Shown: positions 1-64,000 of the stretch, piece after piece | Position numbering within the stretch: the first letter of the stretch is position 1 | Layout: each line of letters opens with the position of its first letter | Assembly (NCBI RefSeq): GCF_932294415.1 | Contig: NC_065537.1 | Location: forward strand, 50,884,302-50,948,301 | Length of the DNA stretch: 64,000 nt | From: Quercus robur | Taxonomy: Eukaryota; Streptophyta; Magnoliopsida; Fagales; Fagaceae | Direction: 5' to 3' | Program-made: the position numbers and the translations under genes | The notes under the pieces: model-generated | Database searches by the model: none | The model's input: the letters and a program-made list of their open reading frames with translations, nothing else | What the model was told of the DNA's origin: nothing

Positions 1-705
1 TTAAATATATGGATAGCTGAATCAGAAGTTTGGGAGCCACTCATAGCAGTAAATTACCATTTTTTATGAGTTTAATTTTGTATTACATAATTATATATTC
101 ATTGTATTACCATTTTTCTTGGTTTGTAACAGTTTAAACCTGTGGCCAAGAAGCAGATGACAACACTTATGCCCAAGTCCAACTACTCTAAGATGACATA
201 GCTTCGAGCTAAAGATAGAGCAAAAGGTGATCATGCTGAAATTGCAAAGGAGAAACATGCTAGGTATGCTGCATCAACCATTATTGATGAAATCGATATT
301 ATGGTATCACAAAATGAAGTGTCTTTGGAGAACTTTGAAGTCGAAGATGATTAGATGTCACCAGAAATTAATGTTATACGTTCTCAAGTGTCATCACGAG
401 ATGCAATGTCTTCTAAAAGCAAGAAAAGAAGAATGGCAGAAGATGATGAACTTGGAAATGTAATTTCCCAGTCATTTGATAATGTATAAATGGCAATTGA
501 TAGGGTGACTAAGGTTATGACAAAGTGCTTTTTAGTCATATGGAGCACAAGTTCATGCAGCTTTGGGTGTATTGGACTTGGATAAAATTTCAAAGACTGC
601 GACTTACATATTTTTGATGGAAAATCCAGTGTATAAAGAGATGTTTTTTGGTTGCCTAAATCATGAGCGCAAATGTGTTCCATTGAAATTGATGTCTAGG
701 CCTAA
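1..705 (+). pseudogene. C-terminal remnant of a MYB/SANT-like (Harbinger-associated type) gene
   Basis: Reading frames on the plus strand give pieces resembling the C-terminal part of plant MYB/SANT-like proteins that accompany PIF/Harbinger transposons: a lysine-rich stretch with SSKSKKRRMAEDDELGNV near 405-460, then a hydrophobic segment with DLDKISKTATYIFLMENPVY near 575-635 and ending in LMSRPKN at about 710. The pieces lie in different frames and are interrupted by in-frame stops (for example near 197, 352 and 487), so it is not translatable as one protein. The start lies outside the window. The MULE at 715 is inserted right after the end of this remnant. The family assignment rests on remembered motif similarity only, so a different SANT-like host gene is possible. 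Confidence 0.4.
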
Positions 706-714
706 AAATTAAAA

Positions 715-1375
715 GGGATAATTACACATTATCCACCTGTGGTTTACCTCTAATTCTAAGTGCCTACCCGTGGTTTGAATTTTGACACTTTGCCCACCTG
801 TGATTATCTCCGTCTATGTGCCGTGTGCCCACCTCTCCCTCACCGTTACTCTAACATAGGAAATAGATCAAAGGTTACTCCCATACAGATCAAAACACCC
901 TCTTTTCCAAAAACTACTCAGTCACTCTCATCCCGCTTACTCACCAAAAATCACTCAGTGTCACTCCCAAAAATCACTCAAAATCACTCACTCACTCCCC
1001 CTTCACCGTTAACGTAAGAAATAGTTGAAAAGTCACTCCCATTTCCCATTCGTTCACTCTTACTTATGAAAAATCACTGAGTGTCACTCCCAAGAATCAC
1101 TCAAAATCACTCACTCACTCACTCCCATCGTTCGTGCAAACCGAACCAACGAAGACGGCTTCTCCGTTCAACTGTGGCAGGAAGACTCACTCCTGGGTAT
1201 CGCGCTTCGCTTCACTTGACTGGGATTTGAAAGCTTGAGGTCGTGCATGCAAACCGATTTGAGGAGGATCAAGATTATTGCCTCTGTTCTGTTCAGCCGT
1301 TGCAGGTAGATTAGGATTTTGCGTTTTAATCTTTGAAATCTAGGGTTCTGAATTGGGTCTTAAAATGCTGGTGGA
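715..1375 (+). repeat. Left terminal inverted repeat of the MULE
   Basis: This segment is complementary to 7085-7623 over most of its length, up to the shared stretch ending near CTAGGGTTCTGAATTGGG and AAAATGCT. The outer 120 bp contain three spaced copies of a motif like ACCTGTGGTTT, which could be transposase binding sites (inference). The left repeat is longer than the right because it holds an extra copy of the CACTC-rich section (about 960-1110). A likely splice donor (TTGCAG/GTAGAT, about 1309) occurs in both repeats, so each repeat probably supplies the promoter and 5' leader exon of the gene beside it. Confidence 0.85.
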
Positions 1376-2048
1376 TTATTGTATGTTGTAGGCTTTGATG
1401 ATTGTTCTGTTTAGTATTACCCGCCTCTCCCTCACCCGATCATGCTCATGATTGTTCTGTTGTAGGCTTTCTCTCTGCCGTGATTTGTATGGTTTAATTG
1501 TTTTTGTGGAATGTTACCAAATTGAAATCAGTTTGATCATTGGTTACTGCTTCTGTCAATTTGAAATCAGTTTGATTTACTGCTTCTGTTACCAAATTGA
1601 TCATTGGTTTTGATTTTCAGATTAATTAGAATGTTACTGGTTGAGTCTGTTGTGGACAGCATGTTATAGTTACCCTCCATTCCCTTTAAAAGTTGAATAA
1701 TGCTCATGATTTTATTGAAATAATTATTCAGTCAATTATGATATAAGCTGGATGGTTATATATGCATTTTTAAAATAAGTCCAACTGCATTCTGAGTTCT
1801 CTTGTTTGCTCAATTCTGTTTTGAAATAAGTTTGTGATAATAATCGACCAGTTAACTAATGGTGCTGCTCTTATTACTACTCTTATCCATATAGGTATTG
1901 AGTCTTTATTAACAATAGAACTAGATGCCTCATTTTTATATGTATGCTTTAAGGCTTTGAACAACCATTTGGTAATGTGGATGCTGACTTAGAACTAGAT
2001 GCCTCATTTTTTATCATCTTCATTTATTCTGTTGTGTTTTACATGCAG

Positions 2049-5000
2049 ATGGCTGACTTAGTATTCAATTTTGAGATTCATCATGGTGGGCAGTTTGTGT
2101 GGAACCCGGATTTGGAATATTTAGGAGGTAGTACTTCTTTTGTTGATAATGTTGACCCAGATAGACTTAGTTAGTTTGAAATACAAGATATTTGTTGTGA
2201 TGTGGGGGCACTTAGTACAAGTAGATATCATTATCTTATTCCTGGAGGTAATTTGGAGCAAGGGTTAAGGCTTATAAATGAAGATGATGATGTTGTTTAT
2301 ATGTGTGAGATCCATGCTGCATGGCCTACAGATAAGATAACACTATATGTTGAGGGTGGTGAGGAGCCACTTGCTGTTGAACAACCATTTGGTAATAAGG
2401 AAGTAGCAGATGATGATGATGATGTGCATGAGGTGGGTGAGAGTGATGATGATGTGCATGAGGTGCATGAGGGAGGTAATGTGGATGCTGAAGGAGGTGA
2501 TAGTGATTGGTTAGAGGAAGGGTTTGAGGGGCCAAATTTTGATGATGATGTTTTTGGAAATGTAGATGATGGGCCATCTACACATGCAGCCCCACATAGG
2601 CCCTCTGAAGGAGATGATGGGTCATCTACACATGCAGCCCCACATAGGCCCTCTGAAGGAGATGATGGGCCATCTACCCATGAGGATGTACATGTGTATG
2701 CAGCCCCACATAGGAATACTGCAGCTGACAATGACCCACCTCTTGAAGAGGGTGAATGGATTGACCCACCTCTTGAAGATGACATGGAAAGTCTAGTAGG
2801 GTCTGATGATGATCAGCCAGCACCAGCTGCAAAAGAACCTGAGTTTAATGTCCAAACTGACATGAGAAAGCCAGAGTTAAGGAAAGGAATGAAGTTTCCA
2901 AACTCTAAAGTATTTAGGGAGGCATTGAGGGAATATGCGATAAAGAAGCCAGTAAATATCAAGTTCAAGCTGAATGAGAAGAAGAAGATATCTGTTTATT
3001 GCATCAATGAATGTGGATGGAGGTGTTATGCATCTCAACTACCTGAAGAGTTGACATTCCAAATAAAGACATTCAATCCGAAGTGCACTTGCCCTAGATC
3101 CTTCAAACACAGCCAAGTGACTTCAACTTATGTTGCAAAGAAGTTTATGCAGGAGTTTGACAAAAACCCCAATTGGAAAGTGGCTGGTGTTCAACATCAT
3201 GTGAAGCAAGCACTTGAAGTTGACATAAGTTACAGTCAAGTGTATAGGGCAAAAAGGAAAGCTACTGACTTGGTTACTGGGGATGAACAGCTGCAATATG
3301 GGAAACTTAGGGATTATGCAGAGATGATAAGATTGACTGATAAAGGAAGTAGGGTTATTTTGCAAACTGAAATGGAAGATGAAAATGCACAGCCGAAATT
3401 TAAGAGAATGTATATTAGGTATAATGCACAAAAACTTGGGTTTTTGGGAGGTTGTAGACCAATTATTGGTTTAGATGGGTGCCACTTGAAAGGCAGATTT
3501 GGGGGGCAAATACTTTCTGCCATAGCTAGAGATGCAAATGACAACATTTTCCCAGTTGCATTTGCTGTTGTTGAGCAAGAAAACAAAGATTCATGGGTAT
3601 GGTTTCTGCAGCAATTTTCAGATGACATTGGGGATCCACAGCAACTTAATCTGGTCTTCATCAGTGACAGACAAAAGGTATGATAATTGAGATGCTGTTT
3701 TGTAGACATTTTTAAAGTTCAATAATAATTGAGATGCTGTTTTGTAACAAAGATGCTGTTTTGTAACAATTGTACTAACATATTTACTTGTTCTGTTTTG
3801 TAACTTGTATAAGGGCCTTATACCTGCAATTGAGATGCTGTTCCCAACTTGTGAGCATAGATATTGTGTGAAGCATATCTATAATAATTTCAAAATGGAT
3901 CATAAGGGCTTGGAGTTGAAGGATGCACTGTGGAGATGTGCTAGAGCCACAACAGTGAGGGAGTTTGAAAGAAGAATGCAGGAAATGAAGGATTTGGATG
4001 TCAAGGCATGGGAGTATCTTGCTGACATCAACCCTGCACAATGGTCTAAGTCTCACTTTAGTAGTAGAGTTTTGTGTGATTGTTTAGCTAATAACTTGAG
4101 TGAGTCTTTTAATGCCATGATTTTAGAAGCTAGGGATAAGCCAATTTTAGCAATGTTGGAGTGGATTAGAGTTAGGCTCATGACCAAACAATACAAAAAG
4201 ATGAGAGGTATAGCAAAATACACTGGAAAAGTTTGTCCTAATATTCAAGACAAATTAGAGAAGTTAAAACATGATTCTATACCTTTCAGTGCTACTCCAG
4301 CAGGCAGCTTCATGTATGAGGTTAATAATGGTCATGAGAGACATGTGGTTGACTTGGCTAAGAAAGCATGCAGCTGTAGGAGTTGGGATTTGACAGGACT
4401 TCCCTGCAAACATGGGATCTCTGCTATTGTTAAGAACCTGGAGAAAGTGGAGGACTATGTGCATCCTTGTTACTTAAAAGAGACATTTGCTGAAACATAC
4501 AAAGAGATAATACAGCCAATGCCTGGCCAGTCTGAGTGGGTTAAGACTAACCAACCTGCTCCTGTTGCTCCTCATGTGTATAAACCACCTGGCCGACCAC
4601 CAAAGCAAAGAAAAAGAGATCCTGAAGAGCCAAGGAACCCTTATAGAGTTTCTAGGATGAACAAGACAATCAAGTGTGGGAAGTGCAAGAAAGAAGGACA
4701 TAATGCAAGAGGGTGCAAGGCAGGCATCACTGGTGAAACTCCATGGCAGAGAAGAGATAGACTTGCTAAATCAGCAGCTGTAAGTATTTCCATGCTTTGA
4801 ACTATATTCATTTCCTCAAGTATTTCGAGTGTGTAACTTGTACTACCCTCTTTGTAGGCACAAGGCAGTAAATCTACAAAAACAAAGCAGACTGCAACAC
4901 CTCAAACTGCATCCCAGCCACCAAGTGCTATATCTCAGAGTGCATACAGAGCTTTTGATCAAACTGCATCTCAACCTGCACCAAACAATAGATCTGAGGC

Positions 5001-5301
5001 TGCAACTCAACCTGCAACTAGATCTAAGGCTAACTGGTTCTCTTCACCCTCACAACCAAGCTTCCATACCCTAGAGAGACATGAGATTCTTTACCATCTC
5101 AGGCACCTCTGGCTTGTTCTATTTTGTTTATTTTTTTTCCTCTTACTTGCTATTGTTGGATCATCTTGCTAATTGTTGGATCATCTTGCTAACTGTTGGA
5201 TTTTGGTTATGCAGCCAAGTGCATCTGCTAGGGGGTTTAAAGGCAGAAAGTTTCAACCAGTTGGTAGAAAGGGCAAGAATGCAGTTGGCAAGGGCACCTA
5301 A
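2049..5301 (+). pseudogene. MULE transposase (MuDR-A type), spliced, one in-frame stop
   Basis: Transposase that would cut and rejoin the element ends. The ATG at 2049 follows a splice acceptor (TTTTACATGCAG). Visible domains in order: a PB1-like N-terminal module (FEIHHGGQF, 2049 to about 2345); an acidic Asp/Glu/His-rich linker with three copies of a 16-20 residue unit (DDGPSTHAAPHRPSEG, 2560-2720); a MuDR DNA-binding region (KGMKFPNSKVFREALREYA, CGWRCYAS, PKCTCPRSFKHSQV); the MULE catalytic domain with GLDGCHLKG and VFISDRQKGL carrying two catalytic Asp and NLSESFN as candidate site of the Glu; a SWIM zinc finger (ACSCRSWDLTGLPCKH); and a CCHC knuckle (CGKCKKEGHNARGC). Introns: 3678-3813 (GT-AG) and about 4780-4857; a third has a less certain donor, and the last exon is 5215-5301. 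A TAG at 2172-2174 interrupts the PB1-like module; a start at a later Met would lose that part only. Otherwise the frame is open, so the gene looks recently disabled. Confidence 0.9.
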
Positions 5302-6062
5302 AGTAGTAAATGACAACTTGGAAGATGTTAAAGTTTCAACAACTTTTTTGTTATAGTTCACTTGTTTAATGTATATGTCAAGTGTCAAAAATAATATTGG
5401 CAATTTCGGTTGGAAATATGTATGTCTGAGCACTAGTGGACTAGTTGGTGGGTTTTAATTGGAAGATGTGTAAAGTCACAGGATGTGCCAAAAACAATGT
5501 TGGCAATTTTGTATGCATGTGATATAAAACTTTATTAATGTCTCCACTTTTATTTTGTAAAGTCACTGAATAGGTTGCTCTTCTTTTATTTTGTGAAGTC
5601 ACATGATGTGCTCAATGACTCTTCACTTTTATTAATGTTAATGTGCATTGAAATAGGATAAAGTATTTTGTTGTGTTGTGCTTGTCTTGTGCTTTTGGTG
5701 GACTCTGTTTTTCTTGTCTTGTTCTTTTGGTGGATTTACACAGGTGTATGTATTCACACAACAAATCATGTGTCTGTGTAAAACATGTTCCATTTATAGG
5801 CAGGTGTGCAACAAATCATGTATATGTGTAAAACATGTTCCATTTATAGGCAGGTGTGCATTGACACAGGTGTATATATTGAACCAACATGTTCCATTCA
5901 AGTTATTATGTTATTAACATTTCCACATAACACTTTGTGCCAATATATATCAATCACAGGATGAAGTAAAAATGAATAAAAAAATTATACTAAACAATAT
6001 TTGCACAAAAACAACACTTTCCATTTCAATTACCCAATAACATTTCAACATCCCACCAAGCA

Positions 6063-6648
6063 TCATGACAGTTTAAGGTTCCTCGCTCTTACATTATTGT
6101 TCACTGAGGCAAAACACAACAACAACATTACAAAAATGAAAAATAACCATGACAAAACTAATGCCATCTTGTACAATCTCTCACTCTCTCTAACTCTCTT
6201 AAGTTTCTCTCTAATTTCTACATAAAGCTCATGAGTTTCTCTTTCCCTCCGGTTACATCTTTCTTCCATTTCCTTAGTTGTCATTTCTCTCTTATTTGCA
6301 AGCTGCAATTCATTCTCAAGCATACTTATCCTTTCACGGTCACTCTTACAAGTTTCGTTATCCACCCACTGAAAGAAGCCACATTTGGGACCAACCTGAG
6401 CATTACAATTATAACAATTAATTTCACAGTTCACAATTAATCACAACTAATAATTCAATTCAACTCAATTCAAATACAACAATGTAATTGTTACTTACAT
6501 TAAATTGACTACAACCAACGAATCTTCTTCCATAGTTACCAGCTTTTCGACTTGTTCTTAGCGCACAATTCTCAAGGGTACATAAATGACCATCTCCAGC
6601 ACGGTAGAAACCACTAGTTGTAGAGCCATTGCCAGTTGATGAAGACAT
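6063..6648 (-). CDS. GRF-type zinc finger, coiled-coil, tail-anchored protein carried by the MULE
   Basis: Two exons, 6499-6648 and 6063-6395, with clean GTAAGT donor and CAG acceptor in phase 0, give 160 residues with no lesion. Residues 19-62 form a GRF zinc finger: HLC at 21-23, then RTSRKAGNYGRRFVGC (Cys46) and KCGFFQWVD (Cys55), including the diagnostic G-R-F/FFQW pattern. Residues 65-122 are a charged coiled coil (ISMLENELQLANKREM). Residues 128-148 are a strongly hydrophobic helix (MALVLSWLFFIFVMLLLCF) followed by a short basic tail, which suggests a tail-anchored membrane protein. GRF fingers bind single-stranded nucleic acid in TOP3, APE2 and NEIL3; a role here is inference. It sits opposite the transposase, ends 761 bp from it, and its promoter lies in the right terminal repeat, the position of mudrB in maize MuDR. 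No similarity to mudrB is seen. Confidence 0.82.
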
Positions 6649-7084
6649 AGCAAAAATTTGTTACAAGCTTATAGACCAACAAATCTGTTACGAGTGGCAA
6701 GAATCAACTCATCTAAATTTAGTAACAATTACTCATGCTACAACCACATTGTTAAAAAAGTTGATGGGCCACAGACCTTTATTTTAACGTAATAAGAAAA
6801 TGCAGATATATATTCATAACTGTTAAGCCAGTAATAAGAAAATGCAGATATAAACCAGTTCCATGGTTAAGCAAGAACCGAATTTGGAAGAAAGAATTTG
6901 GAAGAAAGACTACCCAATTTTAAAACCCACAGGAATTTTAACAAAGTGACCGTGCATATTAAGTGAGGAAGAAAGAAATACAATTATCACCGGGCATTTT
7001 AAAACCCACCACCGGCAGAAATGGGTTTTTAAAACCCACCACCGATGACAACATTTTAAAACCCACCACCGGCACCGGCATTTT

Positions 7085-7623
7085 AAATCCACTAGCATTT
7101 TAAGACCCAATTCAGAACCCTAGATTTCAAAGATTAAAACGCAAAATCCTAATCTACCTGCAACGGCTGAACAGAACAGCAATAAACTCCCAGTCAAGTG
7201 AAGCGAAGCGCGATACCCAATCAAGCTTTAAACTCCCAGTCAAGTGAAGCGAAGCGCGATACCCATGAGTGAGTCTTCCTGCCACAGATGAACGGAGAAG
7301 CTGTCTATCTCGGTTCGCTTTGCATGAACGATGGGAGTGAGTGAGTGAGTGAGTGATTTTGAGTGATTTTTGGGAGTGACACTGAGTGATTTTTGGTGAG
7401 CAAGCGGATGAGAGTGACTGAGTGGTTTTTGGAAAAGTGAGTGTTTTGATCTGGATGGGAGTGACTTTGATCTATTTCTTATGTTAGAGTAACGGTGAGG
7501 GAGAGGTGGGCACACGGCACATAGACGGAGATAATCACAGGTGGGTAAAGTGTCAAAATTCAAACCACGGGTAGGCACTTAGAATTAGAGGTAAACCACA
7601 GGTGGGTAATGTGTAATTATCCC
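7085..7623 (-). repeat. Right terminal inverted repeat of the MULE
   Basis: It is the inverse of the left repeat. It differs by a local tandem duplication of about 45 bp (about 7186-7265, containing AGTCAAGTGAAGCGAAGCGC twice). Just inside it, at about 6985-7085, are three copies of a motif like GGTGGTGGGTTTTAAAA. On the minus strand this repeat would drive the GRF-zinc-finger gene. Confidence 0.82.
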
Positions 7624-7632
7624 AAATTAAAA

Positions 7633-8695
7633 AGTGTGGGATTTCTTGGCCAACTTTTGATTTGCCTTATTTTGTTATTTTGTTTTGTGTTGGAAAGACT
7701 CATTTATAGGATTTTTAAAAAAAAAGATATTTGTTTGCATTTTTAGATAATGTTTATTTTGTTGAAAATAAATATGTGATGTGTGAATTGCTTTACAACA
7801 TAGAAATATACCTAACTTGATTTTTAGCTACAATAAAATTTTTTTCCCCTAAACTAGAATCATTTTTATGTTCTTTAAAATGAGGGGTATAATGGTAATG
7901 TTATTATAAAACAATTTCATTCTATTCATTCCAATGTCACTTCCAAATAATGTTACTTACGTTCCTTTCCATTCCTTTATTTTAAAATATCCAAATAAGA
8001 TTTTTTAATTTCATTCCATTCTCTACAAAATTGGTTGTAGCTACAAAATAATGACCATTCCATTCTATTTCCTTATGAACTCTCAAACAAAGTGGGAGAG
8101 AATGGAATGGGTAGGAGGGAGCACCCATTCCTCTCTAATATCTTATAATCTCAAATTTTTATTCCCCCCAAAATTGAGAAGAATTGAAGGGATTGAAATT
8201 AAATTAAATGAATTTTTCTACTAAAACTCCAAAAATACTCCTATATGTTGAACTTTTTATCTTAATATAGGGGTTTAATAGTAATATTATTATAAAATGA
8301 TTTCATTCATTTTCCTCTATGTTAATCCCAAACAATATTACTTATATTACATTCATTTTCATTCATTTCCATTCCTTTATTTCAAAACACCTAAATAAGG
8401 TTACTTAATTTCATTCTATTTATTTCCCTTACTTAAATACATTTTATTCTATTCCATTCCTTTATGATTATTCATTTCAATTCTATTCCCTTATAAATAA
8501 ACAAAATTACTTAATTCCATTCTAATCCACAATCTCAGCTCTTTGCCTCTACATCTCTTCGCCTATGTAACTCTCCACCTTGTCCCTCCCTCTCGTGGCT
8601 CTCTTTCTCCCTATCTCTTCCCTCTCCTCTTGATATGATTGTGATTTTGGGGGTTGTGACGGTGGTGGTGGTGGGTTTTGGTTGTGGGTTTATTC

Positions 8696-8733
<38 letters not shown>

Positions 8734-9022
8734 ATTTGCTGGATTTGGTGATGTGGGTAATGTGGTGATGTTGTGAAGGTTGGTTATGGCTAGCGGTGGC
8801 TATTTGTGGCCATGGTGTTGGTCGATTTTAGTGAGGCATGGTGGATTTTAATTGGTTTTGTTGTGGTTGATGGGTTGTTGATAACGGTGGTTGTGACAAT
8901 GAGGTTTTTTTATTTTTTATTTTTCCTTGTAGTAGGTTGTGGTTGCCATGGTGGTGGTAGAGGTGGCTAATTGTGGTTGTGGTTAGTTACAAGGGGTTTG
9001 TTTTTGTGGTGGTTATTATTTA
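7633..9022. other. AT-rich intergenic sequence with an old direct repeat
   Basis: No gene seen. About 7885-8010 and 8260-8400 are diverged copies of one sequence rich in TTCATTCCATTC, each with GGGGTATAATGGTAATGTTA-like starts, probably an old unclassified transposon or MITE pair. About 8545-8635 is CT-rich, then a GA microsatellite, then a GT-rich stretch (TGGTGGTGG) to 9010. Confidence 0.5.
8699..8731. repeat. (GA)n microsatellite
   Basis: About 16 uninterrupted GA units. Confidence 0.95.
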
Positions 9023-10210
9023 GGCAAAACATTATTTTGGTTTCTATATTTTGGGATTACAGTTAATTTGGTCCCTACATTTTGATAGCAGTCAATTTGG
9101 TCTCTATTATTTTCAACTTGCAATCAATTTGTTCTTTATCATTAACCCACTTATAGAAAATGCTTACATGGCTAATGGTGTGCATAGTCAGCACACATGT
9201 GGCTAATAAAATGATTAAAAAAAAATTAATTGCTATTAAAAATGTCATGTCATAAATTAAAAAAAAAAAAAAAAAAAAAGCCATGTCAAAACAATATAAT
9301 AAAAAAATTTGAAAGTTTGAATTAAAAAAAAATCCAACTTTTCTTAAACTATCTTAGCAACCAAACGCAACCTAAAAATACAAAATCATAAACTCACACC
9401 TTGCTCACCAAACAACCGAAGAAGAACAAGTAAATTTGACCCACTACCTCGTTCAACAAATCACGAACCCGCAACCCATTGAAAGTCTCATGCTGGAAAC
9501 ACATTTTAATCAAGGTGATAAATTTGATTTCAAGCAAAACCCAATCTGTAACCTGGACAAGAGGAAGCCACATCATCCAAAAGAAAATCAATGTGGTTGT
9601 GTTGTGGGACTGTGGGAGGCTTGGTTACTTAGTGTTTGATGATAATTGTCCTAAGTAAGAAGGCTGCATCGTGTTTACCATGGTTGATGTTTTAGATTGG
9701 AGACTGCGATTGCAAGTTCATCCCTTAAGCACCTCCTTAGGTTGAGTTGTGATGGTGGTATCATGGTGGTTGGTGTGATTTATTTTGATTTGAAGTTATT
9801 GTGATATGATTTAGTAGGATCTTTTAATCTGTGATGGGTGATTGTTTTTTTTGAATTTTGTGTTTTTAGGTTGTGTTTGGTTGTTAAAAAAGTGCAAAAA
9901 AAAAAAAAAAAAAAAAACTTGATTTAAAAAAAAAATTTTACCATGTCAAATGTTTTATTTTATTTGTCTGATGTGGCTTATTTTAGTATTTTTTAAATTT
10001 ATGGTGTGGTATTTTTAATTGCAATCAAATATTATTTTACCAAACATATGAATACTAATAGTATGTTATATAGGCATTTTCTTTTAGTAGTTAACGGTAA
10101 AAATCAAATTGATTATAAATTAAAAATAATAGGAACTGAATTAATTACTACTAAAATGTTGAGATTAGTGACTATAACGTTAAAATATAGAAATTAAAAT
10201 AGTTTTTTCT
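9023..10210. mobile_element. Non-autonomous MULE with long diverged terminal inverted repeats
   Basis: The left arm (9023-9393) starts AAAACATTATTTTGGTTTCT and contains the TTTGGTCCCTACATTTTG type of text common to dicot MULE ends. The right arm (about 9850-10210) is its imperfect complement, including a shared inner block (CAACCAAACGCAACCTAAAA against its inverse near 9868). The core, about 9394-9848, is not repeated and carries no convincing gene. Arms are about 70-80 per cent alike, suggesting an old copy. A target duplication could not be fixed because of the A/T runs at the ends. Confidence 0.6.
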
Positions 10211-10552
10211 CTTTTTTTTTTTCAATATTATTCTAATGAGTTATGTTGATATTATTTTTTTTAAATGAAGTAGCATTCTTTAAAAAAAAAAAAAAAAATT
10301 GGAGTTGCAATTTTTTTTCTAATTTTTAATTTTTTTACAACGAAGTAGCATTTTATTTTTAAATTTATTTTTTTTATAGGAGAATTGGCATTTTTTTTAA
10401 TTGCTGTAAATTATAAAGTAAAAAGCGTCGTGTACTTTTTTTTTGGGTTGAAAAACCACTTGTAAGCCAAAAAGTCTAAACCACCCCTATAGATTACAAA
10501 GTGAACAACTAAAAGAAGGACATAAATGTAATTTTTCAACTTAAAGTGAAAC

Positions 10553-10722
10553 AAACCCTAGGATTTTCCTGCCTATATATAACGTACTCCTCAATATAGC
10601 CGGCCGCATCTTCCTGCTTTCCAAATCCCCATCTTCATCAAACTTCTATAACAACAACAAAAAATTCCTTCTTCGGAAAATTCATTAAAGTTCAATTAAG
10701 GATGAATTATATTAATTGAAAG
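10553..10722 (+). promoter_or_regulatory. Core promoter and 5' leader exon of an unrecognised gene
   Basis: A telo-box AAACCCTAG (10553-10561) is followed by a TATA box TATATATAA (10574-10582), then a C/T-rich leader and a splice donor GAAAG/GTATGT at 10722/10723. The telo-box plus TATA plus leader intron is typical of growth-related plant genes. It would serve the exons at 11496-11566 and 12921-13308, if these belong together (inference). Confidence 0.5.
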
Positions 10723-10800
10723 GTATGTATTTTCGATATTTTAGATCAATTTAGGTTTAGTTAATCTGATTTGCTATTAAAGTTCTTTTATTTTTTATTG

Positions 10801-11335
10801 TGAATGATCTTTCATGAAGTAATACTATATTAATGGTTTTTTTTTTTTCCCGATAATTTTAGATCAATTTTCGATATTTAAATTATTGTAAAAAAAAAAG
10901 TTTAAATTATAAGAATAATTTATACAAAGACTCAAAACAAGATGAGAATGTTTTTACTCAAAACTGTTTTTGATAATTCTGAAAAAAAATTCTATTTTAC
11001 ATTTGGATCTGTATTTTTCTCCATCTCTTAAGCTTTTATTTTTTATTTTATTGTTTTTATTTTATGCGTTCTGTTTATAGTCTTTTAATTTCTCTGAATT
11101 GAACTATATTTTTTGATAACAGGTTCTTTTCTTTTTAATTCTGAATGAAATTTCATGAAATAATACTCTATATTAGAAGAATTTATACAAAGACTCAAAT
11201 CAAGGTGAGAATGTTTTTACTCAAAACTGTTTTGATAATTCTGATAAAATTTTCTATTTTACATAAATCTATATTTTTCTCCATCTCTAAAGCTTTTTTT
11301 TTTTAATTATAAAATTTATGTGTTCTGTTTATAAA
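10801..11335. repeat. Direct duplication inside the leader intron
   Basis: 10801-11083 and 11142-11335 are two copies of one segment, both running from TTTCATGAA(A/G)TAATACT through TTTATACAAAGACTCAAA and TTTTTCTCCATCTCT to GTTCTGTTTATA. They are about 85 per cent alike. Confidence 0.75.
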
Positions 11336-11495
11336 TATATGCCTTTGATAATGTTCAATACAACATCATAAATTTCCTTCACCATCTGTAATCAATGGGT
11401 CTCAAGGAAAATTCAAAGTCCTCTAAAGTTAAAATCTTTGCTATTGGCCGCGCTATTTCAACTTTTCTGATGGTTTTTAAATGATGAATGTATAG

Positions 11496-11566
11496 GTCTA
11501 CTTGCTTCTTTTGTAACTTGGATCAGCCAAATGCTACAGTTCATTCTAGAGTCGGAAATCCCAAAG
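11496..11566 (+). other. Candidate internal exon of an unrecognised gene
   Basis: A 71-bp segment between a TATAG acceptor and an AAAG/GTATTG donor. It is open in one frame ending in phase 0 (LLASFVTWISQMLQFILESE then IPK), which would join in frame to the exon at 12921. A second frame is also open (STCFFCNLDQPNATVHSRVG) but would not join in phase. No family recognised; the exon call rests on splice signals only. Confidence 0.3.
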
Positions 11567-11794
11567 GTATTGACACAAAATCCAATCTTTATCTTCTTTT
11601 TACAAGAATTTTTATTTTTTAAATAAAAAATTTATTTATATTTTGTAAATCAATAGAAACATTTTCATTGTTGATTTAGATGTTAAATTATCTTGATATT
11701 GCATACCACTTTATTAGCATACACTTTCACAACCCAAAAAAGTGTGCAGAGAAAAACTATACTGGTTTTATATAGAGAAAAAGTGATATTTATC

Positions 11795-11808
<14 letters not shown>

Positions 11809-11831
<23 letters not shown>
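11809..11831. repeat. (AT)n microsatellite between short direct repeats
   Basis: Simple AT repeat, with TATAGAGAAAAAGTGATA present on both sides. Confidence 0.85.
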
Positions 11832-11896
11832 GAGAAAAAGTGATAAGAATAATTGCATGTATTTTTTTTATTTTACTTTTTTGTGTTTGAAAGTTA

Positions 11897-13890
11897 CAGC
11901 AATCTGTCTCTTACAAACAAACTAGATCAAGCTTCCATTTGCAAACAAATTGGAGGCATATTAAAATAAGAAATAAAAACATTTTTTTATATTTTGATTA
12001 CACTATTTTAATGTATAATCAAAATATACACACATTAAAATATACTATTTTAATGTGTTGGGAATGCAAAGAAAAATAAATCAACATGTTGGAACTTGGA
12101 AACCAGCAATCATTCAATCAACTACCTACTGTTTAGGTTCATTATTCAATACATTTTCAAAACCACAAACTCATAACATAATTGATAAAGGTAGAGTTAC
12201 AGGACTTAACTCTTGGAAACTAGCATATATCATGGCAGATTTTAAAACCACAAAGTCATATAGGTAGAGTTATGAGGACTTAACTCTAGTAGACTACCCT
12301 ATAGCATAGTAGATATAGATCCTGTGCATGCTCCCCTCCTCAATTGTCTTCCTCTCTGAGCGCCGCGGCCTGTGCTTTGCCTCCCTGCGCTGCCTCCGCC
12401 TATGTTAGTTCCATCAAGTCAGTTTGGTACATGAACTTAAACATCAGTTTTCAGTTTTTAAACAACATTACACGTATTTTCACATTTTTTTACTTTCACG
12501 TATTTTCAAAAAATACAAACAACATTACCAAACGGGCCTTTAATTTTGTCAGTCTAAACTTTTAATTATTTGATTGGTTCATACTAGAAACTTGCAAGCA
12601 TTAACATTTGCAGTGAACTCATTGACTCTACTTGCCTTGATTTCCTTCTTGCAGGTATTACAAATATAGTCGGTTGTTGGCAGGGAACGTTTGCCCTTCT
12701 TGTTTGTCCTCAGCAGGACACCGACTACTCCCCTATTGGCCATCCCGAAATTCAAACAAATATTCAAATTTAACTAAACAATGTAAAGAAATGCTCTTGC
12801 AAACAAACTGGATTGGGCTGTTCCCATCTCCAATATGCCTTCTCAGGCCTTTGTCAGGGATGGGTGCAGCCCGATCCAATTTGTTTGCAGGAGCATTTTT
12901 GTACATTGTTTGAATTTTAGGATGGCCAACAGGGGAGTAGCCGGTGTCGTGCTGAGGACAAACAAGAAAGGCAAACGTCCTCGCCAACAACCGACTACAT
13001 TTGTAATACCTACAAGAAGGAAATCAAGGCAAGCAGAGTCAATGAGTTCATTGCACATGTTAATGCTTGCAAGTTTTTGGTATGAACCAATTAGATAATT
13101 AAAAGTTTAGACTGGCAAAATTGAAGGCTTGTTTTTTAATAATGTTTGTATTTTTTGGAAATAATTGTGGGTAAAAAAAGTGTGTGGAAATACGTGTAAT
13201 GTTGTTTAAAAACTGATGTGTAAGTTCATGTACCAAACTGACTTGATGGAATTGACTTAGGCGGAGGCAGAGCGCAAGGTTGCGTCGCTCAAGGAGGAAG
13301 ACATCTGAGGAGGTGAGCATGCACAGGATCTATATACCCTTTGGTATAGGGTAGTTTGCTTGAGTTAAGTCCTAATAACTCTACTTATATTAATTAAGAC
13401 TTTTGTGGTTTTGAAATCTGCTACGATATTGGCTAGTTTGCTAGAGTTAAGTCCTGTAACTCTACCTATATCAATTATGACTTTATGGTTTTGAAAATGT
13501 ATTGAATAATAAACCCAAACAGTACAGTAGTTGACTGAATGATTGTTGGTTTCCAAGTTCAACATGTTGGTTTATTTTTCTTTGCATTCCCAACACATTA
13601 GAATAGTATATTTTAATGTGTGTGTATTTTGATTACACTAACACATTAAAATCGTGTAATCAAAATATACACAAAAAAAAATAAAATTTGATACATATGG
13701 TCCTACATGCTTGGTTATCTATAATGATTTGTTTGCTATAATATGCAAATTGCATTTCTCTTTATCTATAGAAAATGTTTTTATTTCTTATTTTAATATG
13801 CCTTCTTAGGCCTTTGTTCGAGATGGGTGCAGCCCGATCCAATTTGTTTGCAATTGGAAGCCTGATCTAGTTTGTTTGTATGAGCATTTC
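11897..13890. repeat. Large inverted duplication (foldback) containing gene exons
   Basis: The left arm (about 11897-12830) is the inverse of the right arm (about 12863-13890), with a centre near 12845. Matching landmarks: AACAAACTAGATCAAGCTTCC (11922) against its inverse near 13870; GTGTTGGGAATGCAAAGAAA (12055) against 13575; GTTGGAACTTGGAAACCA against 13550; the exon text near 12600-12730 against 12940-13080. The centre motif (ATGCCTTCTCAGGCCTTTGT, 12835) has a near copy at 13799 in the outer right arm. Both arms also contain an older MITE-like insertion (about 12420-12540, ending CCAAACGGGCC). Arms differ by small indels and substitutions, so the event is not recent. If transcribed through, it would form a hairpin nearly 1 kb long. 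Confidence 0.85.
12921..13308 (+). pseudogene. Last two exons of an unrecognised C2HC-like zinc-finger gene
   Basis: Exon 12921-13079 (53 codons, acceptor TTTTAG, donor TTG/GTATGA, phase 0 at both ends) encodes a charged stretch (AEDKQERQTS), then YICNTYKKEIKASRVNEF and IAHVNACKFL. Exon 13261-13308 (acceptor GACTTAG) continues in frame with AEAERKVASLKEEDI and a TGA. The mirrored copy on the minus strand of the left arm (about 12580-12740 and 12345-12400) reads CNTCKKEIKASRVNEF, so the original probably had Cys-x2-Cys and His-x3-Cys, a possible small zinc-binding module; the right-arm copy has Tyr for the second Cys. The intron contains a MITE. Which arm is ancestral is not certain, and the upstream exons are only partly visible. 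I do not recognise the family. Confidence 0.45.
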
Positions 13891-14298
13891 TATACATTGT
13901 TTAGTTTACAGTTAACAAATAAAGGTTATAACATGTTTCAAAACATGGTCCAAATGAAAAGCAGCAAAAAGAAATGTAAATATCCAAATGGAATTGGAGC
14001 CATGGTGTTGAAATGGATAGGTTGGCTAATATTGTAGAAACATGAAATCGACTAAACGTTTCGACCCTGTTTCATAACGCAAAAATGCCATTTCACTAGC
14101 GAAGGCCTTAGACATTCATGAACGTAAAATGTGGCACAATCTAAAGCCATCAAAATTCTAAATGAAAAACATCTTTCAATTCAAGCAAGCAATCAAACAC
14201 CTCGAGATCCAAATAGTGACCCGGAAGCTCATTCAGACAATAAGCTCTAATTTACACTTCATTGCTAACAACTCATCAAACCAAACAATCATAAATGT
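13891..14298. other. Intergenic sequence with a block shared with the 909-bp satellite
   Basis: No gene seen. 14213-14297 (GTGACCCGGAAGCTCATTCA through CTCTAATTTACACTTCATTG to CAATCATAAA) matches part of each satellite unit at 58932-64000, for example 59077-59180, at roughly 80-85 per cent. Confidence 0.6.
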
Positions 14299-14670
14299 TG
14301 GGAGATCATTGGCTTAGTATTTTTACTAAGTTTGTAAATTACAATGACATAGCTAATGATCAAATGCTGTCATTTGTTGGTCCATATTCCAAGAAAATTT
14401 TCATAAATTCAAGAGTTTTTTTTTTTAATAAAAATAATTTTGGGTGATGAATTTTTTGTAAAGTTTAATAATCTATACAAAGTCACTACAAAACACATTT
14501 TTATCCAGACAAGAAATATAAATTTAAAAATATATTGATAAAATCAAAAGTCAACACACCAATAACCACTATATAGATTTTGTCCAAAACTCCAAATAAG
14601 AGAAATCATTTTTGGTAACTAAAAGAACTTGGGTTAAAACAATAGGGAAAGAAAAAAGTAAAGCAACACT
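14299..14670. repeat. F-box downstream flank, copy 1
   Basis: Begins GTTGGGAGATCATTGGCTTA and runs to the block before CTAGTACATCTCAG. Copies occur at 16524-16770 (partial) and 24449-24808. In all cases it belongs to the 3' flank of the DUF295 genes, so it marks local duplication of that locus. Confidence 0.8.
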
Positions 14671-14715
14671 AGTACATCTCAGTTTATTAATTTTCTATAA
14701 TCAATTATAAATCTC

Positions 14716-14739
14716 TAGAGAGAGAGAGAGAGAGAGAGG
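14716..14739. repeat. (AG)n microsatellite
   Basis: Short AG repeat in the 3' flank of the F-box fragment. The paralogous sites at 15507 and 34211 have only a few units, so it expanded in this copy. Confidence 0.9.
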
Positions 14740-14750
14740 AATTCTTTCAA

Positions 14751-14954
14751 TCACCATTCAAAGTCTTTGTTTAAAGTCAGTGTTGGCATGCCTTGAATCC
14801 AACAACAATTAATTGGTTCCTGTACATTATAAATGTTCTTGCTAGTATAATCATTAGATAAGGGATGATACTTGGCAGTGCTGAGAGAGTAGAATATGTT
14901 TTTATCATCTTGGATAATTGGTAAGTAAATCTTGTCTCCCAATCCTCTTGGCAC
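14751..14954 (-). pseudogene. C-terminal fragment of an F-box/DUF295 gene
   Basis: Encodes PRGLGDKIYLPIIQDDKN, then FYSLSTAKYHPLSNDY and EPINCCWIQG ending in NKDFEW and a stop. This is the C-terminal signature of DUF295 proteins (the IYLP, Y-S-L-T-G-KYH and WIQ motifs). Only the last ~68 residues are present; the upstream sequence is replaced by a partial second copy. Cannot be a functional F-box protein. Confidence 0.75.
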
Positions 14955-14962
14955 AATAGGTT

Positions 14963-15230
14963 CTAAGAAAAAGAGAGTAGTATATATATCTTTTTTTTTT
15001 TTTTTTTTTTTTGGTGATAAAGTTTTTTAACTCTAATAATCTGTACAAAGTCACTACAATCCTGTACATTATGAATGTTCTTGCTAGTATAATCATTAGA
15101 TAAGGAATGATACTTGGCATTATTGAAAGAGCAGAATATGTTTTTATCATTTTGGATAATCGGCAAGTAAATCTTGTCACCCAATCCTCTTGGCACAACA
15201 GGTTCTAAAGAAAAAGAGTAGTATATATCA
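14963..15230 (-). pseudogene. Second partial DUF295 C-terminal copy
   Basis: Repeats PRGLGDKIYLPIIQNDKN and KYHSLSNDYTSKNIHNVQ, then breaks off into the flanking sequence (TCTGTACAAAGTCACTAC) at about 15050. It is a tandem partial duplication of the neighbouring fragment and contains a run of about 25 T. Confidence 0.65.
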
Positions 15231-15530
15231 TTTTTTTTTCAGTGATGATAAAGTCTAATAATCTGTACAAAGTCACTACAAAACACGCTTTTATCCAGAC
15301 AAGAAATATCACTTTAAGAATATATTGATAAAATCAGAAGTCAATACACTAAGAATAACCACTATAGATTTTATCCAAAACTTCAAATAAGAGAATCATT
15401 TTCGGTAACTAAAAGAACTTGGGTTAAAACAACAGGGAAGGAAAAAAGAAAAGCAACACTAGGACATCTTAGTCTATTAATTCTCTATAATTAATTATAA
15501 ATCTCTAGAAAGAGAGAGGAATTCTCTTAA

Positions 15531-16068
15531 TCACCATTCAAAGTCTTTTTTTAAAGTCAGTTTTGGCTTGCTTTGAATCCAACAACAATTTATCGGTTCT
15601 TGTACGCTATAAATGCTGGTAGAATAATCATCGAATATGAAATGATACTTGCTAGTACTGAGAGAGTAGAAATCGTTTTTCTTGCCTTTGAAAATTGCCA
15701 AGTAAATCTTGTTACTTGTTACCCAATGCTCTTGGCACAAGAGGTTCTAAGAAAGACCCTCCAAGACTGATATATAGGATTCTATTCCCCTAACTTCTCA
15801 CAATACGCCAGACAATCTTGTGAGATTTCATCATGTCTTTATTTACTTGTAACTTAGGTAGTTCAAAAACATTAATTGGTTTCTTAGTGTCACCCTCCTC
15901 GGCCACGAATATTGCTAAAAGCTTCCCTTCATCACTTTCCAGCAAGCAACTTCGATGAATTGAATCAAGCTTTTCTTGAATAAGGGAAAATTTATCATTA
16001 TGATAAACAATCCAGTTACTGGGGTTGTTGTTTGGATCAATCAATCCAGCAACTTCGATGTATTTCAA
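15531..16068 (-). pseudogene. Truncated F-box/DUF295 gene, third fragment
   Basis: From 16068 leftward it encodes the middle and end of a DUF295 protein: DPNNNPSNWIVYHNDKFSL, SDEGKLLAIFVAEEGDTKKP, NVFELPKLQVNKD, then after a break ISLGGSFLEPLVPRALG and KIYLAIFKGKKNDFYSLSTS to DFEW. About 90 per cent like the copy at 34236-34781. The F-box half is missing: beyond 16070 the sequence switches to the unit that also lies at 24092. A frame break separates the two halves near 15745-15790. Confidence 0.75.
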
Positions 16069-16069
16069 T

Positions 16070-16770
16070 GAAGTATCTTCAAAACTATTAGCTTTAAATG
16101 AAACTTACTTGAAGTTTATCCATATAGAAAGTTTAGAAAATGATTTGATAATTACTGTGTTATATTACAACCTCATATCATTTATTGGAATTTTTCCTTT
16201 CACAACTTTTATCACATCAACATTTTTTTCTGGAAAAAAAGAAAAAGAATCAACATTTTTTTCTTAGAAAAAAAGAAAAGAGAGAAGAAAACCCTAATTA
16301 TCCTAGTTAAGAAGAAGATGGAGGATTCTTAATAAGAATAATAATAAAAATGAACAAGATGGTGATATTTGTTATCACTATCCCAAGTTCCCAACTAAGT
16401 CAAATCTAATAATAATTTTCTTTCGATATGGATAAGTTTGAGGTAAATTTCATTTAAATCTTTTAGTTTTGGATAAGTTGTTCAACTTCTCCAAGTAGCC
16501 AAGTAGATAAAAAGAAGAAAAAAAAGTTGGGAGATCATTGGATTAGTATTTTTACGAAGTTTGTAAATTACAATGGTATAACTAATTATCAAATGTTGCC
16601 ATTTGTTGGTCCATATTTCAAGGAAATTTTCATAAATTCAGGGGGGATTCATTTTTTATTTTTTTTAATGGTGAATTTTTTTGTAAAGTCTAATAGTTTG
16701 TACTAAGTCATTACAAAACACATTTTTATTCAGACAAGAAATCTCACTTTAAGAATATATTAACTGATAT
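16070..16770. repeat. Flank repeat shared with 24092-24700
   Basis: ACTATTAGCTTTAAATGAAA and TGTTATATTACAACCTCATA through GTTATCACTATCCCA and TTTTGGATAAGTTGTTCAAC occur in the same order and orientation at 24095-24448, followed in both by the GTTGGGAGATCATTGG block. The two loci therefore share one duplicated flank. Confidence 0.8.
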
Positions 16771-17201
16771 TCTGCGAGATGCGTGGTGCATTTTGATATT
16801 TATTTAAAGAAATTATTTATGACCCATTGATTTCATGAATACCATTATTGTTAGTCACAGTTAATCTATGAAGTTTTCTACTAAAACTAAATTCAAACTA
16901 AATATATTGGGGAACAAATTCCTCTAATTCACTAGATCACAGTTCACATTGTCACTCACGAACTTGTTGGTTTCTATCCTAGGTGTCTTTCTTGTATGAT
17001 TTATGTTTTATATATCAATTAGCTATAAAAGTTGCTAGAATTTCATGATATAACAAAAGAAAAAATAATGTCATATTAATGCAATAATATCACAATTTAA
17101 CCTCCAATTTTTAATTGAACTAAAAGCAGCCAAAAAATCAAAAATACTACAAATCCTTACCAAGTATATGCATCATATGGAAAAATAAAAATCTAAATTA
17201 G
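16771..17201. other. Intergenic AT-rich sequence
   Basis: Nothing recognised: no long frame, no terminal repeats. Confidence 0.6.
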
Positions 17202-19042
17202 TGCATAATATGAAAAAAATAAGCCTAAATACATTACAATGCTATATAAGTAAAAATGTAAAAATAAAATCTAAACAAGGGGAAATTACAACTTACCTAC
17301 CTGTGGTTTCATTTTTGACATTACCCACTAGTGGTTCATTCCATCAATGCTCCGTAACCCATCTCCACAAATACTGTTAGTCTAACACATTTTATCCCAA
17401 GATCAAAACACAAAACAGATCAAACACTCCTTTCCCTAAAACATTATCTGACGCTTGATCTTAGACCGACGAAGAAGGAGATCCTCTCATCATTTCTTGC
17501 TGGAATTCATTTTGGGTGCTAATCTGTTAACCTAGGGTTCTAATAGTTTTTGGAAATTAGATAAAGACATTGTTAAATTTGGGCATTTGAATTTTTGGGT
17601 TTTTCTTTTCTTCAATTCTTGGAATTCTGGGTTTGCCTATAAACTTGAACAGGATAGAGGAATGGGTTCAATCAGCCCGTATCATATATGATCTTGATAT
17701 AGTATATACCATAGATATTATTCAATGCTTAATCTTTAGTATACTTGTTTGTAAATTTTTAGAAGTGGAAGGGATACTTAGTGCTAGTTGATAGTTCCCT
17801 CCAAGTGTCAACTTTCCAATAAAGCTATGGATATTTTTTTCTCCTTTGTTCAACTTTTATGTCACAGGAATCAGAAGCTATGTGAAAACTGAGACTACTG
17901 TGTGAAAACTGAAAACTAAGTCTACTTTTTTCCATATTGGTTTTTGAGTGGCTGAGCAAGTGTGAGACTGTGTTTTGGGGAAAGGAGTATTTGATCTGTT
18001 TTGTGTTTTGATTTTGGGATAAAATGTGTCGACATGTGGGGGAGGTGGGTTATGGAGTATTAATGGAATGAATCATAGGTAGGTTAAGTGTCAAAAATGA
18101 AACCACAGATAGGCAAGTTGAATTTCGGGCAAATCACAAGTAGGTAAGCTATAATTTTCCCAAAATATTTAAGACAAATATAATATTTTGAAAATTAACA
18201 TACCTCTTAGAAAGAAAATGAAGATATTGTGAGAAAAATTATGGAAGTTTAATTTTTTAAGTCTAAACGAAATGATGATTTCTATTGGACAAATGTTGAG
18301 ACAAATAATTATATTACCCAATTCGTTGAATCCGACTCTTATAATTTTGTATTGAAGTTAGTTTTATGCAGAAAATTGAAAAATTTTCCTCATTTCTCAT
18401 GAATTTTTAGATCTATCCGTATCTATTCAAAGCATGTAAAGTTATAAATGTATTCAAATTTTTTGAATTTTATAAATACATTAAAATAAATGCATCTGCT
18501 ATTACTTAATAGTGCGACATAAATACGAAATTTAGACGAGGGGAAAATCTAAATGAAAAGAATGTCATACAATATATCACTTGGCAGAACCTCTAATTTG
18601 GTCTTAAAAAGAAGAACAAAACTTTACAGTTTATACCTTCCCATGATGGGAAAAGAGTTTGAAGCAGGCTAATAATAAAACCATTTCCTAAACTTAATTA
18701 CCAATAAAAATTATAATAACAACATTAAATTCAAAATCAATAATTTTTCATACTGAACTTCAGTATATAATTAAATAAATATTTTCTTCCAATTTCTTTA
18801 ATTGAAAATTTTAATCAATATTAAACAACACAGTGAAAGTATAGCTCAATCTAAATATTCTTTTACGTCTCTCAAAAAAAAAAAAAAAAAAAAAAAAAAA
18901 ACTTTTACAGTTTAGCCATAATCACGTCATTGGTTGGCCATTTATTTATTTATTTTTGATTTTGCAAAAATTATAAAATAGAAATGAGTTACTTCCATCA
19001 AACTCCTTGTAAAAAGTATATCTATATTTTCTAATGTATATA
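17202..19042. repeat. Segmental duplication, left copy (right copy 55260-57144)
   Basis: From GCATAATATGAAAAAAATAA to AATGTATATAAAGAGTAG the sequence matches 55260-57144 in the same orientation, about 95 per cent by eye, including the enclosed short MULE and its flanks. The junctions are sharp: outside them the two loci differ. About 36 kb separate the copies. No gene inside; 18162-19042 is AT-rich with a poly(A) run at 18875-18901. Confidence 0.88.
17279..18161. mobile_element. Non-autonomous MULE, sister family to the 715-7623 element
   Basis: Ends GGGGAAATTACAACTTAC (17279) and its near complement ATAATTTTCCC (18161). The inverted repeats of about 190 bp hold the spaced TACCTGTGGTTT motif, a TTTTTGACA block and AACCCATCTCC, the same architecture and largely the same words as the big MULE's ends. 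The core has CTAGGGTTCTAATAG. No coding frame. Compared with the copy at 55337, one ~34-bp motif repeat near the left end is missing. Confidence 0.7.
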
Positions 19043-20185
19043 AAGAGTAGAATTACGAACAAGATACTTGTTGTATATTGAAATGGAATGTGGGAAAATA
19101 TAATCACGTATAGGCAAGTCTTCAATGCAGTATAAGTATGCTTAAGTGATGAGTCCTTTAGATGCATTTAGAAATTAGACAACGAATAAATCCCACTTAT
19201 TAGATACGTAAATATAAAATGCTCTTTTTGCTTCTTATTTTTTATTTTCCCCAAATAATGTTCGAATGAAATTGATTATTATTACTATTATTATTTGTTA
19301 AGAGATTTCAACTTATGGCGCCATTCACTCTTGATAATATCATTTTATCATTTAACAATTAGTGACTTTACCAAATGAGATAACTAGAATCCACAAAAAT
19401 TGACTAATTAAGTTATCGTGCATGAAGACTGAAGAGAAAGATAAAAATCATTAAGAACTACAACACATGAATGTGTGTCTTCTCTCCCTTTCAACTTTTG
19501 CATCAATTTTTGTCCCAACAAAATAGATTTGTGCAACACTAGTTCTACAAACTATATAGTTCATAAATTTACTTTTCAAATTAATAGACGAAAGTATTAG
19601 GTTAATGTAGAAAATAAATATACATAACACATGCACAAAATAAAAAACTCTACATGAAAATAATTACCAAAAAAAAAAAATCAATGACAATGTGTGTTTG
19701 CATGTGTCTTATTTGCATATTAAGTAGAGGTAATTTACACAGCTTTAACAGCAAAAGTCATGGAAACAATAAGCAACATGGTTTTTTAATGGTAATTTAG
19801 AGTAATCATTTTCTAAACCATGCTTCTCATCCCAGTCATCTTAAGATTAAATCAATGCATCATCATAGGAACCTTGGCAAATCCTGTAAGAAAAGCATAC
19901 CAAAAAAAAGAAAAGAAAAAAAGAAAGATAAATGTCACACAAAAAGTGATACAGACCAACCTAGAAAGAAATAACCCCTGGCCACAAAATAATCGTTCAA
20001 CCTGAAATTATAAATACATAGAAAGAAACATGTGAGTTGAGAACATGAATATACATTGAAGAAATATGTGAGCTAACCTCAAAATAGTAACAACCATTTT
20101 GAAGTTAATAGAAAAATAATCTTCCTTTGGCCACAAAATAACAGTTCAACCTAAAATTCTAAATACGTAGAAATTCAGAAATATG
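19043..20185. other. Intergenic AT-rich sequence
   Basis: Apart from the SINE-like fragment at 19296-19396, no gene or element seen. 19968-20030 and 20110-20180 share a short repeat (TGGCCACAAAATAA with CAACCT and AAATTNTAAATAC). Confidence 0.5.
19296..19396 (-). mobile_element. Internally deleted SINE-like copy
   Basis: Read on the minus strand it starts TGGATTCTAGTTATCTCATT TGGTAAAG (a decayed tRNA box A) and ends GGCGCCATAAGTTGAAATCT. It matches the better preserved SINE at 21178-21335 but lacks the box B part. Confidence 0.5.
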
Positions 20186-20577
20186 GGACAAAATAGGCTT
20201 TTGCCCTTTTCGGGCAAATTAATTAACCTTTTGCCCTTCTTCCCAAACTAATTAGGGAAATGCTCATCTTTTGAAACTCGACTTTTTCAAAATCGAGTTA
20301 AGTCCTATAGTGACGTTTTCAAGGACCTATAGTGACGTTTTTAAGGACCTATAGTGGCGTTTTGTAATTTGATATCCATGAAATCGAGTTGATATTCATG
20401 GATATCAAGTTATAAAACGTCACTATAGAGCTTCAGTTTTTTTTTTTTTTTTTTTTTTTTTAACTCGATTTTGAGAAAGTCGAGTTTCAAAAGAAGAGCA
20501 TTTCTCTAATTAGTTTGGGAAGAAGGGCAAAAGGCTAATTAATTTTCCTGAAAAAGGGCAAAAGCCCATTTTGTCCA
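20186..20577. mobile_element. MITE with ~115-bp terminal inverted repeats (Mutator-type)
   Basis: Left arm GGACAAAATAGGCTTTTGCC and right arm its complement. The arms match over about 115 bp out to AACTCGATTTTGA. They are flanked by AGAAATATG at 20177-20185 and 20578-20586, a perfect 9-bp duplication (one extra A next to the right end). The core has three tandem copies of a ~22-bp unit (AGGACCTATAGTGACGTTTT) and a palindrome around GATATCCATGAA / TTCATGGATATC, then a run of about 27 T. No coding capacity. Confidence 0.85.
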
Positions 20578-21177
20578 AGAAATATGTGAGTTGAAAATAT
20601 GATCATTGAAGAAATATTTGATCTAAGAACATAAAAATATATTGAAGAATAATGTTAGAGAGAAATCAAGAATTAAAGAGAAAAATCATTGATGGTGGAG
20701 AATAAAAAAAAAAATGTAAAAATCGGTGGTAAAGCTAATTACCCCATTGCAATTCCTAAGAGTCATTGAGATAATGCAAATTTGAGATATATATACACAC
20801 ACACACGATTTTACAAGTTTTGTTGAGGAAGGGGAATAGTCATAGAAGAGTAAGAGTTTCATACATTTTGGCAACAATCATGTCAACTTATGAAAGGTTG
20901 GGATGAACCCATAAATGTAACAATTAAAAAGTTTAAAAAACTTCCCTCAAAAAAGTTTTTTAAAAATTATGTAGTACATAAGAAAATTATGTGTAGTTTG
21001 ACATCAAAATAGGGGGAGGGGGACAATTGTCAACTTATATGCTAATTAAGAAGGAGAGAGAACCACCACGCATTTTTGGCACGATAGTTATTTCACAAGT
21101 ATAAGTGCTTGTGGGGTGTGGGGGGCATGAGCCGATGTTTAAGTCTTTACGAGGGAGTTTTACACACATATACACTT
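20578..21177. other. Intergenic sequence
   Basis: Nothing recognised apart from a short (CA)n tract near 20800. Confidence 0.5.
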
Positions 21178-21335
21178 TTTTTAGAGAGTTTCAACTTATG
21201 GCGTCCGCTCCTAATGATAGCTCTTTATCATTAGATCAAGACATCAATCAATTTTTAGTGTAGGCAAAGATTAAACCCTTGATCTCTTATTCAACTATAA
21301 AAAACTTTACCAGTTGAGCTAACTGGAACTCATCA
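21178..21335 (-). mobile_element. tRNA-derived SINE
   Basis: On the minus strand it begins near 21335 with GAGTTCCAGTTAGCTCAACT GGTAAAG, a box A-like tRNA head, followed by a box B-like GGGTTTAATCTTTG, then a tRNA-unrelated body ending CCATAAGTTGAAACTCTCTA and a short A-rich tail. Length about 155 bp. Pol III boxes inside a repeated unit indicate a SINE rather than a tRNA gene; the second copy at 19296 supports this. Confidence 0.65.
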
Positions 21336-21905
21336 CATATACATTTAAATTAAGATAGAGTATAATTTCTATCTTGTATTAAAAAAGAAAAAGAAAAAAG
21401 AGAGAGAGAGAGAGAGAGAATGAGAGATATGCTCAATATCTAATGTATTGGTCATTATTAGGATAGTAAAAAAATAAAGTCATTATTAGGATATTATGAA
21501 AATGTATGAATCTATCTTTTATCTTGGGGAAAAAATTATAATAAAGAATAAAGAGGTGAGAGAGAATAGATCTTTAGATTTATTGGAAGGGGAAAAAAAT
21601 ATGATAATTTTTTTTTTTTGAGGAATTAACGGAATTAGGAAAAGGAATGGAGACGTTGAAAAGGATAAAGCAATAGAAAGATACAAAATTACCCCAAAAA
21701 AAAAAAAATTGACATAAATGACCACAACAAATGTGAAAAATAAATGACCAAAATAAATCTAAAATAAAGTGTCTTAAAAGTCATTACCAAGTTAATTTTT
21801 TTTTAAAAAAAGAAGAAATGACATCATTATTGTATGCTTTGAGAAAGGAACACATGTCATCGTTGCATACATTATCCAATTTGAGGATCCAACTTTTATA
21901 ATATA
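21336..21905. other. Intergenic AT-rich sequence
   Basis: Purine-rich, with a short (AG)n tract near 21400-21419 and several A or T runs. Nothing else recognised. Confidence 0.5.
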
Positions 21906-22400
21906 CTAGTAAGTCTCCCGTGCGATGCATGGATAATTTTGTAATATTTTATGTAAGACGGTTTTGGAGAATGTTATATATATATATATATTATAATGAA
22001 AAAATAATATAAATTTGAGTAACAAAATATATACGTTTTGAGATATTAAAAATTAGTTTAGTAATTTTACTACACATTTGTAGCCTTCTCAAGGTAAGCT
22101 TGATTTAAAAAAATAAAAATAAAAAATCATGAAACCAAAATAAATGCAAAAGAGTTATAGGATCATGAAAATCAACTAATTTGTATTGTGTTTACAGATT
22201 GCATACCATGAAATGAAAGTATGCCCAACTCTCTCACTGCCTCAACTCATTGATAGTGCAACATTAAGATAAGGTGTGAGCAAGTACATATGCATGTGTC
22301 AAATAAATTATTTAAAACCATGGAAAAAAAAATTTACCCATAGAAATTTTAGTGGCTTGATGGTGGTGGGAGGCCAATATGAAAGAGGTGATCGCTCTTC

Positions 22401-22449
<49 letters not shown>

Positions 22450-22855
22450 ATTCTTTGTCAAGCTCAGGTCTTTTATTTTGGTAATAGTGAAATAGTGCGT
22501 TTCATTTAATAGTCCACAACATTTTTGTATTTTTATATCTCTCTCTGGTGCCTTATCTAGTTAGTTATTATTATTAGTCTTTAATTTTTTTCCTTATGTT
22601 TTTAATACTAAAATGGTGGTGGGTATGTTAAAAGACACAAAGAAGAGAGAAATGTATGGTATAAGCTGAGACAATCAATGGGAGATTAATGAGATAACAG
22701 TAAAGTATAAGTTAATGTAAACTTTTGGGTAACAATAAAAAATAATTAATGAAAAGAAGTAAAAAAAAAAAAAAAAAATGCTAGATGCAAAATTAGAGCG
22801 CCATTTGGCAGGACCTCATGTACTCTCGCATGAGGTCTTTACTTATATATATTGA
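21906..22855 (-). mobile_element. Helitron-like non-autonomous element, copy 1
   Basis: On the minus strand it starts TCAATATATATAAGTAAAG at 22855 and ends ACTTACTAG at 21906, with an imperfect hairpin (CCATGC ATC GCACGG) eight bases before the CTAG. It is followed by a T, as Helitrons do when they insert between A and T. There are no inverted repeats and no target duplication. The 5' part holds an inverted pair (CCTCATG ... CATGAGG). Inside is a (CT)n run at 22406-22444. About 80 per cent identical to copy 2. No helicase gene. Confidence 0.65.
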
Positions 22856-23850
22856 CTAGTAAGTTGCTCATGTGATATATAAATAATTTTGTGATATTTT
22901 ATGTAAGATGGTTTTAGAAAATGTTGTACATATATTACAATGAAAAAGTAAACTAAACAAGAGTAAAGAACGTATACATTTTGAGATATTAAAAATTAGT
23001 TTAGTAGTTTCACTGCATATTTGTAGCATTCTCAAGGGAAGATTTAAAAAAATAATAATAATAATGAAACCAAACATAAATGCAAAAGAGTAACAGGACT
23101 ATGAAATTAAAATCAACTAATCCGTGTTATGTTCATAGATTTGAAAGTATGCCTAACTTTCTCACCTCCTTCCACTTATTGATAGTATAATATTAAGACA
23201 TGGTGTGGGAAAGTGTATATGCATGAGTCTTATAGATGATTTAAAAATATCGTGAAAAAAATTTATTCGTAGGGGTTTCAGTGGTTTAATGGTGGTGGGA
23301 GACCAATATGACGGAGGTTGCAATCCCTCAAATTCACCTCTCTCTCTCTCTCTCTCTCTCTTACAAATGTTTTGTCAATCTCAAGTATTTTATTTTGATA
23401 ATAGTGAAACAATGCATTTTATTTAACATTCCACAACATTTTCGTGTCTCTCTATCTCTCCTTAGGTCTTTATTTGGTTAATTATCACTATTTGTCTTCA
23501 AATATTCTTCACAATATTTTCGTATCTCTCTATCTCTCCTCAAGACCTTATCTAGTTAATTATTATTATTAGTTCTCAATTATTATTTTTCTTCTTTTGT
23601 TTTTAATATTAAAATGGTGGGTATGCTAAAAGACATGAAAAAAAGAAGAAGAAAATGTGTGGTATAAATTCAGGCAATTAATGAGTGATTAATGAGATAA
23701 CAATAAAAATAAGTTAACGTGATATTTTGGAAAACAGTAAAAAAAGTTAATGAGAAAAGGCTAAAGAGACTTAATGCAATATTAGAACGCCACATCGAAG
23801 GACTTTATGTTCTCCCGCATAAGGTTTCTGCTTTTATATATATATATTGA
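22856..23850 (-). mobile_element. Helitron-like non-autonomous element, copy 2, head-to-tail with copy 1
   Basis: On the minus strand it starts TCAATATATATATATAAAAG at 23850 and ends CAACTTACTAG at 22856, directly touching the TC start of copy 1 with no host base between. Shared landmarks with copy 1 include TTTTGAGATATTAAAAATTA, GATGGTGGTGGGAG and the CT run (23338-23361). The terminal hairpin is more decayed here. After 23850 a third CTAG end with a better hairpin (GTCCATGC ATT GCACGGAC, 23854-23885) begins another, different or truncated, copy. Confidence 0.65.
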
Positions 23851-24091
23851 TGACTAGTAAGTTGTCCGTGCAATGCATGGACAATGTCTATGGTTTTGCT
23901 AAATTCTGTTTAAATAGTGCAATGAGCTGGCAATGCTGGAAATTTTAGTTAATAAAAGTTTTCAAAAGGCAATGATTTAAACATTCCATCACTTTTCCTG
24001 AACAAATAACACTAGCAAATGTAAAAGAAATTTATCTAAAACTATAAATTTTAAATGAAACTAATTAAAATTATGTGATTTAATGAAGCAT

Positions 24092-24808
24092 ATTCAAAAC
24101 TATTAGCTTTAAATGAAGCTTACTTGAAATTTATCCATACAAAAATTTTAGAAAATGGTTTGATAATTACTGTGTTATATTACAAACTCATATCAATTAC
24201 GGGAATTTTTTTCTTTCACATCAACATTTTTTCTAGAAAAAAGAAAAGAAAAAGAAAAATAGTATTCTTTCACCTAATTATCCTAGTTAAGAACAAGATG
24301 GTGATATTTGTTATCACTATCCCAACCAAATCAAATCTAATAATATTTTTCTTTTAATTTGGATAAGTTTGAGGTAAATTTTATTTAAATCTTATCGTTT
24401 TGGATAAGTTGTTCAACTTTTCAAAGTACATAAAAAGAAGGAAAAAAATGTTGGGAGATCATTGGCTCAGTATTTTACAAAGTTTGTAAATTTCAAATGG
24501 CATAACTAATGATCAAATGTTGTCATTTGTTGGTCCACATTTAAAGAAAATTTTCATAAATTCAAGAGTTTTTTTTTTTTTTTTTTGGGTGATGAATTTT
24601 CTGTAAAGTCTAATAATCTGTACACAGTCAATGCAAAACACATTTTTATCCCGGCAAGAAATATCACTTTAAGAATATATTGATAAAATCAAAAGTCAAC
24701 ACCTTAACAGTAACCACTTTAGATTTTGTCCAGAACTCCAAATAAGAGAAATCATTTCGGTAACTAAAAGACCTTGGGTTAAAGCAACAAGAAAGTAAAA
24801 AAGAGAAG
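24092..24808. repeat. F-box downstream flank, copy 3, ending at the CACTA insertion
   Basis: Matches 16070-16523 and then 14299-14665. At 24808 (after AAAAAAGAGAAGCAG) homology stops. It resumes at 34158 (ACTAGTACATCTCAGTCTAT), which corresponds to 14672. The DUF295 gene at 34236 and this flank were therefore adjacent before the CACTA element inserted. Confidence 0.82.
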
Positions 24809-24879
24809 CAGCTGTGAGTAATATTACAACAACAAAAATAATTAGAGTAATATAAATACTATTGCATCTGTGAGTTGTT

Positions 24880-25275
24880 TTTTTGTTGTAATAGTAACTT
24901 AAATTTATTACATCAATTAAGATTGTTGCAAAAATTACCGTGTTACATCTAAATGTGTTGTTGTAATAACTAAACCTTATTTTATTTTGAAATATATTGA
25001 TGCAATAAGTAACCACTTATTTCACATCAAAATATATTGTTGTAATAGATGAAAAATATACTTTTTGTTGTAATAGTAACTTAAATGTATTACATCAATT
25101 TAAGATTGTTGCAAGAATTACCTTGTCACATCTAAATGTGTTGTTGTAATAGTTAAACCTTATTTCACATCAAAATAATGTTGTTGCAATAAGTAACCAC
25201 TTATTTCACATCAAAATATTGTTGTAATAGGTAAAACCTTGTTTCACATCAAATGAAGTTGTTGTAATAGAGGTC
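24880..25275. repeat. Left subterminal repeats of the CACTA element
   Basis: At least eight copies of a motif like TTGTTGTAATAG or TTGTTGCAATAAG, spaced about 35-50 bp, interleaved with CTTATTTCACATCAAA. The two halves (24890-25050 and 25060-25270) are themselves tandem copies. Confidence 0.8.
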
Positions 25276-25542
25276 AAGAATGGCTTGATGCATTTAGGGG
25301 TTTAAGGCAAAAGCTGAAATTGAGGGTTTTTATATATTTAAAGCAAAAATATACTTTTGATCCCTATATTTTGAGCCAATTTTCATTTTGGTCTCTACTT
25401 TTTTGGAGCGCCTATGTTGGTTCCTCAAAATCAAAAATCATTACCATTTTGGTCACCACTATCATCTCAATAATGGAAATTGTCTACGTAGCAAACCTTC
25501 AATCTAATTAAATTAAATAATAAAATATTTTTTTGTTGCTTT

Positions 25543-25544
<2 letters not shown>

Positions 25545-25593
<49 letters not shown>
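25545..25593. repeat. 49-base T run
   Basis: Uninterrupted T. Just left of it (25335-25500) is a piece resembling the dicot MULE end text (TTTTGATCCCTATATTTTG), and to the right unrelated GC-richer sequence begins, so it may mark the tail of an inserted retroelement. Length in the assembly may be unreliable. Confidence 0.8.
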
Positions 25594-25594
<1 letters not shown>

Positions 25595-25837
25595 GGAAGA
25601 ACACAAGAACATGTTCTTCCCCAAATCAAGACACGTCCAACTGACCCGAGAGCTCTGACGGTCGGCGGTGGGTTATAGATCCCAAAAATCGGCTCCAACG
25701 ATCGATGGCAGGTTATAGATCCAATAAATCAACTTGGTTGACGGGTTTTCTCCTCTAAAACTCGCCTTAACCAACCTGATTGGAACCTTACCAAAATCCG
25801 GCAATTCAAGCTTTTTTTGGCAAGTTTTTGGTCAAAG

Positions 25838-25985
25838 TACTTTAGATCCGATGAGATTTATGCCAGATTCAGGGATATCTCACTGAATCTAGTGAGATCT
25901 TAACTAGATTTAGTGGAAATCTCATCGGATTTAGCGAGATCTCACTAGATCTGGTGAGATCTCCATCAGATTTCGCAAAATTTTG
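25838..25985. repeat. Degenerate minisatellite, ~22-bp unit
   Basis: Six or so imperfect units built on (A/T)GATCTCACTAGATTTAGTG, alternating with inverted forms. Embedded in a GC-richer stretch (25600-26200) with text such as GACCCGTGGACACCC. No gene seen between 25600 and 26850. Confidence 0.6.
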
Positions 25986-26858
25986 TCTAAAATAAACTAT
26001 TTTGGCTGGATTTTTCCACCGTGGACGGTTTGTACCGAACTGACCACTTTCTGGCACAAATCCGACCGCTCTAATCTGACTCCCTCTCCGGTTGGCAACA
26101 GGTTTGAACTTCCTTCACTCGATTCTGTTAGGTTGGTCACGGGTTGGGCACAAACCAGACCCAGACTGACCCGTGGACACCCTTTCAAACCCATAAACCC
26201 AATAAACAAACCAATCTCTAATGAACCCATAAACCTATAAATTTTCTTCGAAAACAAACACAAAAAACCCAACAAATTTAGCTTAAATATAAAATATTAA
26301 ATCCCAAAGCCCATATTTTCTCAAACACAAGCAAAATCATCAAATTTCAAAGTCTAGCAAGCCATACCCCGAAATCTCCAAAGACCCACAACATGCCACA
26401 CCCAAAATCTCCATACTTTTTTCATGTTCTTCTTCCCTAAAACCCATGGCCAAAAGCCCATTTTCCCCATAGACCCAAGCCAAAAACCTATATTCCCTAT
26501 AAATCCATGTCGAAAATCATTCTTCCCCATAAACCCATGTCCGAAAATCGATGATGTGAACTTTCTCTATCTCATGGTCTAATCCAATGGCCGAAACTCA
26601 TGTTTGACGACTCATGGCCACACCCCATCAATTAAACACTATCTTATCATATTTCTCTCTATCTCTCACTCTCTAAATATGACGTTAAAAAAAAAATTAA
26701 ATATTACATAAACTGTTAGGCTATGTGAAGTTTAGTTGTGTTTGATCCGGATGACAACCCGACTTGAAATGATGTTGCATGGTTTTTAATGGCAAATATT
26801 TTTAGGCTTAGTCCATGGAGCGAAGGCTTGGGACCTATCGGCCCAAGCTGTAGCTCTC

Positions 26859-27216
26859 ATTTTGAATCCTATGTGTAGGATATACAAACCGTTTTTTTGG
26901 TGATTAGGGTAGACACAAAATTTGACAAAACATTTCACACTTGTTGATGTGGTAAGTATGATTTTTAGACCCGGATCGTTCAAACAACTTGAAAAGAGAA
27001 AGGTTCAAAGTTTTTAAGGTCGAACCAAGGTTCAACTGAGGTCGATCTGTGACAACGTTATAATTAATATAATAATTATTTAAAAGATAAATAAATTTTT
27101 GGTCCGTTTTGTAGCCCATTGTGAATCCTATGCGCTGGATATAAAAACCATTTTTTTTGGTGATTAGGGTAGACACAAAATTTGACAAAACATTTCACAC
27201 TTGTTGATGTGATAAA
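26859..27216. repeat. Pair of ~100-bp direct repeats
   Basis: 26859-26958 and 27115-27216 share GGTGATTAGGGTAGACACAA, AATTTGACAAAACATTTCAC and ACTTGTTGATGTG. The intervening 150 bp contain CCCGGATCGTTCAAACAACT. Could be the two ends of a small element or a local duplication; no class assigned. Confidence 0.65.
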
Positions 27217-28139
27217 TAAATATATTAAATTAGTAAAAATTGCAAAATTACCTAAAATAATCCAAATAAATATAAAGAATTATCTTTCAAATACATTTCT
27301 TATGTCATAACTTCCATAATGCAAATAAAAAATATTAAATTCTAAGCATAATTGACAATCCAATATTTTCTTTTTTATGCCCATTCAACCATTTGTGAAT
27401 TTAAAAGGAAAAAAAATACAAGTGGAGTGGGCGGATATTGGTTTGTGCCAATTAAAAAATGGGTTATATACAAAAAAGGTTCCCATAATATTTAAGAATT
27501 TTTTTACACAAAGCACAAGTGAGTAATAGTAAAGCAAGCCTTTAATTAGTAGTTAGAGAGTAAAACAAGGCAGTGCAATAGTGTTGAGCCGGATATTGTT
27601 GCATTATTTCGCGGGACAAGATATTGGGTAGCGGGAAAGTTTTATTTGAGAGAAAAAATAGGGGAGCGGGAAAGGTGAATTATTTTCCCAGTTTTTTCTC
27701 ATCTATTCCGTTTTCCCCATATCCTCTCAGTTCCGTGTTTGTCTCCATCCATGATACCGTATCTCAATTTTGAAGTTTATCTCTACTGGCTTGAATTTGG
27801 TTTCTCTCACGCAAACAACCAGAAACTGTCCCAAAAAAAAAAAAAAAATTTTTTGAGAGAGGCAAAAAAAAGAAAAAAAAAAGTGAGATTTGGAGGCAAA
27901 GATGAGAGATTATTGAAGATTGTGATTTGAGGAGCAGCAAAGGAGTTCAATCTCTTTTACTGGGTTTTCTTTGAGGAATTTCAATCTCTCATTCCGGTTG
28001 GCTTGAGAAATTTCTTTGATTTGCAGGTATAATCTTTTGCTTCTCTTTAAATTTAATTTTTATTAATTTGTTTCTAGAGAAGACTTAGGAAAAAAAAAAA
28101 AGAAGAAATTTTACTTTGGATTTTGAGCAGTGAAGTAGA

Positions 28140-29570
28140 ATCAAGTAGCCTGATACAAGAATATAGGTGTTGTTATATTGGAATCTAATTTTTGAAGGTT
28201 TATTGGTGAATGTAAGGTTAAACTTGTGATTTTTTTTTTTTTAAATTCAAATTATATGTGTAGTTTGAATTTATAGAATGCTCTGTGCAAAGATCTATTC
28301 TTTACACTGTTAGTGAGTGGGAAAAGATATTGTTCATGTTTTTGGAGTTATATAGTTGTACTGTAGAATCAAACTGCATTGTAGGGATATAGTGAACTTT
28401 ATTTATTTATTTTTTTAACTATATAATTGGGGCTGTAATTGTGTGTGGTTTATGTGTATTGATAGGTTCAGGGCCGGCTCAAGGCCTAGGCCTAAGGCCC
28501 CACCAAAAAAAAAAATTTTCCTTAGAATAAAAAGGCCCCACTTTTCATAGTTAAAGGCCCAAATTTTTATACAATCATATATATTTTCTAAATGTTGTAC
28601 ATTTTTTTTATTAGTGATATACAAATTTTACTATTGGCTTACAAATTGCCATGTTATTAATAACAAAAAACGTGATATAAACATTTATTAGTTAAATTGA
28701 TGAAGTTTATCAATGAGAGACAATATCACATTATATTTTGAACATTTTATAGTGCTTTTAATTAGCGCATTTTTCTTTTTCATTTCTATTAAGACTCTCA
28801 AAGTACGAGATCAATAGAACCTTAACTTAACTGAAACCCTAAAATATTTCAAAAAGATGTTGCAAATGTGTTAAATCATCAATTATAGATTAATCTCCCC
28901 TAAGAGTTTGAGACTTTGATTTTTGTAAATTAATATCCTACAAAACCATAAACCAAATAATATCTATATCTCTCTCTCTTAAAATCAAAATATAAAATTA
29001 AAAATTAGATTACAACTTTATTTAACTATGCATTGTCTTATATCCAAAATAAAGTATCTTTTTCAATCATAATATATTTTTATTTCTTTTTATTAATATT
29101 TATAATTCAACTATGATATTCAATTCTCTATATGAAATTAACATTAGTCTAATTGGTATTATTTATGTATTTAATGTATCAAATTAACCTTAATTTGATT
29201 AATATTAAATAATTTTGTTTAATTAATATTTACATATTAAAGGCCTCGTATAAATTTTTTGCCTTAGGCCCCAAATTATGTTGGGCCGCCCCTGGATAGG
29301 TTATATTCAAATTAATATACTTGTAGAGATATATGTTTTGTTGCTTTAGAATCCAGTCTTCGAAGATTTTATTGATGAATGTATGGATTAGTAGAGTGCT
29401 CAGTCCAAAGACCTATGCTTTATAATGTGTTAGTGAGTGAGAAATGATTTTTTTTTTCTCTTCATGTTTTTGGAGTTATGTAGTTGTTTTGTTGAATCCA
29501 AGTGCACTATAGGGGGTTAGTGAACTTTGTTTTTATTTTAAATTTGAATTTTGGTTGTTTAAGTGGGTTT
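28140..29570. repeat. Tandem duplication in the CACTA leader intron, split by a hAT
   Basis: 28150-28425 and 29335-29560 are copies (TTATTGGTGAATGTA / TTATTGATGAATGTA, GTTAGTGAGTGGGAAA, TTTTTGGAGTTATATAGTTG). The hAT element lies between them. Confidence 0.7.
28469..29294. mobile_element. Non-autonomous hAT element, 826 bp
   Basis: Ends CAGGGCCGGCTCAA and its near complement TTGGGCCGCCCCTG, flanked by a perfect 8-bp duplication GATAGGTT at 28461-28468 and 29295-29302. The CAGGG...CCCTG ends and the 8-bp duplication are diagnostic of hAT transposons. The GGCCTAGGCCTAAGGCCCC text beside the left end is mirrored by GCCTTAGGCCCC beside the right. The interior is AT-rich without a reading frame. 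It is nested in the CACTA element and so is younger than it. Confidence 0.92.
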
Positions 29571-29649
29571 TTTTTTTTTTTTTGAAAACATTTAAGTGGG
29601 TTTTTAAGCATGTAGCTGTACGATTTTCTTTGCCTTTACTCACATATAT

Positions 29650-30060
29650 TTAAGATGATTTTTGGGGCATTTGATAAATTAATAAACTTTATTGAAAAAG
29701 AAAATCACTAACTAGTTCGCAAGATGTTAACTTAAATGGCATCAATGTCAAGAAAAAGTGCAACAACCAATAAACTTGTCACAATTTAGAGCTAGAAAGG
29801 TCTGTTAAATCAGACATCCATTTAAAAAAGGACCGTAAAAGAATTTTCCTAAGATCGGTTTTACCCTCTCCAAATAGTCCACATAATGCACATTGGTATT
29901 GCATACCAAATATCACTGTTAAGAGGTGTAGCAAACCTCTCCTTCCAACATTCCACCAAATCAAATGATAATGTATTATTGCGGGAATGGTCCTCTTAAT
30001 CTGGGTTATCATGATATTTGCATGTCCTATTAGTTTGAGCATTCTGGCTTCAATATTATG
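29650..30060 (-). mobile_element. L1-type LINE, 3'-terminal fragment
   Basis: The minus strand encodes the very end of a plant L1 ORF2: WYAIPMCIMWTIWR, then after a frame break EGKTDLRKILLRSFFKWMSD, followed by a 3' UTR ending TTTATTAATTTATCAAATG near 29665. Everything upstream is missing. Plant LINEs end with this W-x-x-W-R-E-R...F-L-R-S-L-F-x-W pattern. No clear poly(A) tail or target duplication is visible. Confidence 0.6.
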
Positions 30061-31382
30061 AAGTTATCATGTTTCTAATGTTTCATGGAATTTATTATTG
30101 TAGGCTATCACTTCATCAGGAACAAAGAAAGGTGAGCTGTTTCTGGCTGATGAACCCCTTTAAAATTTATGTTTCCCACTGATGCATGCTGAGCTATATT
30201 AGACCAAATCTTGTTAGTGTAATGTACATGGTCCTTAGGCAGTCAATCAGGATATCAATGGTCACTGCTTTTTTTGTTTACTTTAATGGCATCCTAGCAT
30301 TTTATATATTAATAATTCCAAGGCTTTTGCATCCTCACCAGATCAGAACAAGGTAGGCAAGGGAAGATAGAAGCTTGTCCTCAAAAGCAAGTAGTTAAGC
30401 AAGTGGACTAACACGATCAAGGTTAGTTTTTTCTTGAATGCTAGACTCTTGGATGTTGATGTTTTTGCCTTTTTGGTTGTTCTATTTTCTATATATATAT
30501 TCTTTCTTTTTGTTTAATTTATTGAAAGTGTCGTATATGGTGGAGAATTGCACTAGTTCACTTTAGTTTATTGCTAGTATTAGACTTGATATACTATTAA
30601 AAATAAAACTAGTATTTATTTAATGCTAACAAAATGTAAGTAAAAAAAGATATAAAATAATTATAAAATTAAAATAAAATAAAACAAATGTTACAATTGA
30701 GAAGAAAAAAAGGGCATTGCGGCCAGGGGGCCCTTGGCTCCATGCTTCTAGACTAGTCCACAAATAACACCGCCGCTCTATTGATACCTTGTGAAGATAA
30801 CCATTTTTTTCAAACCATAATCCAATGGGCATTGTATTGAGGTGCTCAGAGATAGTTCAGAGGTACAGAGAGAAAGTGAAAGTGATTGTCACACTCTCAT
30901 TTGACCTGCTTTTTGTCAAACAGATATAGCTTTTACTTAAAAGAAGATATATCAGTGTATATATATGTGTGTTAAGTTAAACTTTGTCGCATGCTTACTA
31001 CCCAGCATGGAGGAATTTGAAAATGTATATTCTGTTTGCTTATGAGCTTAATTAACATATTTTTTGGTTCATGCATGTGGAAAATGACTAAAGAAACAGA
31101 TTAGATGGGGATTCTTATGTTCAAATGGTATAGTTGAATTTGATTTTGCCCTTTTGGTTGTATTTAATTAACCATCCCCTTCTTTCCCTTCCCTTTTCTA
31201 ACTTGAACATGCCATTTTTTGTTGTATGTGGCTTCCATCTTAGCAGCTAAAAATTGTGATTTTTTTTGTTTGATGTGAAACAAAATAGAACCATATAATT
31301 CATTTTATAATTATCCAAGTACTAGACAATTTAGGAACCTAAAGTCTAGAATTTATGTGTTTTGTGTTTATTTACAGTGAAG
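30061..31382 (+). other. CACTA internal non-coding region
   Basis: Probable leader exons and introns of the TNP2 transcript. An acceptor ATTGTAG precedes GCTATCACTTCATCAGGAAC (30104), and an acceptor TTTACAG precedes the TNP2 start (31377). 30610-30850 looks like an unrelated short insert containing GGCCAGGGGGCCCTTGGC. No other gene seen. Confidence 0.45.
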
Positions 31383-32937
31383 ATGTCAATAGATAAGGCT
31401 TGGATGTTTATTAAAGATAGGGGGTCACAAGAATGGCAAAATGGTATGAAAGCATTTCTAGATATGGCTTTTGCCGAAGTAGCAGAGGCAAATACAATTC
31501 GATGTCCATGTCGTAAATGTGTTAATGTGGTTCCTAAGACACGTAATGAGGTAGCACTGGATTTGTGTAAATTTGGAATGGATCAAAACTACAAGATATG
31601 GATCCATCACGGTGAAGAGTGGTATGATGAACCATCTAATGAAAATAGTGGGGGCATAGATAATGAAAGCAATCAGGAAAGAAGTGATGATGCTAGGGCA
31701 TATGAGATGATCAATAATATGATGAGAGCTGAGAACTTGGCTAGTACTACAATTGGTGGAGATGATGATTTGCATATGCGGGATAGTGAGGAACCAAATG
31801 ATAATGCTAAGAAATTCTTACTATTGTTACAGGATGTGGGACAAAAGTTGTACCCTGGTTGTAAAAATTTAACAAAGTTATCATTTGTTATGAGGTTGTT
31901 TCAAATGAAGTGTCTATATGGGTGGAGTAACAAATTAGTTGAGGGATTACTTGAATTTTTAAGGTTTTCATATCCTGATGGCAATTTGGTTCCTGAGTCA
32001 TTTTACAATGCAAAAAAAAAGGATTTGGGATTTAGGACTTGACTATGAAAAGATTGACGCTTGCATTGATGACTGTGTGTTGTATCGAAATGAGTATGCT
32101 GATTTGGAAAAATGTCCAAGATGCAAGAAGTCTAGATGGAAATCGAATGAGAGTAATGGTAATATCATTGGGAAGAAAAAGAACCACAAAAAGGTTCCTC
32201 AAAAGATTCTACGTTATTTTCCATTGACCCCTAGGCTACAAAGATTGTTTTTGACAAAAAATATAGCTTCTGAAATGAGATGGCATAAAGAGGGTAGAGT
32301 AGATGACGGTGTGTTAAGGCATCCAGCTGACTCCATCGCATGGAAACAACTAGATGAGGTTCACTCTTGGTTCGCATTAGACTCTCGTAATGTTCGACTT
32401 GGCCTTGCAAGTGATGGGTTCAACCCCTATGGGGTTATGAGTTCAAGCCATAGTACATGGCCTGTTATGTTAATTCCATATAACTTACCACCATGGATGT
32501 GCTTGAAGCAGCCTTTTTGGATAATGTCCATGATTATACCTGGTCCTACATCACCTGGAAATAACATTGACATTTATCTACAACCATTAATTGATGAATT
32601 AAATCAATTGTGGGAAAATGGTGTCGAGACATATGATGTCTCATTGGAGCAGAATTTTCGTTTGCATGCAGCAATTTTATGGACAATCAATGACTTCCCT
32701 GCATATGCAGTAATGTCTAGATGGAGCACCAAAGGAGGGCTAGCATGTCCATGTTGTCATAAGGATACGGTGTCATTAAGACTTAAGCATGGACAAAAGC
32801 ATTGTTATATGGGTCATCGCAGATTTTTAGAAGCTAATCATAAATGGCGTAGGAATAAAGAAGCATTTGATAACACAAGGGAAACAAGAGAAGCACCAAA
32901 GCCATTATCAAAGACTCCGACAGACTATGCGTGAGGA
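31383..32937 (+). pseudogene. TNP2-type CACTA transposase, truncated
   Basis: ATG at 31383 just after a splice acceptor. The N terminus has the transposase-associated zinc-binding domain (MSIDKAWMFIKDRGSQEW, NTIRCPCRKCVNV, IWIHHGEEWYDEP). The TNP2 (Transposase_21) domain follows: LYPGCKNLTKLSFVMRLFQM, then LGLDYEKIDACIDDCVLYR, DLEKCPRCKKSRW, RWHKEGRVDDGVLRHPADS, NPYGVMSSSHSTWPVMLIPY, ACPCCHKDT and KHCYMGHRRFLEANHKWRRN. A one-base slip in a run of nine A near 32012-32020 shifts the frame between the halves. The gene stops at 32934, just after APKPLS, where TNP2 normally continues for several hundred residues. A different frame there (RLRQTMREEFLAILANQSQ, then GTACAC donor) resembles a C-terminal Transposase_24-like segment, so an internal deletion has fused two genes. 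Confidence 0.85.
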
Positions 32938-33799
32938 ATTTCTGGCAATACTAGCTAACCAATCTCAGGTACACCTATCTTATATAAATTTTTGGTGGGT
33001 TGTTTTGTTGGTGGTGGGTTGTGGAAGTAGGTCATTTTGTTGATGGTGGTTGTTGACAATATATATATATATATATATATATGGTTATGTAGTTTCATAT
33101 AGTTTCTTTTGATTGAGTAAAAATTCTGTTTTGGTGAGTTGATTGTCTAACTTTTTGGCAACTTATTTTTGTGCAAGCATGTGGGATCAATCTGTTCAGG
33201 TTTGAATGTTTTGATTGAGTTAAAAATACTGTTTTGCTGAATTGATTATCTGACTATTTGGCAACTTTTTTCTGTGCAAGCATGTGGGATTAATATATTC
33301 AAGTTGGAAGGACTGAATTGTTTTACTTGTTCAAATTGGATTAAAGGCTTGTTGTTGTTGTTGTTGTATATGATCACTCTTGTGTTTACATTTGTCTCAT
33401 TGTTGGTATCTTTAGGTATTTTCTGGAGCTCATGTCATGGTTTTAAATGGAATTTTTGTAATAATTTCTATGCTTAGAAATTACCAGGAATAGTGTTATA
33501 AATCTGGTCCTCAATTTATACATTTTTTTTTTTTTTTCAATTGTATAGGGTGGAGGCCAATGAAGTGGTTGTGAAGCATGCATGTATATCACTTTTTGAA
33601 GGGAACTTTTCTTACATGTTGCGTATATATTTGTGTATATTTACTTTTGAAACTATGTGTTTGATCGTAATTAACTAAACGAGTTATGTGTATATTTGTG
33701 TTCTTGGACATATCAATTTGATGGAGTACTTTGACTTTTGCATTTATTTAATTTGTATCTTTAAATTTTAGTTCTTAAATATAATGTTTTATACTATAT
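32938..33799 (+). other. CACTA 3' region, non-coding
   Basis: Intron-like T-rich sequence. 33110-33205 and 33215-33305 are a tandem pair (CTGTTTTGGTGAGTTGATTG, TGTGCAAGCATGTGGGAT). An (AT)n run lies at 33059-33082. No gene. Confidence 0.5.
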
Positions 33800-34157
33800 T
33801 ATAATGCCTATATTGCAAGATAGGGTAATAGACAAATTATTTAAAAAAAAAAAAAATCAACCTATTGCAACAAGGTTGTTTGTTGTAATAAGTTATGACA
33901 TTTTTCACAAAACCTTTGAAGCAATAAGCTATTGCCACAAAGTTATTTGTTGTAATAAAGAAGTTATTGCATCAACTTGTTTGTTGCAATATTTAAGATT
34001 TATTGCATCGAGATTTTTTTGTTGTATAAACCTATTGCCTCGGAGTTTATTACAACGGCCTGCAACAACTTTTTCGTTGTTGCAATAATACCTTATTGCA
34101 ACCACTTTGTAGTTATTGCAACGATTTTTTCCATTATAATAGACCTTTTTTCTTGTA
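33800..34157. repeat. Right subterminal repeats and terminus of the CACTA element
   Basis: About ten copies of CCTATTGCAACAA / TTGTTGTAATAA-type motifs in both orientations, ending ATAGACCTTTTTTCTTGTAG. Confidence 0.8.
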
Positions 34158-34235
34158 GGTACTAGTACATCTCAGTCTATTAATTCTCTATAATCAATTA
34201 TAAATCTCTAGCGAGAGAGAGAGGAATTTTCTTAA

Positions 34236-35443
34236 TCACCATTCAAAGTTTTTGTTTAAAGTCAGTTTTGGCCTGCCCTGAATCCAACAACAATTCATCG
34301 GTTCTTGTAATCTATGAATATTCTTGGTAGAATAATCATCGAATATGAAATGATACTTGCCAGTACTGAGAGAGTAGAAAATGTTTTTCTTGTCTTTGAA
34401 AATTGGCAAGTAAATCTAGTTACCCAATCCTCTTGGCACAACAGGTTCTAAGAAAGACCCTCCAAGACTAATATATAGGATTCTATTTCCCAAACTTCTC
34501 ACAATACGACAGACAATCTTGCAAGGTTTCATCATGGTTTTATTTACTTGTAACTTAGGTAGTTCAAAAACATGAATTGGTGTCTTAGTGTCACCCTCCT
34601 CAACCATGAATATTGCTAAAAGCTTCCCTTCATCACTTTCCACCAAGTAACTTCGATGAACTGAATCAAGCTTTTCTTGAATAAGGGGAATTTTATCATT
34701 ATGATAAATAATCCAATTACTTGGGTTGTCGTTTGGATCAAATACTCCTAATCCTCCATTCTCACCCAAACAATAGCACAATCCTTTGTGTAAGATTGGA
34801 TTGCAATATGTTATGTTGATGGCGTAAATTCTGGCCTTTTAATAATTGTATGGGAAGTCCAACGTTTTTCTCCACGTTTAATGAACCCAAAATCATCCCA
34901 CCCACAAATTCCAATAACAAAACAGTCAGAAGAAGTAGGCGGAGAAGAAAAACTCATGGTAACGAATGATTCTCTATTTGTGCATTTAGGGAGTTCTACT
35001 TTTTCCTTTGTGAAAGGATTGAAGAAAAAGACACTAAAATTGTCATCACCATATCCAGTCAAGAGCAACCAACCATACTTTGAGAAGCGAATACGTGCAT
35101 CCAATAATTCTGGAATGTCGATCTCACATGCATCATGCTTTTGGTATGCAGGGTGAAAGAATGTGCATTTATGCAAGCCAACGGACATTAAACATGGAGA
35201 TAGAGACCATGGAGAATCAGTTAAGGTTGAGACCGCTGGTCGAGGAAGAGAAGTGCTTGATCGCCATGATTTGCATATAACACGAAAGGTTGTAAAGTCC
35301 CCAGCTAAAAGATATGAGGAAACTAAACATAGAAGCTCAGGTGGAAGATGAGACCAGGATCTATGTAATGCCTTTTTATTTTCTTGATTTTCTTGATCTT
35401 CGGTAGAATTTCTAACAATTTGTTTGGCCATGTGTAGTTCCAC
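34236..35443 (-). pseudogene. F-box/DUF295 gene, nearly full length, disrupted twice
   Basis: Would encode about 400 residues. The first methionine at 35443 is followed by MAKQIVRNS. The F-box is at about residues 28-65 (WSHLPPELLCLVSSYLLAGD, then FRVICKSWRSS), typical of SCF ubiquitin-ligase adaptors that bind SKP1. The DUF295 domain follows: GWLLLTGYGDDNFSVFFFNP, IGICGWDDFGF, CYCLGENGGLGVFDPNDNPS, GKLLAIFMVEEGDTKTP, ISLGGSFLEPVVPRGLGN, then YSLSTGKYHF and WIQG. A one-base frameshift near 34820 and a TAG at about 34420 (LGN stop IYLP) break it. Otherwise it is well preserved and is the parent type of the fragments at 14751-16068. It lies divergent from the DUF295 gene at 37100. Confidence 0.85.
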
Positions 35444-36193
35444 TCCCGCCGATTTCTTCCTTCTTTACGTAAAGGCTATATATTGGAAAGAGAAACAATA
35501 TCACCCTTGTAAAGGTTTCTCAATTGAAAGTACAATTATACAAAACGAATTCATATACCATCACAAAGTAAAGAGTTTCTCAAATAAAAATAATTTGAAC
35601 ACAAAATATTTTGACAAAAAAAAAAAAAAAAAAAAAAAAAAGGCAAAGGCAAATTTAAAAACAAGTCCTATTAAAAGTGTGGCCCTAGAGTGAGGTACAT
35701 CAATTAGAATTCTCAAAATACAAAAGCTTTACTTCAATATTGCGAATTGAAATTTCAATAGAAACTGGATAGTAAAAGTTGTACATGATACCTTGATTTC
35801 GTTAAAAGAAAAAAAAAAAAAAAAAAAAAAAAAGTAAAGTCAATGATACCTTTATTGCTTTCAAGCTTCTTGGCTCAGAATCATCGTCACCACCAAAAAT
35901 CGATTGCTTTTCCTTATTAAAGGAATTGTTTCTGTCGTCAACCTAAGACTTCTAATGCACTATTCGGCTTTTATAAGTATTTATTTAGACTCTTAATGCA
36001 CTTGGAACTTAGTTCTATTCAGGTGGTGGCTTTCCTTGTCCTACAAGGACAAGGAATAATAATAAGATTCCTAGTAATGCACTTAAACTTATTAGTTCTC
36101 TGTTCAGACTCCTAATGCACTTAGAACAGGCGGTGGCTTTCCTTTGAATAATAGTAATACGAATTGCACTTGGACTAGGAATACAAAGTTTAT
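35444..36193. other. Divergent intergenic region between two DUF295 genes
   Basis: About 750 bp that must hold both promoters. It has two long A runs (35619-35641, 35811-35833). A tandem repeat is seen at 35990-36165: AATGCACTTGGAACTTAGTT with GGTGGTGGCTTTCCTT and AATGCACTTAGAACAGGCGG with TGGCTTTCCTT, the unit about 115 bp. Confidence 0.6.
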
Positions 36194-36348
36194 TATATAT
36201 ACAAAGTTTCTTCAATTTAAAACTATTCCACCACCAAATAAGAGAAAACCCTCAAAAGGCAAACGCCAATCAAATATTCTGTCTCTCAAGTAGTAGTGCA
36301 TCTGCCTGAGTTTGCTCTTCCTCATTCAAGGACTTCCCTCGGATCCAG
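36194..36348 (+). promoter_or_regulatory. TATA box and leader exon of the DUF295 gene
   Basis: TATATATA at 36194-36201, then a C/A-rich leader (AGAGAAAACCCTCAAAAGGC) ending at a splice donor GGATCCAG/GTTTTG (36348). A 741-bp leader intron ends at the acceptor GGTGACAG (37089). Confidence 0.55.
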
Positions 36349-37099
36349 GTTTTGATCTATTTTTGTATTTGCTTTGAACTCTCATGAATTTATGTTCTTT
36401 AACACTTATCATCTCTTTTTGCTTATATTGGTTCCAAAATATATATATATATTGAATTTGATTTATGATATCTGATTCTAATCATGCCTTAGATTGATAA
36501 CTAGTGCACTGATTTTGTGTTCTTGCAAGAACAAATCTTACTTTCCAATACTTTCTGCCTCCATAATCGGTGTTTTGATAAACCTTTGTTCCATTTAAAT
36601 ACGGTTACGTTTTTACGTGCTTTATGTACTTCATTATATAAACAATATAACCATTTAGGGTTTTAAACCGTCCAGGGTTTTACACCGTCCAAGGTTATTG
36701 GGCCTTACGTATTTTTTGTGTTATTTCTCTTTTTATTGCTTCCACTCTTTACAATATCTTTTTCTCCTTTAACTTTAACATATTCCTTTTTCATATTTGC
36801 AACTATTTGGGATCCTTACTCTTCTGATTTTTGGGTTTGATCGACATTGGTGGCCAAAGTCCTAGTTATTTTGTTTTTTTTTTTTTTTTTTGTCTCATTT
36901 TAAATTTTATCTATTTGTCTCACATTTAACAAATAAATTATTAGAAACTACGAGACACCAAACTTTAGTGTTGTGCTTTGTAGACCGTAGTAGCTTAGTT
37001 GGTTTATATTTTGTATCCCATGAACTAAATTAATGTGGTTTATTTTATTTTTTATTACATATACTAATTGTGATTTTAATTGGTGACAGCGCAAACAAA

Positions 37100-38044
37100 A
37101 TGGAAGTAGCAAAAGTAGAGAAACAAAATACGCATTCCTATCCTTTCACTGCCTCTCGATTGTATCCTTGGCTTGTAATCCTTGATGGTAAGCAAGGACA
37201 AAGGCAAACTTTCTTTGACGTATCAAAAAATCATTATCAGACAAAAAATATTCCTGAGATGTGCAACAAACTAATATACGCTTGTTCTCATGGATGGTTG
37301 GTTTTGGTTGATCGTGATTCAATGGATTGCTATCTTTGGAATCCCATCTCTTTAGAAAAGGCTCCGCTCCCACGATTGGAATCCATTGCTTACAAAGGCT
37401 GCATTCTATCATCGTCTCCAAGTGATCCTGAATGTCATATCTTGTTCTTCAATAGATTGGAAAGCTCTCTTTTGGTTTGCCAGAAGGGTGACCTTGTATT
37501 TAACGAACAAGTTGGTATATTTGCTGAAGATGTTCAACTATGGAACTTTGCAATGGTTGGAAAAACAATCTATTGTTTGACATTAGAATATACTCTGTAT
37601 ACAGCTGAATTTGTGGGTCGAACAGTCCAGTTTACACGAATTATAATGGAGGAACTTCCTTGGCCATCACCATTGGACCTTCCAAAATTTGATGCTTTTA
37701 TCGTTGAATCTTGTGGTGAACTCTTTCTAGTTCACATGATGTTTTTTGGATTTCGCATGGAAGAGGTCTATGGATTCTTTGTCTTCCGAATGGATTTTGA
37801 AGAGAAGAGGTGGGTTAAAGTGAAAAGTATAGGAGATCGAACTATTTTCTTATGCCAGCATAATAACACTGGTTGCATGTATTCTTTGGCAACAGAGTTG
37901 GGAATTAAAACAAACTCAATCTACTTTACGATGAACTACCAAAGACTTCTTTACGTGTTTGACTTGGAAAATCTATGTATTTCAAAGTCTTTACCTTGTT
38001 CTACTGTAAGCCGTGATTTAACACAATATTGGGTAATGATTTAG
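37100..38044 (+). CDS. DUF295 protein without F-box (At1g57790-like)
   Basis: Intact frame of 314 residues from the ATG at 37100, ten bases after a leader-intron acceptor, to a TAG at 38042. Motifs of the DUF295/F-box-like group: SRLYPWLVILDGKQGQRQTF (residues 20-38), FDVSKNHYQTKNIPE, ACSHGWLVLVDRDSMDCYLW with NPISLEKAPLP, SSSPSDPECHILFF, and a C-terminal FRMDFEEKRWVKVKSIGDRT followed by TNSIYFTMNYQRLLYVFDLE. No F-box precedes the domain, and none is seen in the leader exon, so a role as SCF substrate adaptor is not supported; members without F-box are common in this fast-evolving family. The role is unknown. No lesion seen. The longer reading with a GTG at 37070 runs through the intron end and is not favoured. 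Confidence 0.8.
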   Translation: MEVAKVEKQNTHSYPFTASRLYPWLVILDGKQGQRQTFFDVSKNHYQTKNIPEMCNKLIYACSHGWLVLVDRDSMDCYLWNPISLEKAPLPRLESIAYKGCILSSSPSDPECHILFFNRLESSLLVCQKGDLVFNEQVGIFAEDVQLWNFAMVGKTIYCLTLEYTLYTAEFVGRTVQFTRIIMEELPWPSPLDLPKFDAFIVESCGELFLVHMMFFGFRMEEVYGFFVFRMDFEEKRWVKVKSIGDRTIFLCQHNNTGCMYSLATELGIKTNSIYFTMNYQRLLYVFDLENLCISKSLPCSTVSRDLTQYWVMI

Positions 38045-39327
38045 TCTTTTGGACCTGTTGAAAGGCCATATGTTGAACCTAAAGTTTACATGTTTTGTTG
38101 TGGTTAATAGTTTTAATTGTGAGTTGTAATATATGAATTTTTGTTATGCATGAATAGTTATTAACATTGTTAGCAATAATTTTGGAACAATGACATATTT
38201 GATCTACCTTTCCTGATGGACTCCTGACTGTCATTGTTCATATTGGATCATAAGAATGAATTAGTGTTTTCAAAGACTACTACCAGGGATACCATCTCCT
38301 TCTATTACAAGTTTTTAACAAAATGATGTGCTAGTTTATGTGTTAATAACCTCTGGCAATTAAATTATAAAAAAATAAAAAATAAAAAAACCTCATATCA
38401 CATTACAATCAATTAAAAAGCAATTTACCATCCACACAATAACATCAGAAACAAATCAAAACAAGAACACAAATTTGGACGGAAGGTTTAGGTAGTTAAG
38501 TCTTGTTAATGTTAAATCTATCTTGTTTAGTTGATTGGCTTTATTTTTGTTTTTTAAACACAATAATGAAAATTTTCAATATCATATGACCATATGACAA
38601 TTAAATTATTAAACAGCTATGTTACCCTCTATGTCGCAGCCTGTCACATTAAATAGGGGTTTTTCAACGTCTTGGACACTCTAGGCTTGTGATCTCCCAA
38701 GTGGGCAACAAGACCATTCTTATTGAGATACCTAAAGGCCCATTTGGGCTTTGATTTGCTTGTGCCCGTTGTTGTGGACCAAAAATTCATGAACATTTTA
38801 GCATAAAATTTTGGTTTTTTTTTTTTTTTTTTTTTTGACAAAAAAATTCATGTATATTTTAGCATAATTTTTTTTTTTTCTATTTTATATACTTGTTTTT
38901 CAAAATACACAACATTAGCCTTGTGTGTGCAATATAAGATAAATACCTTAGGAAGACTCTTTAAATAGTTAATATAAAATATTGAGATACACTTTAACCT
39001 AAAAGGCCAAAGCCTAATATGAATGAGCTTAGCTATGTTATATTATTATTATCCACTCATTCCCCTCATCATTATTTAATGTGAAATTTTACTAACACTT
39101 GTACACACAACATTAGAAAGGACATCCATGCATCCATTAGCCTCTCTATAGAAATGATTAAGCCTGCTTTATTCACATTCCTATTAGACACATACACTCA
39201 TCTATAATAAGTCTCAAAAAAGTACTAATGATCTTGCTTGCTTGAATAATATCAATAGCGGTCAGAGAGTCAAGTTCAATTTCTAGGCAAGTAGTACCCA
39301 TCTTTGAGAGCCCTCAACTCAAGCTTG
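38045..39327. other. Intergenic sequence
   Basis: 3' flank of the DUF295 gene, then AT-rich sequence with T runs at 38816-38836 and 38867-38879. No gene or classified element seen. Confidence 0.5.
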
Positions 39328-39332
39328 AAGGT

Positions 39333-39632
39333 TGTTAGAATTATTGGTTAAGTAATTAAATTTACAATATCCCAAAAGTTTTGGGATAATTGGTAATTTA
39401 ATATGGTATCCGAGTATGAGATCTTGAGTTCGATCTCTGTTTCCTCTACTCTACGACTCATTTAAATTATCATGATCTCTATCTCCTCCACTCTACCTCT
39501 CATTTAAATTCCCACGTGTTAGTCCTCACCTATTCAAAGGTAGTTTCGTCCCACACGTAAGTAAGAGTGTTAGAAATATTGATTAAATTATTAAATTTAC
39601 CATATTCCAAAAGCTTAATTAGTAATTTAACT
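39333..39632 (+). mobile_element. TRIM (terminal-repeat retrotransposon in miniature)
   Basis: Short terminal direct repeats at 39333-39403 (71 bp) and 39568-39632 (65 bp), both starting TGTTAGAA and ending TAATTTAA plus two bases. The first is followed at once by TGGTATCCGAGTATGAG, close to the TGGTATCAGAGC primer-binding site for initiator methionine tRNA. Flanks AAGGT (39328-39332) and AAGGC (39633-39637) match at four of five bases, as a decayed 5-bp target duplication would. The body of about 165 bp has no coding capacity, which is normal for the family. The repeats have diverged clearly, so it is old. Confidence 0.75.
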
Positions 39633-39637
39633 AAGGC

Positions 39638-41650
39638 TTTATCATACCATTGCTCATGAAGACACTTTTAATCACATATCTATATCACCTATTTAGGTAC
39701 CCCCTCCTCCCGCAATATCGTGATTCCTTATAGAGAAGTTGATTTTATTTGGAGGGGAGAGGGGACCTAACCAAAATTTCTTAATTTTATTTATTTTTTA
39801 TTTTTTATAATTCAATAATTAAAAAGGGAGGGGGGACTTGAACAATAAGCATCTCTATTGAAAACGCCAAAATGTATTAGTTAAATTACAAGATTTTTAG
39901 CTAAATTTCAATATATAAACAATAAACATATCCAGGTTTTAGAGAGAGAGAGAGAGGAAAAAAAAAAAAAAAAAGACAACGCCCAAGTTTTAGTGGTTCA
40001 CAATAGAAGGGAAAATGTTGAATAACTTCTCCTCACGACAATCATGTATATTAAGGTCTGGCCTGTGCAATTTGAATTTATGTTACAGAGTTATATCTAT
40101 GTAAAAACGATTTGAATTTATGGTATTATATGAAGCTCTTCTTGTCCAATGTAGCCTAATCATTACAAGCAAAACATATTTATAAAAAGGAAACAAAGTT
40201 TCAAGTCAACATCTGTTCACATTCATTAAAAAAAAAAAGAAAAAAAAAGAAAAAAGAGAGACAATATCTGTTTACATAAGAAGTACTGAACCACTAAGAT
40301 AAACTTTTGGATAAATTTCACTAACTTATCTTGAGGTTTGAGCTAATGCCAAGAAGGTCCAAAACATTTCAAAACTAACCAACTTCATCACTAAACCCAA
40401 CTTGGTCCAAAACACCATTTAAGCCCCATTAGTAATTTAAGCCTCTCATCTCTCTCATCCCTCTCTCCTCTCATCTCAACTTTTCTCATCCCCTCCTTAA
40501 CCCTAAACTCAGATCAAATCCCTCAAAATATCATGATTATTTCCAGTAGGCCATAGTCGCCACGAACTACCACTACGATGGTTATCTCTCTCTCAAGCTT
40601 AGCCATAGCTCCATGAAGCCCACACCACCACAGATGGTAGCTGAGCTCAACGATGCCACCACAACCACTAATTGCTGCCTTCTCCTCTCTATCTTTCTTA
40701 TACTCTTCTTTATTTCCTCCGGTCATTTATGGCCACAATCTCCTTTTGTCTTTGGTTTTGTGATTGGTTAATTTAGGGATTGGGTTTTCTATTGGCTTTA
40801 GGGATTTAGTGATTTTGATTTAGGTTTGTAAACGGGAGTACTAGGTGTTTTAGGGTTTGGAAAAAGAGATTTTGGGGTTGATTTTGAAATGGCTTTGGAT
40901 GTACAGTTCATATAAATGTTATGCATGCTCCATGTATATGAATGTGTGTATATGTGTCTAAGTCAGTGAGTGTGTGTAAGATTTGTTTGTGGTAGTGGGC
41001 TTTGTAACAATTTTGTGGTGAGGCAGTGATTTTGTAAAAAATAAGCTTCTATTTCTAATAGAAGATGATGGGAAATTTGCGCCTCCACCACCATTGAACA
41101 CATTCCAGCCCCACATTCTAGCCTGTTCATATCAGTAGGCTGCTTCAGAAATATGGGTATGACATAATTTTAGATCTTAATTTTTTTGTGAAATTGACAC
41201 TTTCCCTCACTCAAGGAGGGGATGAGAAAAGTCTTGCTCATATTTATCCTCAAATTATTATTTATTACCCACACCCCCAACCCCCCCCCCCCCCCCCCCC
41301 CCCCCCGCGGCGCGCGCACACGCGCTCACAAACACTCTATTTCAAGTTATCACATGCATAGCTAGAAGATAATCTAGAGCACTGAGAGATGTCAGCTGTT
41401 ATGATTTAAGTGAACATAAACAAGTGATGGCGCAAAACTTTTTTCTTACAATTGATGACTGGCTATCAAACGTTGGTAGTACGAAGCAAGGGCCCAAGCT
41501 CCTTAAGTGGTATAGACCTTGGAATATCCTTCCTCTAGTGATCACGAAGTGCTTCAATTGCCGTTTTACCACCAAAAAAAAAAAAAAACAGTTAAAAAAA
41601 GCTAAAAGATGAATAACAAAGTAAACCAAATTTCATTCAATTTGTTAAAC
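39638..41650. other. Intergenic region with a solo MULE-type end and a C run
   Basis: 40318-40420 (GGATAAATTTCACTAACTTA TCTTGAGGTTTGAGCTAATG) resembles a dicot MULE terminal repeat; no partner end was found. 41281-41306 is 26 uninterrupted C followed by GCGGCGCGCGCACACGCGC. 41424-41612 has an open frame on the plus strand, but no homology is recognised and it ends in an A run, so no gene is called. Confidence 0.45.
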
Positions 41651-44049
41651 CTGCAAATTACTAGACGCTCTTTCTCCAGACAAACTTGATGCTAGTTCAA
41701 GGAATTCTTTATCTTTCAAATCATCTACAATTGGAAACCCAGGACTAAAGAGTGAAACTGAAATTTCTTATCTTCTTCGTAACTCTGAGACAGCAGATTG
41801 TTCCCTTTGGCTTCCCTGTCCAACATATGGAAAGATCATTCGCATGAGTAAAATTTTAAATTTAACTAGGTACAGGGTGGGCTGTAAAAATAATCATAAC
41901 ACAATCAAAGGAATATTGAACTTAAAAGGATGAGTACAAAATTGATTTTGGTTCAAGCTCGATTTTGAACCAAAAGATTAAACGTTGTTTATGTAAAGGG
42001 AAAATTGTACTTAAAAGGATGAGTATAAGCTCAATTTTGGTTCAAAATTTGTTTACATAACAGGAATTTATATTAAAACTTTCAAGAATGTCCATACAAA
42101 AGCTTAAACTTTTAATAATACCATGATTTAAATTTCAACTACCATTTGGACTTTGGTTGATGCAGAAATTCCATAAATTTATAAACTTTGTGTATGACCA
42201 GAACCATGCTACCAGAATGCATCAATGACATAAGATGCACCAGACCAAGAGTTCTCAAAACAATACATTTATCAAAAGGCCAATTTCCTTATATGTGCTC
42301 TCGTCTGAATAAGTTATGGAACAGGTCACTACAGACATTGGCATCTGATGCATACCTCTACTTCGTTGCAAATACTTTTTTTTTTTTTTTTTTTTTTTGT
42401 TACCATAAAATTGAAATTCAACAACTTAAACGATTTTTTTTTGTTACCATTTATTGCAAATTCATAGTTTAAAAGTTCAATATGAAATTGGCAAAAAGAT
42501 TCAATCTACTTGAGCTCCTTGGTCAACAAGCTCAATAGAAATTGCTAGGTGTCATTAAAAGCAACAGCAGTTATAGCTCGAGTGCAGATTGGACATTATT
42601 ATTTGCTATTGTAACATCCTTATTTTCAGGAATATCTTTGGGTGAAGATGCAGTGAACCGCTTTGCAATAGGGTCCTCTACAAAACAAGCAGAGTTGACA
42701 AAAATTTATTCCACATAGAATCTGCAGAAGTAGAAGTTGATCCATTGGCTTAAATATAATCAAAATCTGTTTGACTTGGGGCCTAGTCATCATTAATTGA
42801 AAACCCAATTTCAATTTAATAGTGTTACATGAAAACACAAACCTTGCCCTCCACACCATTCTTATAGAAGGGGGTGCCATTTGAGGTAGAGATCATTGAC
42901 AAAAATTCTTCTAGTTAAATTGTTACCATGGAAATATGCACCTAACCCCATCATAAAGTGTGATATTGTAAAATCATACAACATTATGCAATTCCTTACA
43001 GAGTAGGAAGAAGATTACAGTGCTTGACATAACTGAAAAACCTAACTTCAATTCTATTATCATATGTTGTATAATAAAAGTTGGGTCCTCCAAGCCCTGG
43101 TTAGGCAAGTGTCCATCTTCTCTATGCAGCAAGTAACTACAATCTCCTTGCGCCAAGTGGTTACCCTTTATTAAAGACTTGAATAAATTACAAGATTTCC
43201 CTATAGTTTTTGGTGATTAAAAATTAGTCCCTAAATTTATTATAAAAAAAATAAAAATAAAAATAAAAACATTTAACTTTTTTTAAATTGTTACAATTCA
43301 CACCTCTCAATTTGTCTCTATTAACTAAAAGTAACAGCTATTTGTATAAGTTGTGACTAATACATACCTTAACACAAAACCTCATTTCATGTGAAACTAT
43401 AAGACCTCTAGTAGACTACATGAAAATAGTAAAATTGCATAATAATTGGTCGATAGTTATTAGTGCCAAAAATTCACAATAACTCTCTTTTTCCTTCATT
43501 TTTTTGCCAAAGTTTATCTTTTATTTTTAATAATTCAATAGTTGATGAATGTGGGAAGGGGGGGAGGGGTGCTTTAATCCTGGATGTTTCCGTTGGAAAT
43601 ACCAGAAGGTGTCAGTTGAGCTGCAAAGCTCTTGGCCTATTGCCAAAGTTTCAAAAAAATTAAAAAATACTAAAATAATATTCAACTACCAATTGTTTTT
43701 AGAAATCTAATGTAAGTTTCAAAATTTATATTATTTTAATAATCTGCTTTAATTTTTTGTTTTAATAATAAAATTTGGATTGTACACGTCATGCTTGCAT
43801 TATGTGACTCATTATATGTATATTAAAATTATTAACATATTTTGCTTTAAGTGAAACTCTATTATCAATTTTTTTTTTAAATAAAGAAGCAAAGAAAAAA
43901 AACTACTTTGATTAAAAATAAATTATCAAAAAGTTACAGTTTGACAAGTAACTTAAAACCATTTTTTTATATTTGATTTTAATTATATTATAGAAATATT
44001 TTCTTTAGTTTGCATATGATTCTTAGTTAAGCAGATTGGTTAGAAATAT

Positions 44050-44165
44050 TTACTTAATTAAATAGCCCCATCCCCTCCCCACCCCAGGAGCACTTGAACC
44101 CGGGTCCTCAAAACCCCCCCAAGCCTTATGGCTTAGGGAAGTACCAACTCACCCAACATGCCAAT
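44050..44165 (-). mobile_element. tRNA-derived SINE in a kelch intron
   Basis: On the minus strand GGCATGTTGGGTGAGTTGGT has a box A-like word, and GACCCGGGTTCAAGTGCTCC has a box B-like word about 45 bases on, followed by a G-rich stretch and TATTTAATTAAG. A Pol III-like head without a foldable tRNA suggests a SINE head. Only one copy is seen in the window. Confidence 0.5.
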
Positions 44166-45989
44166 GCATCATGCATGCTAACAGTAGTGTTACATAAAAA
44201 TAAATAACTAGACATAATCAAGATTCATAAAAATCAATCACTTGCATAACATATTTTTGGTAATTCAACAAAATCCCCTCTAGCTAATCATTATGATAGA
44301 AATCTATAGAGGAAATGATATTGCATACAACATTCTGTAAATGCTCCAAACAAAAGATATGTTTGAGACAAACTGATGTATCATCAGGAAGATTTTGTCA
44401 TACAAGAATCAAATTAACGATTTGGATGTTTAGAAATTATCCAAGTGAAAATCTGAAAAGTAAAAAGGTATCATTTATCAAACAACAACTAAATGACTCA
44501 ATATTTATTAAGTATTTCAAAGCAAACCAGTACCTTCTGGGACCAACCACCACAGATTATCAAAGGTTGATTTGCCATCAATCCCACCAATTAATAGATG
44601 ACGTGAACCAATAGATGTCATAGAGTGGTATGCCGGAGCAGCAGGGGGCTCGTTGCCAGTCAGTAAGCGCTTCCATTGTGCAGACACTTATTTGCCAAAA
44701 AGAAAGACAAATTTTTCAATAAACTATATATGAAACAGTAATTTCTATAGCTTGTTTCACCCCTGCTAGCAAAATTTCACAGATGAAATGCTGAAATTGG
44801 TTTTACATGTGTTGTTTTTATTGATATTATTATAATTTCTTTATATATAAAAAAATAATTAAAAAAAGAAGAGGTAAAAATCATCATGTGAAAGTTGCAA
44901 GCATATCATATATCCGATACTATCTATCATTGTATCCACTTTTCAGTTCCGCTGGTAACAAAAGGACCATAAAAAATAGTCATACACCATGTTTCTTCAT
45001 CAAAGAAGTCTGTAAATTACACGTTGTGTGTTGCTTATTTCTAAAACAAGTTATGAGAAATCTATGTTACAACATTGGGGCTTTTCCATGAAACCAAACA
45101 ATGCATGCATTATTGTCAGATAATCAAAACCATTTTTGGCTACAACATGTTTGAACAGCGCCCACTAGGTATCTTGTGAGATGCATGGCCGTGGAGACAA
45201 GAAGTAGAAAATAACCTCTCTCACACCACTATTTTTTATTTTTGAATTTAAAAGGTAAAATGTAATTTCACATGTAAATGTCACACTTCGAAGAAAACTG
45301 TTTTAAAAATAGAACAAACAACTTTATACAGGTAATAGTCAGAATATCTATAGCATGAACAATATAGAACGTTCATTAACATCATGATGACACATCCAAC
45401 ACATATCTGCTAGGAATCCAACCAGCAAAGTTGTTAAGCACTCACCCCAATCTAAAACAATGCAGTCATTGTAATAAATGTCATAACGACTCAACCAACC
45501 ACCAGTCCCATGAGAATATAAAGGATGCTGAAGGTTGTTACATAGTGCCCTCCAGAGGTCACAGTATGACCATAGCGAGAAGAAGGAGCTTGACCTGGAA
45601 GCTTCAACTGGGTCTATCCAGGTGTTTCATTTTCTTCCTCCCACAACAAAGAAATGACATAAATTCAACTTAGTTTACAAAAGAACTTCTAATAGAACTA
45701 TTTTAATTATTCTCTGACACTCAAAAACTGATTGAGAAATATCACTTCAAAAAAAGTATACGCAGGCAAGGATTTCTTAAATACTTATTAGAAGACAGAA
45801 ATACACCTCATGGTCAAATAATCAAGGACTTCTCCACAAATAAAATTCAGAGAATAGTTTCTGAATAGTATTTATCATAAAAAAATTTACATGATACATC
45901 CATTAATCTATAGAAGAGATTCATTCATTTTACGCATGTTTTGGCAGATGGCTTTGTACACTGAGATCCAACCACTGCTTTAAACATAC

Positions 45990-47790
45990 TTTTTTTTTTT
46001 TTTTTTTTTTTTTTACAGGTATGAAAAATTTGTATTAAAAGAAGCTACTCCATCAAAGAGATGAAGTAAATGAAGGAAATATGTACAAGCAACAAAGGAA
46101 AACAAAACAACTTTTGCACAAGGAAAAAGTGAATCTGAAAACAGCGGAATGGATTTCGAAGAAGTAAAACCCCACGCACAAGACCAATCAAACAAAGTGC
46201 TCGCAAACAACTCTAAGAGCTTATCCCCAAAAAGCACCGAATCTTCAAATATGCAATTATTTCTCTCCCTCCAAATAATCCACATCACACAATGTGGTGC
46301 CAAATTCCAAACATTTGAAGAATGCTTTCCCAACCAATTCCTTCAACCGACCAGCAAGTCAATAACTCTTTTAGGTAGAACCCAAGAAAAACTAAAAGAT
46401 CTAAGGGCAAAGCTCCATAACCGAAATACCTCACCACAATGTAGAAGCAAATGATCTACACTCTCCCAATTACATTTACATAGACAACACCAATCCATAA
46501 TAGTGCAGCCCCTTTTCCTCAAATAGTCCGTTGTGAGAACCCTCCCCCCATGCAGTTGTCCAAACAAAAAACGACACACGACATGGAGCCTTCACACCCC
46601 AAATACTCTTCCAAGGAAAAGTAATAGAGCTTGATGCCCTCAATGCACCATAAAAGGATTTTATATCAAAATTCCCCTTCGACCCCAAACACAACCTCAT
46701 CTTATCTCCACCCTCAATAGGAGGACTTAGCGACTCCGATGTACGAGTAAAGGCCCCCACCAACTCCATCTCCCATTCATTAAAACCACATTGGAACCGT
46801 ATATTCCAATTTCATCCTTCCTCCAAAGTGTGACTCACCACCATATCTCCCACAGATGCCTCCCTATAAGCAGCAAGTTCAAATAGCTCCGGGAAAGTTC
46901 CTTTCAATGATTGATCTCCACACCAATGATTATGCCAGAACCGGATTCTACTCCCCAAACCAATCTCAAAGGAAAGGAACTTGCTAAAACTCTCCCAACC
47001 TTTCCGAATGCCATGCCATAAACCACATGATGCAGGACCATGGCAGCAATCGTTGAAAACATATAAAAGGCATCCTAAGACTTTTAATTAGTTTTAAGTG
47101 TTAGGGGTATTTTAGAAATTTTATGTTTTCTGGAATGGGCTGTGTTATTAGTCCATTGGGTTTTATTTAAGTTTAGTTATTTAATTTGGGTTTGGTATTA
47201 AAGCCCAAAGAGTCCAAGTCCAAGTTTTATTAGGTTTTTAAGAAAACCTAGTTCTACTAGGATTAGGTTTAGTCTTCTATTTAAAGAGTTGTGGTGTTTT
47301 CTATTAAGGTAGAGATTAATAATATTTTCAGATTTTAGAGCTATAAGCATGTACAGTTTGTGTGTTTATCTTTTATTTACTTCACGGTTACTATTCACAG
47401 CCCTGTTCACAGCAATCCAGATCTGGATTTTCACCTTTGTTTCATTCCTAAAGCCCTATTAAACCTTGTTTCCCCTTGTCCTACGTCACCACACCCATGT
47501 GAACCCCTATGTAACCTTGAAGACCCCCCCCCCCCCAAATTCCTCCCCAAATTTCAATGCGATCACACGCCTCCATAATCTTGTCTCCTCAACCCCATAA
47601 CGCTACAACCACTTACCCAAAAGAGCTTTATTAAAGGTAGTAATTTTCCTAATCCCCAACCCACCATCAACAAAAGGATAACACACCTTAACCCACCCTA
47701 CCAAATGAAGTTTATGCTCATCCGCCAAACCACCCCAAAGAAAATCCCTCTGTAACTTCGAGCATATTTCCAAATTAGAGCCCCACATTG
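45990..47790 (-). mobile_element. 5'-truncated L1-type LINE in a kelch intron
   Basis: The minus strand encodes the C-terminal half of a plant L1 ORF2 in pieces: [38 protein letters not shown] and [10 protein letters not shown] (47788-47600), RLWRRVIALKFGE (47570-47530), CGLWHGIRKGWESFSKFLSF, RIRFWHNHWCGDQSLKGTFP (47040-46880), then the zf-RVT region CTIMDWCCLCKCNWESVDHL LLHCGEVFRLWS (46510-46400) and [18 protein letters not shown] (46290-46240). It ends in a tail of about 24 A (the T run at 45991-46014). There are at least one stop (after GKWL) and several frame shifts. The reverse-transcriptase core and endonuclease are absent. About 450 bp of other sequence interrupts it (47042-47497). No target duplication was seen. 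Confidence 0.85.
47042..47497. mobile_element. Unclassified insertion inside the LINE, possibly a retroelement end
   Basis: LINE coding homology stops on both sides of this interval. The interval is AT-rich with a leader-like text (CTATTTAAAGAGTTGTGGTG, TTACTTCACGGTTACTATTC) that resembles the end of a long terminal repeat, but no paired repeat, primer site or target duplication is visible. A local rearrangement is the alternative. Confidence 0.35.
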
Positions 47791-48042
47791 GATTTCTTGT
47801 GTATATATATCACTCATCAGCGCTATCATGTTCCATGTAGCATTGGCAGGTAAAATCCATCACATAGATTGGGATCTATATCTACTACGTGAATGGAAGA
47901 GTCTAACACCAGAACTGTGTATGACATTACTTTTAGGAATTCATAATCTGCCATATCATTATGTAATTATAACTGCAATTCATTGCAATCATTCTATTCA
48001 CAATAATGGATTGGTACCTTAGTCACAGTATCTTTTCAAGAT

Positions 48043-49285
48043 AGGTGATCTTCCACATGTTTTGTAAAGGAACTAAGAAAGTAAGAATATAATGTTGATA
48101 TACACTCGATTTGGAACTTGTGGAATAATTTTTTAAGAACAAAGAAATATGTAACCCAAATGAAATAATGAAATCAAGAAAAAGAGATTTGCCAAGCACA
48201 ATGCAAAGAAAAGCTATATGATGTGAGTGTTTGGATCCAGATGAAATGCATGTTTGGCGTTTTGAGTTTTACCTTTTTTTTTTTTTCCCTGCTGCACGCG
48301 TTTCTGCTTTAGGGGACCAGAGCACTATTCACGCACTGTTCACAAGTTAAAAAATATTAAAAATGGGTCTCACGTTACTATTCATACATTTAAAAATTAT
48401 TTTGCTACAGTGTTTTCAGTTTTTAGTTTTCAGTTTCAGCAAAAATAAGTTGTATTCAAACGGACCCAACATATGCCACAACACCACTCACATCAATTTA
48501 TTTGATGAAAATTTTAGAATACGCTTGGATTACTAAAGAGGATTAGAAAAAAAAGGGAAGGAAAAAAAATAAGAAGAAAACAAAAGTAACTATTAAACTT
48601 CTTCAATAAGACCCTTCAAGCCCCATAAATCACCCAGAATTGGCCCACCACCTACTATTTAAGTCAAGAAAAAGCAGCCGTGTCAGTTACAAACATCTTA
48701 AAAGAACACAAGCAAGTAAATAAGTGTAAGTATAGTTCTGACAGCAGCACCCAAAAAATTGAAATGTAATTAATTTAAACATTCTTTATAATAATTCACG
48801 GCATAGATGCCTTTAGAAACAGAGATATGAGAAGTATCTGAAATGACAAAGTTGATAACAATGATATCAAACGTACATCTCTCTGCACCCTAACAAAAAA
48901 TGGCAACTTTTGAATGCAAAATTTTAATCAAGATGAAAATTTTAAATTCAATAATGACTCATCACCAAACATTGTTTCTAAGCAATTATGAAACCAAATC
49001 CCTATGTGAGCAAACAGAATGCTACTTCACCTCTGCCACCATAGTCAAGCAACCTTTTCTCCACCATAGTAGCCTTGTGGCCACATCTAGGTGATGGTAA
49101 TGATCCAGATACCGACAGCTCCATACATTCTAGTGACACTGTTTCACAGAGCAAATCACATACAATCTAATTTTAGTTTCCACCATTATAAAACATTCTC
49201 TCCTTTAATTTTTCAGGAAGAGAACATAAAGTATATCTGAAAAGACATAGAAAAGAGGTTACTTGCGTCCAAGACATACACATCT
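48043..49285. repeat. Duplicated kelch intron-exon block, copy 1 (copy 2 at 50781-51822)
   Basis: AGGTGATCTTCCACATGTTT to the VYVLD exon text matches 50781-51822 in the same orientation at about 95 per cent. Both copies contain the [10 protein letters not shown] exon. Copy 1 holds an extra 248-bp MITE; copy 2 holds an extra (TA)n and GAAAGAAGCAAG insert near 51393. Confidence 0.9.
48223..48470. mobile_element. MITE (GGGTCCGTTTG type) present in only one of two duplicate copies
   Basis: Right end complement GGGTCCGTTTGAATACAACT and left end GTGTTTGGATCCAGATG are the known form of a widespread eudicot MITE, with inner CTGTTCACAAG and GCTACAGTGTTTTCAGTTTT. The duplicate locus reads straight through (CTATATGAT joined to ATATGCC, 50957-50970), giving an empty site. 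No target duplication is apparent. Confidence 0.7.
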
Positions 49286-50441
49286 GATAACCACCTTTTA
49301 CCATCCCAGCCACCATACCTGCACTCAATCACATCTTGCTTTATATAAAGTCGTGAAGAAAATCATTCTGCTTTTTTGTTTTTTGATTAAGTCAAATACC
49401 TAAGATCTACACCAGTTATTTGACAAATTATGCTGCAAAGATAAATATTGACACTCACATAACAATTTTCCGGTTCCCAATGGCTGAAGCTGCAGCAAAA
49501 TCTCGTGGCGAAGGTAAGTCACCAAAACTGGTGAGCTCAGACCACTGCCATATATCTGGAATAAACATAACTTCCATAAATCCCCATAAGTCGTAAAACA
49601 AGCACTAGTATATGAATTTTGTGACACATCCATCATTACTATGCTTTCCTGAATCTGCTATATAAGATTCTTACCTGTAGAACCCAAAAGTCACCCAACC
49701 TGAAAATCCATCCTCAGCATTAATAACAAGACTGAATTTAGAGCTACAAAGCACAAAACCCATGGACAGCAAACATAAAGTAGAGCATGTGCACAGACCT
49801 TTTGCTACCATAACGCCCACCAAAGACGAACATGTGACAATCAATTGCAACAGCAATGTAAAATGCCCGTGGGCTTGGACCTACCTGGTCCTCAGACCCA
49901 CTTCCAGTGCACTTTGGCTGAAACCAAAGTTTGTTATCTGAAAATCAAAAACCAAGGATTGAGAATCTGGAATCACATTCAAACCACCCCCCCTTCTACC
50001 AAAAAAAAGTCTGGGAAAAAAAGTCAAGCAGCACTAAATTAATGTATGTTAGTGTCTCCTCTGTCTCTTTCTCTAAAACACACATGCACACTCCCCAAAT
50101 ACAGTCACTATATTAACATATTGTTGCTTGGGTGAATAAAAATTCATGAAAGAGACCCACAGGGCCCAGGTTAAGTCTTCAATTTGGAACCATAACTAAT
50201 TCTCTCCCGGGAACAATAATACCATAGGGGCCAGGGTGCCCCAGAAGAGCAATACAATCAAGAAGCCCAAAATTAATGCATGTCTATATCCACTTTGTCT
50301 GTCTGAAACTCACATTAGGGCTAGTCAAGCCCACCCAAGCACGAGCTGCATGACCAATGCCGCCTGACCTAGACCAATTGTGAGGTAATTGAAAACCTAA
50401 GGACCCCCAAAAATTTATATATTTAAGATTGATGATCCCAA

Positions 50442-50446
<5 letters not shown>

Positions 50447-50474
<28 letters not shown>
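50447..50474. repeat. (CT)n microsatellite
   Basis: About 14 uninterrupted CT units in a kelch intron. Confidence 0.95.
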
Positions 50475-50780
50475 GTAGTGACAAACATGTAGACGGTCTT
50501 CCTCTACTCTCCCCTTTTTTTATTGGTAAGTTTTCGCACACAACAAGTGGGATATTGAACCCAGGAGCTTACCCTCCACCCTTTTTTATGCTCTACCAAT
50601 TTGTTCTCAATTCTTACCCAATTTCTCCCTCTCTTCTTAACTTACCCTCCACCCATTTTCCTTAATCTATTTGGCTTGTGAAAAAATGGGTAAAAATTGA
50701 GAGAAAATATCAGATACCTTACAACCTGAGATTCAACTGATAACCAACCATCCTATTAACACTTGTTACTCATCACCTTT

Positions 50781-51822
50781 AGGTGATCTTCCACATGTTT
50801 TGTAAAGGAACTAAGAAAGTAAGAATATAATGTTGATATACACTCGATTTGGAACTTGTGGAATAATTTTTTAAGAACAAAGAAATATGTAACCCAAATG
50901 AAATAATGAAATCAAGAAAAAGAGATTTGCCAAGCACAATGCAAAGAAAAGCTATATGATATATGCCACAACAGCACTCAAATCAATTTATTTGATGAAA
51001 ATTTTAGAATGCGCTTGGATTACTAAAGAGGATTAGAATAAAAAGGGAAGGAAAAAAAAATAAGAAGAAAACAAAAGTAACTATTAAACTTCTTCAATAA
51101 GACCCTTCAAGCCCCATAAATCACCCAGAATTGGCCCACCACCTCCTATTTAAGTCAAGAAAAAGCAGCCGTGACAGTTACAAACATCTTAAAAGAACAC
51201 AAGCAAGTAAATAAGTATAAGCATAGTTCTGACAGCAGCACCCAAAAAATTGAAATGTAATTAATTTAAACATTCTTTATAATAATTAACAGCATAGATG
51301 CCTTTAGTAACAGAGATATGAGAAGTATCTGAAATGACAAAGTTGATAACAATGGTATCAAATGTACATCTCTCAACTTTTGAATACAATTTTATATATA
51401 TATATATATAGGTAAAGAAAGAAGCAAGAAACAAAGAGAATACAAAATTTTAATCAAGATGAAAATTTTAAATTCAATAATGACTCATCACCAAACATTG
51501 TTTCTAAGCAATTATAAAACCTAATCCCCATGTGAGCAGACAGAATGCTACTTCACCTCTGCCACCATAGACAAGCAACCTTTTCTCCACCATAGTAGCC
51601 GTGTGGCCACATCTAGGTAGTGGTAATGATCCAGATACCGACAGCTCCATCCATTCTAGTGATACTGTTTCACAAAGCAAATCACATGCAATCTAATTTT
51701 AGTTTCCACCATTATAAAACATTCTCTCCTTAAATTTTTCAGGAAGAGAACATAAAATAAATCTTAAAAGACATAGAAAAGAGGTTACTTGTGTCCAAGA
51801 CATACACATCTGATAACCAACA
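50781..51822. repeat. Duplicated kelch block, copy 2, out of exon order
   Basis: Carries a second [18 protein letters not shown] exon (about 51540-51655) plus the end of the LSDVYVLDT exon. Here the residues match the expected kelch text (LEWMELS, GHTATM, LLVYGG) better than in copy 1 (LECMELS, GHKATM, LLDYGG). It lies upstream of the exons that should precede it, in intron 2 of the gene. A 17-base C run (51880-51896) lies just beyond its end. Confidence 0.88.
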
Positions 51823-52540
51823 GGTGGAGGCATCCTTCACACGAAAGGATTCAGTAGACCAGTGATTTGACAACACCCCCCCCCCCCCCCCCCCCAACCC
51901 AAAAGTTTCCAAAATCTCTCTAGTTATAATGCTATCATCTAAGAGATTAAAAATGTCATGACTTTTGGGCCCTCCATTTTTTTACATGTAAATTTTGGCT
52001 CCAAGAAGAGAGTAAACAAGAAACTCAAACTAGTCCCTCTGCTTCATGTGGCATAGTCCCCAGCCCCTCCAATCAAAAGTTACAATTTTTTTTTAACATG
52101 TAGAAGCATATTTTAGGAAAAGCTAAAGTACAAACCTATCATAACAAGTCTTCAACGAATCTATTATTAATTTATTACTCATATAGGCTTTCCATTACTA
52201 ACATGACAAGTTTGCCACACTAGCTCTATAATAAAAGTGGGAAACAACAACAAAAATAGTACCAACATCGTAGACCACGACATCGCTGAGAAACTTCTTG
52301 TCAACAAGTCCACCGAACACAAGCACCTTCGATTTGCCGATGTTGACTGCGGTGTGACCACTGAGAATATCCCAAAAAAGTCAAAAACAGAGAGAGAGTT
52401 TGTGTGAGTGCCTGCGAGGTTGGGGAGGAGTGCCACCGAAATAAGCAGAAGAAGCTCGAACCCAGTAATGCATTTTTTGTCTTCTCTCTCTGAGTGTGTG
52501 TTTCGATGGCTTTTTGTGTGTCTTCGCTGATTGGTCCAAA

Positions 52541-53284
52541 GAATGAAGAAGCAGTTATCAATCCAATTTTTTCACAAATTTTGTCTTTCAGGGGTTAATG
52601 TGATCATCGCACTCTCACCGTTTTGTATTTTGCTTTGAGGTTTTTTTTAAAAAAAAATATTTATATTCACTTACATCAACAAATTCTCAATATATTTTTA
52701 TAATTAATGAGGCTTCAATTTTTTACCATATAAAATAAAATAATAAAATATGAGATTAAACTAAATAAATGTGTTGTAAAAAATTTAAAATGTCATATCA
52801 TTTTGTTGTTGTTGTTGCAGTATTTTTATAATTGTTAAGATATAAAATAAAATAAAAAATTTTAAGTGCACAATATTTTTATATAAATTTCCCAATAAAT
52901 TTTAGATATCATTTTTTATTGATTCAGGGATCGGATGGTATGTGGTTAGCTTAGAGGAAGCTCTCTATTCTCCCAACTTTTCCTAGATTTGTGCAATGGA
53001 GGTCACATGAGAGAGGTCTGTTGCTATGGGATAAGAGTGTGAGAGAAGAGCTGAAGAAAAAGAAGGAGAGATCATGAATGAAAAAAATAAAAATAAATCT
53101 GATAGGTAGTGTCTCAATCAAATCAGCACAGTTTCTTACATTATTTAATTTATGATACTATTGCTCAAAATTTTTATTTAAGAATTGAAAACAAATCTTC
53201 AAAAGTTCTTTAAATATGTAATTCAAAATCCAGAAAATCAGTCTATCGTTTATTTTCAAAAAAAAAAAAAATCTGGAAAATTAG
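52541..53284. repeat. Kelch 5' flank repeat, copy A
   Basis: From AATGAAGAAGCAGTTATCAA to CAGTCTATCGTTTATTTTCA. Copies B at 54424-55259 and C at 58061-58925 are in the same orientation, 85-93 per cent alike. Copy A lacks about 130 bp present in B and C near CACTCCTCTATGGCACC. Confidence 0.85.
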
Positions 53285-54423
53285 ATTCAAAGTTGAGGTT
53301 TTTTTTTTTTTTAATCATTGTATTATTTTCTGTGTGGTTTTGTTTTTGAGTTTGGCTTCCTTTTTGTCGTAGTAATTTTTTTGTTTTTTTTTTATCTTCT
53401 AAAAAATTACCCAAGATCACCTCTATGATATATAATAAACAAAACAATAATATTGGAAATACCTAGAGAGCTAAATCAAGAGAATTTGATAGAATGATAA
53501 GAAAGCAGATATTAGGAACAAAGCCAAGATCAGAAAATGAAAAAGCAAAAAATAAAAAGTAATACCAATCATAATTATTAAGCTCGGAATAACCTAGCTC
53601 ATTGGTCAAATCGGGATCCCAGTAACTTGACACCTAGGCCAATATGAGAGTTTCAATGGACCCTTTCTACATAAGACCCAATCAAACTTGATAGCTTGGG
53701 TTTGTGAAATTTATAAAATTATACCTATATGTCTACTTTATTGACTTTTTATTATTATTTTATGAGTTATAATATGATAACTTAAAATTTTAAAAATAAA
53801 AATAAAAAACTAAAGAATTGAAAAATGAAAAATTTGCACTTTTCTATCTACCTACCTACTTTCAAGACTCTCATCCTATCGTAAGACTACTATATTATTG
53901 TGAAACCTTGATTTTGAATTATAATTACTAGTTTAATTTAGGTATATGCCTATTTTTTTAATTTACATATTTATGTTATGATTTCTTTGGATGGGTTGAC
54001 AGCCCACGCTGGATACATACCTGATGCCATGTTTGTATTGCACTGTGGGGAATAAGCTAGGGATGTTAGACGGAAAAAGTATTCGCTCATACATTATAGT
54101 CCTTTACATGTGAGAAAATAAGAGAAATGAATCCATGGTCGTCTGAGATGATCAATATTTCTATGAGATGATATTGAAAGAGGACTAAACAGTATAGAAA
54201 GAATTAAAAAGTAAAGTGATGCTAACTTCTTATAGTAACTTGTGAGAAAGACAGTCAATCTAAGGTCACATTACTACACATAAAGTTGTAATTGAACTAA
54301 GAAAAACATCACAGACTGATGGTGTGGGAGGATCCCTTGGTGAGAGCCGAGAGGTTAACAAACTCAAGGGCTTGAAGCCTTAGTTTCAGAGGGTAATCCG
54401 CAACATACCCAATACTTAGGTTT
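53285..54423. other. Region between flank copies A and B
   Basis: 53445-53560 is a second, truncated copy of kelch intron-2 sequence (GGAAATACCTAGAGAGCTAA, like 57678). The rest (53570-54420) is unique in the window, without long frames or terminal repeats. Confidence 0.55.
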
Positions 54424-55259
54424 CAATGAAGAAGCAGTTATCAATCCAATTTTTTCACAAATTTTGTCTTTCAGGGGTTAATGTGATCATCACACTCCTC
54501 TATGGCACCAATTAAATTCAACAGTAGAGTTGTTTAAATAAATTATACTTCACAATTCAAATTTAACAGTTGAGTTGCGAAAATAAAAATCATATTTCTA
54601 TTACTTTGGTCCATTAGTGAGGCAAAACTCACCGTTTTGTATTTTGTTTTGAGGTTTTTTTTTTTTAAATATTTATATTCACTTACATCAACAAATTCTC
54701 AATATATTTCATAATTATCGAGGTTTCAATTTGTTAGAGTTCAAAATAAAATAATAAAATATGAGATTGGATTAAATAAATGTGTTGTAAAAAATTTAAA
54801 ATGTTGTAACATTTTGTTATTATCACAATATTTTCATAATTGTCAAGATATAAAATAAAATAAAAAAATGTTAAGTGTACAATATTTTCACATAAATTTC
54901 ACAATAAATTTTAGATGGCCAACTATGATTGATAGATTAAAAGTAGTAGTCCTCTCTCTACTACTTTCTCTTTTTTTTATAGCCTTTTTTTTTTGGGGGG
55001 TTTGATATATCATCTTTGATTGATTCAAGGATCGGATGGTATGTGGGTAGCTTAGAGGAAGCTCTCTATTCTCCCAACTTTTCCTAGATTTGTGCAATGG
55101 AGGTCAAATGAGAGAGGTCTATTGCTATGGGATAAAAGAATGAGGGAAGAGCTGAAGAAAAAGATGGAAAATCTACTCCTTAAAAATTCTCTAAATATGT
55201 AATTCAAAATCTAGAAAATCAGTCTATCGTTTATTCTCAAAAAAAATCTGGAAAATTAG
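54424..55259. repeat. Kelch 5' flank repeat, copy B
   Basis: Same block as copies A and C. Its right end runs directly into the segmental duplication at 55260. Confidence 0.85.
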
Positions 55260-57144
55260 CGCATAATATGAAAAAAATAAGCCTAAACACATTACAATGC
55301 TACATAAGTAAAAACGTAAAAATTAAATCTTAATAAGGGGAAATTACAACTTACTCACATGTGGTTTGCCCAAAATTCAACTTGCCTACCTGTGGTTTCA
55401 TTTTTGACACATTACCTACATGTGGTTCATTCCATCAATGCTCTGTAACCCACCTCCTCAAATGTCGTTAGTCTAACACATTTTATCCCAAAATCAGAAC
55501 ACAAAACAGATCAAACACTCATTTTCCTAAAACTTTATCTCACGCTTGATCTTAGACGGACGAAGAAGGAGACCCTCTCATCATTTCTTGCTTGAATTCA
55601 TTCCGGGTACTAATCTGTTAACCTAGGGTTCTAATAGTTTTTGGAAATTAGATAAAGACATTGTTAAATCTGGGCATTTGAATTTTTGGGTTTTTCTTTT
55701 CTTCAATTCTTGGAATTCTGGGTTTGCTTATAAACTTGAACATGACAAAGGAATGGGTTCAATCAGCCCATATCATATATGATCTTGATATAGTATATAC
55801 TATAGATATTATTCAAGGCTTAATCTTTAGTATACTTGTTTGTAATTTTTTAGAAGTGGAAGGGATACTTAGTGCTAGTTGGTAGTTCCCTCCAAGTGTC
55901 AACTTTCCAATAAAGCTATGGATAGTTTTTCTCCTTTGTTCAACTTTTATGTCACAGGAATCAGAAGCTATGTGAAAACTGAGACTACTCTCTGAAAACT
56001 GAAAACTAAGTCTACTTTTTTCCATATTGGTTTTGAGTGGGTGAGCAAGTGTGAGACTGTGTTTTGGGGAAAGGAGTGTTTGATCTATTTTGTGTTTTGA
56101 TTTTGGGATAAAATGTGTTAGACTAACGACATGTGGGGAAGGTGGGTTATGGAGCATAGACGGAATGAACCATAGGTGGGTTAAGTGTCAAAAATGAAAT
56201 CATAGATAGACGAGTTGAATTTCGGGCAAACCACAAGTAGGTAAGTTATAATTTCCCCCAAATATTTAAGACAAACATAATATTTTGAAAATTAACATAC
56301 CTGTTAGAAAGAAAATGAAGATATTGTGAGAAAAATTATGGAAGTTTAATTTTTAAGTCTAAAAGAAATGATGATTTCTATTGGACAAATGTTGAGACAA
56401 ATAATCATATTATCCAATTTATTGAATCCGACTCTTGCAATTTTGTATTGAAGTCATTCTTATGAAGAAAATTGAAAAATTTTCTTCATTCCTACATTTT
56501 TCATGAATTCTTAAATCCATCTGTATCTATCCAAAGCATGTAAAGTTATAAATGTATTCAAATTCTTTGAATTTTATAAATACATTGAAATAAATGCATT
56601 TGCTATTACTTAATAGTGTAACATAAATACGAAATTTAGACAAGGGGGAAACCTAAATGAAAAAAATGTCATACAATATACCACTTGACAGAACCTCTAG
56701 TCTAGTCTTAAAAAGAAGAACAAAACTTTACAGTTTATACCTTCCAACCATGATGGGAAAAGAGTTTGAAGCAAGTTAATAATGAAACCATTTCCTAAAC
56801 TTAATTACCAATAAAAATTATAATAACAACATTAAATTCAAAATCAATAGTTTTTCATACTAAACTTTATTATATAATTAAATAAATATTTTCTTCCAAT
56901 TTTTTTTAATTGAAAATTTTAATCAATATTAAACAACTCAGTGAAAGTATAGCTCAATCTAAATATTCTTTTACGTTTCTCAAAAAAAAAAATTCTTTTA
57001 CAGTTTAGCCATAATTACCTTATTGGTTGGCCATTTATTTATTTTTTGATTTTGCCAAAATTGTAAAACAGAAATGAGTTACTTCCATCAAACTCCTTGT
57101 AAAAAGTAAATCTATATTTTTTTAATGTATATAAAGAGTAGTGT
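55260..57144. repeat. Segmental duplication, right copy (left copy 17202-19042)
   Basis: Same order and orientation as the left copy, including the enclosed short MULE and the AT-rich 880 bp after it. No gene. Confidence 0.88.
55337..56258. mobile_element. Non-autonomous MULE, duplicate of 17279-18161
   Basis: Ends GGGGAAATTACAACTTAC and GTAAGTTATAATTTCCCC are perfect complements. The inverted repeats of about 220 bp contain three spaced (T)ACCTGTGGTTT-type motifs, ACATGTGGTTT being the outermost. This copy is more complete than the one at 17279. A clean 9-bp target duplication is not seen. Confidence 0.72.
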
Positions 57145-57672
57145 AGGGACACGTTTTGTAGCCCAAGCCCAAGATATATGGGATCTTGGCCTAGTGAGCC
57201 CAATACAATAAATTTGTAGAGAGTGGGCCGAAGAACTAGGCCCTAATAAATTTGACAATAGTTAGGATGGCTTTAGAAGATGGTCAAGCAAGAACAAAGA
57301 ACATAGAGTTGAATGAATTCATTGTCTGAGGAGGTCTATCTCAATATAAATCAATTAAACTGGTTACATGTATAACTTTGATTGCTACAGTACTCTCTGA
57401 TGAATTTCCGATCCTCATCTCATGGAGGGTCTCTCATATTATATAGCTCCCTTTAGACCATCTTGATTCTACACTTATTGATCATTTGAGCTCTTACTTG
57501 AGTGTCTGTCCCATCAGACACCCTCTTTGGCTTTCTGTGAGTTGTGATAGCCAAGACAGTACTGTTCAGGGGTCTTCTCCACATAAATGCGGCCAGAAAA
57601 GTAGCTGCAATGCATTTAATGCGGTGATAGCAACTTTCCCTTAGATATTTTTGGGTTTCCTTCCTTCTCGTA
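57145..57672. mobile_element. Insert of about 530 bp, LTR-like
   Basis: Lies between the segmental duplication and resumed kelch intron sequence. It starts TGTAGGGACACG and is rich in words such as GCCCAAGCCCAAG and CTAGGCCC seen in plant long terminal repeats. No partner repeat or coding sequence is present, so at most a solo remnant. Confidence 0.3.
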
Positions 57673-57785
57673 ATATTAGAAATACCCAGAAAGCTAAATC
57701 CAAAGAATTTGAAAGAATGATAAGGAAAACAGAGATTAAGAACAAAGCCAAGATTAGAAAAAGAAAAGAAAAGAAAAAATAGTAC

Positions 57786-58003
57786 CAACATCGAAGACCA
57801 CGATATCGCTGAGAAACTTCTTGTCAACAAGTCCACCAAACACGAGCACCTTCGATTTGCCGATGTTGACTGCAATGTGACCATTGAGAATATCCCAAAG
57901 AAGTCAAAAACAGAGAGAGAGAGAGAGAGAATTTGTGTGAGTGCCTGCGAGGTTAGGGAGGAGTGCCACCGAAATCAAAAGAAGAAGCTCGAACCCAGTA
58001 ATG
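57786..58003 (-). pseudogene. Extra copy of the first two kelch exons
   Basis: 57786-57883 encodes [20 protein letters not shown] and VVFDV; 57940-58003 matches exon 1 of the kelch gene. The start ATG has become TTG, and the splice acceptor before the second exon has changed from CTCAG to CTCAA, so it cannot work as the original did. It is followed to the right by flank copy C, exactly as the true first exons are followed by copy A. Confidence 0.8.
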
Positions 58004-58060
58004 CAATTTTTGTCTTCTCTTTGAGTGCGTGTGTGTGTCTTCACTGATTAGTCCAAAGGT

Positions 58061-58925
58061 TTCAATGAAGAAGCAGTTATCAATCCAATTTTTTCACAAA
58101 TTTTGCCTTTCAGGGGTTAATGTGATCATCAGTCATCACACTCCTCTATTGCACCAATTAAATTCAACAGTAGAGTTGTTAAAATAAATTATATTTCACA
58201 ATTCAAATTTAAAAGTTTTTTTTTTTTTTAGAGAAATTCAAATTTAACAGTTGAGTTGCGAAAATAAATCATATTTCTATTAGTTTGGTCAATTTGTGAG
58301 GCAAAACTCACCGTTTTGTATTTTTTCTTTTTTGAGGTTTTTTTTAAAAAAAAATATTTATATTCACTTACATCAACAAATTCTCAATATATTTCATAAT
58401 TATCGAGGTTTCAATTTGTTAGAGTTCAAAATAAAATAATAAAATATGAGATTGGATTAAATAAATGTGTTGTAAAAAATTTAAAATGTTGTAACATTTT
58501 GTTGTTGTCACAATATTTTCATAATTGTCAAAATATAAAATAAAATATAAAATGTTAAGTGCACAATATTACATAAATTTAACAATAAATTTTAGATGGC
58601 CAACTATTATTGATAGATTAAAAGTAGTAGTCCTCTCTCTACTACTTTCTCTTTTTTTTATAGCCTTTTTTTTTGGGAGTTATCATTTTTGATTGGTTCA
58701 GGAATCGAATAGTATGTAGGTAGCTCAGAGGAAGCTCTCTATTCTCCCAACGCAATGGAGGTCAAATGAGAGAGGTCTATTGCTATGGGATAAGAGTATA
58801 AGAGAAGAGCTGAAGAAAAAGATGGAGAGATCATGAATGAAAAAATAAAAATAAAAATAAATCTAGTAGGCAGTTCATCAATCAAATCAGCACAGTGTCT
58901 TTAATTATTTAATTTATGATACAGT
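58061..58925. repeat. Kelch 5' flank repeat, copy C
   Basis: Same block as copies A and B; ends where the satellite array starts. Confidence 0.85.
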
Positions 58926-58931
58926 CATTCG

Positions 58932-61900
58932 ACAATGACCATTTTCGAAATCTAAAGGACTCTCCTAAGGAAAAAGTAGCAAACAAGCTTTCACAATTTT
59001 GAAGATCCATTCTAGACTCTTTCCGCTTATGACACGTTTATTGTTGTATTGCTTTTACTTAAAAAAATGGAGATGTGACCAAGAAGCTCATATTCAGAAA
59101 ATATACTCTAATTTACACTTCATTGCCCGATCTACACAGAGCTAACAACATTTCATCTAACCAAACAAATGAAACAATCATTAAATCATTAAATTAATCA
59201 CAAAATCATCAAATCAAAAGGAAAAACAAGATAATTAACAATCCATATCATGTAATTATCTTAAACTATCACAAAATTGTCAAAATAGATGATTTTCTTT
59301 TTTCAAAATTAAAATAGAAGAAGAATGTTGCAATAGTACCTCTCACAGTAGGCGTAGAAATCAGGGTGTAGAAGTCGACAGACATCGGGGCGTAAAAGTC
59401 GGCGGTGAAAGATGAACGCATAGAAAGATAAATGAACAGTGAGGACTAACAAAAGCTAGGATTATACCACTGCACTCTCTTGGTGCGATGGTCACTCCAC
59501 AAGTCATTACTATATGTTCATTTCTAGCAAGCATGGGGGATATGATAAAGCAATATAATTAGGTATGACAATAGGGTGGGTTGACTGTGGGGATCCCATT
59601 CCCCAAAATTACTCAACGGAATTTTTTCAACCCAATTATATCACCTCACACAAAACTAAAACCTACACTGTAGGAGCATCAAAACTTAATTCATAAATAC
59701 AAGCATTTAAGTTCGGCAAACCAACACCAAGCGTTCTATCTTAGCTAGCATAATTGTTTGAATAATTCACAGAATGTTATTCATAGAGGCACATTGAATG
59801 TTCCAAGTATCTCTCCAAAAATAGTTGTTGCTTCGTGACAACAATGACCATTTTCGAAATCTAAAGGACTCTCTTACGGAAAAAGTAGCAAACAACCTTT
59901 CACAATTTTGAAGATCCATTTTAGACTCTTTCCGCTTATGACACGTTTACTGTTGTATTGCTTTTACTTAAAAAAATGGAGATGTGACCAAGAAGCTCAT
60001 AATCAGAAAATATACTCTAATTTACACTTCATTACCCGATCTACACAGAGCTAACAACATTTCACCTAACCAAACAAACGAAACAATCATAAAATCATTA
60101 AATTAATCACAAAATCATCAAATCAAAAGGAAAAACTAGATAATTAACAATCCATATCATGTACTTATCTTAAACTATCACAAAATTGTCAAAATAGATG
60201 ATTTTCTTTTTCAAAATTAAAATAGAAGAAGAATGTTGTAATAGTACCTCTCACAGTAGGCGTAGAAATCAGGGTGTAGAAGTCGGCAGACATCGGGAAG
60301 TAAAAGTCGGCGGTGAAAGATGAACGCATAGAAAGATAAATGAACAGTGAGGATTAATAAAAGATAGGATTATACCACTGCACTCTCTTGGTGCGATGGT
60401 CACTCCACAAGTCATTACTATATGTTGATTTCGAGCAAGCACGGGGGATATGATAAAGCAATATAATTAGGTATGGCAATAGGGTAGGTTGACTGTGGGG
60501 ATCCCATTCCCCAAAATTCCTCAATGGAATTTTTTCAACCCAATTATATCACCTCACAAAAAACTAAAACCTACACTGTAGGAGCATCAAAACCTAATTC
60601 ATAAATACAAGCATTTAAGTTCTGCAAACCAACACCAAGCGTTCTATCTTAGCTAGCATAATTGTTTGAATAATTCACAGAATTTTATTAAAAGAGGCAC
60701 ATTGAATGTTCCAAGTATCTCTCCAAAAATAGTTGTTGCTTCGTGACAACAATGACCATTTTCGAAATCTAAAGGACTCTCTTACGGAAAAAGTAGCAAA
60801 CAAGCTTTCACAATTTTGAAGATCCATTTTAGACTCTTTCCGCTTATGACACGTTTATTGTTGTATTGCTTTTACTTAAAAAAATGGAGATGTGACCAAG
60901 AAGCTCATATTCAGAATATATACTCTAATTTACACTTCATTGCCCGATCTACACAGAGCTAACAACATTTCATCTAACCAAACAAATGAAACAATCATAA
61001 AATCATTAAATTAATCACAAAATCATCAAATCAAAAGGAAAAACTAGATAATTAACAATCCATATCATGTAATTATCTTAAACTATCACAAAATTGTCAA
61101 AATAGATGATTTTCTTTTTTCGAAATAAAAGTAGAAGAAGAATGTTGTAATAGTACCTCTCACAGTAGGCATAGAAATCAGGGTGTAGAAGTCGGCAGAC
61201 ATCGGGGCGTAAAAGTCTGTGGTGAAAGATGAACGCATAGAAAGATAAATGAACAGTGAGGATTAATAAAAGCTACCATTATACCACAGCACTCTCTTGG
61301 TGCGATGGTCACTCCACAAGTCATTCTATATGTTTATTTCTAGCAAGCATGGGGGATACGATAAAGCAATATAATTAGGTATGGCAATAGGATAGGTTGA
61401 CTGTGGGGATCCCATTCCCCAAAATTCCTCAATGGAATTTTTTCAACCCAATTATATCACCTCACACAAAACTAAAACCTACACTGTAGGAGCATCAAAA
61501 CCAAATTCAAAAATACAAGCATTTAAGTTCTGCAAACCAACACCAAGCGTTCTATCTTAGCTAACATAATTGTTTGAATAATTCACTGAATGTTATTAAT
61601 AGAGGCACATTGAATGTTCCAAGTATCTCTCCAAAAATAGTTGTTGCTTCGTGACAACAATGACCGTTTTCGAAATCTAAAGGACTCTCTTAAGGAAAAA
61701 GTAGCAAACAAGCTTTCACAATTTTGAAGATCCATTTTACACTCTTTCCGCTTATGACACGTTTATTGTTGTATTGCTTTTACTTAAAAAAATGGAGATG
61801 TGACCAAGAAGCTCATATTTAGAAAATATACTTTAATTTACACTTCATTGCCCGATCTACACAGAGCTAACAACATTTCATCTAACTAAACAATTGAAAC

Positions 61901-64000
61901 AATCATAAAATCATTAAATTAATCACAAAATCATCAAATCAAAAGGAAAAACTAGATAATTAACAATCCATATCATGTAATTATCTTAAACTATCACAAA
62001 ATTGTCAAAATAGATGATTTTCTTTTTTCAAAATTAAAATAGAAGAAGAATGTTGTAATAGTACCTCTCACAGTAGGCGTAGAAATCGGGGCGTAGAAGT
62101 CGGCAGTAATCGGGGCGTAAAAGACGGCGGTGAAAGATGAACGCATGGAAAGATAAATGAACAGTGAGGATTAATAAAAGCTAGGATTATACCACTTCAC
62201 TCTCTTGGTCCGATGGTCACTCCACAAGTCATTACCATATGTTGATTTCTAGCAAGCATGGGCGATATGATAAGGCAATATAATTAGGTATGGCAATAGG
62301 GTACGTTGACTGTGGGGATCCCATTCCCCAAAATTCATCAATGGAATTTTTTCAAACCAATTATATCACCTCACGCAAAACTAAAACCTACACTGTAGGA
62401 GCATTAAAACCTAATTCATAAATACAAGCATTTAAGTGCTACAAACCAACACCAAGCGTTCTATCTTAGCTAGCATAATTGTTTTAATAATTCACAGAAT
62501 GTTATACAAAGAGGAACATTGAATGTTCCAAGTATCTCTCCAAAAATAGTTGTTGCTTCGTGACAACGATGACCATTTTCGAAATCTAAAGGACTCTCTT
62601 AAGGAAAAAGTAGCAAACAAGCTTTCACAATTTCGAAGATCCATTTTAGACTCTTTCCGCTTATGACACGTTTATTGTTATATTGTTTTTACTTAAAAAA
62701 ATGGAGATGTGACCAAGAAGCTCATATTCAGAAAATATACTCTAATTTACACTTCATTGCCAGATCTACACAGAGCTAACAACATTTCATCTAACCAAAC
62801 AAATGAAACAAACATAAAATCATTAAATTGATCCCAAAATCATCAAATCAAAAGGAAAAACTAGATAATTAACAATCCATATCATGTAATTATCTTAAAC
62901 TATCACAAAATTTTCAAAATAGATGATTTTCTTTTTTCAAAATTAAAATAGAAGAAGAATGTTGTAATAGTACCTCTCAAAGTAGGCGTAGAAATCGGGG
63001 TGTAGAAGTCGGCAGAAATCGGGGCGTAAAAGACGGCGGTGAAAGATGAACGCATGGAAAGATAAATGAACAGTGAGGATTAATAAAAGCTAGGATTATA
63101 CCACTTCACTCTCTTGGTGCGATGGTCACTTCACAAGTCATTACTATATGTTCATTTCAAGGAAGCATGGGCGATATGATAAGGCAATATAATTAGGTAT
63201 GGCAATAGGGTAGGTTGACTGTGGGGATCCCATTCCCTAAAATTCATCAATGGAATTTTTTCAACCCAATTATATCACCTCACACAAAACTAAAACCTAC
63301 ACTGTAGGAGCATCAAAACCTAATTCGTAAATACAAGCATTTAAGTTCTGCAAACCAACCACAAGCGTTCTATATTAGCTAGCATAATTGTTTTAATAAT
63401 TCAGAGAATGTTATACATAGAGGCACATTGAATGTTCCAAGCATCTCTCCAAAAATAGTTGTTGCTTCGTGACAACGATGACCATTTTCGAAATCTAAAG
63501 GACTCTCTTAAGGAAAAAGTAGTAAACAAGCTTTCACAATTTTGAAGATCCATTTTAGACTCTTTCCGCTTATGACACGTTTATTGTTGTATTCCTTTTA
63601 CTTAAAAAAACAGAGATGTGACCAAGAAGCTCATATTTAGAAAATATACTCTAATTTACACTTCATTGCCCGATCTGCTCAGAGCTAACAACATTTCACC
63701 TAACCAAACAAATGAAACAATCATAAAATCATTAAATTAATCACAAAATCATCAAATCAAAAGGAAAAACTAGATAATTAACAATCCAAATCATGTAATT
63801 ATCTTAAACTATCACAAAATTGTCAAAATAGATGATTTTCTTTTTTCAAAATTAAAATAGAAGAAGAATGTTGTAATAGTACCTCTCACAGTAGGCGTAG
63901 AAATCGGGGCGTAGAAGTCGGCAGAAATCGGGGTGTAAAAGTCAGCGGTGAAAGATGAACGCATAGAAAGATAAATGAACATTGAGAATTAATAAAAGCT
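58932..64000. repeat. Tandem satellite array, 908-909 bp unit, 5.6 copies, running off the window
   Basis: The marker ATGACCATTTTCGAAATCTA starts at about 58935, 59844, 60752, 61660, 62569 and 63478, giving steps of 908 or 909. Units are about 95-97 per cent alike with almost no indels. Each contains CGCTTATGACACGTTTATTG, CACTTCATTGCCCGATCTAC, a GC-richer patch with a 24-bp internal repeat (GTAGAAGTCGGCAGAAATCG), GGGGATCCCATTCCCCA (a perfect palindrome core), and CTAGCATAATTGTTTGAATA. The array abuts flank copy C on the left. Confidence 0.95.
59269..59421 (-). CDS. Short conserved reading frame inside each satellite unit (unit 1 shown)
   Basis: Minus strand, 50 codons: starts MRSSFTADFYAP and continues MSVDFYTLISTPTVRG, then a hydrophobic FFFYFNFE tail. 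The 24-bp internal repeat encodes an 8-residue unit DFYAPISA about 2.5 times. The first 28 codons are open in all six units (starts at 59421, 60329, 61238, 62146, 63055 and 63964) without indel or stop, with variants such as DFYTPISADFYAPISTPTVR. A possible splice donor (GAGAG/GTACTATT) follows codon 27. Translation is unproven; it may equally be chance conservation in a young array or the first exon of a tandemly copied gene. Confidence 0.2.
   Translation of the reverse strand: MRSSFTADFYAPMSVDFYTLISTPTVRGTIATFFFYFNFEKRKSSILTIL

Follow-up and report, generated by a model that had tools for sequence, protein, structure and literature searches.

A complete Mutator-like element (MULE) carrying two convergent genes occupies positions 715–7623 of the window, the 64,000-nucleotide stretch of Quercus robur DNA (NC_065537.1) analyzed here, and the second of these genes, which encodes a GRF-finger protein, is almost certainly a standard accessory gene of this MULE lineage. 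Its position, its orientation, its presence by most of the related transposases, the place of its intron, and purifying selection between families were all established by computation. The overall explanation, in which an inherited and selected second gene of a plant MULE lineage sits in the convergent place of mudrB, has about an even chance of being correct.

The window element and its two genes

The element is flanked by a perfect 9-bp target-site duplication, with the left copy AAATTAAAA at 706–714 and the right copy AAATTAAAA at 7624–7632, a length inside the 8–11 bp range given for MULEs in the part of the literature source used here (PMC6446971). Long terminal inverted repeats lie just within the duplication; the left one (715–1377, plus strand) leads the transposase gene and the right one (7086–7623, minus strand) leads the GRF gene, and the two share 96% identity over the outer 283 bp and 87% over an inner 320 bp. 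Together with a transposase composed of DNA-binding, catalytic, and SWIM parts, these repeats and the duplication characterize a MULE, and the two convergent genes with a terminal repeat ahead of each are of the MuDR type. The MuDR-like layout claimed in the original prediction, namely a transposase and a convergent, spliced minus-strand gene, each led by its own terminal repeat, is borne out.

In the transposase gene, all on the plus strand, exon 1 (2049–3677) encodes DBD_Tnp_Mut and the first part of the MULE domain, exon 2 (3814–4779) encodes the SWIM finger, and one or more 3' exons with a tentative splice pattern cover 4859–5300. The corresponding Pfam matches are DBD_Tnp_Mut (PF03108, 8.5e-12), MULE (PF10551, 7.6e-10), and SWIM (PF04434, 1.3e-7). 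Exons 1 and 2 amount to 865 codons with a single stop, at codon 42 in exon 1, and the partner gene is intact, as had been predicted; this statement can be refined, since the stop belongs to the window copy and is missing from a sister copy (L029). The sister copy matches the window element at 97–99% identity over three main aligned blocks, contains the GRF gene, and has its own 9-bp duplication, TAAAAAGAA.

The GRF gene lies on the minus strand and encodes 160 residues without inner stops. Its exon 1 (6499–6648) holds the start codon and the first half of the finger; a GT-AG intron of 103 bp (6396–6498, phase 0) interrupts the finger; and exon 2 (6063–6395) supplies the second half of the finger, a long helix, a C-terminal hydrophobic helix, and a short tail. 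The GRF finger is the only Pfam domain above cut-off in this protein (PF06839, 1.1e-7, 32.3 bits; cut-off 25.9), and the proteins of families B and D score slightly below the same threshold (22.6 and 23.9), while all four finger cysteines are invariant in the six aligned proteins. The solved chains nearest to the finger are those of NEIL3 (7omk, 7jl5), followed by an AP lyase (5u6z) at only 0.027. Like the GRF fingers of NEIL3 and APE2, the window finger has four cysteines; those fingers, however, are domains of DNA-repair enzymes, whereas in the window protein the finger is joined to nothing but a helix, whose end is predicted to lie in a membrane.

This end comprises a hydrophobic stretch at residues 127–145 with a mean hydropathy of 2.81, behind which 15 residues remain, and the predicted membrane helix covers codons 127–148 (6102–6167, minus strand). 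A chance origin of the hydrophobic C-terminus is ruled out by its recurrence in other GRF proteins (family B, L009, L015, and Harbinger proteins, and by eye in C and D) and by shuffling of the window protein, in which none of 5000 shuffles reached a hydropathy of 2.8. With no alignment, a model of exon 2 from its sequence alone predicts a single long helix (mean pLDDT 86.8, pTM 0.46). Hydropathy and the exon 2 model jointly predict a single membrane helix that lies no more than about 30 residues from the C-terminus, as in a tail anchor, and the protein is very probably membrane-anchored. The combination of a GRF finger, a coil, and a C-terminal membrane helix proposed in the original prediction stands in its finger, long helix, and hydrophobic end, but "single-strand-binding type" and "membrane helix" keep the rank of sequence predictions.

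Genome-wide pairing and selection

The census, which joined genome searches with the window GRF protein, transposase exon 2, and the family C GRF, placed a GRF locus within 8 kb of 109 of the 122 related transposases found in the genome, with no GRF match in the join for the other 13. Every one of the 109 paired GRF loci lies downstream of, and convergent to, its transposase, and the gene is present in four element families. From GRF density, approximately 0.0009 GRF loci per transposase would be expected by chance; as a control, the first 50 of 150 listed MULE-domain matches included three with a GRF locus at most 8 kb away; these three exceptions form one triplicated block that also contains a family A element. 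Density and control together rule out ubiquitous GRF genes as the explanation of the pairing. The claim that the GRF gene travels with the element is upheld by these counts; an antisense GRF gene is invariably convergent where it is paired with a related MULE, but it was not found beside all of them. Three diverged loci (L032, L034, and L035) also carry the gene, and at a fourth, L033, no GRF lies within 7.5 kb and similarity to L032 stops at the transposase. The position of the intron is common to families A, C, and D, and the intron is missing in family B and in L035. Eight of the 22 family A GRF genes read are broken.

Between families, the dN/dS of the GRF gene ranges from 0.38 to 0.67, with the strongest constraint in the finger, whereas the coil and tail diverge freely. 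For example, dN/dS is 0.45 for the window gene against family C and 0.38 for family B against family C, and dN equaled or exceeded dS in 0 of 1000 bootstraps in either comparison; in the finger alone, B against C gives a pS of 0.55 and a pN of 0.10. Comparison of the window gene with the older family A copies L048 and L053 yields 0.40 and 0.55, with dN at or above dS in 13 and 48 of 1000 bootstraps, respectively. The GRF values are several times those of transposase exon 2 (0.09–0.12 in families A, B, and C). Among 14 copies of family B, pN/pS is 1.10. Such young copies show no constraint, a pattern shared by transposon copies in general and by genes that are dispensable over short times. The proposed comparison of synonymous and non-synonymous change accordingly finds constraint between families but none within family B. 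When half of the window-to-C differences were placed randomly in simulation, 408 of 20,000 genes were still open, which makes neutral decay a poor account of the open GRF frame.

A PIF/Harbinger family with the same design and the origin of the GRF gene

A second family of this genome has a gene for a GRF finger with a hydrophobic C-terminus, convergent at 31 of its 36 GRF loci. Copy L016 has a DDE_Tnp_4 transposase (1e-9) and copy L025 a Myb_DNA-bind_3 gene (1.3e-20); L025, together with L068 and L069, reveals matching 15-bp ends with TTA duplications on both sides, as read by eye in one copy. This set of features, i.e., DDE_Tnp_4, a Myb-like ORF, a TTA duplication, and short matching ends, is that of a PIF/Harbinger transposon. 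The family resembles PIF/Harbinger transposons with a Myb-like ORF1 in its DDE_Tnp_4, Myb_DNA-bind_3 gene, and TTA duplications, and differs from them in adding a third, convergent gene for the GRF protein with its hydrophobic C-terminus. In searches of open-licence literature, none of the listed titles or abstract openings dealt with GRF genes in MULEs or Harbingers.

Two tandem GRF frames of the same design (L009, L015) also occur directly behind resistance-gene reading frames, with no MULE or Harbinger transposase within 10 kb; therefore, the module also exists outside MULEs and Harbingers, and because these transposase-free frames lie beside resistance-gene frames, a captured host gene is a plausible source. 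MULEs and PIF/Harbinger elements may each have recruited a plant gene for a GRF finger, helix, and membrane end that meets a requirement of both, for instance attachment to the nuclear envelope, a history that is possible but somewhat less than even in probability. It draws on the fact that two superfamilies share the design and the convergent arrangement, on the frames adjoining resistance-gene frames, and on the alignment of Harbinger and L009 GRF proteins at 4e-7 over both finger and C-terminus; however, L009 and L015 may themselves be descendants of a transposon gene, the order of events does not follow from finger similarity alone, and transfer between MULE and PIF/Harbinger elements would also fit. 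Such recruitment concerns origin and is compatible with the accessory-gene explanation.

The same frames outside transposons, along with the pN/pS within family B, could suit a host gene acquired once and carried as a passenger without function. That account is highly improbable, given a GRF locus by most of the related transposases in four families and always convergent, a between-family dN/dS well under 1, and an intron position common to A, C, and D; one-off capture as such is ruled out by the census and the between-family constraint.

Known systems and candidate functions

DNA transposons are usually seen as depending on little beyond a nuclear transposase; a conserved membrane-anchored partner, if true, would add a cell-biological step to transposition. 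The occurrence of one design in two unrelated kinds of transposon hints that membrane tethering aids movement or survival. In a more general form, a tail-anchored helix bearing a GRF finger would be a helper module adopted and kept, convergent to the transposase, by at least two unrelated plant superfamilies (MULE and PIF/Harbinger) because plant cut-and-paste transposition has a nuclear-envelope or endoplasmic reticulum step; this generalization is rather doubtful. Since the design is found in two superfamilies of one genome, it is directly testable.

The genes of maize MuDR are convergent, and the window element resembles MuDR in its two genes, its MULE transposase, and its long terminal inverted repeats. 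Its second gene differs in encoding a GRF finger and a C-terminal hydrophobic helix, and we know of no relation between this gene and mudrB. Arabidopsis Hiun (VANDAL21) is similar to the window element as a MULE carrying an accessory gene beside its transposase. In the excerpted source, MuDR is described with two ORFs, of which mudrB has an apparent role in integration, and Hiun with the accessory genes vanB and vanC, one of them anti-silencing (PMC6446971). The accessory proteins of Hiun differ by name from the GRF protein, and neither a GRF finger nor a membrane helix is mentioned for them in that excerpt (PMC6446971).

For the GRF protein, a part in handling transposition intermediates is tentatively proposed from its sequence features. 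Each terminal repeat would drive its own gene, and the C-terminus would anchor the GRF product in the membrane of the endoplasmic reticulum or the nuclear envelope, leaving the finger exposed to the cytosol or nucleoplasm; the long helix may mediate self-association, and the finger may bind DNA that is single-stranded or forked, or else transposon RNA. The protein would then act with the transposase by tethering it, or transposition intermediates, to the nuclear envelope, whereby the ends created by excision or insertion would be protected and repaired.

Alternatively, the GRF protein could oppose host methylation or small-RNA production in the manner of VANC, its anchor placing it where transposon RNA is processed. 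This role is unlikely: the GRF fold indicates binding of single-stranded or forked DNA, with no tie to methylation here, although long inverted repeats would naturally yield silencing RNA and an accessory gene that counters silencing in a MULE provides a precedent in the source excerpt (PMC6446971). In peanut, twelve "GRF zinc finger" genes are listed as differentially methylated between two pod stages in the portion of the study drawn on here, a pattern that fits transposon genes and says nothing of function (PMC6293580). In plant annotations, transposon genes may account for some of the multi-copy genes labeled "GRF zinc finger".

The window element and its two genes

In the window (C4:50884302-50948301; genome searched, 785.7 Mb), the MULE is complete at 715-7623, bounded by terminal inverted repeats at 715-1377 and 7086-7623 and flanked by a perfect 9-bp target-site duplication. 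The original prediction of a plus-strand transposase with a spliced minus-strand gene is borne out: the transposase begins with an ATG at 2049 on the plus strand and contains the Mutator DNA-binding domain, MULE catalytic domain and SWIM finger of Pfam, and the minus-strand GRF gene encodes 160 residues in two exons (6648-6499 and 6395-6063). The transposase stop that had been noticed is the only one in the 865 codons of exons 1 and 2; it occupies codon 42 and is absent from the sister copy L029, and thus it is not general to the family. The anticipated composition of the partner protein was likewise recovered, i.e., a GRF finger (PF06839, 1.1e-7 in Pfam), a predicted helix of ~95 residues after it (pLDDT 86.8; single-sequence model of exon 2 alone), and hydrophobic residues 127-148, predicted to form a membrane helix, before a short tail. 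The closest solved structures are the GRF fingers of NEIL3 (1.9e-7). Elsewhere in the window, 18065-18161 and 56155-56257 match the outermost 100 bp of that repeat at ~75% and are likely old related ends.

Regularity of the GRF gene across MULE families

The coordinates of three genome searches were joined, using transposase exon 2 (all 122 matches), the window GRF protein (150 of 179 matches) and the family C GRF protein (150 of 164); the 300 GRF rows represent at least 176 loci. Among the GRF matches listed, a GRF locus lies within 8 kb of 109 of the 122 transposases, namely 31/33 at ≥80% identity, 61/63 at 69-77% and 17/26 at 63-68%, where GRF density alone would give ~0.0009 per transposase. 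To the question of whether a GRF gene is always present, antisense and in the same place, the answer is yes for orientation and position, the locus being downstream on the opposite strand in 109/109 pairs (distance 0.9-3.9 kb), but no for constant presence, as 13/122 transposases lacked one in the join. Two of these 13 have a GRF locus on the expected side and strand at 12.6 and 18.8 kb, spacings that nested insertions would give, and a third (C3:23228420, locus L034) does contain a more diverged GRF gene overlooked by the queries. As a control, the first 50 of 150 rows of MULE-domain matches were compared in the same way; a GRF locus is found at ≤8 kb for three of them, which form a single triplicated block also bearing a family A element. 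Conversely, 67 of the 176 GRF loci among the matches listed have no listed transposase nearby, a figure that means little because the transposase list holds 122 of 1172 first-look candidates. The family A elements at C40:5864645, 5894755 and 5924865 score identically as matches and are spaced by 30,110 bp, likely a tandem triplication that also includes another MULE domain. Separately, L013:2620-4153 holds 1.5 kb between copies of the window element's terminal repeats (~81%) and is likely a non-autonomous derivative.

Four GRF-bearing families can be differentiated. For family A, 22 copies were read (the window, L029 and 20 fetched of ~34 loci), with the GRF frame open in 14, including L051, whose intron lacks AG, and broken in 8. 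Family B shares 73-75% identity with the window in the transposase and 46% in the GRF protein; the 14 copies read (12 plus L030 and L031) all have open, intronless GRF genes, which is no test of openness because they were picked from stop-free rows. Family C (66%) comprises L032, with the intron, the decayed L035, without it, and L033, in which no GRF gene was found and similarity to L032 is absent past the transposase; their DNA identity, mostly 86-89%, makes them a single family. Family D is the single copy L034, with the intron. Since the intron occupies the identical phase 0 position within the finger in A, C and D, it was probably present in their common ancestor and then lost exactly in B and L035, as if these genes had been copied back from a spliced transcript. 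The exact loss is visible when L032 (5046-5138 and 4609-5001) is compared with L035 (2455-2976), and family A with family B.

Selection on the GRF gene

Between families, with one copy each and the window representing A, the dN/dS of the GRF gene is 0.38 for B-C and 0.45 for A-C (dN ≥ dS in 0/1000 bootstraps for both), 0.53 for A-D (4/1000), 0.55 for A-B and 0.57 for C-D (6/1000 each), and 0.67 for B-D (36/1000). The constraint is sited in the finger (B-C: pS 0.55, pN 0.10); the coil and tail are drifting, and the membrane stretch retains 8/22 identical residues between A and D, with hydrophobicity kept where measured. Transposase exon 2 is far more constrained (0.09-0.12). Within family A, pN/pS is 0.40 over the 14 open copies, a value biased low by leaving out the 8 broken ones; within family B it is 1.10 (14 copies), which is the pattern of young transposon copies, and family C GRF against decayed L035 gives 1.8. 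The proposed comparison of synonymous and non-synonymous change thus reveals constraint between families (0.38-0.67) but none within B, and long-term constraint on the GRF gene is taken as moderate but real.

The same design outside MULEs

All 20 genome matches to the GRF Pfam family were fetched, and 11 of them belong to a second repeat family (L025, L011, L013, L014, L016, L018, L021-L024 and L026), whose protein has a GRF finger and a hydrophobic C-terminus joined by a short linker of helical appearance (judged by eye); the frames fetched are mostly broken, that of L023 being open. Convergent to this gene is a PIF/Harbinger transposase (DDE_Tnp_4, 1e-9). When L025 was extended with L068 and L069 (C37:5746100-5760099), an element of ~10.0 kb was delimited by 15-bp matching ends with TTA at both sides, inside which lies a Myb_DNA-bind_3 gene (1.3e-20). 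In a census queried with the actual copy L023 and the transposase, 31 of 36 Harbinger-type GRF loci have a transposase row within 8 kb, convergent in 31/31, and L018 is one of the five without. This join used 58 of 150 transposase rows, including all at ≥58% identity, of which 30/36 have a convergent GRF locus. Among the best 20 GRF rows, 13 are stop-free, namely the query itself and 12 at 75-85% identity to it.

The combination of such a finger with a helix and a predicted membrane end suggests a protein that would sit at the endoplasmic reticulum or nuclear envelope and bind either transposon RNA or the ends of DNA. Of the accessory genes known from MULEs, mudrB has a role in integration and vanC in anti-silencing (PMC6446971); the main text of that article does not mention 'GRF'. 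Among candidate roles, a transposition helper is favoured, with anti-silencing second. Full-text searches of open-licence papers listed none that describes a GRF gene within a MULE or Harbinger element, and Repbase notes may exist. The layout is already known from MuDR; what appears new is the GRF protein, together with its reappearance in another superfamily, the main source of interest here.

A further pair of GRF frames, L009:4881-5309 and L015:4852-5271 (18 kb apart on C40), is open, with 140-143 residues, a hydrophobic C-terminus and finger scores of 36.3 and 33.9 bits, respectively; in the 10 kb covered at each, no MULE transposase, Harbinger transposase or Myb gene was found. The L009 frame lies ~300 bases 3' of a C-JID frame (8.6e-18) on the same strand, itself preceded by a leucine-rich frame, and L015 has comparable frames plus an NB-ARC frame (7.6e-32), again ahead of its GRF frame on the same strand, so these neighbours would be TIR-NB-LRR-type resistance genes. 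Each GRF frame may represent a small neighbouring gene in its own right, or else an added last exon or extra domain of tandem resistance genes. The Harbinger protein aligns to the L009 protein at 4e-7, and the module may either be similar to the source that was captured or represent what is left of a transposon gene.
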